Positions 1 through 64,000 of a stretch of 64,000 nt of DNA are shown here, piece by piece. A program made the position numbers and the translations under genes. Each line of letters begins with the position of its first letter. Positions within the stretch are counted from its first letter, which is position 1. The DNA is from Roseibium aggregatum. Its GTDB lineage: Bacteria; Pseudomonadota; Alphaproteobacteria; Rhizobiales; Stappiaceae. The notes under the pieces are model-generated. The model was not told where the DNA came from, made no database searches, and saw only the letters and a program-made list of their open reading frames with translations. The DNA is taken from the NCBI RefSeq assembly GCF_014692675.1, contig NZ_JABFCZ010000009.1, forward strand, positions 124,001-188,000. Reading direction: 5' to 3'.

Positions 1-627
1 GCTTCTGGACCTCGCCAGATGACCCCCGATCTCGTTGATCAGGATCTGTCCCTCGGCCCAGATCTCGTCCGCGACACTGCCGGGCACATCCTCCTCGTCG
101 GCGAAATCGAAGTCCGCCTCGATCATCGCCCGCATGTGGATCAGCCGGTCCCGCCAGTCATCATAGAGCTCACCGAGTGCTCCACCCATCTGGCGCAGCG
201 CCTGGATTCGTTGGGCTTCGGTTTCAGCCGCAATCAGATCGGCCAGTCCCTCCACCTCGGTCAGGTCCATCCGTCCGGCCTCGAAGGCGCGACGGGTGAA
301 CTCCCCCGCCTCCGCCGGCCGGCAATTGTCCATGCGGGACAGCACCTCGAGCACGGCCGCGACAACGGCCCTACCGCCGTGGCACTGCAGCTCGACCACA
401 TCCTCTCCGGTAAAGCTTGCCGGTCCCTCGAAGACAAGGACAAGGGCCTCGTCCAGCATGTCGTCGGTCACCGGATCGCAGAGCTCCCGGACGGCGGCAA
501 ATCGGGGCTCCGGCACGTCCCCGCAAATCAGGCGCAGGATATCAATGGCGTCGGGCCCGGAAATCCGGATCACCGCGACGCCGGACGGGACCGCACCGCT
601 TGAAAGCGCAAAGATCGTTTCAGCCAT
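1..627 (-). CDS. mnmE: tRNA modification GTPase MnmE, N-terminal part (runs off the left edge)
   Basis: MnmE, with MnmG, installs carboxymethylaminomethyl groups on wobble uridine 34 of certain tRNAs. Only the first 209 codons are present and the frame stays open to base 1. The translation starts MAETIFALSSG and shows the N-terminal tetrahydrofolate-binding domain (about residues 1-120), with the family signature GEFTRRAF at residues 108-115, then the start of the helical domain. The GTPase domain and the C-terminal catalytic cysteine lie outside the window. The ATG is at 625-627. mnmE next to rho on the origin side is usual in Hyphomicrobiales, where mnmG, rsmG and parAB commonly follow, so those are expected just to the left (inference). 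Confidence 0.93.
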   Translation of the reverse strand, partial: MAETIFALSSGAVPSGVAVIRISGPDAIDILRLICGDVPEPRFAAVRELCDPVTDDMLDEALVLVFEGPASFTGEDVVELQCHGGRAVVAAVLEVLSRMDNCRPAEAGEFTRRAFEAGRMDLTEVEGLADLIAAETEAQRIQALRQMGGALGELYDDWRDRLIHMRAMIEADFDFADEEDVPGSVADEIWAEGQILINEIGGHLARSRS

Positions 628-759
628 TCACCACCAACCTGCTTGAAGCGGAACCGGACCTTCACCCCTGAAACGGCTTGCCCTGCCCGTCCGCTTCACT
701 ACCTTCTTGTTCCAGAGAGAACCTAACCGATTCCGCCAACCAGAAAGATCCCCTTTCCG

Positions 760-2775
760 ATGACCGAAAACCGCCTGGCACGTTCCACCAGCCCCTACCT
801 GCTCCAGCACAAGGACAACCCGGTCCACTGGTATCCCTGGGGCCCGGAAGCCCTTGCCGCGGCCAAGGCGGAAAACAAACCGATCCTGCTGTCGGTCGGC
901 TATGCGGCCTGCCACTGGTGTCACGTCATGGCCCATGAAAGCTTCGAGGATGCCTCTACCGCGGAAGTCATGAACCGCCTCTTTATCAATATCAAGGTCG
1001 ATCGTGAAGAACGTCCCGACATCGACCAGATCTATATGAAGGCGCTGCATGCGCTGGGGGAACAGGGCGGCTGGCCGCTCACCATGTTCCTCACGCCGGA
1101 CGGCGAACCGTTCTGGGGCGGCACCTATTATCCGAAAGAGGCCAAGTGGGGACATCCGGCCTTCGTCGACATGCTGGAAGCCGTGTCGCGCACCTTCCAT
1201 ACGGATCGGGAACGAATCGAAACCAACCGCTCCGGCCTGCTGGAAGCCCTGAAGACGGAAATCACACCCACCGCTCCCATCGACCGAAGCCTGATGATGG
1301 CCGCCGGCGAACGGCTTCTGTCGCTCTACGATCCCGAGCATGGCGGCATCAAGGGCGCTCCGAAGTTCCCCCAGGCCTCTATTCTGGACCTCCTCTGGCG
1401 CACAGGCCTCAGGGCCGGAAACGACAAGGCCAAGGAGACCTTCCTCCATACGTTGAGACAGATCGGCAACGGCGGCATCTACGATCACCTGAAGGGCGGC
1501 ATCGCCCGCTATTCCGTCGACCATCTCTGGCTCGTTCCCCATTTCGAAAAGATGCTCTACGACAACGGCCAGTATCTCGACCATCTCGTCACCGCTTACC
1601 TCGCAACCGGCGAAGACCTGTTTCGAAACCGAATCGAGGAGACCGTCGGCTGGCTCCTGGACGAGATGCGTATGGAGGGCGGCGCCTTTGCCGCAAGCCT
1701 CGACGCAGATAGCGAAGGTGTCGAGGGCAAATTCTACGTCTGGACCGCGGACGAAATTGCGGATGTTCTCGGCGAGGAAGACGCCGCTCTTTTCGCCAAG
1801 GCCTATGACGTTTCGCCGGGCGGCAACTGGGAAGGCGTCACGATCCTCAACCGCCTGAAGGCTCCCAGCCTGTCAGCAAAGGAGGAGGCTCGCCTTGCCC
1901 GGTTGCGGAAGAAGCTCCTTGAGCGCCGCAGTGGCCGCATCAGGCCCGGCCTGGACGACAAGATCCTCGCCGACTGGAACGGCCTAACGATCGCTGCCCT
2001 TGCCCGTGCAGCGCGTTTTGTTTCACGTGAATCATGTCTGGAGGCCGCACAGAGCGCCTATGACTTCGTCATGGAAACCATGATGCATGACGGTCATCTG
2101 GGCCATTCCTGGCGCGCGGGCCGTCTGCTCCTGCCGGGCTTTGCCTCCGATTACGCGAATATGATGAATGCAGCGCTCGCCCTGGCCGAGACCTGTCCCG
2201 AAGAGGCCATGACCTACATCGCCAATGCGGAGAAGCTCGGAAAGGCTCTGGTCGAGGACTACCAGACGGCTGAAGGGGCGTTTTATCTGACGGCGGCCGA
2301 TGCGGAAGGACTGATCGTGCGTCCGGTGACGTCCGCCGACGAGGCAACGCCCAACCCCAATTCCATGGCTGCCCTCGCCTTTGCCAAACTCTACATACTC
2401 ACAGGAAAGACCGAGTACCGGGACCTGGCCGACAAGGTCCTGATCGCCTTGTCGTCAGACATTCCGAAGAACGTCTTTGCGACCGCATCCCTGTTGACAG
2501 CCTTCGACACCCGAACCAATGGCCGGCTCGCGGTGATCGTCGGGCCAAGCGGTTCGGATCCGAATCCTTTCCTGAAGGTGCTTTCGAAGACCGTCGACCC
2601 GGCACTTCATTGTCTCGTTCTCGAATCGACCGATGACTTGCCGGAAGATCATCCGGCCAAGGGCAAGAATGCGCTTGAGGACAAGACGACGGTCTATCTC
2701 TGCCGCGAAGGTGCCTGCTCGTTTCCGATCACGAGACGCAAGGAACTGGAAGAAGCCCTGACTGTCATATCGTAA
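760..2775 (+). CDS. Thioredoxin domain-containing protein, YyaL/DUF255 family
   Basis: A 671-residue protein of the YyaL (spermatogenesis-associated protein 20-like) family, with an N-terminal thioredoxin-fold DUF255 domain followed by an (alpha/alpha)6-barrel-like region resembling N-acylglucosamine 2-epimerases. The signature N-terminus ([13 protein letters not shown]) and the CxxC motif C51-H-W-C54 are present. Full length matches the family (about 650-700). Its biochemical role is not established, and redox or carbohydrate-related functions have been suggested by fold only. It is a single gene, divergent from mnmE with a 132-bp gap and convergent with the GNAT gene, overlapping its 3' end. 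A parS-like 16-mer lies inside the coding sequence at 2019-2034. Confidence 0.93.
2019..2034. other. Candidate parS (ParB-binding) site 1, inside the YyaL-like gene
   Basis: TGTTTCACGTGAATCA differs at one base from the widely conserved bacterial parS palindrome TGTTTCACGTGAAACA. It is the exact reverse complement of the site at 3379-3394. It lies about 4.5 kb from the candidate oriC, where chromosomal parS sites normally sit. Being within a coding sequence is common for parS. Confidence 0.7.
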
Positions 2776-3329
2776 GGCCACGCGTCCAGTCGGTCCGCGA
2801 GAGCCGGTAAAGCACATGCAGCGCCAGGAGGTGTCCCGGCTCGATCGCCGAATGAAAAAAAATCATCCTCCGCGTTTCGCCGCATGCCGAGGCGTTGCAT
2901 CACCCGTTGGGAGGGTTGATTCGGCACGGCTGTAAAGGAGACGATTTCATTAAGCCCCAAGGTTTCGAACCCGAATCCAATCCAGGCCCTCGCTGCCTCC
3001 GTGGCATAGCCTTGTCCCCATACGGAGCGGTCCATCCTCCAGCCGATTTCAATGCATGGGTCGAACGGCAGCGGGCTGGCATAGCGCGGCCGAGACAAAC
3101 CGACGAAACCTAAGAAGCGTCCCGTCGCCTTTTCCTCGACCGGCGAAAAGCAGAAGCCGTCTTCCCGCGTTCTTTCCCGGGCAATATCGATCAAGGCGTC
3201 GCTTTTCTCCCGCGTCAGCGCGGAAGGAAAATACCGCATCACTTCGGGGTCGGCATTGAGCCGGGCAAACGGCTCCCGGTCATCCTCTTGCCAGGGACGG
3301 AGGATCAGCCGTTCCGTTTCCAGATACAT
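2694..3329 (-). CDS. GNAT family N-acetyltransferase with an apparent frameshift near the 3' end
   Basis: The first about 155 residues are a typical RimJ/RimL-like acetyltransferase: start [13 protein letters not shown], a [15 protein letters not shown] acetyl-CoA-binding loop and a [15 protein letters not shown] segment. After DDFF the frame becomes unlike the family and runs on to 2694. A tract of eight A on the plus strand (2855-2862) sits exactly there. Removing one base restores a family-like tail (HSAIEPGH, then [12 protein letters not shown]) that stops at 2765-2767. So the open frame given is what the sequence encodes, but the ancestral gene most likely spans 2765-3329. The cause could be a real frameshift, slippage or a homopolymer sequencing error. 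Substrate unknown. Convergent with the YyaL-like gene. Confidence 0.75.
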
Positions 3330-3378
3330 GATAGCAAAGGCCTTTGACCCGGGTCCGAATCATTAAGGCATTTCTGCC

Positions 3379-3394
3379 TGATTCACGTGAAACA
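3379..3394. other. Candidate parS (ParB-binding) site 2, between the GNAT gene and rho
   Basis: TGATTCACGTGAAACA has one mismatch to the parS consensus TGTTTCACGTGAAACA and is the exact reverse complement of the 16-mer at 2019-2034. It is intergenic, about 3.1 kb from the candidate oriC. Two matching 16-mers 1.36 kb apart near the hemE junction are unlikely by chance. Confidence 0.78.
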
Positions 3395-3414
3395 GGTCGT
3401 TAACAAATGGTTAA

Positions 3415-3442
3415 GGCGCGGCTTCCTTCCGGAGGCCGCGCC
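3415..3442 (-). terminator. GC-rich hairpin downstream of rho
   Basis: GGCGCGGC (3415-3422) pairs with GCCGCGCC (3435-3442), with extra partial pairing inside the loop. On the minus strand it lies about 32 bases beyond the rho stop and is followed by TTAACCATTTG, a weak U tract. A probable rho transcript terminator, of moderate quality. Confidence 0.5.
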
Positions 3443-3473
3443 CTGACAAATTTCTGACCGGATCCGAATCGGA

Positions 3474-4754
3474 TCAGGCGTTCATGCTGTCGAAGAAATC
3501 GTCGTTCGATTTCGTCTGCCGCAGCTTGTCGAGCAGGAACTCGATTGCATCCACCGTCCCCATCGGATTGAGGATACGGCGCAGGACGAACGTCTTCTTG
3601 AGCTTCTCGGCCGGAACCAGGAGTTCTTCCTTACGCGTACCGGACCGCTGGATATCGATTGCCGGGTAAACGCGCTTGTCGGAAATCTTCCGGTCAAGGA
3701 TGATTTCGGAGTTACCGGTCCCCTTGAACTCTTCGAAGATGACTTCGTCCATACGGCTGCCGGTATCGATCAGGGCCGTCGCGATGATCGTCAACGACCC
3801 GCCCTCTTCGATGTTACGGGCGGCACCGAAGAACCGCTTCGGGCGCTGCAGGGCGTTCGCATCGACACCACCAGTCAGGACCTTGCCCGAAGACGGCACC
3901 ACCGTGTTGTAGGCGCGGCCCAGACGGGTGATGGAGTCGAGCAGGATGACGACATCGCGGCCGTGTTCGGTCAGGCGCTTGGCCTTCTCGATCACCATCT
4001 CCGCGACCTGGACGTGACGGGACGCCGGTTCGTCGAAGGTGGAGGACACCACCTCGCCGTTCACCGTGCGCTGCATGTCTGTCACTTCTTCCGGACGTTC
4101 GTCGATCAGAAGAACGATCAGATAGCATTCCGGATGGTTGGTGGTGATCGACTTGGCGATGTTCTGCAGGAACATCGTCTTACCGGTCCGCGGCGGCGCG
4201 GTGATCAGGGCGCGCTGGCCCTTGCCGAGCGGAGCAACCAGATCGATCACGCGGGACGAAAAGTCCTTGCTGGTCGGATCCTCGATTTCCATCTTGAACC
4301 GCTCGTTCGGATAGAGCGGCGTCAGGTTGTCGAAATGGACCTTGTGGCGGGCCTTGTCCGGATCCTCGAAATTGATCGTGTTCACCTTCAGAAGCGCGAA
4401 ATAGCGTTCGCCTTCCTTCGGGCTACGGATCTGGCCTTCCACCGTATCACCCGTACGCAGGGAGAAGCGGCGGATCTGGGACGGAGACACATAGATGTCG
4501 TCCGGCCCGGGGAGATAATTTGCGTCCGGAGAGCGCAGGAAACCGAATCCATCCTGCAGCACTTCCACGACACCCTCGCCGATGATGTCGACGTCCTGGG
4601 CGGCGAGGTTTTTCAAAATAGCGAACATCAGCTCCTGCTTGCGCATGGTGCTGGCGTTTTCAACTTCAAGCTCCTCCGCAAACTGCAGAAGTTCCGTCGG
4701 TGTTTTTTCTTTTAGGTCTTTGAGTTTCATTTCCCGCATCAAGTTGGGGTTCAC
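3474..4754 (-). CDS. rho: Transcription termination factor Rho
   Basis: Hexameric ATP-dependent RNA helicase that ends untranslated transcripts. The N-terminal Rho domain ([32 protein letters not shown]) leads to the cold-shock-like RNA-binding domain (about residues 57-105, [10 protein letters not shown]), then the RecA-like ATPase with Walker A APPRTGKT at residues 186-193, a Walker B-like [14 protein letters not shown] and the [15 protein letters not shown]-loop region. Length of about 420 residues is normal. The listed start is a GTG at 4754; an in-frame ATG at codon 6 or codon 9 (MKLKDL) is equally plausible, since no strong ribosome site marks any of them. The 248-bp gap upstream to hemJ contains a strong hairpin. 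Confidence 0.97.
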
Positions 4755-4948
4755 TTATGGAGTTATGTTAGGAAGGTACTTCTGTCGCTGTAGCTGGAAA
4801 GCGCAGTCAGAAGGATAGTGAGGGAACTGCCGGATTTGTCTTGATTAGACGACCGCTGCCTGAGGAATCCGAGAATTGTCCTGGCGCCGGTAGGAAGTTG
4901 CGCAGAACATAAGGTGTTTCGGAAAAATTCGCAAGCCCGCAATATACC

Positions 4949-4982
4949 GGATACCGCAACGGATCCCTCCGCTGCGGTATCC
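4949..4982. other. Strong hairpin between hemJ and rho
   Basis: A 15-bp stem with one mismatch (4949-4963 with 4968-4982) and a 4-base loop lies 20 bases past the hemJ stop and about 195 bases before rho, both on the minus strand. No U run follows, so it is not a canonical intrinsic terminator. It could be a 3' end-stabilising structure for hemJ mRNA or part of a rho leader. The remaining hemJ-rho gap shows no other clear signal. Confidence 0.55.
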
Positions 4983-5002
4983 ATCGTTTTGGGTGCGAAT
5001 CC

Positions 5003-5437
5003 TTAGAAGGGCTTCACGATCACCAGGATGACAATGCCGATCATCAGGACCGTCGGCACTTCGTTCAGCATCCGGTAGAATTTCGCCGGCCGGGTGTTTT
5101 CATCGCGCGCAAAGGTCTTCACGCAGCGCGACAGATATCCGTGCACGCCGGACATGAGCAGGACCAGTGCGAATTTCGCGTGGAACCAGCCCTGGGTGTA
5201 GAAACCGCTGTCATAGGCCAGCCACAATCCGAACACCCAGGCCGCAACCATGGACGGGTTGATGATGGCCTTCAAAAGCCTCCGTTCCATGATCTTGAAG
5301 GTTTCCGACTGCCTGGACCCGGGTTCGGCGTCGACGTGGTAGACGAAGAGCCGCGGCAGATAGAGCATCCCCGCCATCCAGGCGATGATCGAAATGACAT
5401 GCAGCGCCTTGATCCAGGCGTAGAGATCCATCGCCAT
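5003..5437 (-). CDS. hemJ: Protoporphyrinogen oxidase HemJ
   Basis: Inner-membrane, haem-dependent oxidase converting protoporphyrinogen IX to protoporphyrin IX, the form found in most alphaproteobacteria instead of HemY/HemG. The 144 residues contain about four membrane segments, the conserved histidine in WIKALHVISIIAWMAG (H13), a second in PRLFVYH (H34) and the GWFHAK motif. It lies 5 bp after hemE in the same direction, a two-gene haem-biosynthesis operon conserved near the origin in this order. Confidence 0.95.
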   Translation of the reverse strand: MAMDLYAWIKALHVISIIAWMAGMLYLPRLFVYHVDAEPGSRQSETFKIMERRLLKAIINPSMVAAWVFGLWLAYDSGFYTQGWFHAKFALVLLMSGVHGYLSRCVKTFARDENTRPAKFYRMLNEVPTVLMIGIVILVIVKPF

Positions 5438-5442
5438 GGCCC

Positions 5443-6471
5443 TTATCCCTTCCTGACCAGCTCGACCATGCGCGTGACATTCTCCGGATCCGCATCCGGC
5501 GTGATGCCATGGCCCAGGTTGAAGATCAGGGGACCCTTGTTGAAGGTTTTCAGGATGTGGTCGACCCCTTCGTCCAGTGCCCGGCCGCCGGCCACCAGCC
5601 GCATCGGATCGAGATTACCCTGTATCGGAACCCGTTTCTGGATCTCCAGCGCGAGTGTGTCCGGCGCTGTCCAGTCGAAACCGACCGCATCCACGCCGGT
5701 CCCTTCGATGAACTTGGCCATTCGTGCCGATGAGGCTTTCGGGAAACCGATGATCTTCGCACCGGGACGTTCCGCCCTCACGCCATCGACGATCGCCCGT
5801 GTCGGTCTGATCGACCAGCGCTCGAAACCGGCATCGTCGAGCACGCCGGCCCAGGTATCGAAAATCTGGACCGCATCGGCTCCGGCATCGAGCTGGCGGA
5901 TGAGGTAGCGGATCGAAGCGCTGACAAGCTGATCGATGAATCTCTGCATCAGCTCCGGATCGCGATAGGCGCCGACACGTGCGGCTACCTGTTCCTGGGT
6001 CGTATGGCCGGCAACGGAATAACAAGCCACGGTCCAGGGAGCGCCGCAGAAGCCCAAGAGGGTGGTCTCAGTGGGCAGTTCTGCTCTCAGGCGTGAAACC
6101 GTCTCTATGACCGGTTTGAGATGATCTTCGGCCCGGTCCTGTTCCAGACGGTCCAGAATGTCGGATGACAGAGGGTCCAGTACCGGACCCCGTCCCTCTT
6201 CAAAGCGAACCGGATAACCGATTGCATCGGGAACGACGAAGATGTCTGAAAACAGGATCGATGCATCAAAGCCATAACGGCGGATCGGCTGGAGTGTGAC
6301 TTCCGTTGCCAGGTCCGGGTTGTAGCAGAAGTCGAGAAAGTTCTTCGCCTTGGCTCTGACTTCCCGGTACTCGGGGAGGTACCGGCCGGCCTGGCGCATC
6401 ATCCAGACGGGAGGTGGCCAGAGCTTCTCTCCGGCTAACACACGCATTACGGCTCGGTCCTGAGACTTCAT
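5443..6471 (-). CDS. hemE: Uroporphyrinogen decarboxylase HemE
   Basis: Cytosolic enzyme removing four carboxyl groups from uroporphyrinogen III to give coproporphyrinogen III. The 342 residues are standard length. The family N-terminal signature PVWMMRQAGRYLPEY is present, as are the GFCGAPWT region and the C-terminal FNLGHGITP motif. It starts with ATG at 6469-6471 and is followed after 5 bp by hemJ. Its upstream region is the candidate chromosomal origin, as in Caulobacter and many Hyphomicrobiales, where hemE expression is linked to the origin region. Confidence 0.97.
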   Translation of the reverse strand: MKSQDRAVMRVLAGEKLWPPPVWMMRQAGRYLPEYREVRAKAKNFLDFCYNPDLATEVTLQPIRRYGFDASILFSDIFVVPDAIGYPVRFEEGRGPVLDPLSSDILDRLEQDRAEDHLKPVIETVSRLRAELPTETTLLGFCGAPWTVACYSVAGHTTQEQVAARVGAYRDPELMQRFIDQLVSASIRYLIRQLDAGADAVQIFDTWAGVLDDAGFERWSIRPTRAIVDGVRAERPGAKIIGFPKASSARMAKFIEGTGVDAVGFDWTAPDTLALEIQKRVPIQGNLDPMRLVAGGRALDEGVDHILKTFNKGPLIFNLGHGITPDADPENVTRMVELVRKG

Positions 6472-6901
6472 GAGGCAATGACCCTTTCACACATTCCAGC
6501 TCTTAAAGAATCTTATATTTGGATTCTGTTTTTTCTTATTGTGCGTGGATTAGCTGGATCATTTGATATCCACAATCACTCAAGCGCACATTCGGATCGG
6601 GATAAATCGTCTCAGATTCTGGACAACCAATCCTCCACAGGAGTCAATAAGTCGGAAAAACAATGAAAATCAATGCCTTATAGAAAAATTTACGATTGGT
6701 TAATAAATAGGGCAGCGGTGAATCACTTGTCAATTTCTCATCGCCATTCTGTTAATCCACATGACCCTCAGATCGTTTCGCTGGGAGTCGAAGCAAATTA
6801 ACGGACTGTTCATAAATCCGGCTCAGCGGGTACAAACACCATGACACGAACGCCGGCCGCCCTTACGGCCACAAATAATCAACAGCCCTGGGGATGACAC
6901 C
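6472..6901. other. oriC: Candidate chromosomal replication origin (oriC) between hemE and ppsR
   Basis: A 430-bp AT-rich non-coding gap between divergent hemE and ppsR, the position of oriC in Caulobacter crescentus and several Hyphomicrobiales. Near-consensus DnaA boxes (consensus TTATCCACA) are ATATCCACA at 6566-6574 and TAATCCACA at 6753-6761 (one mismatch each), with weaker ones at 6544-6552 (reverse) and 6631-6639. Six GANTC methylation sites lie at 6508, 6522, 6615, 6641, 6720 and 6785. The stretch 6661-6712 is the most AT-rich and could be the unwinding element. Gene direction reverses here: hemE, hemJ, rho and mnmE run left, ppsR to dnaQ run right. The hemE and ppsR promoters must also lie in this gap. 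Confidence 0.75.
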
Positions 6902-7744
6902 GTGAACAAGTCCAGACACTATTTTCATCTCCATCTGGTCTCCGATTCCACCGGCGAAACGCTGATGACCGTCTCCCGCGCGGCGACGGCGCAATATGAG
7001 AACGTGCAGGAAATCGAGCATGTCTATCCGCTGGTGCGGACCCAGAAGCAGCTCGACCGGATTCTCAATGAAATCGAGGCGGCACCGGGGATCGTACTCT
7101 ACACTCTGGTCGATACCGAACTTGCCACCAGGCTGGAACGCAGCTGCAAGGACCTGGGCATTCCGATCGTTAATATTCTGGCGCCGGTCTTTGCCGTGTT
7201 CCAGTCCTATCTGAATGTGACCCAGACCCACCGGATCGGCGGCCAGCACGAGCTCGATGCGGAATATTTCAAGCGCATGGAAGCGCTGAACTACACCATG
7301 ATGCACGACGACGGACAGATCTGGGAGGACCTGGAATCCGCCGATATCGTCCTGCTCGGAATTTCCAGAACGTCCAAGACGCCGACCTGCATCTATCTGG
7401 CGAACCGGGGCATCAAGGCGGCGAATGTGCCGCTTATTCCGGATATTCCCCTGCCGCCGGCGGTCACAGACCTCAAGAAGCCTCTGATCGTCGGCCTGAT
7501 TGCGTCGGCGGAACGCATTCAGCAGATCCGCAGAAACCGCGTCCTGTCGCTTCATTCGGAAAACTACAACGAGACCTATGTGGACCGGAAGGAAATCGCC
7601 CGGGAAATCACCATGACAAGACGGCTGTGTTCGGAAAACGACTGGCCGCTGATCGATGTCACCCGCCGGTCGATCGAGGAAACGGCTGCGGAAATCATGG
7701 CGCTTTTCCGTGAAAAAAAGGCACGCGAGGAAGAAGAAGCCTGA
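6902..7744 (+). CDS. ppsR: Pyruvate, phosphate dikinase / PEP synthase regulatory protein (DUF299)
   Basis: Bifunctional serine/threonine kinase and pyrophosphorylase that switches PPDK or PEP synthase off and on by ADP-dependent phosphorylation and phosphate-dependent dephosphorylation. The 280 residues begin with the family signature FHLHLVSDSTGET and contain the P-loop-like GISRTSKT at residues 153-160. The start is a GTG at 6902. It is the first gene of a rightward string (ppsR, maf, aroE, coaE) on the other side of the candidate origin from hemE. The target enzyme is not in the window. Confidence 0.94.
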   Translation: MNKSRHYFHLHLVSDSTGETLMTVSRAATAQYENVQEIEHVYPLVRTQKQLDRILNEIEAAPGIVLYTLVDTELATRLERSCKDLGIPIVNILAPVFAVFQSYLNVTQTHRIGGQHELDAEYFKRMEALNYTMMHDDGQIWEDLESADIVLLGISRTSKTPTCIYLANRGIKAANVPLIPDIPLPPAVTDLKKPLIVGLIASAERIQQIRRNRVLSLHSENYNETYVDRKEIAREITMTRRLCSENDWPLIDVTRRSIEETAAEIMALFREKKAREEEEA

Positions 7745-7790
7745 TAGGACTTCCTGAAACAGAAAACAGACAATATCCGAAAGGATCGCA

Positions 7791-8384
7791 ATGGCACTCG
7801 TTCTGGCAAGCGGCAGCCGAATCCGCGCCGAACTTCTGGAAAATGCCGGACTTTCGATTGAAATCGATCCGGCCGATATCGATGAGCGGGCCGTCGAGGA
7901 ACCGCTGTTGAAGGCGGGATTTTCGCCCGAGGACCTGGCGCTGGTCCTGGCGGAAGCCAAGGCGAATGATGTCAGTGAACGCCGGCAGGGCGATCTCGTC
8001 ATCGGCGCCGACCAGATCCTGGCCTTCGAGGGAGAACGCCACACCAAGCCGGAAAACATGGAGGCCGCCCGCCGCCAGCTCCTGGCCTTTTCCGGAAAGA
8101 CCCACGAACTCCTGTCGGCGGTGGTGATTTCGAAGGACGGCGAAGCGGTCTGGCGGCACGTCTCGATTGCCCGGCTCACCATGCGCGACCTGTCCCCGGC
8201 CTTCGTCGGCCATTACCTGGCGCAGGTCGGCGACATCGCGCTTTCAAGCGTCGGCGCTTACCAGCTGGAAGGCCCGGGCGTTCAGCTCTTTGAAAAGATC
8301 GAAGGCGATTATTTCACCGTTCTCGGCCTGCCCCTGCTGCCGCTCCTTGCCGAACTCCGCAAACTGAACGTGCTCGAAACATGA
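7791..8384 (+). CDS. maf: Maf family nucleotide pyrophosphatase
   Basis: Maf proteins hydrolyse non-canonical or excess nucleoside triphosphates (dTTP/UTP/m7GTP types) to monophosphates. The 197 residues show the N-terminal [12 protein letters not shown] signature, the acidic VIGADQIL region with the catalytic aspartate and the [11 protein letters not shown] motif near residue 160. The subtype cannot be settled by eye. It follows ppsR by 46 bp and its stop overlaps the aroE start (ATGA), suggesting translational coupling. Confidence 0.94.
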
Positions 8385-9241
8385 CTGCAAAGATCAGGGC
8401 CGGGAAAATCAGGGCCGCCGTTACCGGCTGGCCCGTCGCCCACTCCCGCTCGCCGCTGGTTCACGGCCACTGGCTGAAGAGATACGGCATCGACGGATCC
8501 TACGAGAAGATCGCCGTTGCGCCGGAAGACGCCGAAGCATTTTACGGCAATTTAGCAACCTCCGGCCTGAAGGGATGCAACGTGACCATTCCTCACAAGG
8601 AAACGGCCGCGGCTGCCTGTGATGTCCTGGACGAGGCCGCTCAAAAAATGGGGGCCGCCAACACGCTTTGGCTCGATGAAACCGGCCGGCTCTGCGGCGC
8701 CAACACCGACGGCGCCGGTTTTCTGGGAAATCTGGACCAGATGGCACCCGGCTGGGACGACAGACACGGCTGCGCGATTGTCCTGGGCGCCGGCGGTGCG
8801 GCCCGCGCAATCGTCTGGGCCTTGTGCTCAAGGAAATTCACAGAAGTGCATATCTTCAACCGAACCTTCGAAAAGGCGAGGCAGATAGCGGATCAGTTCG
8901 GATCGATCGTTCATGCCCATTCGTGGGACAAGCTGGGGACATATATTGGAAAAGCCGATCTTCTGGTCAATACAACATCCCTTGGAATGACCGGAAAGGC
9001 GCCGCTGGAGCTGGACCTCGCCGATCTGCCGAAAGAGGCGCTGGTGACCGATATCGTCTATGTGCCGCTCATGACCGGTTTGTTGAAACAGGCGGCCGCA
9101 AGGGGGAACCGCACGGTCGACGGCGTGGGTATGCTCCTGCACCAGGCCGTCCCGGGATTTGAAAAATGGTTCGGCGTCCGTCCGGAAGTGGATGACGACT
9201 TGCGCCGGCTCGTGCTCGACGATCTGGAGCAATCGTCATGA
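8381..9241 (+). CDS. aroE: Shikimate dehydrogenase AroE
   Basis: NADP-dependent reduction of 3-dehydroshikimate to shikimate in aromatic amino acid synthesis. The 286 residues contain the substrate loop [11 protein letters not shown] near the N-terminus, the catalytic lysine in NVTIPHKE, the NADP-binding GAGGAARA and the C-terminal [10 protein letters not shown] motif. It overlaps maf by 4 bp upstream and coaE by 4 bp downstream (ATGA at both joints), so maf-aroE-coaE are translated as a tight unit, the arrangement typical of Hyphomicrobiales. Confidence 0.97.
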
Positions 9242-9825
9242 TCAAGCTCGGCCTGACCGGCTCCATCGGCATGGGCAAGTCGACCACGGCGAAAATGTTT
9301 GCCGCCCAGGGCGTTCCCTGCCATGACGCGGATGCGATGGTGCACCGGCTCTACGCTGGCCGCGCCGCGGCCCTGATCGAAGCCGAATTTCCCGGAACGG
9401 TGGTGGATGGAAAGGTCGACCGGACCCTGCTCTCGCCCCATGTCATCGGCAAGCCGGAGGCGATGAAGCGCCTGGAGGCGATCATCCACCCGCTGGTTCA
9501 TGAGGAAGAAAAAATCTTTCTTCAAAAGGCCCGGGCCGAAGGCCGGCGGATCGTCGTTCTCGACATTCCCCTTCTGTTTGAAACCGGCGGCGAGCGCCGG
9601 GTCCATGCAACGGTTGTCGTGACGGCGGATGCGGCGATCCAGAAGGAACGGGTGCTCGGCCGGGACGGCATGAGCGAGGACCGGTTCAATGCGATCGTCG
9701 CCAAACAGATGCCGGACCATGAAAAACGCCGCCGTGCCCATTTCCTGATCGATACCGGTCTGGGGCTGGAAGCGGCCGAACGGTCGGTTGCGGCGGTGCT
9801 GAGAGCCGTTGCCGGGATGGTTTGA
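9238..9825 (+). CDS. coaE: Dephospho-CoA kinase CoaE
   Basis: Last step of coenzyme A synthesis, phosphorylating the 3'-hydroxyl of the ribose of dephospho-CoA. The 195 residues have the P-loop GSIGMGKST at residues 8-16, the HDAD motif, HPLVHEEE and a DIPLLFE segment. It overlaps aroE by 4 bp. A 95-bp gap follows before dnaQ in the same direction. Confidence 0.97.
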
Positions 9826-9920
9826 CCGGGGAACCGGGGACAAATGTTTCCCGGACCTTGCCTCACGCAACACAATCAGCAGACTGAAACCGGCGGAAAC
9901 CTTCGAAAAGACCGGAAAAG

Positions 9921-10637
9921 ATGCGCGAAATATCCTTCGATACGGAAACGACGGGCCTGAACCCGCGCGGCGGCGACCGGCTGGTGGAAATCGGCGGCGT
10001 CGAGCTGTTCAATCACGTTCCGACCGGAAATTTCTATCACGTCTACATCAACCCGGAACGGGACATGCCCGTCGAGGCCTTCAACGTTCACGGGCTGTCC
10101 GAGGAATTCCTGTCCGACAAGCCGCTTTTTGCGCAAATTGCCGATGAATTCCTGGAGTTTGTCGGCGACGCGACGCTGGTGATCCACAACGCAGCCTTCG
10201 ACATGGGCTTCATCAACATGGAGCTGGAACGCGCGGGCCGGAGGATCATTCCCAATTCCCAGGTGCTCGACACGCTGGATCTCGCCCGCCGCAAACATCC
10301 GGCCGGGCCGAATTCCCTGGACGCCCTGTGTTCGCGTTACGGTATCGACAATTCCAGGCGGACGAAACACGGCGCGCTTCTCGATTCCGAGCTGCTGGCG
10401 GAAGTTTATATCGAGCTGATCGGCGGCAAGCAGGCGGCACTCAGCCTGACGCCGGACGAGGATCTGTCAGCCGCCAATGCCGGAAACGGCTCCGCGGAAT
10501 TCGGCGGTCTCGGCAGTTTTTCCGCCCGGCAAAGACCGGAACCCCTCCCGCCCCGGATTCGCGACGAAGAGTTTACCGCCCACAAGGCTTTCATCGAGGG
10601 CATGGGCGAAGACGCGCTCTGGAACAGGTACCGCTGA
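9921..10637 (+). CDS. dnaQ: DNA polymerase III epsilon subunit (3'-5' proofreading exonuclease)
   Basis: Proofreading subunit of the replicative polymerase, DEDDh exonuclease family. Motif Exo I is FDTETTGL (residues 6-13), Exo II contains VIHNAAFDMGF and Exo III is RRTKHGALLDSELLAE with the catalytic histidine and aspartate. The C-terminal tail after about residue 185 is the linker that normally carries the beta-clamp and alpha-subunit contacts. 238 residues is normal. In many Hyphomicrobiales secB follows dnaQ; here an intrinsic terminator follows at once and the next gene is convergent. Confidence 0.96.
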   Translation: MREISFDTETTGLNPRGGDRLVEIGGVELFNHVPTGNFYHVYINPERDMPVEAFNVHGLSEEFLSDKPLFAQIADEFLEFVGDATLVIHNAAFDMGFINMELERAGRRIIPNSQVLDTLDLARRKHPAGPNSLDALCSRYGIDNSRRTKHGALLDSELLAEVYIELIGGKQAALSLTPDEDLSAANAGNGSAEFGGLGSFSARQRPEPLPPRIRDEEFTAHKAFIEGMGEDALWNRYR

Positions 10638-10641
10638 ATAA

Positions 10642-10668
10642 AAAAACCCGCCGGTTTGGCGGGTTTTT
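10642..10668. terminator. Bidirectional intrinsic terminator between dnaQ and the D-2-hydroxyacid dehydrogenase
   Basis: AAAAACCCGCC (10642-10652) and GGCGGGTTTTT (10658-10668) form an 11-bp perfect stem with a 5-base loop, giving a U run in both directions. It starts 4 bases after the dnaQ stop and serves both convergent genes. Confidence 0.92.
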
Positions 10669-10682
10669 CGATTGGAGCGGAT

Positions 10683-10714
10683 CCGAATCCGTCAAAGCCC
10701 GAATCCGTCAGAGC
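10683..10714 (-). repeat. 16-bp tandem duplication covering the 3' end of the dehydrogenase gene
   Basis: CCGAATCCGTCAAAGC is followed directly by CCGAATCCGTCAGAGC (one mismatch). The second copy includes the dehydrogenase stop codon (10708-10710). Probably a small slippage duplication without function. Confidence 0.6.
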
Positions 10715-11694
10715 ATGGACGGCAGGACCCGGTCCGGCGGACGGTGGCCGTCCATGAAGGTCTTGATGTTGATGATCACCTTCTCGCCCATCTCGATACG
10801 GCCTTCGATGGTCGCCGAGCCCATATGCGGCAGCAGCACGACGTTTTCCAGTTCAACGAGCTTCGGATTGACCGCCGGCTCGTGTTCGAACACGTCGAGG
10901 CCTGCGCCGGCAAGGTCGCCGGATTCAAGCATCCGGATCAGGGCGTTTTCGTCGATCACTTCACCGCGGGCGGTGTTGACCACGTAAGCCCCCTTCTTCA
11001 AAAGCTTCAGCCTGCGGGCCGACAGAAGATGGAAGGTTGCCGGCGTGTGCGGGCAGTGGATGGAAACCACATCCATGCGGGCGAGCATCTGGTCGAGACT
11101 GTCCCAATAGGTGGCTTCGAGGGCGTCTTCCACGTCGGCCGCCACCCTGCGGCGGTTGTGATAGTGGATCGACATGCCGAATGCCTTGGCACGGCGGGCG
11201 ACGGCCTGGCCGATCCGGCCCATGCCGATGATGCCGAGGCGTTTTCCCCAGATCCGGTGACCCAGCATCCAGGTCGGCGACCATCCCGACCATTCGCCGG
11301 TTTCGATCGCCTTGATCCCTGCGGCCAAACGGCGCGGCACGGCAAGCATCAGCGCCATGGTCATGTCGGCGGTGTCTTCCGTCAGCACGCCGGGCGTGTT
11401 GGTGACGTTGATGCCCCGGTTGTTGGCCGTCAGCACATCGATATTGTCGACGCCGTTACCGAAGTTGGCGATCAGCCGAAGATTCGGGCCGGCCTGGGAC
11501 AGAACCGAGGAATCGATCCTGTCGGTAACCGTCGGCACCAGAACATCGGCGGTTTTGACCGCTTCAACGAGTTCGGCCTGGCTGAAAGGCCGGTCGTTTT
11601 CGTTCAGCCGCGTCTCGAACAATTCGCGCATGCGGGTTTCAACGACATCCGGCAATTTCCGGGTTACGACGACCACAGGCTTCTTTTTCGCCAT
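10708..11694 (-). CDS. D-2-hydroxyacid dehydrogenase (glyoxylate/hydroxypyruvate reductase-like)
   Basis: NAD(P)-dependent reductase of 2-keto acids. The 328 residues contain the Rossmann motif GMGRIGQ, the VNTARGEVIDE segment with the catalytic arginine region, the DVFEHEP glutamate motif and the active-site histidine in LPHMGSAT. The sequence is closest in character to the GyaR/glyoxylate reductase branch (NFGNGVDNID), but the exact substrate cannot be read from sequence. It is a single gene, convergent with dnaQ across a shared terminator. Its ATG is at 11692-11694. Confidence 0.93.
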   Translation of the reverse strand: MAKKKPVVVVTRKLPDVVETRMRELFETRLNENDRPFSQAELVEAVKTADVLVPTVTDRIDSSVLSQAGPNLRLIANFGNGVDNIDVLTANNRGINVTNTPGVLTEDTADMTMALMLAVPRRLAAGIKAIETGEWSGWSPTWMLGHRIWGKRLGIIGMGRIGQAVARRAKAFGMSIHYHNRRRVAADVEDALEATYWDSLDQMLARMDVVSIHCPHTPATFHLLSARRLKLLKKGAYVVNTARGEVIDENALIRMLESGDLAGAGLDVFEHEPAVNPKLVELENVVLLPHMGSATIEGRIEMGEKVIINIKTFMDGHRPPDRVLPSML

Positions 11695-11933
11695 CCCAAA
11701 CGCCTTTTGCGTTTCGTTGAGGTCACATTAACCACAACAGTCCAACCTTGTGACGCAACCGTATCCGGGAGCGCCCGCCAATACTCCCTTCTCCTTACCA
11801 GATGGCCCGGCAGAAACAAGTAGACGGAAGCGCCCGGTGCATAGCCTTTCAGGGCATACTGGTTTTTCAGCGCCGATTTCGCTACAGGTTTTGCATGAAG
11901 TCAGGCCCCTTTGAAATTGGACAACCGAATAAT

Positions 11934-12470
11934 ATGGCCCGCTTGATGACAAGACGTCAGCCCGGACTCCTCACCCTGTTCGCATTTTTGCTCCTGGCCG
12001 TCCTTCCGCTGAAGGTGCTGGCCCAGGCCAGCCAGACCGGCGCCAGCGGATTGACCGTTCCCCGTTTCGTCAGTCTGAAGTCGGATCGGGTCAATGTGCG
12101 TGTCGGCCCGTCGCGCGAACATAACATCGCCTGGACCTTCGTTCAGGCCGGTCTGCCGGTCGAGATCATCCAGGAATTCGAGAACTGGCGCCGCATTCGC
12201 GATTGGGAGGGCAAGGAAGGCTGGGTGTTTCACTCGCTCCTGTCCGGCCGACGTACCGCGCTTGTGACTCCATGGGAAACGACCGGCCGTACGCCCTTGC
12301 GCGCCCGGTCCAAGTCCGATGCGGATATTGTGGCGGAACTGGAGCCGAAGGTCCTGACAACTGTCGAGGAATGCGCCGGCGGCTGGTGCAAGGTCAGTGG
12401 CGAAGGTTATGAAGGCTGGCTCGATCAGACCCGCCTCTTTGGCGTTTACCCCGACGAAGTGATCAACTGA
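11934..12470 (+). CDS. Secreted SH3 domain protein (DUF1058 type)
   Basis: About 178 residues with a basic N-terminus, a hydrophobic signal segment ending at VLAQA, then two bacterial SH3 modules: one around KSDRVNVRVGPS to EGWVFHSLL and one around TPLRARSKSDADI to EGWLDQTRLFG. Such proteins are periplasmic or envelope-associated and often bind peptidoglycan, but the function here is unknown. I chose the ATG at 11934 because the signal peptide then begins correctly. The frame is open upstream to an ATG at 11895 and one at 11802, neither with a clear ribosome site. Convergent with fabI across a terminator. Confidence 0.85.
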   Translation: MARLMTRRQPGLLTLFAFLLLAVLPLKVLAQASQTGASGLTVPRFVSLKSDRVNVRVGPSREHNIAWTFVQAGLPVEIIQEFENWRRIRDWEGKEGWVFHSLLSGRRTALVTPWETTGRTPLRARSKSDADIVAELEPKVLTTVEECAGGWCKVSGEGYEGWLDQTRLFGVYPDEVIN

Positions 12471-12491
12471 CGCAAGCTTCGGTTCAAACAA

Positions 12492-12516
12492 AAAGGGCGG
12501 CTTTCGGCCGCCCTTT
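12492..12516. terminator. Intrinsic terminator between the SH3 gene and fabI
   Basis: AAAGGGCGGC (12492-12501) pairs with GCCGCCCTTT (12507-12516), loop of 5. On the minus strand it is followed by a strong U run (TTTTTGTTT), so it ends the fab transcript; on the plus strand TTTGTTATT ends the SH3 transcript. Confidence 0.9.
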
Positions 12517-12540
12517 GTTATTCCGGAACAGGTCGAAGCC

Positions 12541-13353
12541 TTAGTCTGTCGTATGTTCCTGAACTTTCAGCTCATCGAGCCGCGGCATGGAAATAATGTT
12601 GTAGCCGCTGTCGACGAAATGGACCTCACCGGTCACGCCGCCGGAAAGGTCCGACAGAAGATAGAGCCCGGTTCCGCCGATTTCCTCCAGCGACACCGTC
12701 CGGCCCAGCGGCGAATTGCGCTTCTGGTAGTTGAACATCAGCCGGGCATCGGAGACGCCGGAACCGGCAAGGGTCCTCACCGGACCTGCGGAAATCGCGT
12801 TCACGCGGATGTTCTGCTCGCCGTAGTCGACCGCCAGATAGCGCACGGAGGATTCAAGGGCTGCCTTGGCCACGCCCATGACGTTGTAGTTCGGCATCAC
12901 CCGTGTCGACCCGCCGTAGGTCAGCGTGATCATCGATCCACCCTCCGGCATGAGAGTGGCCGCCCGCTTTGCGATCTCGGTGAACGAGAAACAGGAAATC
13001 AGCATGGTCCGGGTGAAGTTTTCCCGGGAAGTATCGGCGTATTTTCCGCGCAGCTCCGCTTTGTCGGAAAAGGCGATGGCGTGAACGAGAAAATCGATCG
13101 TGCCCCATTTTTCCTTCAGGGTCTCGAAGACCGCATCGACGGTGGCGATGTCTTCCACATCGCACGGCAGGAGAATGTCGGATCCGACCGATTCGGCCAG
13201 AGGCCTTGTCCGCCGTCCGAAGGCTTCGCCCTGATAGGTGAACGCTAGTTCCGCGCCATGGTCCGACAGGGTCCTGGCAATGCCCCAAGCAATGGAGTGA
13301 TCGTTGGCCACGCCCATGACGAGGCCGCGCTTACCCTTCATCAAACCCGACAT
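12541..13353 (-). CDS. fabI: Enoyl-[acyl-carrier-protein] reductase (NADH) FabI
   Basis: Final reduction in the fatty acid elongation cycle and the usual triclosan target. About 270 residues of the SDR-like FabI family: GVANDHSIAWGIA nucleotide-binding motif, the QGEAFGRR segment, HAIAFSDK and the catalytic pair in YNVMGVAKAAL. The frame is open upstream, but the ATG at 13351-13353 (MSGLMKGKRG) has a good ribosome site (GAGGAG) and matches family N-termini. It follows fabB by about 10 bp, completing the fabA-fabB-fabI operon for type II fatty acid synthesis. Confidence 0.96.
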   Translation of the reverse strand: MSGLMKGKRGLVMGVANDHSIAWGIARTLSDHGAELAFTYQGEAFGRRTRPLAESVGSDILLPCDVEDIATVDAVFETLKEKWGTIDFLVHAIAFSDKAELRGKYADTSRENFTRTMLISCFSFTEIAKRAATLMPEGGSMITLTYGGSTRVMPNYNVMGVAKAALESSVRYLAVDYGEQNIRVNAISAGPVRTLAGSGVSDARLMFNYQKRNSPLGRTVSLEEIGGTGLYLLSDLSGGVTGEVHFVDSGYNIISMPRLDELKVQEHTTD

Positions 13354-13363
13354 GCAAGGCTCC

Positions 13364-14587
13364 TCACCCGTGATAACGCGACAGGGCGAGAGAGGCGTTT
13401 GTGCCCCCGAAGCCGAAGCTGTTGGACAGCACGGTGTCGAGCCCGGCATTGTCGCGCCGCTCGGTGACGATTTCGTCCTTGTGCAGGGCAGGGTCGAGTT
13501 CGGTGATATTCGCCGAAGCCGTGATGAAGTCGTTCTGGAGCATCAGCAGGCAGTAGATGGCTTCCTGAACGCCGGTGGCGCCGAGGCTGTGGCCGGTCAG
13601 GGACTTTGTCGACGAGGCCGGCGGCTGGTTGTCGCCGAACACGCGGCGGATCGCTTGGATTTCGCCGATGTCGCCGACCGGGGTCGAGGTCCCGTGCGTG
13701 TTGATGTAGTCGACCTTGCGGTCGCCAAGCGTGGAGATCGCCAGCTGCATGCAGCGTTCGCCGCCTTCGCCGGACGGTGCCACCATGTCGTAGCCGTCGG
13801 AATTGGCGGCGTAGCCGGTCACTTCCGCATAGATCTTCGCGCCGCGCGCCTTGGCGTGTTCCAGTTCTTCCAGAACGACGACACCGCCGCCGCCGGCAAT
13901 CACGAAACCGTCGCGGGTCACATCGTAGGGCCGCGAGGCGGTGGACGGCGTGTCGTTATACTTGGAGGACATGGCGCCCATGGCGTCGAACAGGCAGGAC
14001 AGCGTCCAGTCGAGTTCTTCGCCGCCGCCTGCGAACATCACGTCCTGCTTGCCCCACTGGATCTGTTCCGTGGCCGCACCGATACAGTGCGCCGACGTGG
14101 AACAGGCCGAGGTGATCGAATAGTTGATCCCCTTGATCTTGAAAGGGGTCGCCAGGCAGGCGGAGTTGGTCGAGCTCATGCCGCGCGTGACCATGAACGG
14201 CCCCATGCGCTTCGGCGAGCCTTTTTCCAGGACGATCTGATGGGCCTGGAACAGGTTCTTGGTCGACGGACCGCCGGACCCCATGATCAGGCCGGTCTTC
14301 GGATTGGAAACGTCGGTTTCTTCCAGACCGCTGTCGGCGATCGCCTGCTGCATGGCAATGTAGTTATAGGCCGCGCCGTCGCCCATGAAGCGAAGCTGGC
14401 GTTTGTCGACCAGGGAGGGAATGTCGACGTTCGGCATTCCGTGAACCTGGCTTCGGAAACCGTGTTCGGCATAGTCGGGCGCAAAGACGATCCCGGATTT
14501 GCCTTGCCTAAGGCTTTCCAGAACTTCCTGGGTGTTGGCGCCGATTGACGACACGATCCCCATTCCGGTGACGACTACCCGCCTCAT
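13364..14587 (-). CDS. fabB: 3-oxoacyl-[acyl-carrier-protein] synthase I FabB
   Basis: Condensing enzyme needed for unsaturated fatty acid synthesis. About 407 residues from the ATG at 14585-14587 ([12 protein letters not shown]), preceded by an AGGAG ribosome site; the longer open frame upstream is not family-like. Catalytic triad regions are visible: cysteine in SACSTSAHC, histidine in [11 protein letters not shown] and histidine in [12 protein letters not shown]. It is paired with fabA upstream, the classic arrangement for the anaerobic unsaturated fatty acid pathway in alphaproteobacteria. Confidence 0.97.
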
Positions 14588-14719
14588 TACGGTCTCCTGT
14601 TCACTCTGAAACCGGTTCGGCGTGCACGAGCCGTCCGGTTTGTCAATTTTTGAAAATAGGTCCGGCTCCGGCCGGATGCTAGGCATTCAGGTACCCGAAC
14701 GCCTTATCGGCGAAGCGGA

Positions 14720-15226
14720 TCAGCTTTGGGCAAGACCGACCCGGAGATCCTTTGCCTGGTAGATCTGTTTGCCATCGGCCTTGAGCCAACCGTCGGCAAT
14801 GCCCAGGACCAGACGGCCTTTCATCACACGTTTGAAATCGATGCCGTATTCGACCAGCTTCACGTCCGGCGTCACCATGCCCTTGAATTTCACTTCACCG
14901 GTGGACAGTGCCATGCCCTTGCCCGGCAGGCCGAGCCAGCCGAGGAAAAAGCCGGTCAGCTGCCACATGGCGTCGAGGCCGAGACATCCCGGCATGACCG
15001 GATTGCCCTGGAAGTGGCAGGGGAAGAACCAGAGGTCCGGCTTTATGTCGAATTCCGCGCGAATGAACCCCTTGTCAAATTCGCCGCCGGTTTCGGAGAT
15101 TTCCGTGATCCGGTCGAACATGAGCATGGGCGGCAGCGGCAGTTGTGCGTTGCCTGGTCCGAAAAGCTCACCGCGTCCGCAGGTGAGAAGATCTTCGTAG
15201 TCGTAGCTGGAGCGCCGCTCGGTCAT
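14720..15226 (-). CDS. fabA: 3-hydroxydecanoyl-[acyl-carrier-protein] dehydratase/isomerase FabA
   Basis: Dehydrates 3-hydroxydecanoyl-ACP and isomerises trans-2- to cis-3-decenoyl-ACP, the branch point to unsaturated fatty acids. The 168 residues are normal, with the active-site histidine in [20 protein letters not shown] and the conserved GWLGLPGKG segment. First gene of fabA-fabB-fabI. It is divergent from the iron regulator irr, a gene pairing conserved in Hyphomicrobiales. Confidence 0.97.
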
Positions 15227-15586
15227 TCAGGGTCCGTTTGTGTGCTTTGCATCTGGCTCTCGCGAAAGCGCCAGGCCAGAGGTTGGTTTTCATTTGGTAT
15301 TCGGCGCCTTCCTAACACAGGGTTACCGGCTCTGGAAGTCCACGAAGGCGGTAAGTTTCCGCCGTTTGCGTCAGTTTTTTCACAATGCCCGCGTCAAATT
15401 GACAAAGCTGTGCACGGAAGTCGGATTTTATCCTTCAAGGAAAAACTTGCGTCTCAAGGCCAAGAAATGGCAGAAAAGGGGGAATGGCGGTTTGATTTTC
15501 TCCCAAACAGCCTTACGGCACAAATTTGAAAGCCCTTTCAGGTTATCGTCTAGGACGAAGCGGAAGACAGGACTAAAGACGCGGAA
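15227..15586. promoter_or_regulatory. Divergent intergenic region between fabA and irr
   Basis: These 360 bases contain no gene I can support. They must hold the fabA and irr promoters. A TTGACA hexamer at 15399-15404 has no convincing -10 partner at 16-18 bases. I could not recognise a confident Irr iron-control element by eye. Confidence 0.4.
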
Positions 15587-16018
15587 ATGACAGACATCAC
15601 GCCGATTCATCACACCGATACGGATGTCTCCGATATATTGCGCCGGGCAGGCCTCCGGCCGACACGCCAGCGCGTGTCGCTCGCCGAGATCCTGTTCTCC
15701 AAGGGTGACAGGCATGTTTCCGCCGAACTGCTTCATGAGGAAGCCGTGGCCGTCAATGTTCCTGTCTCGCTGGCGACCGTTTACAACACCCTGCACCAGT
15801 TCACCGAAGCAGGGCTTCTGCGCGAAGTGGCGATCGAGGGCACGAAAACCTATTTCGACACCAATGTCTCGGACCACCACCACTTTTTCATCGAGGGTGA
15901 AAACGAGGTGTTCGACATTCCCGGCGAAGGCGTCGGTATCGGCTCTATCCCGCAGGCGCCGGAAGGCATGGAGATCGTCCGCGTCGACGTGGTCGTCCGC
16001 CTGCGTCCGAAGCGCTGA
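15587..16018 (+). CDS. irr: Iron response regulator Irr (Fur family)
   Basis: Fur-superfamily transcription factor that, in Hyphomicrobiales, senses haem rather than iron and represses haem synthesis and iron-using genes under iron limitation. The 143 residues show the winged-helix part (RRAGLRPTRQR; LATVYNTLHQF) and the Irr hallmark histidine run SDHHHFF. The divergent neighbour fabA is the usual partner. Because hemE and hemJ lie about 9 kb away, they are plausible indirect members of the haem regulon, but I see no operator to prove it. An ATG at 15587 starts the protein. Confidence 0.93.
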   Translation: MTDITPIHHTDTDVSDILRRAGLRPTRQRVSLAEILFSKGDRHVSAELLHEEAVAVNVPVSLATVYNTLHQFTEAGLLREVAIEGTKTYFDTNVSDHHHFFIEGENEVFDIPGEGVGIGSIPQAPEGMEIVRVDVVVRLRPKR

Positions 16019-16162
16019 GTTCGGCTCTCCGCATCGGCTGCATTTTCTTATCTCGCGCTGTCGCTCTTTTAGCTTCGCTCCAGTCGGGGCCTCGCATGAG
16101 CCCGGGCCATTCTTCGCCTTACGAACCCTGCGGGTTCGACCTTTCTAGCCAACTTCCCGGTT

Positions 16163-16978
16163 TCAGGACCCGGCAGCTTTCTGCCGTTCGATCTGTGCCC
16201 TGGTTCTGAGCGCGATTTCCGGAATGGAATCCAGCTGTTCCTTTTCCGGGCTCTTGCACAGGTCGTAGATGACGCAGCGCCGGCATTCCGGCTTGCGCGC
16301 CTTGCAGATATAGCGGCCATGCAGGATCAGCCAGTGATGCGCATGGCGGCCGAATTCCGCAGGCACCGCCTTCTCCATCGCCTTTTCCACGTCAAGCGGC
16401 GTCTTTCCCGGAGCAATGCCGATCCGGTTGCCGAGGCGGAACAGGTGGGTGTCGACGGCAATCGTCGGGTGGCCGAAAAAGATATTGAGCACCACATTGG
16501 CGGTCTTCCGGCCGACGCCCGGCAGTTTTTCCAGCGCTTCCCGATCTTCCGGAACCTCGCCGCCGTGATCGCGGATCAACTGTTCCGACAGGAGAATGAC
16601 GTTTTTCGCCTTGGTCTTGTAAAGTCCGATGGTGCGGATTTCCTCCCGCACCTTGTCTTCACCGAGCGCGAGCATTTTTTCCGGCGTGTCGGCAATCTCA
16701 AAAAGATGTTTCGTTGCCCGGTTGACGCCAACGTCGGTCGCCTGTGCCGACAGGACGACGGCAACCAGCAGCGTATAGGCGTTCACATAGTCCAATTCCC
16801 CTTCCGGCTCCGGATTGTCGGCGTGGAACCGTTCGAAGATCGCGTAGGTCTCAGCCCGGGTGTAACGGGATTTTTTCAGGACGCGGCCCGGATTCGCCAC
16901 CGACGGCGTCTTGCTCTTTTTCTTCTTTGCCGATTTTGCCGAAGATTTGTGCGGAACGGGGGTCTTTGTTTCTGCCAT
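16163..16978 (-). CDS. nth: Endonuclease III (DNA glycosylase/AP lyase)
   Basis: Removes oxidised pyrimidines and nicks abasic sites in base-excision repair. The helix-hairpin-helix LPGVGRKTANVVL carries the catalytic lysine, AVDTHLFRL the catalytic aspartate, and the C-terminal CKARKPECRRC plus a further cysteine (C-x6-C-x2-C-x5-C) is the [4Fe-4S] cluster loop. I chose the ATG at 16976-16978 (MAETKT), which has an AGAGAG ribosome site; the frame is open to another ATG at 17002, which overlaps the divergent gene. A lysine-rich N-terminal extension of about 35 residues precedes the domain. Confidence 0.94.
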   Translation of the reverse strand: MAETKTPVPHKSSAKSAKKKKSKTPSVANPGRVLKKSRYTRAETYAIFERFHADNPEPEGELDYVNAYTLLVAVVLSAQATDVGVNRATKHLFEIADTPEKMLALGEDKVREEIRTIGLYKTKAKNVILLSEQLIRDHGGEVPEDREALEKLPGVGRKTANVVLNIFFGHPTIAVDTHLFRLGNRIGIAPGKTPLDVEKAMEKAVPAEFGRHAHHWLILHGRYICKARKPECRRCVIYDLCKSPEKEQLDSIPEIALRTRAQIERQKAAGS

Positions 16979-17000
16979 GCTCTCTCTATAATCACGCCTC

Positions 17001-17522
17001 ATGAACGATCACAATCCGAAACCCGAGCAGCAGGCGCAGGATACCGGGGATGATGCCCCGTTTTTTTCTGCGATCCTGACGCCTTACCGGTCTCTCGGGC
17101 CGAACGGCTTTCTGCTACTGATGCTCTTCGTCGGGGCGGTGAGCTTTGTTTCCGGGCTTGCGTTCCTGCTGATGGGCGCCTGGCCCGTATTCGGGTTTTT
17201 CGGCCTGGATGCGTTTCTGATCTGGCTGGCCTTCCGCCTGAACTACGCCTCCGCACGCGCCTATGAGGAAGTGATCGTCTCACGCACGGAAATCATCATC
17301 CGCAAGGTGGGTCCGGGAAAACACCGGCAGGAATACCGCTTCAATCCCTATTGGGTCCGCCTTTCGATAACGCGGATCGAGGACGAGGGCGTGACCAAGC
17401 TGACCCTGACGTCGCGGGGCAAAAACGTCGATCTCGGCAATTTCCTCAATCCGGATGACCGCACCAGCTTCGCCGGTGCCATGGCAAACGCGCTTGCAAC
17501 TGCCAAGGCGGGTGGAATCTGA
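17001..17522 (+). CDS. DUF2244 family membrane protein
   Basis: 173 residues with a polar N-terminus, two closely spaced membrane segments (about residues 35-80) and a soluble C-terminal part (RTEIIIRKVGPGKHRQEYRFNPYWVR). This matches DUF2244, a conserved alphaproteobacterial family of unknown function. It is divergent from nth with only about 22 bp between the chosen starts, an arrangement seen in related genomes, so the two likely share a compact promoter region. Confidence 0.88.
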   Translation: MNDHNPKPEQQAQDTGDDAPFFSAILTPYRSLGPNGFLLLMLFVGAVSFVSGLAFLLMGAWPVFGFFGLDAFLIWLAFRLNYASARAYEEVIVSRTEIIIRKVGPGKHRQEYRFNPYWVRLSITRIEDEGVTKLTLTSRGKNVDLGNFLNPDDRTSFAGAMANALATAKAGGI

Positions 17523-17631
17523 TCGGCAACTTCTGATTTTTATCTTGCGCGCGGGCTTATTTTGCGTCGCAATATAGTCTGTCCGATGGACGGATGCATT
17601 CTGACGCCCGTTTTTGAGAAGGAATTGCCCC

Positions 17632-17967
17632 ATGCCGTCTCTCAAGCTCCCTCTGTCCGGCGATGTGCTGCAGTCGATCAATCCCTGGTCCGACATGTTC
17701 AAGGCGTTCGGCAGCCAGTTCGGTCTGATCAACATCAATCTCGGCCGGTCGTCCGCGCCGGAAGTCGAGCAGGATATTCTGACTGAAGTCGGCAGTTACG
17801 GCCGCCAGATCGGCCGGATCGGCGAGGCGCTCGAGGTTCTGATCGATCACCTCGATCTCAAGTCCCTGACGCCGAAGGAACAAGCCGCTCTGGCCGCCTT
17901 CAAGGCAATGCAGGCGGAAATCGCCGAGATCAAGGCCTATCATCAAAGGTCCGATACCGCAGCCTGA
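17632..17967 (+). CDS. Small conserved hypothetical protein
   Basis: 111 residues from the ATG at 17632, preceded by an AAGGA ribosome site; an in-frame ATG 18 bases upstream is less likely. I recognise no domain. The C-terminal half (SLTPKEQAALAAFKAMQAEIAEIKAY) is strongly predicted helix with coiled-coil character and there is no signal peptide or membrane segment. The N-terminal part (LPLSGDVLQSINPWSDMFKAFGSQF) is amphipathic. Clean codon use and the ribosome site support a real gene. Convergent with mutS, 27 bp away. Confidence 0.75.
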   Translation: MPSLKLPLSGDVLQSINPWSDMFKAFGSQFGLININLGRSSAPEVEQDILTEVGSYGRQIGRIGEALEVLIDHLDLKSLTPKEQAALAAFKAMQAEIAEIKAYHQRSDTAA

Positions 17968-17994
17968 GACGAGTTCCGGATTACGGTCCGGCGG

Positions 17995-20706
17995 TTATTT
18001 CTGCAGGGACTTGAGCCGGTAGAGCGCTTCGAGCGCTTCCCGTGGCGTCATGTCGTCCGGATCCAGATCCTCCAGGGCCTCTGTAAGCGGATCCGGTTCG
18101 CTTTCGGTCCGGGCGGTGCTGGGCGCAGGCGTTGGAATGGCGGCAAAAAGCGGCAATTCATCGATCAGCGCCTCGGCGGGCGACCGCCTGTCCTGTTCCT
18201 CCAGCTGGCTCAGCACCTGCTGGGAGCGCTGGACGACGCTTGCCGGAAGACCGGCGAGCTTGGCGACCTGGATGCCGTAGGACCTGTCGGCGGCTCCGGG
18301 CACGATTTCATGCAGGAACACGACCTCGCCGTTCCATTCCTTAACCTGTACGGTTGCATTCGACAGCCGGTCGAGTTTGGCCGAAAGCGCGGTCAGTTCA
18401 TGGTAGTGGGTGGCGAACAGGGCGCGGGACCTGTTGACCTCGTGCAGATGCTCGATAGTCGCCCAGGCAATGGAAAGCCCGTCGAAGGTGGCCGTGCCGC
18501 GGCCGATTTCGTCCAGGATCACCAGGGACCTGTCGCCGGCCTGATTGAGGATCGCCGCCGTTTCCACCATTTCCACCATGAAGGTGGAGCGGCCGCGCGC
18601 CAGGTCGTCGGCGGCCCCCACACGGGAAAACAGCCGGTCGACCACACCGATATGGGCGCTTGCCGCCGGAACGAAGGCGCCCATCTGGGCAAGAACGGCA
18701 ATCAGCGCGTTCTGGCGCAGGAAGGTGGATTTACCGGCCATGTTCGGACCGGTAATCAGCCAGATCCGGCCGGTCTTGTCATCGCCTTCCGGTCCGAGAT
18801 GGGCGTCATTGGCGACGAAACTGTCGCCGCCTGCCGCTTTCAGGGCCTGCTCGACCACGGGATGGCGGCCGCCGGAAATGTCGAAGGCGCGCGTGTCATC
18901 CACGACCGGGCGCACGTAAGCATCTTCCTGGGCAAGCTTCGCCAGAGCGGCGGAGACATCCAGGATCGACAGGCCGTGCGCTGCGGCCTTGATGGCGTCG
19001 CCGCTTGCGACGATTTCTGCCGCAAGCCGGTCGAAGATTTCCAGTTCGATGGCAAGTGACCGCTCGCCGGCGCTTGCGATTTTCGATTCCAGATCCGCCA
19101 GTTCCGTCGTGGTGAAGCGCATGGCGCCGGCCATGGTCTGGCGGTGAATGAAACGGCCCGGATCTGCGGTCAGCTTTTCCGTCTGTGCGCTGGGCGCCTC
19201 GATGAACCAGCCGAGCACGTTGTTGTGCTTGATCTTCAGCGAGCGCAGGCCGAGTTCTTCCGAGTAGTCGGCCTGAAGCTTGGCGATCACCTTGCGGGAT
19301 TCGTCGCGCAGTGCGCGCAACTCGTCGAGGGTTTCGTCATACCCGGTGGCGACGAAATTGCCGTCGCGCTTCATCAGCGGCGGGTCTTCCTTGATCGCCC
19401 GGGTCAATTCCTCGCCAAACTCATGCGGCGCCTGCTCGAGGCTGGCGCGGGCCGCCGCGATTTCCGCCGGTACGGTCGCGGCCATGCCGATCTGGTCGAT
19501 CACCTGCCTGGCAGCCTGCATGCCCTGGGCAACGGCAAGGATATCCCGCGGACCGCCCCGCTGGAGCGCGATCCGCGACAGGGCGCGAGCCATGTCCGGA
19601 GCGCCCTTTAGCGTCCGGCGCAGGGCTTCGCGCATCATTTCGTTTTCCAGGAAGAACTCGACGGAATCGTGCCGCCTAGAAATTTCCTCCGGATTGACCA
19701 GCGGTCCCGCGAGACGGCTTGCCAGAAGTCGTGATCCGCCGCCGGTCACGGTCCGGTCGATGGTGGCAAGCAGGCTGCCCTGCTTTTCGCCGCCGAGCGT
19801 GCGGGTCAGTTCCAGATTGGCCCGGGTCGCCGGATCGATCAGCATCCGGCCCGCACCGGCTTCCCGCGTCGGCGGATCGAGCGGCGGGCGTTCGCCGAGC
19901 TGGGTCTTTTCCACGTAGGCGAGAATGCCGGCGGCCGCCGACAGTTCCGAACGGGAGAACGTGCCGAAACCGTCCAGCGTCTTCACCCCGAAATACTGGG
20001 CCAGCCGGTCGGTTGCCGTGGAGCTGTCGAAAAAGGCCCGCGGTACCGGCGAGAGTGCTGCGCCCGACTGCTCGGCAACCTGCCGGACTTCGGCTTCCTG
20101 CAGAAGATTGTCGGGCAGGATCAGTTCGCGCGGCGAGATCTGGGCAAGGTCCGCTGCAAGACGCTGGTCATCGGTTTCAGACACCTGGAACGAACCGGTC
20201 GACATGTCGATCCAGGCAAGGCCGTAGACCGCATCGCCGGAAAGCGATCCGCTCCTGAGGCGGGACATGGCGGCCAGGAAATTGTTCGCCGAGGAATCGA
20301 GCAGCCGTTCCTCGGTGAGGGTTCCCGGCGTGACCAGCCGGATTACGTCCCGGCGCACGACGGATTTCGATCCGCGTTTCTTGGCTTCTGCGGGGTCCTC
20401 GGTCTGTTCGCAAACCGCGACCCGGTGCCCGCGGGCGATCAGTTTCTGCAGGTAATCGTCGGCGGCGTGGACCGGGACGCCGCACATGGGGATGTCCTCG
20501 CCCAGGTGCTTGCCGCGTTTGGTCAGCGTGATGCCCAGGGTCTGCGATGCGATTTCCGCGTCTTCGAAAAACAGTTCGTAGAAGTCGCCCATCCGGTAGA
20601 ACAGCAGGCTGTCCGGATTGGCGGCTTTTATTTCCAGGAACTGTGCCATCATCGGTGTGACGCGATGATCGGCCGGCTCGATTTTCGCAAGGGCTTGGTC
20701 AGACAT
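17995..20706 (-). CDS. mutS: DNA mismatch repair protein MutS
   Basis: Recognises base mismatches and recruits MutL. The 903 residues include the mismatch-reading domain with [11 protein letters not shown] near residue 40 (containing the Phe-x-Glu mismatch wedge), connector, lever and clamp domains, and the ABC ATPase with Walker [10 protein letters not shown] at about residue 650 and [14 protein letters not shown]-terminal [12 protein letters not shown] segment and a tail similar to the tetramerisation motif follow. Length is normal. Divergent from maeB by 148 bp. Confidence 0.97.
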
Positions 20707-20854
20707 GGTGCGAAACTAGCAAACCCTTTTACGGGTTTCACAATTGCTATGCCTTTTGGTGGTCTTGAGCCGGTAATTTTCAGGGGATAAGGTCGCTGTC
20801 CCGCCAGGCTAGCAATGCGATAAAAAAATCGCCATCAGAGGAAACGCCGAGATC

Positions 20855-23137
20855 ATGCCCGCCACAGACAAAACATCCAGGACCGGCCTCAGTTTTACCG
20901 AGCAGGAAGCGCTGCAATTCCACCAGGAAGGACGCCCGGGAAAGCTGGAAATCAGCCCGACCAAACCGATGGCCACCCAGAGGGATCTTTCGCTCGCCTA
21001 TTCGCCGGGGGTGGCGGTGCCCGTGCTGGCGATTTCCGAAGATCCGAGCCGGGCCTTCGACTACACCACCCGCGGCAACATGGTCGCCGTCATCACCAAC
21101 GGCTCGGCGATTCTCGGTCTCGGCAATCTCGGTGCTCTGGCCGCCAAGCCGGTCATGGAGGGCAAGGCGGTGCTCTTCAAGCGGTTCGCGGACATCGATT
21201 CCATCGATCTGGAAGTCGATACCCAGGATGTCGACGCTTTCATCAATTCGGTCCGTTATCTCGGCCCGTCCTTTGGCGGCATCAACCTGGAAGACATCAA
21301 GGCGCCCGACTGTTTCATCATCGAACAGCAGTTGCGCGAGATGATGGACATTCCCGTCTTTCACGACGATCAGCACGGCACGGCGATCATCGCGGCAGCC
21401 GGCCTGATCAATGCGCTTCATCTGACCGGTCGGGAGATGAAGGATACGAAGGTGGTCTGCAATGGCGCGGGTGCAGCCGGTATTGCCTGCATCGAGCTGG
21501 TCAAGGCCATGGGCATACCCCATGACAACGTCATTTTGTGCGATACCAAGGGTGCGATCTACAAGGGCCGCACCGAGGGCATGAACCAGTGGAAGTCGGC
21601 CCATGCGGTGGAGACCGACGCCCGGTCCCTTTATGACGCGGTCAAGGGCGCCGACGTGTTCCTCGGCGTTTCGGTCAAGGGCGCGCTGACCCCGGACATG
21701 CTGCGTGTCATGGCGCCGAACCCGATCATTTTCGCCATGGCCAATCCGGATCCGGAAATCACCCCGGAAGAGGCTGCCGAGGTGCGCGACGACGCCATTG
21801 TCGCCACCGGCCGGTCCGATTATCCGAACCAGGTCAACAACGTGCTCGGCTTTCCCTACATCTTCCGCGGCGCGCTCGACGTTCAGGCAACGACCATCAA
21901 CGACGAGATGAAGGTTGCCTGCGCCCATGCGCTGGCCGAACTGGCCCGCGAGGAGGTGCCGGATGAGGTCGCCGCCGCCTATCGGGGCAACCGGCCGAAA
22001 TTCGGCCCGGAATACATCATTCCGGTTCCCTTCGATCCGCGGCTCATTTCCGCGATCCCGCCGGCGGTGGCTCAGGCGGCGATGGATTCCGGCGTCGCCC
22101 GCCGGCCGATCGTCGACATGGACCGGTACCGGGAAGAGCTCTCCGCCCGGCGCGATCCGGTCGCCGGCACCCTGCAGCGGATCTTCTCCAAGGTCCGCCA
22201 GATGCCGAAAAAGGTGGTCTTTGCCGAAGGCGAGGAAGAGCCCGTTATCCGCGCGGCTGCCAGCTTCGTGGCCCAGGGCCTTGGCGAGGCGATCCTGATC
22301 GGCCGCGAGGACGAGATCAAGCAGATGGCCCAGAGTGCCGGTGTCGACATCAACCGCCCCGGCATCACAGTTCAGAACGCAAGGCTTTCCAACCGCAACA
22401 AGGACTATGCCCAGTTTCTCTACGGCCGCCTGCAGCGGAAAGGCTACCTGCAGCGCGACTGCCAGCGTCTGGTCAACAACGACCGCAACTACTTCGGTGC
22501 GATCATGGTCGCCCGCGGCGACGCCGATGCCATGGTCACCGGCCTGACCCGGAATTATTCGGTCGCTCTCGACACGGTGCGCACCTGTCTCGACGTCAAA
22601 CCGGGGCACCGGGTGATCGGCGTTTCGCTCTGCCTTGCGCGCGGCCGGACGGTCCTGATCGCCGACACGGCGGTGATCGACATGCCGAATTCGGAAGAAC
22701 TGGCGGATATTGCGGAAGAGGCTGCGCATGTGGCGCGCAAGCTCGGCTACGAACCCCGGGTCGCCATGCTCGCCTATTCGACGTTCGGCCATCCGCGCGG
22801 CGAACGCTCCGAGCGGGTGCAGGAAGCGGTCAAGATTCTCGACCGGCGCCGTGTGGACTTCGAATATGACGGCGAAATGGCAGCCGACATCGCCCTCAAC
22901 ATGGACAAGATGGGCGTCTATCCGTTCTGCCGCCTGACCGGCCCGGCCAACGTTCTGGTCATGCCGGCGTTCCACTCCGCATCGATCTCTACCAAGATGC
23001 TGCAGGAGCTTGGCGGCTCGACCGTGATCGGTCCTCTGCTCGTCGGCCTCGACAAGCCGGTCCAGATCGTGCCGATGGGCGCGAAGGACAGCGATATCGT
23101 CAACATGGCGGCGATTGCGGCCTTCAACGTGACCTGA
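20855..23137 (+). CDS. maeB: NADP-dependent malic enzyme fused to a phosphotransacetylase domain
   Basis: 760 residues, the standard length of the MaeB (TME) type in rhizobia. The N-terminal about 430 residues are the malic enzyme (LAYSPGVAVP, FHDDQHGTAIIAAAGL, NGAGAAGIACIEL, FAMANPDPEITP), decarboxylating malate to pyruvate. The C-terminal about 330 residues resemble phosphate acetyltransferase (VFAEGEEEPVIRAA, MVTGLTRNYS, LTGPANVLVMPAFHSA), normally catalytically silent but regulatory, responding to acetyl-CoA. It supplies NADPH and pyruvate. Single gene divergent from mutS. Confidence 0.96.
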   Translation: MPATDKTSRTGLSFTEQEALQFHQEGRPGKLEISPTKPMATQRDLSLAYSPGVAVPVLAISEDPSRAFDYTTRGNMVAVITNGSAILGLGNLGALAAKPVMEGKAVLFKRFADIDSIDLEVDTQDVDAFINSVRYLGPSFGGINLEDIKAPDCFIIEQQLREMMDIPVFHDDQHGTAIIAAAGLINALHLTGREMKDTKVVCNGAGAAGIACIELVKAMGIPHDNVILCDTKGAIYKGRTEGMNQWKSAHAVETDARSLYDAVKGADVFLGVSVKGALTPDMLRVMAPNPIIFAMANPDPEITPEEAAEVRDDAIVATGRSDYPNQVNNVLGFPYIFRGALDVQATTINDEMKVACAHALAELAREEVPDEVAAAYRGNRPKFGPEYIIPVPFDPRLISAIPPAVAQAAMDSGVARRPIVDMDRYREELSARRDPVAGTLQRIFSKVRQMPKKVVFAEGEEEPVIRAAASFVAQGLGEAILIGREDEIKQMAQSAGVDINRPGITVQNARLSNRNKDYAQFLYGRLQRKGYLQRDCQRLVNNDRNYFGAIMVARGDADAMVTGLTRNYSVALDTVRTCLDVKPGHRVIGVSLCLARGRTVLIADTAVIDMPNSEELADIAEEAAHVARKLGYEPRVAMLAYSTFGHPRGERSERVQEAVKILDRRRVDFEYDGEMAADIALNMDKMGVYPFCRLTGPANVLVMPAFHSASISTKMLQELGGSTVIGPLLVGLDKPVQIVPMGAKDSDIVNMAAIAAFNVT

Positions 23138-23225
23138 CCGGCGTCATTTGGAATCGGTTAGAAAAAACACTAGATATCGGGGGCAGGCTGTGGTTTTCAG
23201 CCGCTGCCCCTGAAAGCGGAAGACC

Positions 23226-23885
23226 ATGAACGACATGAAGATCAAAATCTGCGGTCTTTCGACCGAAGAAACCATGCAGGCGGCCCTGGATGCCGGCGCG
23301 GATATGGTCGGTCTGGTGTTCTTTCCCAAAAGCCCGCGCCATGTACCGCTTTCGACCGCCTGCCGGCTGGCGGATATGGCCCGCGGCAAGGCGGAAATCG
23401 TCGCGCTCACGGTCAACATGGATCTGGACGGGCTGTCGCGGATCAACGAACTGGTGAACCCGGACTGGTTTCAGTTTCACGGGGAAGAGACGCCGGAAGC
23501 CTGTGCCGCAGCCAAGGTCATGTTCCAGAAGAAAATCATGAAGGCGGTGCCGGTTTCGGAACGGGCCGATCTTGAACAGGCGCAGTTCTACGCTATCGTT
23601 GCGGACATGATCCTGTTCGACGCGAAGCCGCCGAAAGGCTCGGATCTGCCGGGCGGAAACGGCGTTTCCTACGACTGGACCCTGCTCAAGGACCTTGACC
23701 TTGCCAAGCCCTTCATGCTTTCGGGGGGGCTGGACGCTTCCAATGTGGCCGAGGCGATCGAAAAGAGCGGCACCACCGCCGTCGATGTGTCCTCCGGCGT
23801 CGAGCGGGAAAAGGGCGTCAAGGATTGTGATCTTATCCGCGCATTCGTGGCAGCCGCCCGGGGCGCAACAGTGGCAGGGGAGTAA
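23226..23885 (+). CDS. trpF: Phosphoribosylanthranilate isomerase TrpF
   Basis: Third step of tryptophan synthesis, an Amadori rearrangement of phosphoribosylanthranilate. The 219 residues form a TIM barrel with the catalytic cysteine in KICGLS (residues 7-12), the catalytic aspartate in LFDAKPP and the phosphate-binding LSGGLD. It lies directly before trpB (6 bp), as in the trpF-trpB-trpA-accD-folC string of Hyphomicrobiales, but trpA is displaced about 2.7 kb here. Confidence 0.96.
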   Translation: MNDMKIKICGLSTEETMQAALDAGADMVGLVFFPKSPRHVPLSTACRLADMARGKAEIVALTVNMDLDGLSRINELVNPDWFQFHGEETPEACAAAKVMFQKKIMKAVPVSERADLEQAQFYAIVADMILFDAKPPKGSDLPGGNGVSYDWTLLKDLDLAKPFMLSGGLDASNVAEAIEKSGTTAVDVSSGVEREKGVKDCDLIRAFVAAARGATVAGE

Positions 23886-23891
23886 CTTGCG

Positions 23892-25106
23892 TTGACCACG
23901 ATGGCAAACAGCATGCGCAGCGGACCGGACGACCGCGGGTTTTTCGGCATTTTCGGCGGCCGCTACGTTGCCGAAACCCTGATGCCGCTGATCCTGGACC
24001 TTGAGCAGGCCTATGAGGACGCCAAGAACGACCCGGCCTATGCTGCGGAGATCGAGGACCTCAACACCCATTACACCGGCCGGCCGTCGCCGCTTTATTT
24101 CGCCGAGCGCCTGACCGAGCATCTGGGCGGTGCGAAGATCTACTTCAAGCGCGACGAGCTGAACCACACCGGATCGCACAAGATCAACAATTGCCTGGGC
24201 CAGATCCTGCTGGCCAAACGCATGGGCAAGACCCGGATCATCGCCGAAACCGGTGCCGGACAGCACGGTGTGGCAACGGCCACCGTCTGCGCCCGCTTCG
24301 GCCTGCCCTGCGTGGTCTACATGGGCAAGACCGATGTGGAACGGCAGAAGCCGAATGTTTTCCGGATGAAGCTGCTCGGCGCGGAGATCGTTCCGGTCAC
24401 CGCCGGTGCCGGCACGCTGAAAGATGCCATGAACGAGGCGCTGCGCGACTGGGTCACCAACGTGGACAGCACCTATTACCTGATCGGCACCGCCGCGGGC
24501 CCGCACCCCTATCCGGAAATGGTGCGCGATTTCCAGTCGGTGATCGGCAAGGAGCTCCGCGAGCAGATGATGGCGGCCGAAGGCCGTCTGCCCGATGCCT
24601 TGGTGGCAGCCGTCGGCGGCGGTTCCAACGCCATCGGCCTGTTCCATCCCTTCCTCGACGATCCGGACGTCAAGATCTACGGCGTGGAAGCCGGTGGCCG
24701 GGGGCTCGAAGGCGAGGAACACTGCGCGTCGCTGACGGCCGGCAAGCCCGGCGTCCTGCACGGCAACCGCACCTATCTGCTTCAGGACGACGACGGCCAG
24801 ATCCTCGAAGGTCACTCGATTTCCGCCGGTCTCGACTATCCGGGCATCGGTCCGGAGCACTCCTGGCTCAAGGAAACCGGCCGCGTGACATATGTTCCGG
24901 CCATGGACGACGAGGCGCTGGAAGCCTTTCAGCTGCTGACCAAGATCGAGGGCATTATCCCGGCGCTCGAGCCGGCCCATGCTCTGGCGCACGTGATCAA
25001 GCTGGCGCCGCAGATGGACAAGGACCAGATCCTTGTCATGAACCTGTGCGGCCGCGGCGACAAGGACGTCTTCGCCGTCGGCAACATGCTCGGCTTCGAC
25101 CTCTGA
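23892..25106 (+). CDS. trpB: Tryptophan synthase beta chain TrpB
   Basis: PLP enzyme joining indole and serine to make tryptophan, acting in a complex with TrpA. The 404 residues have the PLP lysine in HTGSHKINN (K97), the GGGSNAIG phosphate loop and the ETGAGQHG catalytic region. The open frame starts with TTG at 23892; an ATG three codons later (23901) is an alternative. Its partner trpA is not adjacent but lies at 27799, separated by an accessory block. A convergent SDR gene follows with an intrinsic terminator on the opposite strand. Confidence 0.97.
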
Positions 25107-25128
25107 TCTGAATTCCTGAAAAAAATCT

Positions 25129-25152
25129 GCGCGGCCGGCTTAGTGGCCGCGC
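25129..25152 (-). terminator. Intrinsic terminator at the 3' end of the SDR gene
   Basis: GCGCGGCC (25129-25136) pairs with GGCCGCGC (25145-25152), enclosing the SDR stop codon in the loop. On the minus strand the stem is followed by AGATTTTTTC, a good U run. Confidence 0.8.
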
Positions 25153-25901
25153 ATGAGCCCGTAGGCCGCCGCCGGTGAAATCCGGAAGATCAGGCGAAGA
25201 AGCTTCGTCTTTTCCACCCAGATCTCCTGCCGTCCGGCTGCAAGACCCGCCAGAACATCCGCCGCCGCTTGCGCCGGCGGATATTTTTTTGCCGAACCGG
25301 GTTTGGAAAGCGTCGTGTCGACCAGGGTCATGATCACGTCCGTCACCTGAACGGGCAGGTTCCTGGCGCGGCATTGATCGCGGAACGACCGCGTGAAATT
25401 CGACAGCCCCGCCTTGGTGCCGCAATAGACGGATGCATCGGGGATCGGTGCAAGCGCCAGGCCTGAGGAAATATTGGCGATCGCGCCGCCGCCCGGCGCC
25501 CCTGCGAGCATCGGCAGAAGGGTCGCGCAGAGTTGCAGCGGGGCGATGAGGTTGATCGCAATTTCATGGGCGATCAGTTCTTCCTGTCCTTCCGTTCCGG
25601 CGGTCAGGTCGTCGTGGCGCATGATCGCGGCATTGTTGATCAGGACGCTGCAGTCGGGGTGTTGTTCCTGAACCCATTCCGCGATCGAAGTGGCGCCGCG
25701 CGGTTCGCCGAGATCGGCAGCGAACGTGTGAACCTTGCCGGGAAAGGCGATGGCCAGATTGTCCAGATGACCCTTGTTGCTGCCAACGGCCAGCACGCTC
25801 GCGCCCTGATCGATCAGTTGCCGGGAGAGTTCCAGTCCGATACCGCGCGCGCCGCCGGTGACGAGCACCTTGCGCCCGGCAAAGTTAAGTCGTTGAGCCA
25901 T
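25140..25901 (-). CDS. SDR family oxidoreductase
   Basis: Classical short-chain dehydrogenase of 253 residues: cofactor motif TGGARGIG (15-22), NNAA at 89-92, catalytic serine at 145/146 and Y159-x3-K163 (YCGTK). Its general look is that of DltE-like dehydrogenases; the substrate is unknown. It is divergent from a TetR regulator, and the two leaders are near mirror images (ACTCGCAT plus the same ribosome-site stretch), so TetR control is likely (inference). The pair sits in the block that splits the trp operon and looks like an acquired module. Confidence 0.92.
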   Translation of the reverse strand: MAQRLNFAGRKVLVTGGARGIGLELSRQLIDQGASVLAVGSNKGHLDNLAIAFPGKVHTFAADLGEPRGATSIAEWVQEQHPDCSVLINNAAIMRHDDLTAGTEGQEELIAHEIAINLIAPLQLCATLLPMLAGAPGGGAIANISSGLALAPIPDASVYCGTKAGLSNFTRSFRDQCRARNLPVQVTDVIMTLVDTTLSKPGSAKKYPPAQAAADVLAGLAAGRQEIWVEKTKLLRLIFRISPAAAYGLMRGH

Positions 25902-25904
25902 TCC

Positions 25905-25922
25905 TGCCTCTGAAATGCGAGT
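25905..25922 (-). promoter_or_regulatory. SDR leader with putative TetR operator half
   Basis: Read on the minus strand this is ACTCGCATTTCAGAGGCA directly before the SDR ATG, including its ribosome site. It matches the leader of the divergent tetR (26245-26261) except for one inserted T. The ACTCGCAT element (25915-25922 reversed) is the candidate operator unit. Confidence 0.5.
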
Positions 25923-25948
25923 GTTTCATTGAGTGCGGCGCCGTGAAT

Positions 25949-26214
25949 AGAGCGAGCTGAGCTTGGATTGGACCATTTGACCGATACGATATTGTCGACT
26001 GACTAGGCGGCTTGCGCGCGGTGGTGTCGTTCCACCACAAGCGCGAGCCAACACAGTCAGTGGTCAAAATCGTCCGGCCCTTCGGGTGGCAAGAAGCGGC
26101 CCATCGGCAGCGTTGCGCCGTTTGCCCGATGCGCCGCATCGCTCTTCACGACGCGCCTTGCCGAGTGAACCGCTTTTTGCCATCAAATGATTCAATCCAA
26201 GCTCAGCTCGCTCT
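25949..26214. mobile_element. 266-bp element with long terminal inverted repeats (MITE or IS remnant candidate)
   Basis: The ends 25949-25980 and 26183-26214 are inverted copies over 32 bp with 2 mismatches; the outer 22 bp are identical. No open frame of transposase size lies inside. The interior contains further hairpins, for example GGTGGT/ACCACC around 26020-26036 within a longer imperfect palindrome (about 25995-26066). I see no clear target-site duplication. It occupies most of the 363-bp gap between the divergent SDR and tetR genes; nothing else but their leaders is left there. Terminal repeats, size and lack of coding potential fit a miniature inverted-repeat element, but an in-place regulatory palindrome is not excluded. 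Confidence 0.65.
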
Positions 26215-26230
26215 TATAATGTGAGCTTTT

Positions 26231-26261
26231 ACTCGCATCACGCAACTCGCATTCAGAGGCA
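26231..26261 (+). promoter_or_regulatory. tetR leader with two ACTCGCAT repeats (putative operator)
   Basis: ACTCGCAT occurs at 26231-26238 and 26245-26252, the second running into the ribosome site just before the tetR ATG at 26265. The same element appears inverted in front of the SDR gene. Repeats at both starts of a divergent regulator-enzyme pair suggest the TetR binding sites. Confidence 0.5.
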
Positions 26262-26264
26262 GCG

Positions 26265-26903
26265 ATGAACCAGCGCCTGACCCCCCGGAAACAGCCGCGC
26301 CAGAAGCGCAGCCAGGAAACCTGCGCCATTATTTTGGAAGCCGCTGCTCGCATTCTGGAAAGTGATGGTCTCGGCGGACTGACCACCAACCGCGTGGCGG
26401 AAATCGCCGGCGTGTCGGTTGGGTCGCTCTACCAGTATTTCCCGTCGAAGGAAGCGATCCTGGCGGAGATGATCCGCGGTCTCCGCCGCAGCCTGCTCTT
26501 GGACTGCGAGGCGGCTGTCGAAACCGTGCGCGGCAGACCGTTATCGGATGCGGTCGATGTCATGGTTCGGGCAAGCCTTCGCCATCACCTGGTGCGCCCC
26601 GGCCTTGCGCGTGTACTGGAACGCGCCGAGGAGGAATTGCCGCTGGAAGAGGATCTGAAGGCCATCAAGGGAGAACTGATGACCTTGGTGACCGGGGTGT
26701 TGGAGGAAAGGGACGTGGCGAATGCCGGTCAGGCCGCCTTTGACCTGATTGCGCTGAGCCACGGTCTGGCCTCAGCCGCCATTGCCGGCGGCGAAACCGA
26801 CCTTGAAAACCTGTTTCAGCGCCTGCGGCGTGCGGCCTTGGGTTACCTGGGCCTGCAATCAGACAGGACCGGTTCCGATGCGGGCGGTGTCAGCGCCGCC
26901 TGA
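26265..26903 (+). CDS. TetR/AcrR family transcriptional regulator
   Basis: 212 residues with the N-terminal TetR helix-turn-helix (about residues 39-66, LTTNRVAEIAGVSVGSLYQYFPSKEAIL in part) preceded by a basic arm rich in Arg, Lys and Gln. The C-terminal domain is the variable ligand-binding part (AetR-like, tetracyclin repressor-like C-terminal domains differ too much for a ligand guess). It is divergent from the SDR gene, which is its likely target along with itself. A small minus-strand gene overlaps its last 14 bases. Confidence 0.9.
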   Translation: MNQRLTPRKQPRQKRSQETCAIILEAAARILESDGLGGLTTNRVAEIAGVSVGSLYQYFPSKEAILAEMIRGLRRSLLLDCEAAVETVRGRPLSDAVDVMVRASLRHHLVRPGLARVLERAEEELPLEEDLKAIKGELMTLVTGVLEERDVANAGQAAFDLIALSHGLASAAIAGGETDLENLFQRLRRAALGYLGLQSDRTGSDAGGVSAA

Positions 26904-27114
26904 TCGGGTCTGAGGCGAGCGCGTCTTGCAGGAAAAGCTGGCGGCCGCGGGCATCCAGATTGTCCGCCTGCCGGGCGGCATCGTGATCCGCGAGCGGTGC
27001 CGGCCTGTCCATGGCAGCCGGAGCGGACTGCAGGCCGATGTTCAGATGTTTCATTTTCCGCCAGAACCTTGATGAAAACGGTTCGGGTGCCGGTTCGAAG
27101 AGCGAGCGGGCCAT
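26890..27114 (-). CDS. Small hypothetical protein, divergent from the DUF1127 gene
   Basis: 74 residues (MARSLFEPAPEP start) from an ATG at 27112-27114 with a GAGG ribosome site 6 bases upstream; an in-frame TTG lies two codons earlier. I recognise no domain. The first 30 residues are Pro/Phe/Arg rich and the C-terminal half is Asp/Arg/Ala rich. There is no membrane segment. It overlaps the 3' end of tetR by 14 bp and is divergent from a DUF1127 gene. Support is the ribosome site and position only, so it may be spurious. Confidence 0.42.
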   Translation of the reverse strand: MARSLFEPAPEPFSSRFWRKMKHLNIGLQSAPAAMDRPAPLADHDAARQADNLDARGRQLFLQDALASDPIRRR

Positions 27115-27120
27115 TTCCAA

Positions 27121-27406
27121 CCTCGTTATTATGTTTGTTGCGGCAAAAAGTGCACTGAGTGCTACATAACAAGGTGCCGCCTGCGCCGCAAGTCATGGCA
27201 CGCAATGCCGCCATGCGATTTCAGTTGGGCTCTGCGTCTTTTCGCACCGGATTAGACGGCTAGCCATTCCAAAGGCGCAGGGCTGCTGCCCGCTCTTGTA
27301 TATTGCAGTGCAAAATAATCGTCCTATCTTATTGGAATAACAAGAAAGCAGCGCACCATTTCGGTTCGACGCGCTTCAGCCCCGACCATTAAAAGGAACA
27401 GCAAAA
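27121..27406. promoter_or_regulatory. Divergent gap before the DUF1127 gene
   Basis: These 286 bases hold no supported gene. The sequence is clearly more AT-rich than its surroundings. TTATTGGAATAA near 27333-27344 is a short perfect palindrome, and AAAGGA sits just before the DUF1127 ATG. No confident promoter hexamers can be named. Confidence 0.35.
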
Positions 27407-27631
27407 ATGGCCGCCACGACATCTGCTTCTGTATTCGAACTTGCCTCCCACGCCCTTTCCTCCGCCGGCAAGGGCATCCTTGCCGTTCTGGAAGAATTCG
27501 GCCGGGCCCGTGCCGCCAAGGCGCTCTACACCGAACTTGCCGCCATGAGCGATGAAGAACTCGATGCGCTCGGCCTTGTCCGCAGCGACATTTCCCGGAC
27601 CGTTTACAACAAGGTCTACGATCTCCGCTAA
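27407..27631 (+). CDS. DUF1127 (YjiS-like) small protein
   Basis: 74 residues ending in the DUF1127 signature: RARAAKALYTELAAMSDEEL, LGLVRSDIS and a C-terminal YDLR. DUF1127 proteins are small, Arg-rich and abundant in alphaproteobacteria; some bind RNA or affect phosphate, carbon and stress responses, but the role of this one is unknown. The ATG at 27407 has an AAAGGAAC ribosome site. It lies between the SDR/TetR module and trpA, within the block that separates trpB from trpA. Confidence 0.85.
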   Translation: MAATTSASVFELASHALSSAGKGILAVLEEFGRARAAKALYTELAAMSDEELDALGLVRSDISRTVYNKVYDLR

Positions 27632-27798
27632 GCCGGATCGTTCCCGGATCGTTCAATCGCCGGTAACGGTACGCGCGAAATCGCCCGCACATCCGCAAAG
27701 GCGGATTGACACGGGGCAATGCAGCCCCCTACACCCTTCCGGGATTGAAGTCCGGCCGGACCGTTGCCGGGCTTCCATGTCGAGTAGGGTAGTGACGC

Positions 27799-28632
27799 AT
27801 GACGGAAACGCGTATCGATCGCCGGTTCAAGGCCTGTGCCGAAAAGGGTCGTCCGGCTCTGGTGACCTTCATCACAGCGGGTGATCCGGACCTGGAAACC
27901 TCTCAGGCGATCCTGGAAGCCCTGCCCGCTGCCGGCGCCGATGTCATCGAACTCGGCATGCCGTTTTCCGATCCCATGGCGGAAGGTGTTCCGATCCAGC
28001 TGGCCACCCAGCGCGCCCTCAAGGCGGGTCAGACAATGAACAAGACCCTGCAGATGGTGCGCGACTTCCGTGAAAAAGATCAGGACACGCCGATCGTGCT
28101 GATGGGCTACTACAATCCCATCTATGTCCGCGATCCGAAGAAGTTCGTCATCGAAGCCAAGGAGGCCGGTGTCGACGGGCTGATTGTCGTCGATATTCCG
28201 CCGGAGGCCGACGACGAACTCTGCCTTCCGGCCTTGGAAGCGGGTCTCAACTTCATCCGCCTCGCGACGCCCACCACCGATGACAGGCGGCTGCCGGCCG
28301 TTCTCGCCAACACCTCCGGCTTCGTCTACTACGTCTCGATCACCGGCATCACCGGGACTGCAAGCCCCGACGCCAACCGGGTTGCGGCTGCTGTCAACCG
28401 GATCAAGGGTCACACCGACCTTCCGGTCGCGGTCGGCTTCGGCGTCAAGACCGCCGACCAGGCGGCGGAAATCGGCAAGGATTCCGATGGCGTTGTGGTT
28501 GGGTCGGTTCTGGTGACGGCCATCCGGGACAGCCTCAATAATGCCGGAAAGGCAACCGATAAGACCGTATCGGCGGTAACGGACATCGTCGCCGACCTCG
28601 CAAGCGGTGTTGCGCGTGCACGTTCGGCGTAA
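27799..28632 (+). CDS. trpA: Tryptophan synthase alpha chain TrpA
   Basis: Cleaves indole-3-glycerol phosphate to indole, channelled to TrpB. The 277-residue TIM barrel has the catalytic glutamate in ELGMPFSDP (E51, equivalent to E. coli Glu49). The position equivalent to the second catalytic acid, E. coli Asp60, is a glutamate here (E62 in DPMAEG). The phosphate-binding GFGVKT and GSVL motifs are present. Downstream accD and folC follow in the same direction, as usual; the usual upstream partner trpB is 2.7 kb away, so trpA must be driven by its own promoter in 27632-27798 or from within the inserted block. Confidence 0.95.
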
Positions 28633-28698
28633 AGCCGCTAGGATGCAGCAGACCGTAATCGTACCGGGTAACAGTTTTAGAAAACGGATACGCCTCTC

Positions 28699-29640
28699 GT
28701 GAACTGGATCAACTCCCTCGTCCGGCCCAAAATCCGCGATCTCCTGAAGAAGCGCGAAGTGCCGGAGAATCTCTGGATCAAATGCCCGGAAACGGGCGAG
28801 ATGGTGTTTCACCGGGATCTGGAGGCGAACCTCTGGGTCGTGCCGAATTCCGGCCACCACATGCGCATGCCGGCGGTCAAGCGCCTCGAAACCCTTTTCG
28901 ACGGCGGCGACTACGAGACGGTGGAAACGCCTGAAGCCCATGCGGATCCGCTGAAATTCCGCGACACCAAGAAATATGTTGATCGGCTGAAGGAATACCG
29001 CACCAGGACCGGCGAGAACGATGCCATACGGGTCGCCCGGGGCAAGGTGAACGGCGCTCCCCTGACGGCCGCGGTCCAGGATTTTGCCTTCATGGGCGGC
29101 TCGCTCGGCATGGCCGCCGGCGAAGCGATCCTGACCGGCATGCAATCCGCGGTGACCCATCATACGCCCTTCGTGCTGTTTGCCGCTTCCGGCGGCGCGC
29201 GCATGCAGGAGGGCATTCTGTCGCTGATGCAGATGCCGCGCACCACCGTCGGTGTGCAGATGCTGCGCGAGGCGGGCCTGCCCTATATCGTCGTGCTCAC
29301 CAATCCGACCACCGGCGGCGTCTCCGCCTCCTACGCCATGCTCGGCGATGTCCACATTGCCGAGCCGGGGGCCCAGATCGGCTTTGCCGGCCGCCGCGTG
29401 ATCGAACAGACCATCCGCGAAAAGCTGCCTGAAGGGTTTCAGAGTGCGGAATACCTGCTCGAGCACGGCATGGTCGACATGGTTGTCAAGCGGCACGACC
29501 TCAAGGACACCATTGCTCGCATTTGCGATATCCTGATGAAGCGCAAGGTCGAAGTTCCGTCACTGGCACCTCCCGAACCCGCAGGGGACACCATTGAGAC
29601 GGAAGCCGGCGAGACAGATCAGAAGGCAGCCGCGGGCTGA
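28699..29640 (+). CDS. accD: Acetyl-CoA carboxylase carboxyltransferase subunit beta AccD
   Basis: Beta half of the carboxyltransferase that transfers CO2 from biotin to acetyl-CoA, the first step of fatty acid synthesis. The 313 residues contain the acetyl-CoA-binding region [11 protein letters not shown] and the [16 protein letters not shown] motif. The N-terminal zinc ribbon of the E. coli protein (four cysteines) is reduced to a single cysteine here ([11 protein letters not shown]), which I believe is common among Hyphomicrobiales. It lies between trpA and folC in the conserved order. Confidence 0.96.
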
Positions 29641-29730
29641 CGGGTCGAACCCGCCGGCCAATACGCCAGCACGTGTTCAAAAACCGACAATCGCCGGCAG
29701 GTTTGGGCCCAAGGGGTTGTTTCTGTTCGC

Positions 29731-31116
29731 ATGACTTCTTATTCCGGAAGTCGACCCGCAAGTATTGTCCGGCCTGGGGATTTGAACCGGGAGGGAATTT
29801 TGGACCAAATCACAGCGATCCTTGACCGCCTTCTGGCGCTTCACCCCAAGGAAATCGATCTGTCCCTCGGCAGGATGCACCGCCTCCTGAAAACGCTGGG
29901 CTCTCCGGAAAAGCATCTTCCCCCGACGATTCACATTGCAGGGACCAACGGCAAGGGGTCCGTGACGGCCACGCTTCGCGCCATTCTGGAAGCGGACGGA
30001 AAGCGCTGTCACGTCTACACATCCCCTCATCTGGTGGCCTTCAACGAGCGGATCCGGCTCGGAACGGACGGAAATTTCGTCTCCGATCCGAAGCTGTTCG
30101 ACGCGCTCTACCGCTGCGAGGAAGCAAACGGCGGCGAGGAGATCACCTTCTTCGAAATCACCACGGCGGCTGCGCTTCTGCTGTTTGCCGAAAATCCGGC
30201 GGATGTGCTGTTGCTCGAAGTGGGTCTCGGCGGCCGGCTCGACGCTACCAACGTGATCGATGCGCCGATCGCTTCCGTGATTACGCCGATTTCCATGGAC
30301 CATGAGAAGTTCCTGGGCGGTTCGCTTGAAGAAATCGCCGCCGAGAAGGCCGGAATTCTCAAGCGCGGCTGCCCGGCGGTCATTGCCCCTCAGGATGAGG
30401 CCGTACAGGCGGAAATCGAACGGGTGGCGAAAAGGGTCGGAACGCCTCTTTTGAGCTTCGGCCAGGATTTTGTCGCCATGCAGGATCAGGGACGGCTCGC
30501 CTTTCAGGATGAAGACGGCCTTTTCGACCTGCCTCTGTCCAATCTGCCCGGCGCCCACCAGGTGACCAACGCGGCGCTGGCGATTGCCACCTTGAAGGTG
30601 GCGGGCCTGTGGCCCGGTGAGGAGGTTGCCGGGAAGGGTCTGAGGTCCGTCAACTGGCCCGGCCGGCTGCAGCTCCTCACCCACGGGCCCCTGGTCAAAA
30701 AATGCCCGAAGAATTCGGAAATCTGGCTCGATGGCGGGCACAATCCGGGCGCGGGTGTTTCCATCGCCGCCTTCATGGGCGAGCAGGAAGAACACGGCCC
30801 CAAGCCGCTCTATCTTGTGACAGGCATGCTGACGACCAAGGATCCGGTCGGCTTCTTCCGTCCCTTCCAGGGACTGGCCCGTCATGTGGGAACGGTTCCG
30901 ATCACCACGTCGACGACGGCGCGGGATCCTTTGGAGCTCGCCGATTTTGCACGTGTGGCTGGCCTGGAGGCGACGCCGTTCGCCTCGCTGGATGAGGCAA
31001 TTGCGGATATAGTCGCCTGCGCCGAACAGGACGGTGAGCCGCCCCGCATCCTGTTTTGCGGATCGCTCTATCTGGCCGGCGAAATCCTGGCGCGAAACGG
31101 AATGGCACCCAGATAG
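29731..31116 (+). CDS. folC: Bifunctional folylpolyglutamate/dihydrofolate synthase FolC
   Basis: Mur-ligase family enzyme adding glutamate to dihydropteroate or folates. It has the P-loop AGTNGKGSVTATL, the LLLEVGLGGRLDATN and SMDHEKFLG motifs and the C-terminal DGGHNPGAG. The open frame begins with ATG at 29731, but family N-termini fit better with a TTG at 29800, which is preceded by a strong ribosome site (GGGAGGG); the true protein is probably about 438 residues. It is the third gene after trpA and accD. Confidence 0.95.
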   Translation: MTSYSGSRPASIVRPGDLNREGILDQITAILDRLLALHPKEIDLSLGRMHRLLKTLGSPEKHLPPTIHIAGTNGKGSVTATLRAILEADGKRCHVYTSPHLVAFNERIRLGTDGNFVSDPKLFDALYRCEEANGGEEITFFEITTAAALLLFAENPADVLLLEVGLGGRLDATNVIDAPIASVITPISMDHEKFLGGSLEEIAAEKAGILKRGCPAVIAPQDEAVQAEIERVAKRVGTPLLSFGQDFVAMQDQGRLAFQDEDGLFDLPLSNLPGAHQVTNAALAIATLKVAGLWPGEEVAGKGLRSVNWPGRLQLLTHGPLVKKCPKNSEIWLDGGHNPGAGVSIAAFMGEQEEHGPKPLYLVTGMLTTKDPVGFFRPFQGLARHVGTVPITTSTTARDPLELADFARVAGLEATPFASLDEAIADIVACAEQDGEPPRILFCGSLYLAGEILARNGMAPR

Positions 31117-31158
31117 CCGGGTCCGGTCGGCCGGTTCTCGCGCAGCTGAGAGGACGGT

Positions 31159-32412
31159 ATGTTGAGACGAACCAATATTCTGTTCACCGCCTTTGCGGTC
31201 TCCATGCTCTTCCTCGCAAGGGCGGAAGCCTTTTCGGACAATTTCGAGACGCCCCCGGAACAGGATCCGCGCACGGTTCTGGGCAAGCTGGCGTCCGGGC
31301 CGGGTTACGGGGTGCTGACGCCGGTGCGCAGCGACGGCTTTCTGAGGGTCTACGACCTGAAAACGGAATTCGGGACCGAGCATGTGGTCGGCGACGGGCT
31401 GTTGAAGCTTCGGATCCATGAAATCGCCGCCTATACCGCCCTCAAAAGCCTGGAATCGCAGCAAAGCTTTGTTGACGGTCTCAAGGAAGCCGCCAAAAAG
31501 CCGGCTGAATTTGTCGAAAGCACGGTGACCGATCCGCTGGGAACAGCCAAGTCGACGGTGTCCGGTGTCGGCAGGCTGTTCGGCCGGATCTCCAAAGGGG
31601 TCGAGAAGGCGGTCTCCGGCGAGACCACGTCTCCGGGGGAACTGGCGGCCATCGTGACCGGCCGGGACCGGGCCCGAAGAGAGCTTGCCGTCAAGCTGGG
31701 TGTCGATCCCTATACCACCTACCAGCCCCTGTCGGAGCAGCTGGATCGCGCGGCCACGGCCTCGACTGCCGGAAACCTGAGTGTCGGCGTAATCATGTCG
31801 CTGATCCCCGGCGGCATGATTACCAATGTGGCCAGCTCGGCGGAATCCCTGCGCAACCTCATCGTCGACAATACCCGCTCGGAACTGGAGGCGCGTACGG
31901 TGACAGTCCTGCGCAGCCTGAATATTCCCGAACGGGTGATCGGCGAACTTGCGGCAAACACGAACTATACGCCCACGGAACGCGCGATCATCGCCTATCA
32001 GCTTCAGGCCATGAGCACCGTCGACGGTCTCGAAATTCTGGTCGCCCGGGCAGCGGATACCAAAAACCGCGAAGAAGCCTATTTTCTCCTGCGCCGGATC
32101 GTCCTGACCGAGCATTACAGCAGCTCGGTTGCCAGCATTTCGCAGATCCGGAAGATTGCCGATTTCCCGATCGCCATCCGCCGCGACGGTGGTGCGGCGC
32201 TCGTCATGCCGCTGGACATGCTGTCCTGGAACGATGCGACCGCAAAGGCGTTTTCAGGCCTTCAGGACGGGCTGTCCAGGTTGCCGTTCCCGCCCACCGG
32301 GGTCGATTTCCAGATCACCGGGGACATCACCCCCGATGCCGCCGAACGGCTGGCCTCCTTCGGCTGGGACGTCACCGCCGACCTGCCGATGCCCCAGGGG
32401 CCGGTTTTTTAG
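31159..32412 (+). CDS. Secreted protein of unknown function
   Basis: 417 residues starting with a clear signal peptide (LFTAFAVSMLFLARAEA, cleavage near residue 24). No domain is recognised. The mature part opens with LASGPGYGVLTPVRSDGFLRVYDL, then a region with Pro/Gly-rich short repeats (TDPLGTAKSTVSGVGRLFGRISKGVEKA) and a hydrophobic stretch VGVIMSLIPGGMITN near residue 215. The C-terminal half is predicted helical (RSLNIPERVIGELAANTNY; EAYFLLRRIVLTEHY). It follows folC by 42 bp in the same direction and overlaps the convergent ada-like gene by 4 bp. Probably periplasmic or envelope-associated. Confidence 0.82.
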   Translation: MLRRTNILFTAFAVSMLFLARAEAFSDNFETPPEQDPRTVLGKLASGPGYGVLTPVRSDGFLRVYDLKTEFGTEHVVGDGLLKLRIHEIAAYTALKSLESQQSFVDGLKEAAKKPAEFVESTVTDPLGTAKSTVSGVGRLFGRISKGVEKAVSGETTSPGELAAIVTGRDRARRELAVKLGVDPYTTYQPLSEQLDRAATASTAGNLSVGVIMSLIPGGMITNVASSAESLRNLIVDNTRSELEARTVTVLRSLNIPERVIGELAANTNYTPTERAIIAYQLQAMSTVDGLEILVARAADTKNREEAYFLLRRIVLTEHYSSSVASISQIRKIADFPIAIRRDGGAALVMPLDMLSWNDATAKAFSGLQDGLSRLPFPPTGVDFQITGDITPDAAERLASFGWDVTADLPMPQGPVF

Positions 32413-33320
32413 TCCGTCGCCGGACCGGTCAGCCCGGTCTCCCAGCCGATAATGGCGCGCTTGCGGGTCAGGCCCCAGTGGTAGCCGCACAGGTTTCCCG
32501 TGCGGCCCAGAACTCGATGACAGGGAACCACGAAGGAAATCGGGTTCCGGCCGACGGCGGTCCCGACCGCGCGTGCGGCACTCGGCTTGCCGAGCGTGCG
32601 GGCAATATCAGAATAGGTGGTCGCCCGGCCCATGGGGATCTTCAAAAGCGTCTGCCAGACCCGGATCTCGAAATCGGTCCCGATCAGAACGATGTTGAGC
32701 GGGGTTTCCTCCTGCCACAGCGACGGATTGAAGATTCGCGCCGCATAAGGGGCGGTTGCCTGTGCGTCTTCGACGAACCTGGCGGCCGGCCAGCGGGCGC
32801 GCATATCCTCGAAGGCCGCCTGTTCCTCGCCCGGATCGGCGAAGGCAAGCCCTGCCAGGCCCTTGTCGGTGATCATCAGAAGCACTTCCCCGAACGGACA
32901 GGGATGAATGCCGTAGGAAATGGTGAGCCCCTCGCCCCGGCTGCGGTAGGCCCCGGGCGTCATGGCTTCGTGGGTGACGAACAGGTCGTGCAGGCGGCTT
33001 GAGCCGGAAAGCCCGACTTCGAAGCTCGCGTCGAGAACGCTCGCCGAATCCCGCAGCAAGGCCTTGGCATGGTCCAGCGTGATCGCCTGAAGGAACTGCT
33101 TCGGCGTCAGGCCGGCCCAGCGGGAAAAGACGCGCTGGAGCTGGATCGGCTGCAGCCCGGCTTCGCCTGCAAGCTGTTCCAGGCTCGGCTGGTCGCGCCA
33201 ATGTTCCGTAATCCGCTCCAGTGTCCGGCGCACGACCAGGTAATCCTGTTCGGCCTGTTTGCCGACGGCAATCGGCTGAGGATTGGGAGCGAGGCTGGAA
33301 ATGTCGAGTGGCTTGGTCAT
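32409..33320 (-). CDS. AraC-type regulator fused to methylated-DNA--protein-cysteine methyltransferase (Ada-like)
   Basis: 303 residues. An AraC helix-turn-helix (about residues 35-115, RVFSRWAGLTPKQFLQ) is followed by an O6-alkylguanine transferase whose acceptor cysteine lies in PCHRVLGRTG (near residue 275). The N-terminal zinc-cysteine phosphotriester-sensing domain of E. coli Ada is absent, so it can repair O6-alkylguanine and may regulate, but not by the classic methylphosphotriester switch. Upstream on the same strand is free space; the gene is convergent with the secreted protein gene. Confidence 0.9.
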   Translation of the reverse strand: MTKPLDISSLAPNPQPIAVGKQAEQDYLVVRRTLERITEHWRDQPSLEQLAGEAGLQPIQLQRVFSRWAGLTPKQFLQAITLDHAKALLRDSASVLDASFEVGLSGSSRLHDLFVTHEAMTPGAYRSRGEGLTISYGIHPCPFGEVLLMITDKGLAGLAFADPGEEQAAFEDMRARWPAARFVEDAQATAPYAARIFNPSLWQEETPLNIVLIGTDFEIRVWQTLLKIPMGRATTYSDIARTLGKPSAARAVGTAVGRNPISFVVPCHRVLGRTGNLCGYHWGLTRKRAIIGWETGLTGPATD

Positions 33321-33414
33321 GGCATATACGGCTGTTTTGTCGTCTATGCCGGGACTCTAGGCGCCTTGAACACCGTTCGCTACCCGATTTGCGAGTGGCC
33401 GGATAAAAGCGTTT

Positions 33415-33873
33415 TCAGCGAGGGTGGTCGAAATCCGACGCGGAAACCGCCGGCCCCTTGCGGGTAGACAGGAGGAGATTGCTCTCCGAGCCGGCGATGC
33501 CTTCGATCAGCCGGATGCGGTTCAGGACATCGTCGAAAGCCGCCAGGTCCCGCGTCGCGATGTCGAGCACCAGATCCCATTTGCCGTTGGTGGAATGGAT
33601 CGCCCGGACTTCGGTCAGCGCCGTAAGGGCGCGGATGACCGGTTCGGTATTGCGCCCGGCGACCTCGACCAGCATGACCGCCCGGATTGGCAGGTCGCGC
33701 CAGTCGTCGCGCAGAACGGCGGTAAACCCGAGGATTTCGCCGCTTTCCTGCAGACGTTCCATGCGGGCACGAACGGTCGCCCGCGAGATCTTCAGATCCT
33801 TTGCCAGGTCCGAAACCGACCGCCGGCCGTCGGACCGCAACGCCGAGATCAGTTGAAGGTCGAGATCGTCCAT
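33415..33873 (-). CDS. Lrp/AsnC family transcriptional regulator
   Basis: 152 residues: N-terminal helix-turn-helix (MDDLDLQLISAL, then DGRRSVSDLAKDLKISRATVRARM) and a C-terminal RAM/AsnC ligand domain (AVMLVEVAGRN). It is divergent from the arginase-ornithine cyclodeaminase operon with 147 bp between, and a perfect 6-3-6 palindrome lies in that gap, so it is the probable arginine- or ornithine-responsive activator of the operon, as for ArcR-type Lrp regulators of alphaproteobacterial arginine catabolism (inference). Confidence 0.9.
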   Translation of the reverse strand: MDDLDLQLISALRSDGRRSVSDLAKDLKISRATVRARMERLQESGEILGFTAVLRDDWRDLPIRAVMLVEVAGRNTEPVIRALTALTEVRAIHSTNGKWDLVLDIATRDLAAFDDVLNRIRLIEGIAGSESNLLLSTRKGPAVSASDFDHPR

Positions 33874-33906
33874 TTGAAGCTGTAACTGCCATTATGAAGG
33901 TATGAC

Positions 33907-33921
33907 TTATCAAAATGATAA
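33907..33921. promoter_or_regulatory. Palindromic putative Lrp operator
   Basis: TTATCA-AAA-TGATAA is a perfect inverted repeat in the AT-rich gap between the Lrp-type regulator (start 33873) and arginase (start 34021). Its 15-base form and position match Lrp/AsnC family sites. Confidence 0.55.
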
Positions 33922-34020
33922 ATCAGAGCTCAAATTTGCGCAACCAGCCGGATTTATTCCGCCATTTCTTTGCGGCATTCTGAAGCATCTGAGATTTGAT
34001 CGAATTGGAGGGTATGCCCG

Positions 34021-34956
34021 TTGGCACCGCAGGATATCGTTTTGGTCGGAGCACCCATCGAGGCCGGCGCCGGGCGGCGCGGCTGCCTGATGGGGCCGGA
34101 TGCCTATCGCACGGCCGGCCTGGCGGAAAACCTTCAGGCGCTGGGCCACAGGGTTCAGGATCTCGGCAATCTGGTGCCCGAGACCGATGCGGGCTCAAAG
34201 CCGCCGAATGGCGTGGTCAGGAACTTTGCCGAAGTCGCCGGGTGGACGAGGGTCCTGCATGATTGCGCGCGGCAGCTCGGCAGCGAGGCGGCCTTCCCGA
34301 TCTATATGGGCGGCGACCACGCGCTTGCCCTTGGAACGGTGACCGGTCAGGCGGCCAGTGCCGCAGCGAAGGGCCGGCCGCTGTTCGTGCTCTGGCTCGA
34401 CGCCCATTCCGATTTTCATACGTTCAATTCCACCGAGAGCGGCAATCTCCACGGAACGCCGCTTGCTTATGCCTGCGGTCTGCCCGGCTTCGAAGGTCTT
34501 CTCGGCGGCCCCCTGGAGCATGTCGTCGACCCAGAAAACGTCGAGATCCTGGGCGTACGCTCAATCGATGCCCAAGAACGCGAATTGCTCGTTGCCCATG
34601 GGGTTGGCGTCAGTGATATGCGCGCGATCGACGAGGAAGGCGTGGCCGTCCTGCTTAAGCCGTTCCTGAAGAGAGTGGCCGACGCCAACGGATTGCTGCA
34701 CGTCAGCCTCGACGTCGATTTTCTCGACCCCGGCATTGCGCCCGCGGTCGGCACCACCGTTCCCGGCGGCGCCACCTTCCGCGAGGCCCATCTGGTCATG
34801 GAAATGCTCCATGACAGCGGCCTCGTCTCCTCGCTCGACCTCGTCGAACTCAACCCCTTCCTGGACGAACGCGGCCGGACCGCGCGTCTGATGGTCGAAC
34901 TGACTGCGAGCCTCTTCGGCCGCCGTGTGTTCGACCGCCCGACCCGGAGTTACTAA
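34021..34956 (+). CDS. rocF: Arginase
   Basis: Hydrolyses arginine to ornithine and urea using a two-manganese centre. The 311 residues hold the three ureohydrolase signatures: GGDHALAL (near residue 98), DAHSDFHT and [10 protein letters not shown]. The start is a TTG at 34021, with a GGAGGG ribosome site about 10 bases upstream; an ATG just before it is in another frame and does not encode arginase. It is followed after 1 bp by ornithine cyclodeaminase, forming a two-step arginine-to-proline route. Confidence 0.94.
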
Positions 34957-34957
34957 A

Positions 34958-36073
34958 ATGACAATCAAACAAAACGGCCTTGCCCCATCGGCCACTTTCA
35001 TCTCCGGTCCGGTTCCCTCGGATCTGGCTTACGTACCCTTTGTCAGCGTCGACAACATGATGAAGAACGTCCTTGCCGTGGGCGTGGAGGATTTCATTGA
35101 AGGCCTTGCCGCCTATATCGAAGAGGATTTCCGGCGCTGGGAAAGCTTCGACAAGAAGCCGCGCATCCCCGCCCATGCGCCCCAGGGCGTGATCGAGCTG
35201 ATGCCGACCAGCGACGGCAAGACCTTCGGCTTCAAATACGTCAACGGCCATCCGGGAAACACGAAAAGCGGCCGGCAGACCGTGACCGGTTTCGGTGTCC
35301 TGTCGGATCTGTCAAACGGCTATCCGCTTCTCTTTACCGAGATGACGATCCTGACGGCCCTGCGCACGGCGGCGAATTCCGCCCTTGCGGCCAAATACCT
35401 GGCGCGCAGGAATGCCCGCACCATGGCGATCATCGGCAACGGTGCCCAGTCCGACTTTCAGGCGCTCGCCTTCAAGGCGCTGCTCGGCATCACCGATATC
35501 CGCGCCTATGATATCGATTTTCAGGCAAGCCTGCGCTTGTCGCGCAACCTGGCCGGTTCCGGCATCGACGTGACGGTGTGCAAGACGGCAGAAGACGCAA
35601 TCGAAGGCGCGGATATCGTCACCACGGTCACCGCGGACAAGCGCTACGCCACGATCCTGACCGACAACATGGTCGGGCCGGGCATCCACATCAATGCCGT
35701 TGGCGGCGATTGCCCTGGCAAGACGGAACTGCACAAGGATATCCTGATGCGCTCCGACATCTTCGTGGAATTCCCGGATCAGACGTGGATCGAGGGCGAA
35801 TGCCAGCAGTTGCCGCGCGACCATCCGGTGACCGAGCTCTGGCAGGTCTATACCGGTGTGGCGCCGGGCCGGACGTCGGACGACAGCATCACCCTTTTCG
35901 ACAGCGTCGGCTTCGCCGTGGAGGATTTCGCGGCCCTGCGCTACGTGCACGACCTGCTGCCGAAGACCGGCCATTTCGAAAAGCTCGACCTCCTCGCCGA
36001 TCCGGACGATCCGCGCGATCTCTTCGGCATGGTGCTGCGGTCGCAGGCGGCAAGCACAGGCGCCGCGGCTTAG
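34958..36073 (+). CDS. Ornithine cyclodeaminase
   Basis: NAD-dependent conversion of ornithine to proline with loss of ammonia. About 371 residues from the ATG at 34958 (MTIKQNG), the first codon after the arginase stop plus one base. It has the mu-crystallin/OCD fold signatures: a Rossmann motif AIIGNGAQSDFQ, GADIVTTVTADK and HINAVGGDCPGKTEL. Together with arginase it forms an arginine catabolic operon, probably regulated by the divergent Lrp protein. Confidence 0.95.
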   Translation: MTIKQNGLAPSATFISGPVPSDLAYVPFVSVDNMMKNVLAVGVEDFIEGLAAYIEEDFRRWESFDKKPRIPAHAPQGVIELMPTSDGKTFGFKYVNGHPGNTKSGRQTVTGFGVLSDLSNGYPLLFTEMTILTALRTAANSALAAKYLARRNARTMAIIGNGAQSDFQALAFKALLGITDIRAYDIDFQASLRLSRNLAGSGIDVTVCKTAEDAIEGADIVTTVTADKRYATILTDNMVGPGIHINAVGGDCPGKTELHKDILMRSDIFVEFPDQTWIEGECQQLPRDHPVTELWQVYTGVAPGRTSDDSITLFDSVGFAVEDFAALRYVHDLLPKTGHFEKLDLLADPDDPRDLFGMVLRSQAASTGAAA

Positions 36074-36074
36074 G

Positions 36075-36419
36075 TCAACCGGCTGCGGACCGGATGCCGC
36101 CGTAATTTCCCATGTCGGCGGTAATTCCGAGCTCCTGCATGAACGCCTGCGGATTGAAACTCGTCCTCGCGTATTCGGCCGCGGCGATTGCGCGCGCGTT
36201 TTCCATGGCTTCCTGGCTGGCCCATTCCACGATGGTGACGAAATTGAACGTGCCGGGCCCTGAAACCTGTTCAAGCACCAGGTTCTGAAGGCAGCCCTCG
36301 AGGTTATCGAGAAGGGTCTGGATCGTCCTGAGCCGCTCGACGAAGGCATCGCGGGCCGCTTCGGGAACGATGAACTTGTCGACACGGAAAATCGAAGTTG
36401 TCTGCGGGACTGCCGTCAT
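36075..36419 (-). CDS. Antibiotic biosynthesis monooxygenase (ABM) domain protein
   Basis: 114 residues forming a single ferredoxin-like ABM fold (FRVDKFIVPEAARDAFVERLR; FVTIVEWASQEAMENA). Such small dimeric proteins include cofactor-independent monooxygenases and many of unknown role. No substrate can be inferred. Convergent with the ornithine cyclodeaminase gene, 1 bp apart. Confidence 0.82.
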   Translation of the reverse strand: MTAVPQTTSIFRVDKFIVPEAARDAFVERLRTIQTLLDNLEGCLQNLVLEQVSGPGTFNFVTIVEWASQEAMENARAIAAAEYARTSFNPQAFMQELGITADMGNYGGIRSAAG

Positions 36420-36531
36420 GATGGTGCTCCGGTGTTTGAAACGTGGGAGCAGACGCCTACCGCCTCAAGTTAAGTTGAGGTCAAGAGGCAACACAGAACT
36501 GGCATAGCCTGTAGGCGACGGAGCGCAGGGC

Positions 36532-37476
36532 TTAACGCCTCGCTTTCGCTTCCAGCACATCCCAGACCCGTGCGGCCACATCCGGCCCGCCGAGGTTCCG
36601 AATGGCGCGGATGCCGGTCGGGGCGGTGACGTTGATTTCCGTCAGCCAGCCGTCGATCACGTCGATCCCGACCAGGATCAGGCCCTTTTCCCGTAACGAG
36701 GGACCAAGCCTCTCGCAGATATGCCGCTCGCGGTCGGTCAGTTCGCTGTCCGTCGGCGCGCCGCCGCGGACCATGTTGGACCTGAGGTCGCCCTTGGCCG
36801 GAACGCGGTTGACTGCGCCGGCGAATTCGCCGTCGACAAGCAGGATGCGCTTGTCGCCATGCTTCACGTTCGGCAGGAACTGCTGGATCACCCAGGGTTC
36901 GCGGAAGGTGGCGGCGAAGAAATCGTAGAGCGAGCCGTAATTGAGGTCGTCGGCGGTAATCCGGAACACCGCGGCGCCGCCGTGACCGAACAGCGGTTTC
37001 ATGACGATGTCGCCGTATTCGGCGCGGAACAGGTCAATCTCCGCCTTGTCGCGGGTGATCAGCGTCGGCGGCATCAGGTCGGCGAATTCGGTGACGAACA
37101 GCTTTTCCGGCGCATTGCGGACTTCGACCGGGTCGTTGACCACCAGCGTCTGCGGATGGATTTTCTGCAGGATATGGGTCGCTGCGATATAGGCGAGGTC
37201 GAACGGCGGATCCTGGCGCATCAGCACCACATCCATTTCCGCCATATTGAAGCGCTCTCGTTCGCCGAGGGTGAAATGGCTGCCCTTCTCGTCGCGGACG
37301 GTTACGGGCTCCAGGGCGCAGAAGACGTCGTCGCCGATCATGGCCAGCCGGTCGGGCGTGTAGTGATAAAGCGCGTGGCCGCGGGCCTGGGCTTCCAGCA
37401 TCAGCGCAAACGCGCTGTCACCGGCAATATTGATCGAGGAAATATGGTCCATCTGGACCGCGACCTTGAGGGGCAT
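36532..37476 (-). CDS. gshB: Glutathione synthetase GshB
   Basis: ATP-grasp enzyme joining gamma-glutamylcysteine and glycine. About 314 residues from the ATG at 37474-37476 ([12 protein letters not shown]), which has a GGGAGA ribosome site; the longer open frame upstream is not family-like. Motifs: [17 protein letters not shown], the ATP-grasp KPLFGHGG and [12 protein letters not shown], and the C-terminal NVTAPTGIR. It lies downstream of yraN and rsmI in the same direction, a conserved string. Confidence 0.95.
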
Positions 37477-37591
37477 GAAGGTTTCTCCCGGCGGGCGCGC
37501 CTGATCGAGCGCATTGGGATGAGTGTCTGTTGTGGGCATGATATGCGTCTGCCCGGGCCATTTGTCCAGAAGCGCGACGCAAACAGAACGT

Positions 37592-37984
37592 TCAGCCAAA
37601 GGCCTCGAAAGCGTTGGCGATGCGTTCCGGCCATCGCCAGGGCCGGACGATCACCACATCGAAACGCAGCGTATAGAAACCGGCCTTGGGGTGCTCCGCC
37701 ACGAAGATCTTTGCCGCGTTCGCGATCCTGCGTTGGCTGGCGGGCGTGACGGCGTCGAGAGCGGCCTCCCGGGTTTTGCGCGCCTTGACCTCGATGAAGG
37801 CGATCGTCTTGCGCCGCTTGGCAATCAGATCGATCTCGCCGGACTTCGTCTTGTAGCGGCTTTTCAGGATGCGCCAGCCGGTGAGCCTCAAGGCCCAGGC
37901 GGCCCGGGTCTCGGCGGATAGACCCAGCGCATGGGCCCTGCGTCGTTTCTGCGGATCCTGACTGGGCTTTGTCCGGGTCCCCAC
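37592..37984 (-). CDS. YraN family (UPF0102) endonuclease-like protein
   Basis: 130 residues of the YraN/UPF0102 family with a restriction-endonuclease-like core: [11 protein letters not shown] and FIEVKAR carry the D and E-x-K residues. Its function is unclear, with links to DNA processing suggested by fold. It begins 2 bp after the rsmI stop and is followed by gshB after 115 bp. Start ATG at 37982-37984. Confidence 0.9.
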
Positions 37985-37986
37985 GG

Positions 37987-38916
37987 TCAGTTTCCGTCCG
38001 ATTTCAGATCCAGCGCCAGCTTGTAGAGCGCGTTGCGGTCGAGCCCGGTCTGTTTCGCCACCTGTTTGGCGGCCGCACTCACCGGCATCTCCGTCAGCGC
38101 CTGGCGAAGCAGCTCTTCCGCGTCTTCCTCGCTGGCTTCCTGGCTGTCCTGCGGCGGGCCGACCAGAATGACGATTTCCCCCTTGGGCGGGTCGCCGGCG
38201 AATTTTTCTGCCAGTTCGGCAAGCGTTCCCCGCTCGAAGGTCTCGAACCGCTTGGTCAGTTCCCGGGCGACGACGGCTTCACGTGCCGGCCCCATGATCT
38301 CCGACATGGTGGCAAGCGTCGCCCCCAAGCGTCTGGGCGATTCGAACAGGATCACGGTTGCCGGAATGGCACCCAGTTCCGCCAGACGGGTTTTCTTCGG
38401 GCCGCCCTTTTGCGGCAGGAAGCCTGCAAACAGCACCGTGTCACTCGGAAGGCCGGAGCCGACGAGGCCGGCAAGCGGCGCAGAGGCTCCGGGGATCGGC
38501 ACGACCTTGTGACCGGCCTCCAGCACGTCCCGGACCAGCCTGTAGCCCGGATCGGAGACGAGCGGCGTGCCCGCATCGCTGACCAGGGCGACCGCCTCGC
38601 CCTTTTCAAGCGCGGCCAGGATCTTCGGACGTTGCTTGTCCGCATTGTGCTCGTGGTAGGGCATCAGCGGCGTCTTCAGGCCGAAACGATGGGTCAGGGT
38701 GCCCGTGGCGCGTGTGTCCTCGCAGGCGATTACGGCAGATGCAGCCAGGGTTTCCAGCGCACGCACGGTGATGTCGCCCAGGTTTCCGATGGGCGTGGCA
38801 ACGATATAGAGCCCGGCCTCCAGACGTGGCGCGCTGAAATCATGTTCGCCTATGATGAACCGCCGGGTGGCCGGCTGGTCGGTCCCGGCCCCAGTTCCGG
38901 CAATGCCTTTTGTCAT
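37987..38916 (-). CDS. rsmI: 16S rRNA 2'-O-methyltransferase RsmI
   Basis: Methylates the ribose of C1402 in 16S rRNA, with SAM. About 309 residues from the ATG at 38914-38916, which has an AGAGG ribosome site. Motifs of the tetrapyrrole-methylase-like fold: IVATPIGNLGDIT, VSDAGTPLVSDPG and LFAGFLPQK. A frame-open extension further upstream is unlikely to be translated. First gene of rsmI-yraN-gshB; divergent from the lipoprotein gene at 39126. Confidence 0.94.
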   Translation of the reverse strand: MTKGIAGTGAGTDQPATRRFIIGEHDFSAPRLEAGLYIVATPIGNLGDITVRALETLAASAVIACEDTRATGTLTHRFGLKTPLMPYHEHNADKQRPKILAALEKGEAVALVSDAGTPLVSDPGYRLVRDVLEAGHKVVPIPGASAPLAGLVGSGLPSDTVLFAGFLPQKGGPKKTRLAELGAIPATVILFESPRRLGATLATMSEIMGPAREAVVARELTKRFETFERGTLAELAEKFAGDPPKGEIVILVGPPQDSQEASEEDAEELLRQALTEMPVSAAAKQVAKQTGLDRNALYKLALDLKSDGN

Positions 38917-39125
38917 GCAGCCTCTCGATCCGCCGGCGGCTGCAGAAACCGCGTTGCAGCCAGCCGGAACCCTTGCGCTAATCGTGCCGGAGCGCCAATG
39001 CAAGTGCAAATCGGACCGAAGGTGCCCGGGCAGGATCAGGCTATGTGCCTAGAAATTACGGACTAAACTGGACAGCGGCCTGGTGAATCCGTAAGTGTTT
39101 ACCAACAAGCGGCGAGGAGGCTGAT

Positions 39126-40343
39126 TTGAATATCAAGCGGGTATTTCAGGTGAGAAAGCGCCCTAAAGCGATCGCTCGTGCCGGTATCATGCTGGCAGCG
39201 GCCTTCACGCTGGCCGGTTGCCAGGGGTCGAGCCTCGGATCCCTCCCCGGCTCGGCAATCACAACGGGTCAGGGCCCGGCCGTGAGCGGCGAAGTCATCG
39301 GGACCGGCTCCGTCCGCGTCGGGCTGCTGTTGCCGTTGAGTGCCGGCGGCGGCCAGTCGATCGGAACCGTCTTCCGCAATGCCGCCGAACTGGCCCTGGC
39401 CAATTTCCCCAATTCCGATATCCAGCTTCTCGTCAAGGATACGACGGGAACGGCGGAAGGCGGCCGTGCGGCGGCCCAGTCCGCCATTGCAGAAGGCGCC
39501 GAATTGATTCTCGGTCCCGTCTTTGCGCCAGCGGTTTCCGGCGCCGGGGCGGTGGCCCGGTCGTCCGGCATCCCGGTCGTCGCCTTTTCAACCGATGTGT
39601 CGGTCGCCTCCCGTGGCATTTATCTCTTGAGCTTCCTGCCCCAGGGCGATGTGTCCAGGATCATCGGCTATGCCGGAACCCAGGGCAAGCGGTCCTTTGC
39701 CGCGCTTATTCCGGACGACAGTTACGGCGCGGTGACCGAAGCCGCCTTCCGCCAGGAAGTCGGCCGGATCGGCGCCCGGATCGTCAGCATTCAGCGTTAC
39801 AAGCTGAACGGCTCGGATACGTCCGATCTGATTGCCAAGACGAATGCCATCGGCGATGCAATCGGCAAGATCGACAGCCTGTACATTCCGGCCGGAGGCG
39901 GTGTCGCGCCGCTGGTTGTGCAGACGCTGGCGCAAAAGGGGATCAAGACCGGAGCCGTCAAGATCCTCGGCAGCGGCCAGTGGGACGGGCCGAACATGAA
40001 GAACAATCCGATCATGGCCGGCAGCTGGTACCCGGGACCGGACGATACCGGTTTCAAGGCCTTTTCCGCCCGGTATCAGGCCGCTTACGGTTCGGCGCCG
40101 CCGCGCAATGCGACCCTTGCCTATGACGGCGTCACCCTGGCGGCGGGTCTGGTCCGTTCGGCCGGGCCGCAGCGCTTTTCGACACGCATTCTCACCAATC
40201 GTGACGGCTTTATCGGGATCGACGGCCTGTTCAGGTTCCGCCCCAACGGGGAGAACGAACGCGGATTGGCGGTTTATCAGCTGACCGGATCGGGCGTGCA
40301 GGTGATCTCGCCGGCGCCGCGCGATTTCCGCTCGGGAACCTGA
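39126..40343 (+). CDS. Penicillin-binding protein activator LpoA-like lipoprotein
   Basis: 405 residues of the LppC/LpoA family with a type I periplasmic-binding fold (VRVGLLLPLSAGG; ELILGPVFAPAVSGA). An N-terminal signal ends in the lipobox LAGC (cysteine near residue 32), so it is a lipoprotein, probably in the outer membrane, that may stimulate a peptidoglycan synthase. The start is a TTG at 39126 with a strong GAGGAGG ribosome site. It is divergent from rsmI-yraN-gshB, as commonly found. Confidence 0.88.
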   Translation: MNIKRVFQVRKRPKAIARAGIMLAAAFTLAGCQGSSLGSLPGSAITTGQGPAVSGEVIGTGSVRVGLLLPLSAGGGQSIGTVFRNAAELALANFPNSDIQLLVKDTTGTAEGGRAAAQSAIAEGAELILGPVFAPAVSGAGAVARSSGIPVVAFSTDVSVASRGIYLLSFLPQGDVSRIIGYAGTQGKRSFAALIPDDSYGAVTEAAFRQEVGRIGARIVSIQRYKLNGSDTSDLIAKTNAIGDAIGKIDSLYIPAGGGVAPLVVQTLAQKGIKTGAVKILGSGQWDGPNMKNNPIMAGSWYPGPDDTGFKAFSARYQAAYGSAPPRNATLAYDGVTLAAGLVRSAGPQRFSTRILTNRDGFIGIDGLFRFRPNGENERGLAVYQLTGSGVQVISPAPRDFRSGT

Positions 40344-40390
40344 TCCGTTTTTGCAACCCGCAACCCGGGTTGTCTTCTGGAGAAACGCGC

Positions 40391-41620
40391 ATGCTCGCGG
40401 ACAAGCGGATCGTCCTGATCATCAGCGGCGGAATTGCGGCTTACAAGGCGCTCGATCTGATCCGGCGGCTGCGGGAGCGCGGCGCGCAGGTCCGCCCGGT
40501 CATGACCCGCGGCGCCCGGGAATTCATCACGCCTCTGGCGGTCGGCGTCCTGGCGGCGGAAAAAGTCTACACCGATCTGTTCGACCGGGAGGCCGAACAG
40601 GATGTCGGCCATATCCGCCTCGCACGCGACAACGACCTGATCGTGATCGCGCCGGCAACGGCGGATCTCATGGCGAAGATGGCCCATGGCATTGCCGACG
40701 ATCTGGCCACCGCGGTCCTGCTGGCAACCGACAAGCCGGTTCTCGTGGCGCCGGCCATGAACCCGAAAATGTGGTCGCATCCGGCAACCCGGCGCAATGT
40801 CGCGACCCTGGAAGCCGACGGTCTGTATTTCGTCGGTCCTGGCAAGGGAGAAATGGCGGAAAGCGGCGAGGCAGGCGTCGGACGCATGGCCGAGCCGCTC
40901 GAAATCGCAGAGGCTGCGGAGGCCATTCTGTCTGGCAAGGACGTTCCCGCACCGGCCGAAAAGCCGCTCGTCGGACGCCATGTGGTGATCACCTCCGGAC
41001 CGACCCATGAGCCGATCGATCCGGTGCGCTATATCGCCAACCGGTCGTCGGGCAAGCAGGGGCATGCGATTGCCGCCGCTGCCGCCGCCGCCGGCGCCAG
41101 GGTCACGCTCGTTTCAGGGCCGGTGACCATTCCCGATCCGGAAGGGGTGAGCGTGGTCCATGTGGAAACCGCGTCAGAGATGCTGCAGGCGGTCAAGGCC
41201 GCCCTTCCCGCCGATGTGGCCATCATGGCTGCGGCGGTTGCCGACTGGCGGGTAGCCGGAGAAAGCAGCCAGAAGATCAAGAAGGAGGGGTCGGGCAAAC
41301 CGCCGGCCCTCGATCTGGTCGAGAACCCGGATATTCTGGCGACCGTCGGCCATGACGAAGCGCTGCGGCCGCCTCTCTTGATCGGGTTCGCCGCCGAAAC
41401 GCGGAACTTGATCGAAAACGCCCAGTCAAAACTGCAGCGCAAGAACGCCGACTGGATCGTCGCCAATGACGTCAGCCCGGAAACCGGCATCATGGGCGGG
41501 GATGCCAACACAGTGCGTATCGTGACCCGGCAGGGTGTCGAGGACTGGCCGGCCCTCGACAAGAAAGAAGTGGCAACCCGTCTCGTCGCCCGGATTGCCG
41601 GGCAACTGGCTGCCGAATAG
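40391..41620 (+). CDS. coaBC: Bifunctional phosphopantothenoylcysteine decarboxylase/phosphopantothenate-cysteine ligase CoaBC
   Basis: Two successive steps of coenzyme A synthesis. About 409 residues from the ATG at 40391 (MLADKRIVL), with a GGAGAA ribosome site; an in-frame GTG/ATG just upstream is less likely. The FMN flavoprotein half has ISGGIAAYKALDL and the PAMNPKMW motif; the ligase half has ITSGPTHEPIDPVRYI and the FAAETRN region. Convergent with the dioxygenase gene, 2 bp apart. Confidence 0.95.
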   Translation: MLADKRIVLIISGGIAAYKALDLIRRLRERGAQVRPVMTRGAREFITPLAVGVLAAEKVYTDLFDREAEQDVGHIRLARDNDLIVIAPATADLMAKMAHGIADDLATAVLLATDKPVLVAPAMNPKMWSHPATRRNVATLEADGLYFVGPGKGEMAESGEAGVGRMAEPLEIAEAAEAILSGKDVPAPAEKPLVGRHVVITSGPTHEPIDPVRYIANRSSGKQGHAIAAAAAAAGARVTLVSGPVTIPDPEGVSVVHVETASEMLQAVKAALPADVAIMAAAVADWRVAGESSQKIKKEGSGKPPALDLVENPDILATVGHDEALRPPLLIGFAAETRNLIENAQSKLQRKNADWIVANDVSPETGIMGGDANTVRIVTRQGVEDWPALDKKEVATRLVARIAGQLAAE

Positions 41621-41622
41621 GG

Positions 41623-42423
41623 TCAGGCCGCCTCGGCTGCAGGAAAGCTGTAGTAACTCATGCTGATCGAGCCGTGGGAATAGCTGCGGTGCAGGAGTTT
41701 GGCGGGCACATCCCGGCCGGCGGCGCCCATGGCGAAGAACAGTGGCAGCAGATGTTCCTCGGTCGGATGCGCCCGCCTGAATTCCGGCGCCTGGCTCAGG
41801 TCCGCGAACCAGGAAATATCTCCTTTACGCAGCCCGTCATCGATCCAGTCGTCAAAGGTCTTCGCCCACAGAGGTGCCGGCGCGCCTTCGCGATCGATCA
41901 GGCGCAGATTATGGGTCGTGCTTCCCGAACCGACGAGGAGGATTCCCTGTTCGGCGAGCGGAGCCAGACTGCGTCCGAGCGCATGCACGCTTTCCGGTGT
42001 GCTGCCATGGGGCAGGGAAAGCTCGACAACGGGCACGCTAAGCTTCGGATAGAGCAGCGAAAGCGGCACCCAGGCCCCGTGATCGAGACCCCAGGTCGTG
42101 TCTTCTGATGCGTCGATTCCCGCCGTCTGCAGCAGAGCCTCCACTTGCCCGACCAGTTCGGCGCTGGCTGCCGCCGGGTAGTTGATGTCGTAAAGCGGCT
42201 TGGGGAATCCATAAAAGTCATGGATGGTCTTCAACGGCCCCGGCGCGGACAGTTTCTGTCCGTCAGTCTCCCAGTGCGGAGACAGGATGACAATGCCTTT
42301 CGGCGCGGGAATTTTGTCGCCGAGTTCTTTCAGGAATCGCTGGGCCGGAATGTCGGTCAGAGCCAGCATCGGCGATCCGTGGGCAAGGAACAGGGGCGAG
42401 AGGGTTTCCGGTCCGGTGGTCAT
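41623..42423 (-). CDS. Class III extradiol ring-cleavage dioxygenase (DODA/LigB type)
   Basis: 266 residues of the YgiD/LigB family. Metal-ligand regions: FLAHGSPM near the N-terminus, SPHWE, and WGLDHGAW. Family members open catechol-like rings or make betalamic-like products, but the substrate here is unknown. ATG at 42421-42423. Single gene convergent with coaBC; the long gap upstream (42424-42665) contains the terminator of the ompA-like gene. Confidence 0.88.
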   Translation of the reverse strand: MTTGPETLSPLFLAHGSPMLALTDIPAQRFLKELGDKIPAPKGIVILSPHWETDGQKLSAPGPLKTIHDFYGFPKPLYDINYPAAASAELVGQVEALLQTAGIDASEDTTWGLDHGAWVPLSLLYPKLSVPVVELSLPHGSTPESVHALGRSLAPLAEQGILLVGSGSTTHNLRLIDREGAPAPLWAKTFDDWIDDGLRKGDISWFADLSQAPEFRRAHPTEEHLLPLFFAMGAAGRDVPAKLLHRSYSHGSISMSYYSFPAAEAA

Positions 42424-42611
42424 GGGCGTCTCCGGGATGCCTGCCGATCGTGACCGACAGGTTTCTTCTTGAACAATGATGTTTCGATTATCTCAAGAAT
42501 GGGTCCGGCACCCGTTCGGCGGAAGAGAACTAAATTTCAAAGGCCCGTTCGCTATTTTCGAACAATAGCAAGGATGGCTTTTAAAGCTTTGGTTTTTAGC
42601 GGAGAATCAGA

Positions 42612-42640
42612 AAATGCGCGGCTGTTCCTGCCGCGCATTT
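42612..42640 (-). terminator. Intrinsic terminator of the OmpA-family gene
   Basis: AAATGCGCGGC (42612-42622) and GCCGCGCATTT (42630-42640) form an 11-bp perfect stem with a 7-base loop, about 25 bases beyond the stop of the minus-strand OmpA-family gene, followed on that strand by TTTT. Confidence 0.85.
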
Positions 42641-42665
42641 CGCGAGTGACCTGTCCTGTCGGGCA

Positions 42666-43256
42666 TCAGTAACCGACGTTGATCAGCTGAACCCGGCGGT
42701 TGACCTCGCTGTCCGGATGGGCGGGGTCGCGCAACTGCTCCTCGCCCAGCCCGACGGCTTCGAGCATTTCCGGCGGAACCCGGAAGGTCGTGATCAGGGC
42801 ATCGCGGATGGCATCCGCCCGTCTCTGGGACAGTTTGAGATTGTATTCCCGGTCTCCCTTGGCGTCGGTGTGTCCGACGACGAAAAATTTCTGGCCCAGC
42901 AGATAAGGCGTGTGCAGGGCGTCGGCCATGATGCCGACGGTCTCATAGGATTCAGGACGGATGCGGGCGGAATCGAAATCGAAGGTGATTTCGACGACGA
43001 ACTGGCGCAATTGGGCGAGCTTTGCCGCGAGCGGAAGCGCCTGGGATGCATTGTCTCCCGGATATTTCTGGATGTTCTCCAGCGCCTGCTTGCGCAGTTC
43101 ATCGGTGCTGATGTCCACCTTGTTCTGGGCCCCTTGCAGGGACTGGATGATTTCATTGCGTGATAATTTGGTCTGGGCCGATGCGGGAACCTGCAGCAGG
43201 AGGGCGGCAACGCCGGCAGCGGCCAGGAAAGGCATGATTTTCATGACTTGCTCCAT
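42666..43256 (-). CDS. OmpA family outer-membrane/peptidoglycan-associated protein
   Basis: 196 residues: signal peptide ending near VPASAQ, an N-terminal helical part (SRNEIIQSLQGAQNKVDI) and a C-terminal OmpA-like peptidoglycan-binding domain (FDFDSARIRPESY to HTDAKGDREYNLKLSQRRADAI). No beta-barrel is present, so it is a periplasmic or outer-membrane-anchored cell-wall binder. It is 14 bp downstream of the cysteine-rich protein gene and in the same direction. Confidence 0.9.
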   Translation of the reverse strand: MEQVMKIMPFLAAAGVAALLLQVPASAQTKLSRNEIIQSLQGAQNKVDISTDELRKQALENIQKYPGDNASQALPLAAKLAQLRQFVVEITFDFDSARIRPESYETVGIMADALHTPYLLGQKFFVVGHTDAKGDREYNLKLSQRRADAIRDALITTFRVPPEMLEAVGLGEEQLRDPAHPDSEVNRRVQLINVGY

Positions 43257-43270
43257 GAATACTTGAAAAC

Positions 43271-43690
43271 TTACCGGTACCCGGCGAGATCAATGGCTTC
43301 GTTGCATTTGTCGCTGACGGTGCGCTGGGCTTTCAGAAGGCAGCGGAGAATGTAGCCGCTGCCTGCCTTGACGCCCTTGCATTTTTGCGCGGCGTCCCGG
43401 GCGCAGATTTTCGGGGCAGCCGCCTGCGCGGCAAAGCGGGCTTCGAGAAGGGCAGCCACTTTCACGCGGTCGGCATTGCACTGGGCCGAAATCTTTGACT
43501 GGTTCTTGTCTAGGCACTTGCCGATTTCGTTGTTGGCGAGATTGGCGCTCTTGCAGTAGGTCTCGATGTCCTTGCCGCAGCTTGCGCCCAGGATCTTGAT
43601 GGCATCGCCAAACCCGACCGTCTGTGCCGTGGCGGGCATCGCCAGCCCTATTGCAAAGGCGGTCGATAGTGCCAGAAACATTCCACGCAT
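43271..43690 (-). CDS. Secreted cysteine-rich repeat protein
   Basis: 139 residues from the ATG at 43688-43690, which has a GAGGGAGA ribosome site (a longer in-frame start is less likely). A signal peptide ends near PATAQT. The mature part has eight cysteines in two similar units (C-x7-C, then C, then C; the second begins [11 protein letters not shown]), resembling the cysteine-rich repeat seen in GLG1-like proteins. The cysteines are probably disulphide-bonded in the periplasm. It is the first gene of a two-gene unit with the OmpA-family protein. Function unknown. Confidence 0.82.
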
Positions 43691-43862
43691 TGACGTCTCC
43701 CTCGGTTGCTTCAACGGCAGATTGCAGCTTTTCATCCAGGCTTGGTTGCCGCAAGGGAAATTTCGCCAGTTGTGGCTACCGAAGCGGGCAAACTTGACAA
43801 GTCGTCAACGAAACGTCTCAGTCCGGCAAAGCCTTTTCCTTCCTCTGACAACGGAAATTTCC

Positions 43863-44312
43863 ATGACCGCACGCCTTGAACTGAAACGCCTTGCCCATGG
43901 CGCCGACCTGCCGCTTCCGGCCTATCAATCGGATCTGGCCGCGGGTCTGGACCTGATGGCGGCGGTCGACGCGCCGCTGGTCCTGGAGCCGGGCAAGCGG
44001 GCGCTGGTGCCGACCGGGCTTGCGATGGCGATCCCCGCCGGGTTTGAAGGCCAGGTGCGGCCGCGGTCCGGACTGGCCGCAAAAAACGGGATTACCGTGC
44101 TCAACACACCGGGAACCATCGATGCCGACTACCGCGGCGAGGTGAAGGTCATCCTGATCAATCTCGGCGACGACGCCTTCACCATCGACCGCGGATCGCG
44201 GATCGCCCAACTCGTGATCGCGCCGATCCATCAGGCGGAAATCGTTGAAGTGGACGTCCTTTCGGAGACGGAGCGGGGCGTTGGCGGCTTCGGATCGACG
44301 GGTACGAAATGA
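43863..44312 (+). CDS. dut: Deoxyuridine 5'-triphosphate nucleotidohydrolase (dUTPase)
   Basis: Trimeric dUTPase that keeps uracil out of DNA and makes dUMP. About 149 residues from the ATG at 43863 ([10 protein letters not shown]), matching family length; the frame is open further upstream without family similarity. Motifs: [37 protein letters not shown] and the C-terminal arm [11 protein letters not shown]. Confidence 0.95.
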
Positions 44313-44454
44313 CGCTTGCGGGCGTAAATCGGATAATCGTTTTGTCGTCACGGCTACGAGATTGCCAATTGTATTCTTTTGCCCGGCCGCCGGGCTGGCT
44401 ATGATGGCTTCAGATACAAGTCAAAAAGGCTGAAAGCCGTTCAGGGAGATACTC

Positions 44455-45414
<960 letters not shown>

Positions 45415-45429
45415 GGGAAGCTTCCATCT

Positions 45430-45750
45430 CTACCGCACGACGACAGCCGTGCCGGTGGCGGTGACCATCAGCATCGAGCCGTTCTGGCCGACGGTTTCAT
45501 AGTCGAGATCGACGCCGATCACCGCATTGGCGCCCATGGACTGCGCCTGGGCTTGCATTTCGCTGATCGCGATCTGGCGGGCCCGGGCGAGTTCTTCCTC
45601 ATAAGCACCCGAGCGGCCGCCAACGATGTCGCGGATACCGGCAAAGAGATCCTTGAACAGATTGGCGCCGAGGATCGCCTCGCCGGTCACAAGGCCCTTG
45701 TAATCGGTAATGTCGCGGCCCTGGAGCGTGTTCGTCGTCGTGGTCAGCAT
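45430..45750 (-). CDS. YbjQ family (UPF0145) protein
   Basis: 106 residues from the ATG at 45748-45750 ([14 protein letters not shown]). Signature motifs of the YbjQ/heavy-metal-binding-like family: [41 protein letters not shown]. These form small homopentamers of unknown function. The longer upstream frame is unlikely. Convergent with cysK. Confidence 0.88.
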
Positions 45751-45843
45751 GCGTAGGTTCCTGTTTTCGGATCGTCTGTAAGTTTTTCGGACCTGAACAT
45801 GGGAATAGCCGTGCGCGGCCGCAAGCATCTGGCGGGAAGTCTG

Positions 45844-46806
45844 TCAGGCCTTTGAACGGTGATGCAGGATCCGCCCGAGGGTATTCATGAGGATCTGGGC
45901 GGCGAGAATGCTGGTCGAGCCGGTCGGGTCGTAATCCGGTGCAACCTCGACCAGGTCGAGCCCGACGATATCCCCGCGCCTGGCGAGACCGTCGATAAAT
46001 TCCAGGATCTCGTAATAGAGAAAGCCGCCGTGGCTCGGCGTGCCGGTCCCGGGCGCGATCGAAGGGTCGAAGGCGTCGATGTCGATGGTGAGATAGTAGC
46101 GGCTGCCGGCCGGTATCCGCGCCAGCATTCCGTCCACGCCGAGCTTGCGGAAGTGGCGCACCGACTGGATATCCGAGCCCATCTTCCGGGCGTCTTCATA
46201 GCCGTCGCGCGCTGTCGACGAGACGTTGCGGATGCCGATCTGGCTGAGCCCCGTCACATAGGGTTTTTCCGCCGCACGCCGCATCGGATTGCCGTGGCCG
46301 TAGCGCACGCCGTGACGTTCGTCGACGAAATCAAGATGGGCGTCGATCTGGACCACATGGATCGGACCCTGATCGTCAAAGGCGTTGATGCAGGGAATGT
46401 TGATCGAATGATCGCCGCCGAGCACCACCGGCAGCGCGCCGGCCGCGAGGATCTTGCGCACGCCTGTTTCAATATTGGCGTGGCTCCGGATCGTGTCGGT
46501 GTGGACGATGTCGGCATCGCCGATATCGACGATCCGGGTCGTCTCCGCAGGCAGATAGGTGATGTCGTCCTCGAAATCGTAGGCACCGGCATGGCCGAAG
46601 GAAAACAGCGTTGAGGCTTCCCGGATGCCGCGCGGCCCCATGCGGGCCCCTGAGCGCCACTGGGTGCCGAAATCAAACGGCGCGCCCATAACCGCCACAT
46701 CCGCGTCGATGGCGTCCCAGTCCGGCTGATAGGGGAATTTGCCGAACGTACAGATCCCGACAAAGGGCAGGTTCAGACGTCCCGATTCATATCCGTGCGA
46801 TGCCAA
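45844..46806 (-). CDS. speB: Agmatinase-type ureohydrolase
   Basis: Manganese enzyme of the ureohydrolase family, 320 residues, with VLGGDHSI, IDAHLDFVDE and TIDIDAFDPSIAPG. Sequence type is agmatinase (to putrescine and urea) or guanidinobutyrase; the substrate is not decidable by eye, so the symbol is provisional. It is the second ureohydrolase in the window, besides the arginase at 34.0 kb. The ATG is at 46804-46806. Downstream is the ybjQ-like gene, 93 bp away. Confidence 0.88.
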   Translation of the reverse strand: MASHGYESGRLNLPFVGICTFGKFPYQPDWDAIDADVAVMGAPFDFGTQWRSGARMGPRGIREASTLFSFGHAGAYDFEDDITYLPAETTRIVDIGDADIVHTDTIRSHANIETGVRKILAAGALPVVLGGDHSINIPCINAFDDQGPIHVVQIDAHLDFVDERHGVRYGHGNPMRRAAEKPYVTGLSQIGIRNVSSTARDGYEDARKMGSDIQSVRHFRKLGVDGMLARIPAGSRYYLTIDIDAFDPSIAPGTGTPSHGGFLYYEILEFIDGLARRGDIVGLDLVEVAPDYDPTGSTSILAAQILMNTLGRILHHRSKA

Positions 46807-46905
46807 GGTCTTGTCTCCGTTCGTGTGGTCCGGAACCTGAGCTTAAGCCGCGGACGGCCGGAATTTCACCCCTAAATTCAAACTCTTCGGAGAGGACAAA
46901 AGAAA

Positions 46906-46931
46906 ACGCCCGGCTTGTCCGGCCGGGCGTT
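46906..46931 (-). terminator. Intrinsic terminator of trpS
   Basis: AACGCCCGGC (46906-46915) pairs with GCCGGGCGTT (46922-46931). On the minus strand it follows the trpS stop by about 27 bases and is followed by TTCTTTTG, a U-rich run. Confidence 0.85.
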
Positions 46932-46935
46932 CTGT

Positions 46936-46951
46936 CGTTTCACGTGAATCC
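46936..46951. other. Weak parS-like site between trpS and its terminator
   Basis: CGTTTCACGTGAATCC keeps the core TTTCACGTGA of parS and shares the AATC variant with the site at 2019, but has three mismatches to the full consensus. It lies about 40 kb from the candidate oriC, intergenic. Could be a third, weaker ParB site. Confidence 0.4.
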
Positions 46952-46958
46952 GGACCGT

Positions 46959-48038
46959 TCAGGCCACGTCGAGAAAACCGATGATCTTGCGCACATCCGC
47001 CAGGATCGGGTCGGCGATCGCCGCCGCCTTTTCCGCGCCGTCCTTCAGGATCCGGTCGATTTCCGCCGGATCGGAGGTCAGGCGGCGCATTTCCTTGGTC
47101 AGCGGCGCAAGCTTGGCCACCGCCAGGTCGGCCAGGGCCGGCTTGAAGGCGGAGAACTGCTCGCCGCCGAAGTCCTTCAGCACCTCTTCCTTGGTGTGAC
47201 CGGCAAGGGCGGCATAGATGCCGACCAGGTTGTCCGCTTCCGGACGGCCTTCCAGGCCCTTGATCTCGCTCGGCAGGGCGTCAGGATCGGTCTTGGCCTT
47301 GCGGATCTTCTTGGCGATGGAATCGGCGTCGTCGGTCAGGTTGATGCGCGACAGATCCGACGGATCGGATTTCGACATCTTCTTGGTACCGTCCCTGAGC
47401 GACATGATCCGCGTCGCCGGCCCGGTAATCATCGGCTCGGTGATCGGGAAATACAGCTCCTCGGGAAGCTCGGGAGACGGCGTCGGGTTCGGGACGCCCA
47501 CGCCGAGTTCCTTGATCCGGTCGGCGAAGTCGTTGTTGAACTTCTGCGCGATATCCCGGGTCAGCTCCAGGTGCTGCTTCTGGTCGTCGCCAACCGGCAC
47601 ATGGGTTGCGCGGTAGGCCAGGATGTCGGCCGCCATCAGGTTCGGATAGGCGAACAGGCCGACGGAGGCGTTTTCCCGGTTCTTGCCGGCCTTTTCCTTG
47701 AACTGGGTCATCCGGCTGAGCCAGCCCATGCGCGCCACGCAGTTGAAGATCCAGGCCAGTTCCGCATGGGCGCGGACCTGGGACTGGTTGAAGATGATCG
47801 ACTTCTTCGGGTCGATGCCGGCGGCCATATAGGCCGCGGTCACTTCGCGGGTGGCACTTTGAAGCTCTCCCTGTTCCGGAAAGCTCGCAGTGATGGCGTG
47901 CAGGTCCACGACGCAGAAAATCGTTTCCATCTGGTCCTGCAAGGGCACCCAGCGGGACACCGCGCCGAGATAGTTGCCGAGATGGAGATTGCCGGTCGGC
48001 TGAACGCCGGAAAAGACACGGGGCTGGAACGCCGTCAT
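46959..48038 (-). CDS. trpS: Tryptophanyl-tRNA synthetase
   Basis: Class I synthetase charging tRNA-Trp. The 359 residues have the HIGH-type motif PTGNLHLGN (14-22) and KMSKS ([10 protein letters not shown]). Length is a little above the E. coli protein, usual for alphaproteobacteria. It is the last gene of the glnD-murJ-trpS string, all leftward, separated from murJ by 122 bp. Confidence 0.96.
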
Positions 48039-48160
48039 GGAATAGTCCCTAAATTCTGGAAACCGGTTGGAAGGGTCCGATTTGGGTTGTGGTGCGGCTT
48101 CTTAGGGCAGACCGGTCCGCCTTTGCAAGCCGCGATCGCCGCTATGGTGTATTCGGCAGC

Positions 48161-49723
48161 TCAGGTGTTGCGCCGCTTCAACGATTTCACGTGGCCGATG
48201 AGATTGCTGCCCCCAGTCACCTGGGCAAAAATCGCGAAACTCGCCATGCCGACCAGGACCAGGGCCGCGAGGGCCGCCGCCCGAATCGGCAGGGCCGGGC
48301 CGAACAGCCAGCCGGACAGGCCGACCGCCGAAAAATGCAGGATCAGGCCCATCAGCAGGCTGGCTGCGAGGATCAGCACGATTTTCCTGAGCACGCGGAC
48401 GTCCGGGGAAAAATGCCCGCGGCGCCAGAGCACGATCCCGAGCAGGCCGGTGTTGACCCAGCCGGCGACGGTGGTCGCAAGCGCAATCCCGACATGTTTG
48501 AAGACGGGAAACAGCGCCACGGACAGCGCCACGTTCACCACCATGCCAATTGCCGCGAACCACATCGGCGTCTTGGTGTCCTCGCGGGCGAAATAGCCGG
48601 GCGAAAACACCTTGTTGAGCACGAAGGCGGGCAGCCCGAAGGCAAAGGCGGCCAGCGCCATGGCCGTGCCGTCGACGGCAATCGCGTCGAACTTGCCGCG
48701 CTGGAACAGGACCGAAACGATTTCGCGCGGAATGACGGCAAGCGCGACAGCCGCCGGCAGGGTCAGGACGAGCGAAAATTCAAGGGCGTTGTTCAGGCTG
48801 CGCTGATACTGGTCCTCGTGTCCGCCGCGCAGCTGCCGGGTCAGGCTCGGCAGCAGGACCACGCCGATTGCGATGCCGATGACCCCGAGCGGAAGCTGGT
48901 AAAGCCGGTCGGCGTAGTAGAGCAGGGCGTTGGCGCCATCCTGCATGGAGGCGATGATCTGGCCGACGGCCACATTGATCTGGGTGACGCCGCCCGCCAG
49001 AACGCCCGGAATTCCGAGCGCCAGAAGCCGCTTCGCCGATTTCGTGTAGCGCGGGCGGAACACGGGGATGGAAAAGCCGAGGCGCTTCAGGTCCCAGGCG
49101 ACGACGGCAAGCTGGACGATGCCGGCGACGGCAACACCGGTACACAGGATGATGCCGAGCAGGCGATCGTTGTCGACGCCGACCATGAGGACGGTGCCGA
49201 GGACGCCGGCCATGACGATATTCAGCATGACCGGGGCAAAAGCCGCCGCTGCAAACCGCTGATAGGTGTTGAGAATGCCGCTGATGAAGGCGAGCAGCGA
49301 CATGAAGATCAGATAGGGAAATGCGATCCGCGCCATCAGTACGGTAAGGTCGAATTTCTGCGCATCGTCGATAAAGCCGGGCGCCAGAACCCAGACCACC
49401 GCCGGCATGAAGATCTGTGCCAGGGCGGTCAGGATCAGCAGGCAGAAAAGCAGTGCCGCGGCGATTTCGCCGGCGAGTTTCCGGGCGCCCTCGTCGCCTT
49501 CCTCCTCGACCGCCCGCCCGAATAGCGGCACGAAGGCGGAGTTGAAGGCGCCCTCGGCAAAAAGTCGCCGGAACAGGTTGGGCAGGCGGAAGGCGACCAC
49601 GAAGGCGTCGGCGACCGGACCCGTGCCCACCACCGCCGCCAGCATGGTATCGCGCACGAAACCGAGAAGCCGGCTGGCCATGGTTGCGCCGCCGACGGTG
49701 GCGAAATTCTTCAAAAGGCTCAT
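48161..49723 (-). CDS. murJ: Lipid II flippase MurJ
   Basis: Multi-pass inner-membrane protein (MviN/MOP family) that flips lipid II for peptidoglycan synthesis. About 520 residues with some 13-14 membrane segments, starting at the ATG at 49721-49723 (MSLLKNFATVGG); the longer open frame upstream overlaps glnD. The family signature SRLLGFVRD and AFVVAFRLPNLFRRLFAEGAF are visible. It begins 16 bp after glnD. Confidence 0.95.
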   Translation of the reverse strand: MSLLKNFATVGGATMASRLLGFVRDTMLAAVVGTGPVADAFVVAFRLPNLFRRLFAEGAFNSAFVPLFGRAVEEEGDEGARKLAGEIAAALLFCLLILTALAQIFMPAVVWVLAPGFIDDAQKFDLTVLMARIAFPYLIFMSLLAFISGILNTYQRFAAAAFAPVMLNIVMAGVLGTVLMVGVDNDRLLGIILCTGVAVAGIVQLAVVAWDLKRLGFSIPVFRPRYTKSAKRLLALGIPGVLAGGVTQINVAVGQIIASMQDGANALLYYADRLYQLPLGVIGIAIGVVLLPSLTRQLRGGHEDQYQRSLNNALEFSLVLTLPAAVALAVIPREIVSVLFQRGKFDAIAVDGTAMALAAFAFGLPAFVLNKVFSPGYFAREDTKTPMWFAAIGMVVNVALSVALFPVFKHVGIALATTVAGWVNTGLLGIVLWRRGHFSPDVRVLRKIVLILAASLLMGLILHFSAVGLSGWLFGPALPIRAAALAALVLVGMASFAIFAQVTGGSNLIGHVKSLKRRNT

Positions 49724-49739
49724 CGGCTGGGCTCCGCGA

Positions 49740-52562
49740 TCACGAAGCTCGGCGCGATATGGGGGCGGCCGGGTTCGTCTCGACATCTCCGTTGACGGCG
49801 GCGATCAGCCGCTCGCGAATGATTTCCTGCCGCCCGACATTGGCGATTTTCTGACCGGTCAGGTCGGTGACGTAAAAAACGTCGACGACGCGCTCGCCGA
49901 AGGTCGAAATATGGGCGGAGCCGATATTCAGGTTCAAGGTCGCGATGGCCCGGGTCAGGTCGTAAAGCAGGCCCGGACGGTCGAGACCGGAAATCTCCAG
50001 CACCGTGTAGTCGTCGGACCAGGAATTGTTGACCAGCGCATCCGCTTCGATGTTGAAGGCCTTCATGCGGCCCTTGACCGGGTTTTTCGTGGCCACGGCC
50101 TTCGGCAGCTGCGCCTCGCCCGTCAGCGATTTCGCGATCAGCGCCGTGATCCGTTCGCCGCGGCGGCGCTCGTCCTCGTCGCCGGGAAGTTCGCGGCTGA
50201 TGAAGATCGTATCCAGCGCAAAGCCGTCGGTCGTGGTGTCGATCTGCGCATCGACGATATTGCCGCCGGTGGAAAAACACGCGCCGGCGATCGTCTGCAG
50301 CAGGCGCGGATGGTCCGGCGCCAGCACGGTGATTTCCGTCACCCCTTCAAAGGCATGGGGCCTGACGTCGAAGGCGAGCGGCTGGCCGGTTTCATCCGCC
50401 TTCCGGATCAGTTCCGCATGGCGCAGCCGGCGTTCCGGCGCGCACCTGAGCCAGTAGGCGGCATAGTGCCGGTCGGCATAGGTCTCGCGCTCCTTCGCCG
50501 GCCAGTGGCCGAGCTGTGCCAGCAGGTCCTGCTTTGCCTGGTCGATCACCTGGTGATGGGAAATCTTGCTGTGGCCGCCGCTCAGGAGCGGTTCGCACTG
50601 GTAGTAGAGCGTTCTGAGCAGCTGACCCTTCCAGCCGTTGAAAACGCCGGGACCGACCGCGCGGATGTCCGCAACGGTCAGGATCAGGAGCAGCTTCAGC
50701 CGTTCCATCGACTGCACCAGCTTGGCGAAGTCGTTGATGGTCTTCGGGTCGGAAAGATCGCGGGACTGGGCGATGGTGCTCATGTCCAGATGATGCTCGA
50801 TCAGCCAAGCGACGGTATCCGTTTCCGCACCGTTCAGTCCGAACCGCGGACACAGCTTGCGGGCGATCCTGGCGCCCGCAATGGAATGGTCTTCCGGCCG
50901 ACCTTTGGCAATGTCGTGCAGGAACATGGCCACGTAGAGGATTTTCCGGCTCTGCAGCGTCCGGATCAGATCCGTGGAAAGCGGATGATCCTCGCCCGAA
51001 TCGCCGCGCTCGATCTGGGCGAGAACGCCGATGGAGCGGATCAGGTGCTCGTCCACCGTGTAGTGGTGGTACATGTTGAACTGCATCATGGCGACGACCT
51101 TGCCGAAATCGGGCACGAACCGCCCGAGAACCCCGGTCTCGTTCATCTTGCGCAGGACCTTTTCCGGTGAATTGCGCGAGGTCAGGACCGACAGGAACAG
51201 CCGGTTGGCTTCCGGGTCGTTGCGTAAGGCGCTGTCGACGAGCTTGAGCGACCGGCGGATCAGCTTGGTCAGCTCCGGATGCAGATAATAGCCGTGCTTG
51301 TCGGCAAGCTGGAAAATGCGGATCAGGTTGGTCGGATCGTCGACGAAGACCTTGTCCGAAACGGCATTCAACCGGTTGTTCTCGATGACGAAGCTGTTCG
51401 TTCCCTCCACCGGGCGGGGCGCGTCGCTCGGCCGGCCGGCGCGCAGCCGCCGCATCAGTCCGGTGATCCCCCTTCCCTCCGGTTCCTTGACGTGCTGGTT
51501 TTCCAGCGCCGCGCACAGGATGCGGGTGAGATCGCCCACGTCCTTGGCCACCAGGAAGTAGTGTTTCATGAAGCGCTCGACATCCTTCATGCCCGGATGC
51601 TGGGTGTAGCCGAGCCGGATGGCGATTTCCCGCTGCACGTCGAAGGAAAGCCGTTCCTCTGCGCGTCCCGTCATGAAATGAAGGTGACAGCGAACCGCCC
51701 ACAGGAAGTCTTCCGACTTGACGAAGCGGCGGTACTCGCCGCGCGACAGCACGCCCTTTTTCACCAGATCCGACTGGTTTCGGACCCGGTAATGGTACTT
51801 CGCGATCCAGAACAGGGTGTTGAGATCGCGCAGGCCCCCCTTGCCTTCCTTGATGTTCGGTTCGACCAGATAGCGCGAGGTTCCCTGGCGCCGGTGCCGC
51901 TCGTCCCGTTCTTCCAGCTTGGCCTCGATGAACTCCGAACTCGTTCCCTTGACGACCTCTTCGTCGAAGCGGGAGACGAGATCGTTGAACAGCGGCTCGT
52001 CGCCCCAGATATAGCGCGCCTCCAGGATCGCGGTGCGGATGGTCATGTCGCTTTTCGACAGGCGGATGCACTCGTCGATGTTGCGGGTCGCGTGGCCGAC
52101 TTTCAGCCCCAGGTCCCACAGCATGTAGAGGATATATTCGACGACCTGTTCGCCCCAGGGCGTCTGCTTGTAGGGAAGAACGAACAGGAGGTCGACGTCC
52201 GATCCTGGCGCCAGCGTTCCCCGTCCGTAGCCGCCGACGGCGACAACGGCCATGCGTTCGGCGGTCGAGGGGTTCTTGATCCGGTAGACGTGATAAAGCG
52301 CAAAATCGTAGATGACACGGATCAGCTCGTCCTGAAGAAAGGACAGGCGCTGGGCGCATTTCAGGCCGCTGCCGTCGTCGTTGAGTCCCTTTTCCGCGAC
52401 CGCCCTGCCGGTCTTCATCGCTTCCTTCAATTCGCCAAGAACGGCGGAGCGGGTTTTCAGGTCCGATCCGTCGCCGTCACTGGCCTTGGTCAGGTCCGTG
52501 AGCTTCTGGCGCAGCGCCGTGGAATCGATCAGGCCGGCGATATCGTCTTTGGTCAGGGTCAT
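49740..52562 (-). CDS. glnD: Bifunctional uridylyltransferase/uridylyl-removing enzyme GlnD
   Basis: Sensor of glutamine that uridylylates PII proteins when nitrogen is short and removes UMP when it is plentiful. The 940 residues contain the nucleotidyltransferase motif GSDVD (G120-D124), an HD phosphohydrolase domain (HDIAKGRPEDHS) and two C-terminal ACT domains (ITVLAPDHPRLLQTIAG; LEISGLDRPGLLYDLTRA). Start ATG at 52560-52562. First gene of glnD-murJ-trpS, a conserved order in Hyphomicrobiales. Confidence 0.96.
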   Translation of the reverse strand: MTLTKDDIAGLIDSTALRQKLTDLTKASDGDGSDLKTRSAVLGELKEAMKTGRAVAEKGLNDDGSGLKCAQRLSFLQDELIRVIYDFALYHVYRIKNPSTAERMAVVAVGGYGRGTLAPGSDVDLLFVLPYKQTPWGEQVVEYILYMLWDLGLKVGHATRNIDECIRLSKSDMTIRTAILEARYIWGDEPLFNDLVSRFDEEVVKGTSSEFIEAKLEERDERHRRQGTSRYLVEPNIKEGKGGLRDLNTLFWIAKYHYRVRNQSDLVKKGVLSRGEYRRFVKSEDFLWAVRCHLHFMTGRAEERLSFDVQREIAIRLGYTQHPGMKDVERFMKHYFLVAKDVGDLTRILCAALENQHVKEPEGRGITGLMRRLRAGRPSDAPRPVEGTNSFVIENNRLNAVSDKVFVDDPTNLIRIFQLADKHGYYLHPELTKLIRRSLKLVDSALRNDPEANRLFLSVLTSRNSPEKVLRKMNETGVLGRFVPDFGKVVAMMQFNMYHHYTVDEHLIRSIGVLAQIERGDSGEDHPLSTDLIRTLQSRKILYVAMFLHDIAKGRPEDHSIAGARIARKLCPRFGLNGAETDTVAWLIEHHLDMSTIAQSRDLSDPKTINDFAKLVQSMERLKLLLILTVADIRAVGPGVFNGWKGQLLRTLYYQCEPLLSGGHSKISHHQVIDQAKQDLLAQLGHWPAKERETYADRHYAAYWLRCAPERRLRHAELIRKADETGQPLAFDVRPHAFEGVTEITVLAPDHPRLLQTIAGACFSTGGNIVDAQIDTTTDGFALDTIFISRELPGDEDERRRGERITALIAKSLTGEAQLPKAVATKNPVKGRMKAFNIEADALVNNSWSDDYTVLEISGLDRPGLLYDLTRAIATLNLNIGSAHISTFGERVVDVFYVTDLTGQKIANVGRQEIIRERLIAAVNGDVETNPAAPISRRAS

Positions 52563-52695
52563 TCTCGTTGGTCCATGCCCGGTCTTGGTTTCGTCGGCGG
52601 GAGCAGCGGGAGGCGAACTCTCTCAGGCACCTTATAACGCATTGGCGGATAATGCCCTGTAAAGACCGGGGCGCTCCGGTACAACAGGATTCAAG

Positions 52696-53076
52696 TTAAA
52701 TGCCGTCTTTTGCGGCAACAACGCGCAACTGGTGCAGGAGATGGGCAAGCGATTCCGGCGACAATCCGCCGATCTTGGCGGCAAGCTGGTTGGAAAGTTC
52801 GGTCGCCCGCGGGTCCATTCCGGCCGTGTCGATCGTCACCTTCGGATCGGAAAGCTCCGCCAGCCGCTGGATTTCCTCCGCCTCGTCCCAGATGACGTTG
52901 AAATAGGTAATGATCCTCTGGACCAGAAACCAGGTCGGCTTGCCGCGCTTGCCGTGTTCAAGGGCCGAAAGATAGGCACTGGAGACCGACAGGGCCCCGG
53001 CCATTTCCTTGAGGGAAACGCCGCGTTTGGCCCGCAATTCGCGAATTTTTGCGCCAAGAGGTGTCACGGATCTCAC
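52696..53076 (-). CDS. XRE family transcriptional regulator
   Basis: 126 residues with an N-terminal Cro/CI-type helix-turn-helix (KIRELRAKRGVSLKEMAGALSVSSAYLSALE in part). The C-terminal half is helical without a recognised domain. It starts with GTG at 53076, coupled to the smr stop (GTGA), with an AGGAAAAG ribosome site. It is the last gene of timA-mltA-smr-xre, a string conserved in related genomes; the targets are unknown. Confidence 0.88.
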   Translation of the reverse strand: MRSVTPLGAKIRELRAKRGVSLKEMAGALSVSSAYLSALEHGKRGKPTWFLVQRIITYFNVIWDEAEEIQRLAELSDPKVTIDTAGMDPRATELSNQLAAKIGGLSPESLAHLLHQLRVVAAKDGI

Positions 53077-53651
53077 CTTTTCCTGCGAATTCGGACGTAA
53101 AGAGCACCGGAGCCGCCGTGGCTCGCGTGGGCTTCTTCATATCCGACCACCACCGACCTCATGTCTGGCATGGCAAGCCATTGTGGCACAACCCGCCTGA
53201 GGACGCCGCGTTCGTCCATGAAGCCGCCCCCGCCTCTTTCCTGTCCCTTGCCGGTAATCACCAGAACCACCTTGTGGCCGCTTGCCTGCGCCGAATGGAG
53301 GAAGTGGCGCAGTCTTCCGTGGGCCTGATGCTGTGTGAGGCCGTGCAGGTCGATCCGGCCGTCGATCGGCTTGACGCCGCGCACCAGCTTTTTTCGGAAC
53401 CTGTGTTCAAGCGTGTGCAGCGGCGGTGGTGGGGCGGGTTTCGGCTGTGCCGGCGGGGTGCGGATTGCCGTTGCTGTCTTTGCCGGGCGCTTCCGTTCTT
53501 CGGCTTCCGGCGCTGAAAGGCCGGCATCGTCCGGGTCGGGCATGACCTGACGTTCGGGATGCAGCGGGGTGAGGGTCCTGGTCACCTTTGCCCAGATTTC
53601 CCGGTCTTCCGGGGAAAGTTGCCCCTTTTTCCGCCGCTTGCCGGAGGTCAT
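53073..53651 (-). CDS. Smr/MutS2-type domain protein
   Basis: 192 residues. The C-terminal Smr domain (residues about 95-185) has the conserved IDLHGLTQHQA and ITGKGQERGGGGFMDERGVLRRVVPQWL motifs, typical of DNA or RNA nicking endonucleases. The N-terminal half is Pro/Lys-rich linker. The start overlaps the mltA stop by one base and the stop overlaps the xre start, so it is translationally coupled on both sides. Confidence 0.9.
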   Translation of the reverse strand: MTSGKRRKKGQLSPEDREIWAKVTRTLTPLHPERQVMPDPDDAGLSAPEAEERKRPAKTATAIRTPPAQPKPAPPPPLHTLEHRFRKKLVRGVKPIDGRIDLHGLTQHQAHGRLRHFLHSAQASGHKVVLVITGKGQERGGGGFMDERGVLRRVVPQWLAMPDMRSVVVGYEEAHASHGGSGALYVRIRRKR

Positions 53652-54850
53652 CAGTGATCCCTCCGCGGCAGGAGCAGGATCATCTCCCCCGTGTGGCGGA
53701 TGTCGCCGGCGATCTGTCCGGCCCGGTCGCCGGAGCCGGTGAAGATGTCGCCCCGGGCCTCACCGCGAATGGCGGAGCCCGTGTCGTCGGCAATCAGCAG
53801 CCGGCCGAATTGCGTCTTCGGTCTTTCCGGGTCCGGAATTCCGGCGGAGACGAAGACCGGCATGCCGTAAGGGATATGGCGCGGGTCGACTGCGAGGCTC
53901 CGTCCGGCCACGAGCGGCAGGTCGGCGGCGCCCACCGGTCCGTCATCCGGATTTTCAAGCGTCACTTCCCGGAAGAAGATGAAGGATCGGTTTTCCTTGA
54001 ACAGCGCGTCCCGCCGGTCGGGATTGTCCTCCAGCCATTTTCGCAGGCCGGACATGGTGAGTTCTTCTGGCGTGCCCTCGCCGCGCTCCACCAGGACACG
54101 GGCAATGGACGTATAGGGGTAGCCCGCCTTGCCCGCGTATCCGACCCGCATCACCGATCCATCGGTCAGGCGCAGCCGTGCGGAGCCCTGGACATGGACG
54201 AAATAGGCGTCCACCGGATCGGCGAGCCAGACCAGTTCCAGATGCTCATCGTCAAGCGCGCCGTCCATGATCTCGCCCCGGTCGGGCAGCGGCACCAGGC
54301 CCTTGTCCGTCCGCAGGCCATGACTCAGCTCCGCGGGCCAGTCTTCGGGACGATTGGCGTCGGTAATGGCCTCGAGACCGGCCGGCGCCTTCAGCAGGGG
54401 AACGGAAAAGTCCGGCGTGCGGACCCGCGAGGCGGGCAGTTCCGGTTCGAAATAGCCGGTCACGAAGCCGTTTGTGTCGATCCGGTACGGGGTGAACCGG
54501 GCTTCGAAAAACGATCGCGCCGCGTCCGTATCGGCGTCGGGAACCTCTGACGCTTCCCGGCAGAGATCGGCCGCATCACCGGCTGACAGTCCGAACGGTT
54601 CCGCTCGTAGAAACGGGAAGGGCGGCACACAGAAACGCAAAAACGCGGCAAGCGCTTTTCCCTGATCGTCCTCCTGCCAGCCGGGAATGGCGGTGAAGGC
54701 AATCTCGGTCATCGTGGGAAGGGAGGTGTGATCAGGGGACATGGCGGCGGCTCTACCCGTCAACGAGCCTGGAACGACCGGATCGCACAGCGCAAGGAGC
54801 AGGCCGAGCGCGGCCAATCCGGCCTTCCGTCCGCGACGGCAGACTGCCAC
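53651..54850 (-). CDS. mltA: Membrane-bound lytic murein transglycosylase A
   Basis: Cleaves peptidoglycan with anhydro-muropeptide formation. The 399 residues start with a signal peptide (AGLAALGLLLALCDPVVPG, cleavage near AAA-MS), then the MltA fold (VTGYFEPELPASRV), and end with the 3D domain (RLLIADDTGSAIRGEARGDIFTGSG) carrying the catalytic aspartates. It starts with GTG at 54850, 4 bp after the timA stop. The LALC run is not a good lipobox, so lipoprotein status is unsure. Confidence 0.92.
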   Translation of the reverse strand: MAVCRRGRKAGLAALGLLLALCDPVVPGSLTGRAAAMSPDHTSLPTMTEIAFTAIPGWQEDDQGKALAAFLRFCVPPFPFLRAEPFGLSAGDAADLCREASEVPDADTDAARSFFEARFTPYRIDTNGFVTGYFEPELPASRVRTPDFSVPLLKAPAGLEAITDANRPEDWPAELSHGLRTDKGLVPLPDRGEIMDGALDDEHLELVWLADPVDAYFVHVQGSARLRLTDGSVMRVGYAGKAGYPYTSIARVLVERGEGTPEELTMSGLRKWLEDNPDRRDALFKENRSFIFFREVTLENPDDGPVGAADLPLVAGRSLAVDPRHIPYGMPVFVSAGIPDPERPKTQFGRLLIADDTGSAIRGEARGDIFTGSGDRAGQIAGDIRHTGEMILLLPRRDH

Positions 54851-54854
54851 GTTC

Positions 54855-55583
54855 TCACTCGGCGGATTCTGTTGCCACCAGTTTCCAGTTCGGATCCCGC
54901 GAGGTCGTATCCCGGGCGAAGGTCCAGATATCGACCACTTCGGTGACCTTGTTCGGGTTGCCGTCGATGATTTCTCCGGACTTGTCGCGTGTCGCGGAAA
55001 TCAGCTGGCTCTGCACCTTGACGGTGACCTGGGCCGTGTTGCCCTTAAGTGCGGCCTCGACGATTTCGGCGCGGTCGATGCCGACGAATGTGGATTCGAT
55101 GGTTTCGCCGCGCTTTTCGCGTTCATCGATGGCGGCAACGAAGCCTTCGTAGACATCCTTGGACAGAAGCGACTTCAGAGCCTTCCGGTCGCCCTCGGCA
55201 AAGGCCATGACGATCATCTCATAGGCGCCGCGGGCGCCTTCCAGGAAGGGTTCGGGCTCGAAGCTGCGGTCCACGGACAGGATCTTGCGCAGGGCGTCGT
55301 TCAGGGCCGTGCCTGCCGGTGCGACCTTTTCGATCACCATGTCGTCGCTGGGCGGCCGGTTGACATCCACCGGAGCAGCATCCGCCGGGCCGGGCATCGG
55401 GATCACATTGTCGCCCTGGTCCTGGCCGGTCTGCGGCTTCTGCTGGCGCTCCGTCTTGGAATAGGGATCGAACGGCGGCCGTTCATTGCCGGTCCGTTTG
55501 CCAAGAACCGAGCGCAGCCTGAAAATGATGAACACAGCCAGTGCGAGGAAGATCAGATTATAAACGTTGAAGATTTCGTTCAT
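54855..55583 (-). CDS. Tim44-like domain protein (TimA type)
   Basis: 242 residues with one N-terminal membrane anchor (YNLIFLALAVFIIFRL, about residues 8-24), a Pro/Gln-rich linker and a C-terminal Tim44-like domain (AYEMIVMAFAEGDRKALKSLLSKDVYEGF; WTFARDTTSRDPNWKL). In alphaproteobacteria it is an inner-membrane protein related to the mitochondrial import factor, with a suggested role in membrane protein biogenesis. First gene of timA-mltA-smr-xre; divergent from fxsA. Confidence 0.92.
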   Translation of the reverse strand: MNEIFNVYNLIFLALAVFIIFRLRSVLGKRTGNERPPFDPYSKTERQQKPQTGQDQGDNVIPMPGPADAAPVDVNRPPSDDMVIEKVAPAGTALNDALRKILSVDRSFEPEPFLEGARGAYEMIVMAFAEGDRKALKSLLSKDVYEGFVAAIDEREKRGETIESTFVGIDRAEIVEAALKGNTAQVTVKVQSQLISATRDKSGEIIDGNPNKVTEVVDIWTFARDTTSRDPNWKLVATESAE

Positions 55584-55770
55584 TTGGTGCTACCGGCTTC
55601 ATCCTTGGAGCCGACCCCGCTGCGAACCGCCCTTTCAGCGCCCTGTGCCTGATCAACTCCCATCTCTTATATGTAGGGACCCTTGAACCAGCATCCAGTG
55701 CCGAGGGCAAGAAGGTTTTTACCCAAAAGGCCGATCAATTCGTCATGACCGCTCGCAATCCCTATCCCAG

Positions 55771-56319
55771 ATGCTTACCTTAGGCCAGAGAAGCTTTAAA
55801 AAAGATGGGGTTTCCGTGATACTTTACATCCTGGCGGCGATCATTTTGCTGCCGCTGATCGAAATCTCGGTGTTCATTTGGGTCGGCGGCGCCATCGGCG
55901 TCCTGCCCACGGTTCTTCTGACCGTCCTGACCGCTGTGGCCGGAACCCTGATGCTGCGCCAGCAAGGCCTGTCGCTTGTCATGCGCATGCAGTCGGAACT
56001 CGACGCCGGCCGCGTGCCGGGCAAGGACATGATGCACGGCGCGATGATCGTGATCGCAAGTCTTCTGCTGCTGATCCCGGGCTTCGTGACGGATGCGATC
56101 GGCCTGCTTCTGTTCATTCCGCCGGTCCGCGACATGCTCGCCCGTTTCATCATTTCCCGCGCTGACGTGGTCGTCGTGCAGGGCGGCTCCCGTTACCGCC
56201 GCGAGGACGGTGTCGTCGATCTGGACGAGGACGACTGGTCCAGAACCGACGGGACGCCTTCCGGCAAAGGCCCGGCGGGGCGGATCAGCCCCTGGTCTTC
56301 CGAGGACGAGCGGTCCTGA
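55771..56319 (+). CDS. fxsA: FxsA family membrane protein
   Basis: About 182 residues (or 167 if a GTG at 55816 is the start, which family alignment would favour). Two or three membrane segments in the N-terminal half (ILYILAAIILLPLIEISVFIWVGG and IVIASLLLLIPGFVTDAIGLLLF in part), then an acidic cytoplasmic tail. FxsA overproduction is known to relieve phage T7 exclusion by F, but its normal function is unknown. The gene is divergent from timA, as usual in this order. The customary next gene secB is not here; polA follows. Confidence 0.88.
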   Translation: MLTLGQRSFKKDGVSVILYILAAIILLPLIEISVFIWVGGAIGVLPTVLLTVLTAVAGTLMLRQQGLSLVMRMQSELDAGRVPGKDMMHGAMIVIASLLLLIPGFVTDAIGLLLFIPPVRDMLARFIISRADVVVVQGGSRYRREDGVVDLDEDDWSRTDGTPSGKGPAGRISPWSSEDERS

Positions 56320-56396
56320 CACCGCAAAAGTGAGGGTGGGCGACGCCCCCTGAGGAAAGTGCGGATTTCCCCTTTCCTCCGCCGTCCCGTGCGGGC

Positions 56397-59381
56397 ATGA
56401 TCCGCCGCATGTCGACGAACAGCTCCGCCCCCGCCCTCACCGCCAAAGACCACCTGATCCTGGTCGACGGTTCCACCTTCATCTTCCGCGCCTATCACGC
56501 GCTGCCGCCGCTGACCCGCAAGCCCGATGGCCTGCCCGTGGGCGCGGTCGCAGGCTTCTGCAACATGCTGTGGAAGCTGCTGCAGGAGGGGCTGACACCG
56601 GAAGAGGGTGACGAGCCGACCCATTTCGCCGTCATTTTCGACCATTCGGCGAAGACGTTCCGGACCGAAATCTATCCCGAGTACAAGGCCCAGCGGCCCG
56701 AGCCGCCGGAAGACCTGGTGCCCCAGTTCGGCCTGATCCGCCGGGCGACCGAGGCGTTTTCCGTTCCCTGCATCGAGCAGGAGGGCTTCGAGGCCGACGA
56801 CCTGATCGCGACTTATGCCCGTCAGGCCGCCGAAATGGGCGCGCGGGTCACCATCGTTTCCGGCGACAAGGATCTGATGCAGCTGATCGGACCGAAGATC
56901 GGCATGATCGACACCATGAAGAACAAGATCTTCGGCGAGGCGGAGGTATTCGAGAAATTCGGCGTCGGTCCGGACAAGGTAATCGAGGTCCAGTCGCTCG
57001 CCGGCGACAGCGTCGACAACGTGCCCGGTGTTCCGGGCATCGGCCTGAAGACCGCCGCGCTCCTGATCAACGAGTTCGGCGATCTGGAATCCCTTCTGGC
57101 AAAGGCCGACACCATCAAGCAGAACAAGCGCCGGGAAAACCTGATCGAATTCGCCGATCAGGCCCGCATTTCAAAACAGCTTGTCACGCTGAAGCAGGAC
57201 GTTCCGGTCGAGGTGCCGGTGACCGACTTCGCCGTGACGAAGGTCGACGGGCCGAAGGCGGTCGGTTTCCTCAAGGCGCTCGGCTTCAGCACCCTGACCA
57301 AGCGTGTCGCCGAGGCGACCGGGGCGGAACTGGCCAATATCGAACCGGCCGATTTCGAGGTTCCCGGCTGGGATGTGCCCGACCACAAGGGCCGGCTGAT
57401 GGAAACTTCGCCCGCGGCGGGCGGCGGCAAGGCAGCCGATACCGCGGACAACGATGCCGCGGCGGACGGCGACATGATGGTGCCGCAGACCGTGGCGGAC
57501 GCCCGTGCGGAAGCGGCCCGGTCGGCAGTCATCGACAGCAGTTCTTATGAAACCGTGACCACGCCGGAGCGGCTCAAGGAATGGGTCGCCGAGGCCTATG
57601 AGGTTGGTTACGTGGCCTTCGACACGGAAACCACCTCGCTCGATGCCATGCAGGCCGACCTGGTCGGCGTCTCGCTTGCCACCGCGCCGGGCAAGGCCTG
57701 TTATGTCCCGCTCGGCCATGTGGACGGCGAAGGCGATCTGCTTGGCGGCGGCGGACTGGTCGAGGGCCAGATCCCGCTTTCCGAGGCGATCGAGATCCTC
57801 AAACCCATGCTTGAGGACCGCGCCGTCCTGAAGATCGCGCAGAACCTGAAATACGACTGGCTGATCATGACCCGTTACGGCGTCGACGTGACCGCCTTCG
57901 ACGACACCATGCTGCTTTCCTATGCGCTTGATGCCGGCAAGGGCGGCAACGGCATGGATGAGCTGTCGGAACGCTGGCTCGGCCACAAGCCGATCCCGTT
58001 CAAGGAGGTCTGCGGCTCCGGCAAGTCGATGATCACCTTCGACAAGGTGGCGATCGACAAGGCGACCGCCTATGCCGCCGAGGATGCCGACGTGACCCTG
58101 CGCCTGTGGCAGGTGCTGAAACCGCGGCTTGCGTCCGAGCACATGGCGAGCGTCTACGAGACCCTGGAACGGCCGATGGTGCCGGTGCTGGCGCGCATGG
58201 AAAAGCGCGGTATTTCCGTCGACCGGCAGATGCTGTCGCGGCTCTCCGGCGATTTCGCGCAAGGCATGGCGGCCCTGGAAGACGAGATCTACGAGCTTGC
58301 GGGTGAGAATTTCAACATCGGTTCGCCCAAGCAGCTCGGCGACATCCTGTTCGGCAAGATGGGCCTGCCCGGCGGCAAGAAGACCAAGACCGGCGCCTGG
58401 TCCACCTCCGCTTCCGTGCTGGAGGATCTGGCCGCAGAAGGTCATGAACTGCCCTCGCGGATCGTCTCCTGGCGCCAGCTTTCCAAGCTGAAGTCGACCT
58501 ATTCCGACGCCCTGCCCGGCTATATCAATCCGGAAACGAAGCGGGTTCACACCTCCTATTCGCTGGCGGCAACCACCACGGGCCGCCTGTCCTCGTCGGA
58601 ACCGAACCTGCAGAACATCCCGGTGAGGACCGAAGAAGGCCGCAAGATCCGCAAGGCCTTCATCGCCGAAAAGGGCATGAAGCTGATTTCGGCCGACTAC
58701 AGCCAGATCGAGCTTAGGGTGCTCGCCCATATGGCCGATATTCCGCAGCTGAAGAAGGCATTCGAGGACGGGCTCGACATTCACGCCATGACGGCCAGCG
58801 AAATGTTCGGTGTGCCGATCAAAGACATGGACCCGATGGTCCGCCGACGCGCCAAGGCGATCAACTTCGGCATCATCTACGGCATTTCCGCCTTCGGCCT
58901 TGCTGCCCAGCTCGGCATTTCGCGCGGCGAGGCCGGCGACTACATCAAGACCTATTTCGAGCGCTTCCCCGGCATCAAGGACTACATGGAAGCGATCAAA
59001 AGGGAAGTCCACGCCAACGGCTATGTCAGCACCATCTTCGGCCGCAAGGCCCATTATCCGGACGTGAACACCAAGAACCCGAACCTGCGCGCCTTCTACG
59101 AGCGCGCGGCGATCAACGCGCCGATCCAGGGTTCGGCCGCCGACATCCTCCGCCGCGCCATGGTGCGCATGGAGGACCGGCTGCAGCACTCAAGGCTGGA
59201 TGCGCAGATGCTGTTACAGGTGCACGACGAACTGATTTTCGAGGTCCCGGAAGACCAGGTCGACAAGACCATCCCGGTGATCACCGAGGTCATGGAGAAG
59301 GCCACCGAGCCGACCCTGAAACTCTCCGTCCCCCTCCAGGTCGACGCCCGCGCCGCCGACAACTGGGATGAGGCGCATTAG
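56397..59381 (+). CDS. polA: DNA polymerase I
   Basis: 994 residues in three parts: 5'-3' exonuclease (LVDGSTFIFRAYHALPP; VSGDKDLMQLI; GVPGIGLKTA), an intact proofreading 3'-5' exonuclease (FDTETTSLD with D409 and E411) and the polymerase with motif A SADYSQIELRVLAH (D767), motif B RRAKAINFGIIYG and motif C VHDELIFE (D944). The proofreading residues are kept, unlike in Taq-like enzymes. Start ATG at 56397, with a second ATG at codon 5. It repairs gaps and matures Okazaki fragments. Single gene. Confidence 0.97.
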   Translation: MIRRMSTNSSAPALTAKDHLILVDGSTFIFRAYHALPPLTRKPDGLPVGAVAGFCNMLWKLLQEGLTPEEGDEPTHFAVIFDHSAKTFRTEIYPEYKAQRPEPPEDLVPQFGLIRRATEAFSVPCIEQEGFEADDLIATYARQAAEMGARVTIVSGDKDLMQLIGPKIGMIDTMKNKIFGEAEVFEKFGVGPDKVIEVQSLAGDSVDNVPGVPGIGLKTAALLINEFGDLESLLAKADTIKQNKRRENLIEFADQARISKQLVTLKQDVPVEVPVTDFAVTKVDGPKAVGFLKALGFSTLTKRVAEATGAELANIEPADFEVPGWDVPDHKGRLMETSPAAGGGKAADTADNDAAADGDMMVPQTVADARAEAARSAVIDSSSYETVTTPERLKEWVAEAYEVGYVAFDTETTSLDAMQADLVGVSLATAPGKACYVPLGHVDGEGDLLGGGGLVEGQIPLSEAIEILKPMLEDRAVLKIAQNLKYDWLIMTRYGVDVTAFDDTMLLSYALDAGKGGNGMDELSERWLGHKPIPFKEVCGSGKSMITFDKVAIDKATAYAAEDADVTLRLWQVLKPRLASEHMASVYETLERPMVPVLARMEKRGISVDRQMLSRLSGDFAQGMAALEDEIYELAGENFNIGSPKQLGDILFGKMGLPGGKKTKTGAWSTSASVLEDLAAEGHELPSRIVSWRQLSKLKSTYSDALPGYINPETKRVHTSYSLAATTTGRLSSSEPNLQNIPVRTEEGRKIRKAFIAEKGMKLISADYSQIELRVLAHMADIPQLKKAFEDGLDIHAMTASEMFGVPIKDMDPMVRRRAKAINFGIIYGISAFGLAAQLGISRGEAGDYIKTYFERFPGIKDYMEAIKREVHANGYVSTIFGRKAHYPDVNTKNPNLRAFYERAAINAPIQGSAADILRRAMVRMEDRLQHSRLDAQMLLQVHDELIFEVPEDQVDKTIPVITEVMEKATEPTLKLSVPLQVDARAADNWDEAH

Positions 59382-59518
59382 CAATTCACCATTTGCGGGC
59401 TGCACCGGGAATTGGGACGAGGCACCTCAGACAATCAACGGGTTATCCGCGGTGCGGAGAAGGTTTATGGGGCTGGATTTCCGCGATTGTATGGCTGGAG
59501 TATTTGCGCACGTGAGGA

Positions 59519-60256
59519 TTACGATTTGAACGGCACGTAATTCAGGCGCTCAAGCAGGGAAGAAAAATAATGCTTCCTGATCGGCTCGGAAGTCTTTGAG
59601 AAGAACAGTTCTTTTCCAAATTCACCGGTTATCTGGTAGCCCAGAAACAGCAGATACTCGATGATCCGAGCAACGTAAATGAATTCGTCAGACGTTCGCC
59701 GGCAGCATTCGATGCAGAGGACCGGAGAGTTTCGTTCCAGCGTTTTCCGGGCGCCTTTGAGTGCCTGCAACTCGTGGAACTGAACGTCCATCTTGATGAA
59801 GTCAACGTCTGTAAAATTGAAGTCATCAAGTCTTGTGTAATTTGCAGTCGCCGTTTTGGTATATTTCACGCCACCACTGAAAAACGAGGCGCTGCCGAGA
59901 GCTTCACCGTTTATGTAGATCGTATCCGTTCCACGGCGATCAGACAGGCCGATGTGATGGATAGTGCAATTCTTTTTTTCTGCAAGGTTTTGCTCCAGAC
60001 ACTCCGCGTTTTCTTCGTGCATTTCGAAGCAGTCGACGTGCTCGAACCTGTCGCAAAGATCGCGTGACCAGAAGCCGACACAGGCGCCGATATCGATTGC
60101 CCTGCGAAATGAGGTCACCTGCTCCAGGGCCTTGTCCCGCGGAGCCTTCTGATATTCGCCAAGCGTGGACCCCTTCTTGGCGGTCGTCAGAACTTTTTCG
60201 AAATGGATTTCGCTATCCGGTAAAATCCACCCCTCAACTGTTTTCGTGGCAACCAA
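59519..60256 (-). CDS. FkbM family methyltransferase
   Basis: 245 residues with the SAM-binding motif DIGACVGFWS (55-64) and the family C-terminal signature, here FIKMDVQFHELQALKGARKTL in part. FkbM enzymes methylate sugar or other hydroxyl groups, often on surface polysaccharides; the acceptor is unknown. The start is a TTG at 60256 with a GGGAGC ribosome site. The base and codon use is visibly more AT-rich than all neighbours and no glycan gene lies nearby, which suggests recent transfer of an isolated gene. Confidence 0.85.
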   Translation of the reverse strand: MVATKTVEGWILPDSEIHFEKVLTTAKKGSTLGEYQKAPRDKALEQVTSFRRAIDIGACVGFWSRDLCDRFEHVDCFEMHEENAECLEQNLAEKKNCTIHHIGLSDRRGTDTIYINGEALGSASFFSGGVKYTKTATANYTRLDDFNFTDVDFIKMDVQFHELQALKGARKTLERNSPVLCIECCRRTSDEFIYVARIIEYLLFLGYQITGEFGKELFFSKTSEPIRKHYFSSLLERLNYVPFKS

Positions 60257-60387
60257 TCCAAACGCTCCCGGTCAATGCTAGCGCGCAAGGTAACTGCAAC
60301 CGGAAATCATCGCAAGATTTCAAAAACCTCAAGGTGATACCAAGGCTATCAAGCCGCTGCTTGCGGCACACGAGGGCGGCTACTCCG

Positions 60388-61365
60388 CTAATCCCGGTCG
60401 GTAAGGAACGACCCTGCCTTTGCGAGCAGGTCTGCCGCCTCCTTCACCGTCTCTTGCACGATAGCAGCTGCCGGTTCGACCGACCGAACCAGATCGAGCG
60501 CTTCGCCGGCGATCAGCGCCCGGACGGAAAAATCGTCCGGATCGGCCGCGTCATAGGCGGCACGGATTGTGTCCTGGGATGCCTGCATCTTCGCCGGATC
60601 ATCCAGCCATCGGTGGGAAAACGGGTTCTGCACCACCCGGCCGGTGAATTCACCCGGCCAGTCAAGGCCCCGGGCGAGGTCGAAGAAGCTGGTCCGGCGG
60701 GTATCGTCGCCAGCCGCCCGCACCAGGGCATCCTTCGCCTTGCCCGATCCGTTGGCTTCGTGACTGGCCCAGAACCGGGTCCCCATCATCGCGCCGTCTG
60801 CCCCCATCATCAGGGCGGCGGCAAGGCCCCTGCCGTCGGCAATGCCGCCGGCTGCCAGGATGAGCTGATGCTTGCCGGCGAGATCGCGGACGGCGGGCAG
60901 GAGCGCCATCAGGCCGCGTTCCATGCCGTGGCCGCCGCCCTCCTGGCCCTGGGCGACGAGAATATCCGCCCCCGCCTTGAGCGCCTGTTCCGCCTGGTCG
61001 AGCCTCTGTACCTGCCAGATCGTCGGAATGCTGCGCTCCTTCGCGGCCCTGATGATCGGTTCGCCGTCGCCGAAGGAGACGAACACCGCGGCAGGCTTGC
61101 TGTCCAGAATATGGTCGACGAGATCCGGCTTCTTCAGTAGGCTCCAGGTAATGACACCAATGCCGACCCTTTGGCCTTGCGCATCGGCAAAGGCTTTGTC
61201 GATCCAGTCCCGGTCGCCGTAGCCGGCGCCGATAATCCCGAACCCCCCGGCCCGGGTCACCTCGGCGGCAAGGCACCCGTCGGAGATCCTGTCCATCGGC
61301 GCGAGAACGACCGGGTGGCGGACGGCGAATTGCCGTGTGAAGGCTGTTTCGATGAGCTGTTCCAT
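60388..61365 (-). CDS. Nitronate monooxygenase (2-nitropropane dioxygenase-like)
   Basis: FMN-dependent TIM-barrel enzyme of 325 residues: PVVLAPMDRISDG, GGFGIIGAGYGD, the AQGQEGGGHG motif and ILAAGGIADGRGL phosphate-binding region. Family members oxidise alkyl nitronates or reduce enones; the exact substrate is unknown. It is divergent from a LysR regulator, 74 bp apart, with a matching operator palindrome, so it is probably that regulator's target. Confidence 0.92.
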   Translation of the reverse strand: MEQLIETAFTRQFAVRHPVVLAPMDRISDGCLAAEVTRAGGFGIIGAGYGDRDWIDKAFADAQGQRVGIGVITWSLLKKPDLVDHILDSKPAAVFVSFGDGEPIIRAAKERSIPTIWQVQRLDQAEQALKAGADILVAQGQEGGGHGMERGLMALLPAVRDLAGKHQLILAAGGIADGRGLAAALMMGADGAMMGTRFWASHEANGSGKAKDALVRAAGDDTRRTSFFDLARGLDWPGEFTGRVVQNPFSHRWLDDPAKMQASQDTIRAAYDAADPDDFSVRALIAGEALDLVRSVEPAAAIVQETVKEAADLLAKAGSFLTDRD

Positions 61366-61407
61366 GGGTTCAGCATCGCAGGTTCAAGAATATAAGAAAA
61401 ATGATTG

Positions 61408-61430
61408 TTAGAGGAAAATAATATCTCTAA
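61408..61430. promoter_or_regulatory. LysR-type operator candidate (T-N11-A)
   Basis: TTAGAG-(11 bases)-CTCTAA, a perfect inverted repeat with the T-N11-A spacing of LysR-type sites, in the AT-rich 74-bp gap between the nitronate monooxygenase gene (start 61365) and lysR (start 61440). Confidence 0.65.
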
Positions 61431-61439
61431 ATTTGATAT

Positions 61440-62282
61440 ATGGATATCGTGCTCCTGAAAACGCTTCTGGCCGTGGCCGAGACCGGATCCTTTTCCGGCG
61501 CGGCCAACAGTCTTCATTGCGTCCAGTCCAACGTGACCTCGAGGATCCGTCGCCTGGAAGACCATTTCGGGCAGAAGATCTTCCTGCGCGGCAAGGCCGG
61601 TGCGAAACTGACGGATTTCGGCGAGCGGCTGCACGCAAAGGCGGAAGATCTGCTGCAATTGTTTGCCGCCGCAGAGCGCGAGCTGCTGGATGCGTCCGGC
61701 GCCGGTGCGCCGCTGTCGCTCGGCTCCATGGAAACCACCGCCGCGGTCAGGCTTCCGGCGCTGCTGAAGAGGCTGAAAGGCCGTTCTCCCGCCTCATCCG
61801 TCTCCCTGAAGACCGGCCCCACTGCCGACCTTCTCGCCATGGTCCGGGACCGGAAAATCGATGCCGCCTTCGTGGCGGGTCCGGTGGACAGCACCCGGTT
61901 CAACGCTGTCAGGGCCTTCACCGAACGGCTCGTCTGCGCGCGAAATCCGGCGAACCCGGACAACGGCTCCCTGCTCGCCTTCCGCACCGGCTGCAGCTAC
62001 CGGGCAACGGCGCAGGCCTGGCTGAAAAGCCTCGGCCGGAGCGATACGGAGATCACCGAAATGGGCACCCTGGACGGGATCCTCGGCTGCGTCGCAGCGG
62101 GGCTCGGTTTTGCGGTGGCGCCGGAAGAGGCGGTGCGCGGCGCGCGCGATGCGGATCAGATTGAAATCGCGCCGCTGCCGGAGCCGTTTGCCACGGTCGA
62201 CACCTTCCTCGTCTGGCGCATCGATCACGTGCCCGTCGAGGCCCACCGGACCCTGATCGAGGTTTTGGAGGGGCACTCCTGA
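61440..62282 (+). CDS. LysR family transcriptional regulator
   Basis: 280 residues: N-terminal helix-turn-helix (MDIVLLKTLLAVAETGSFSGAA in part, QSNVTSRIRRLE) and the co-inducer domain typical of LysR (LDGILGCVAAGLGFAVAPEEAV). Divergent from the nitronate monooxygenase gene, with a T-N11-A palindrome between them, so it likely controls that gene and itself. The inducer is unknown. Confidence 0.93.
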   Translation: MDIVLLKTLLAVAETGSFSGAANSLHCVQSNVTSRIRRLEDHFGQKIFLRGKAGAKLTDFGERLHAKAEDLLQLFAAAERELLDASGAGAPLSLGSMETTAAVRLPALLKRLKGRSPASSVSLKTGPTADLLAMVRDRKIDAAFVAGPVDSTRFNAVRAFTERLVCARNPANPDNGSLLAFRTGCSYRATAQAWLKSLGRSDTEITEMGTLDGILGCVAAGLGFAVAPEEAVRGARDADQIEIAPLPEPFATVDTFLVWRIDHVPVEAHRTLIEVLEGHS

Positions 62283-62384
62283 GGCGTCGCGTGAGCCGGC
62301 CGAAAGAATGTTCTTCTTCTGTTCTTGCCATCGTGAGTAGGCTGTAATATCGTTTGCGACATCTCTAGGTGGAGCGAGCGCGAT

Positions 62385-63911
62385 ATGGTCAGCCGGGTAA
62401 CGACTGTGGCCTTTCAGGGGATCGAGGCCCTTCCTGTTGATGTGCAGGTGAAGATCGGGCCGGGCATGGTCGCCTTCACCGTTGTCGGCCTGCCGGACAA
62501 GGCGGTGGCCGAAAGCCGGGAACGGGTGCGCTCCGCGCTCCATGCCTCCGGGCTGGCGCTGCCCGCCAAACGGGTGACGGTCAATCTGGCGCCGGCCGAC
62601 CTGCCCAAGGAAGGCTCCCACTACGATCTGCCGATCGCGCTGGGCGTGATGGCGGCCATCGGCGCCATTCCGGCGGACATGCTCTCCGACTATGTGGTGC
62701 TGGGCGAACTGGGCCTCGACGGCATGCTGGCACCGGTCGCCGGCGTCCTGCCCGCTGCCATGGGCGCGAACGCCATCGGCAAGGGCCTGATCTGCCCCGT
62801 CGCCTGCGGTTCGGAAGCCGCCTGGGCGGCGGAAGACATGAGCATCCTGGCGCCCCGCTCCCTGATTCAGCTCGCCAACCACTTCAAGGGCACCCAGGTG
62901 TTGTCGCCGCCGGTACCCAAACTCCAGGGTACGCCGGACGGCCTGCCGGACCTCGCGGAGGTCAAGGGTCAGGAAACGGCGCGCCGGGCGCTCGAGATCG
63001 CCGCCGCCGGCGGGCATAACCTGCTCATGGTCGGTCCTCCGGGCTCCGGCAAATCCATGCTGGCAAGCCGCCTGCCGTCGATCCTGCCGCCGCTGCAGCC
63101 GAAGGAACTGCTGGAAGTCTCCATGATCGCCTCGCTCGCCGGTGAACTGGCCGACGGACGGCTCTCGGACCGGCGCCCGTTCCGCGCGCCTCACCACTCC
63201 GCCTCCATGGCCGCCCTTGTCGGTGGCGGCATCAGGGCGAAACCGGGCGAGGTGTCGCTTGCCCATCACGGCGTGCTGTTTCTCGACGAACTGCCGGAAT
63301 TCACGCCGCAGGTGCTCGACAGTCTGCGTCAGCCGCTGGAAACCGGCGAGGCCGTCATTGCCCGGGCCAATCACCGGGTCGCCTATCCTGCCCGCATCCA
63401 GCTGGTCGCCGCCATGAACCCCTGCCGCTGCGGCCATGCGGGAGAGCCGGGCCATCAGTGCCGGCGCGGCACCCGCTGCGCGGCGGATTATCAGGCCCGC
63501 GTTTCCGGTCCCTTTCTCGACCGGATCGACCTGAGAATCGAAGTGCCGGCCGTCACCGCCGCCGATCTGATCCGGCCGGGCACGTCCGAACCCTCGGCCA
63601 CGGTCGCCGAACGGGTCGCCGCCGCCCGCGAGATCCAGCGCGACCGCTTCCGGGCACTGGGGGTAAGTGCCGCCACCAATGCCCAGGCACCGGCGTCCAT
63701 CGTCGAACAGATCACCGCCCCCGACGCCAAGGGCCTGGCCTTTCTGCGCGAGGCGGCCGAAACGCTCGCGCTAAGTGCGCGCGGCTACCACCGTGTCCTG
63801 AAACTCGCCCGGACCCTTGCCGATCTCGACGGCGTCGACACCGTCGGCCGCATCCATCTGGCGGAGGCCCTGAGCTACCGCGGCGAAGATCTGGCGCGTC
63901 AGGCGGCATGA
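62385..63911 (+). CDS. YifB family Mg chelatase-like AAA ATPase (ComM-like)
   Basis: 508 residues: N-terminal ChlI domain (VQVKIGPGMVAFTVVGLPDKAVAESRERV in part), AAA domain with Walker A GPPGSGKS and Walker B LFLDELPEF, and the C-terminal Mg_chelatase_C domain (LKLARTLADLDG). Homologues such as ComM are hexameric helicases that promote branch migration in natural transformation. No competence gene is nearby. An ATG at 62385 starts the protein. Single gene with lysR upstream in the same direction. Confidence 0.94.
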   Translation: MVSRVTTVAFQGIEALPVDVQVKIGPGMVAFTVVGLPDKAVAESRERVRSALHASGLALPAKRVTVNLAPADLPKEGSHYDLPIALGVMAAIGAIPADMLSDYVVLGELGLDGMLAPVAGVLPAAMGANAIGKGLICPVACGSEAAWAAEDMSILAPRSLIQLANHFKGTQVLSPPVPKLQGTPDGLPDLAEVKGQETARRALEIAAAGGHNLLMVGPPGSGKSMLASRLPSILPPLQPKELLEVSMIASLAGELADGRLSDRRPFRAPHHSASMAALVGGGIRAKPGEVSLAHHGVLFLDELPEFTPQVLDSLRQPLETGEAVIARANHRVAYPARIQLVAAMNPCRCGHAGEPGHQCRRGTRCAADYQARVSGPFLDRIDLRIEVPAVTAADLIRPGTSEPSATVAERVAAAREIQRDRFRALGVSAATNAQAPASIVEQITAPDAKGLAFLREAAETLALSARGYHRVLKLARTLADLDGVDTVGRIHLAEALSYRGEDLARQAA

Positions 63912-64000
63912 CACCGGGGGAAGGTTCGGGAGCCGAGTGGGTGTCAAATAATTGGTATTTCGGTGCGTCGCGCGTTTGAGATCAATTTATGAGTAAAGCA

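Follow-up and report, generated by a model that had tools for sequence, protein, structure and literature searches.

The 430-bp intergenic gap between hemE and the PPRP gene, at positions 6472–6901, is almost certainly the origin of replication (oriC) of the Roseibium chromosome. It lies in the window analysed here, a stretch of 64,000 nucleotides (C130:124001–188000) from a 5.66-Mb draft genome in 130 contigs, whose own contig, C130, is 194 kb long; protein and contig matches assign the window to Roseibium/Labrenzia. We computed the location of the gap, its GC skew, its gene neighbourhood, and the clustering and conservation of its sites. Its place, flanking genes, skew and complement of sites mark the gap as a hemE/COG1806-type origin like Cori of Caulobacter, ordinary in kind.

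Results

The gap (C130:130472–130901) takes up the whole space between hemE on its left (5443–6471, minus strand; TIGR01464, 380.8 bits for a cut-off of 302.95) and, on its right, the gene of the PEP synthase and pyruvate phosphate dikinase regulator, PPRP or ppsR (6902–7744, plus strand; NF003742, 342.1 bits for a cut-off of 225), the latter scoring under the cut-off of the stricter PpsR equivalog NF049928 (156.8 vs 350). By NCBIfam matches and orientation, these flanks are a divergent pair of hemE and COG1806 (DUF299/PPRP) genes. An earlier note on this DNA had proposed the gap as the origin and called it AT-rich and non-coding, a description that was borne out: its GC content is 44%, compared with 54.5–67.7% across the 2-kb blocks of the window, and its AT content is higher than that of the genome. 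The same note had seen a switch of gene direction here, which holds beside the gap, the minus strand on the left carrying hemE, rho, mnmE and mnmG and the plus strand on the right PPRP, maf, aroE, coaE and dnaQ, but not farther out, where an ORF on the plus strand at the left (760–2775) and one on the minus strand at the right (10708–11694) break the pattern. We take two further left-side genes to be hemJ and rsmG. The gene order seen here matches the order around alphaproteobacterial origins.

The cumulative GC skew of C130 is lowest at 132470, 1.6 kb to the right of the gap, with a mean skew of –0.027 on the left and +0.009 on the right. This skew is weak and stays flat over about 30 kb to the right of the gap, so that skew alone places the switch only to some kilobases. 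Since the draft is in 130 contigs, a whole-chromosome skew cannot be drawn for this genome; the complete chromosome of Labrenzia sp. THAF82 (6,395,015 bp), the sole complete relative sampled for skew, was covered by 40 samples of 20 kb, one every 160 kb, and by a contiguous scan from 200 to 460 kb. Within that scan the local minimum, at 331688, lies in PPRP, 0.6 kb away from the THAF82 gap (about 332270–332694). When the 40 samples are divided by two breakpoints, the best positions are 320 kb and 3.52 Mb in the 6.395 Mb, half a chromosome apart, and the two arms have mean skews of +0.035 and –0.027; the samples at 640 and 5760 kb are of the opposite sign to their arm, and in those at 3520 and 5280 kb the skew is weak. 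The check by cumulative skew that the earlier note had called for is therefore positive, with a minimum at the gap region, away from dnaA, both in the own contig and in THAF82. The orientation of the KOPS octamer GGGNAGGG, taken from the 20-kb THAF82 samples and summed by hand over all 40, is 30 forward to 8 reverse on one arm and 3 to 40 on the other; inside C130 the octamer has no clear polarity. TA skew in the THAF82 samples was noisy and was set aside.

Sites resembling DnaA boxes are concentrated in the gap. Both one-mismatch boxes that had been read from the sequence are present, ATATCCACA at 6566–6574 and TAATCCACA at 6753–6761, both on the plus strand, with a site of at most two mismatches at the same place in 39 and 36 of 45 family gaps, respectively. 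The note had added two weaker boxes, and this total of four is too low, the gap holding nine sites with at most two mismatches. An inverted box with two mismatches, TAATCCACG, lies on the minus strand at 6544–6552 (a site of at most two mismatches in 40/45), and a W-box-like site, TCATCCCCA, at 6889–6897 on the minus strand (39/45) has the TCCCCA core of the Caulobacter W-box, whose consensus is given in the available part of PMC4285127. Weaker DnaA-like sites are TTGTCCAGA (6618–6626, minus strand, 14/45), TTATGAACA (6807–6815, minus strand, 27/45) and TAATCAACA (6876–6884, plus strand, 21/45), together with TTATCCCGA (6597–6605, minus strand) and TCCTCCACA (6631–6639, plus strand), each of which has two mismatches and falls outside the sites found in at least 12 of the 45. 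No DnaA box in the gap is perfect or has the strict form TTATNCACA as used in the available part of PMC1914354.

One-mismatch boxes are not enriched across the window (5 observed vs 4.42 expected), and two of these five are inside the 430-bp gap; in C130, two of 15 are in the gap, a density matched by some other placements, as 0.2% of 430-bp placements in the contig reach two. With the threshold at two mismatches, the nine sites of the gap are the contig maximum (262 sites in 194 kb, about 0.6 per 430 bp), the maximum per 430 bp on contig C44 is six, and among 52 THAF82 samples the gap has ten and the runner-up six. The family set of 45 distinct gaps has a mean of 8.4 DnaA-like sites (range 4–12), and every fourth family gap gave 7.8 compared with 1.4 in shuffles, which here and below preserve base composition only. 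Because related sequences share descent, counts over these sequences are not counts of independent events. Three DnaA-like columns that are frequent in relatives, 6642 (35/45), 6717 (37/45) and 6728 (23/45), lack a site of at most two mismatches in the window, whose boxes are thus not arranged identically to those of its relatives.

The length of the gap is itself conserved, at 424–444 bp in the 45 distinct family gaps. The gene hemE lies beside PPRP at 30 of 30 loci of the genus (the 30 best among 97 matching genomes). The earlier note had stated that this junction hosts the origin in several Hyphomicrobiales: the junction is indeed conserved, with hemE beside PPRP at 70 of 80 named loci (the 80 best among 179), but a literature search by listing gave no origin experiment in this group. 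Ten named loci are without a hemE match, one of which, L086, has merely about 0.4 kb upstream and is uninformative. At another of the ten, the locus of Bradyrhizobium neotropicale (L106:1597–2492), hemE is absent next to PPRP, the gap lying between a hemJ-like ORF and PPRP, with a rho-like ORF beyond the hemJ-like one (both named by eye). One 3.6-Mb draft genome of the same genus as the window (G038), listed as 100% complete, has no PPRP match, yet has parS sites.

Two other placements of the origin were weighed. The origin might adjoin dnaA, as in many bacteria and as is usual in gammaproteobacteria according to the available part of PMC1914354, the gap being just the region of divergent promoters of hemE and PPRP, both of which must presumably sit in it in any case. 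However, dnaA is 330–567 kb from PPRP in six relatives, the largest figure assuming a circular record, and in the own genome the single dnaA is on a different contig, C44, where there is no skew switch at the gene (negative on both sides, –0.015 and –0.017); in THAF82 the samples on either side of dnaA, at 1 and 160 kb, are likewise negative, and C44:69000–72400, around dnaA, has only two DnaA-like sites with at most two mismatches. We consider an origin at dnaA very improbable. The same very low probability attaches to a true origin in a different intergenic gap within some 10 kb, to which the hemE–PPRP gap would merely be close: the skew resolves the switch to kilobases only, with the own-contig minimum to the right of the gap, and the parS sites are gathered on one side. 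Against this, 430-bp placements elsewhere in the contig all have fewer DnaA-like sites than the gap, the length of the gap and its internal sites are conserved family-wide, and the change of gene direction falls at the gap.

Of six other Roseibium genomes searched, five encode a second DnaA-like protein (PF00308, 138–147 bits), whereas the genome of the window has one only. The gene of this second protein and PPRP, where they share a contig, are over 1 Mb apart, and the record of one relative (G017) starts near this second copy and not at dnaA. In THAF82 it is at L186:7163–8635 (G044:C1:5115162–5116634); a second origin there was considered and rejected, the surrounding 16 kb holding one one-mismatch box and the samples no change of sign.

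Within the gap, the earlier note had pointed to 6661–6712 as very AT-rich, which is correct: of the 30-bp stretches near the gap, the one of lowest stability falls in this segment (–30.5 kcal/mol, from 6680). As the implied unwinding region it is probably wrong. The stretch from 6510 is almost as unstable (–31.4 kcal/mol) and its surroundings are better conserved than those of 6680; across the 45 gaps, the 30-bp stretch of lowest stability begins at 6480–6519 in 35, at 6600–6619 in two and at 6640–6699 in eight. The best conserved runs of the gap are 6525–6531, 6545–6552 and 6569–6576, the first being the TCTGTTT (99% conserved) of an AT-rich block with a T-run at 6503–6543, our candidate DNA unwinding element. 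On the minus strand, starting 3 nt past the 9-mer inverted box TAATCCACG, a DnaA-trio array reads AAT AAG AAA AAA CAG AAT (5'–3') from 6540 to 6523. The middle A of units 1–5 is kept in 45, 42, 45, 45 and 45 of 45 sequences, several flanking letters being variable, and strict trio runs in the family gaps have a mean of 2.87 units compared with 1.90 in shuffles. Following the box-spacer-trio rule of the basal unwinding system (BUS) given in the available part of PMC8287927, the box is succeeded within 16 bp by at least three same-strand trinucleotides with a middle A.

Among 33 distant gaps of the order, where related loci are counted repeatedly, the longest array at the same strand and end has a mean of 3.64 units vs 2.50 in shuffles with the looser unit [ACT]A[AGT], and four other placements by strand and end are at or under the shuffle level. 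When each gap is compared with shuffles of its own sequence, 12 of the 33 attain p≤0.03 and 21 do not, and the gaps of Phreatobacter, Rhodoplanes and Alsobacter have no convincing trio array. An anatomy in which 6661–6712 is the unwinding element and the hemE-side block merely the hemE promoter would be favoured by the low stability from 6680 in the species of the window and by a match to the published IHF consensus at 6668. We regard it as unlikely: the least stable start is on the hemE side in most relatives, as are the inverted box and the DnaA-trios, and the IHF-like site is found at its column in one of 45 gaps, namely the window itself. As a conserved feature the IHF site at 6668–6680 was rejected, since the motif occurs in 2/45 gaps compared with 1.7 in shuffles. 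The hemE-side block 6503–6552, with its AT-rich DNA, DnaA-trios and inverted box, is probably the unwinding site in preference to 6661–6712; on the trios, the conserved runs and the least stable starts in 35/45, we place the element itself at 6503–6543 with moderate confidence.

Five parS-like sites with at most one mismatch are present in the own genome, all in C130:121019–127394, 3.1–9.5 kb from the gap, and three complete relatives have four, three and four at the same threshold, all on the hemE side and within about 10 kb; a reversed parS pattern, used as a control, gave zero matches. Two of the five, both TGATTCACGTGAAACA, are in the window, at 2019–2034 (minus strand, 4.5 kb from the gap) and 3379–3394 (plus strand, 3.1 kb), and the other three are to the left of it (C130:121019, 123203 and 123260). 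In TGATTCACGTGAAACA, the common Roseibium form, the palindrome is broken and a GATTC (CcrM GANTC) site is created; this form occurs in all 45 genomes of the genus that were searched, that of the window among them, and the perfect palindrome TGTTTCACGTGAAACA in 4 of the 45, while 25 of 40 genomes from other families of the order have the perfect palindrome. The site at 2019–2034 falls within ORF 760–2775, whose product presumably resembles a DUF255/thioredoxin-like protein. Five bases past the site at 3379–3394, upstream of rho, is a palindromic CtrA-like TTAA-N7-TTAA (3400–3414).

The gap of the window has two CtrA-like sites, each one mismatch from TTAA-N7-TTAA and both imperfect and predicted from sequence: TTTA-N7-TTAA at 6689–6703 and TTAA-N7-TTCA at 6798–6812, both on the plus strand. 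The form TTWA-N7-TTAA is found at these columns in 35 and 26 of the 45 gaps. Over the whole family set the exact TTAA-N7-TTAA occurs in 16/45 gaps (0.7 in shuffles) and TTWA-N7-TTAA in 39/45 (1.9 in shuffles), mainly at the two fixed columns 6689 and 6798, with a background per 430 bp of 0.027 for C130 and 0.014 for the THAF82 samples. The CcrM motif GANTC occurs six times in the gap vs 0.54 per 430 bp in the contig: a pair, GAATC at 6508 and GATTC at 6522 (6508–6526), lies inside the unwinding block, and four further sites are at 6615, 6641, 6720 and 6785. Its mean over the 45 gaps is 4.4 compared with 1.6 in shuffles, and it is kept at the aligned columns 6509, 6522 and 6641 in 36, 42 and 38 of 45. 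Together, the CtrA-like and GANTC sites suggest that this origin may be under cell-cycle control.

Discussion

The hemE/COG1806 junction that the earlier note had named as the Caulobacter origin is experimentally identified as such in Caulobacter crescentus (PMC1914354, available part). Being found at the place expected for its group, the Roseibium origin is ordinary in kind, and with a hemE/COG1806 origin already known from Caulobacter it is not a new origin type. Compared by published description, Cori has the same two flanking genes (hemE CC3763, COG1806 CC0001), and, going by the available parts of PMC1914354, PMC4285127 and PMC3973325, the two origins are further alike in weak DnaA boxes, an AT-rich stretch, CtrA-like TTAA-N7-TTAA sites and several GANTC motifs, the last already published for the Caulobacter origin (PMC3973325). 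The two differ in detail: the Caulobacter G-boxes are TGATCCACA in the available descriptions, a form present in 6/45 of the Roseibium family at column 6753, and Caulobacter is described with five CtrA sites, whereas there are two recurrent CtrA-like columns here, without a conserved IHF site. The predicted hemE/COG1806 origins of Rickettsia, again compared by description, share the flanking genes, the gap of R. prowazekii being more than 400 bp (PMC1914354, available part). With the BUS as described in the available part of PMC8287927, the hemE side of the gap shares a predicted box, TAATCCACG, a 3-nt spacer and five to six same-strand trinucleotides with a middle A; it differs in that the box has two mismatches and that no same-strand tandem partner was seen.

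A literature search by listing returned no experimental work on a Hyphomicrobiales or Roseibium origin. The published Sinorhizobium meliloti origin is reportedly close to hemE, and origin databases such as DoriC may list predictions for Roseibium. In the available part of PMC6699656, Labrenzia serves only as a tree outgroup, and that of PMC4036050 mentions a skew-based prediction of a Bradyrhizobium origin, its place unstated.

We infer every binding, opening and timing step of the following model. DnaA would load on the cluster of weak boxes, chiefly on the facing pair at 6544–6552 (minus strand) and 6566–6574 (plus strand), aided by the box at 6753–6761 and the W-box-like site at 6889–6897, and would extend over the minus-strand DnaA-trios from 6540 down to 6523. 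The AT-rich hemE-side block at 6503–6543 would then open and forks would depart bidirectionally, and ParB on the parS sites 3–9.5 kb away would segregate the new origins. A tentative extension, which we consider rather unlikely as a whole, is that the start of replication and the start of segregation in Roseibium share epigenetic and cell-cycle marks, GANTC being in the unwinding block and, as GATTC, in the parS form TGATTCACGTGAAACA, and missing from palindromic parS. On this hypothesis, the two conserved CtrA sites could let CtrA keep DnaA off, and hemimethylation in the wake of the fork could set the timing of re-initiation as well as of ParB loading.

These results fix the origin for a marine genus for which the titles listed in a literature search included no origin study. 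Comparing 45 distinct origins gives a pointer to the unwinding site and hints at control by CtrA, and the recurrent CtrA-like sites make that question testable in one further group.
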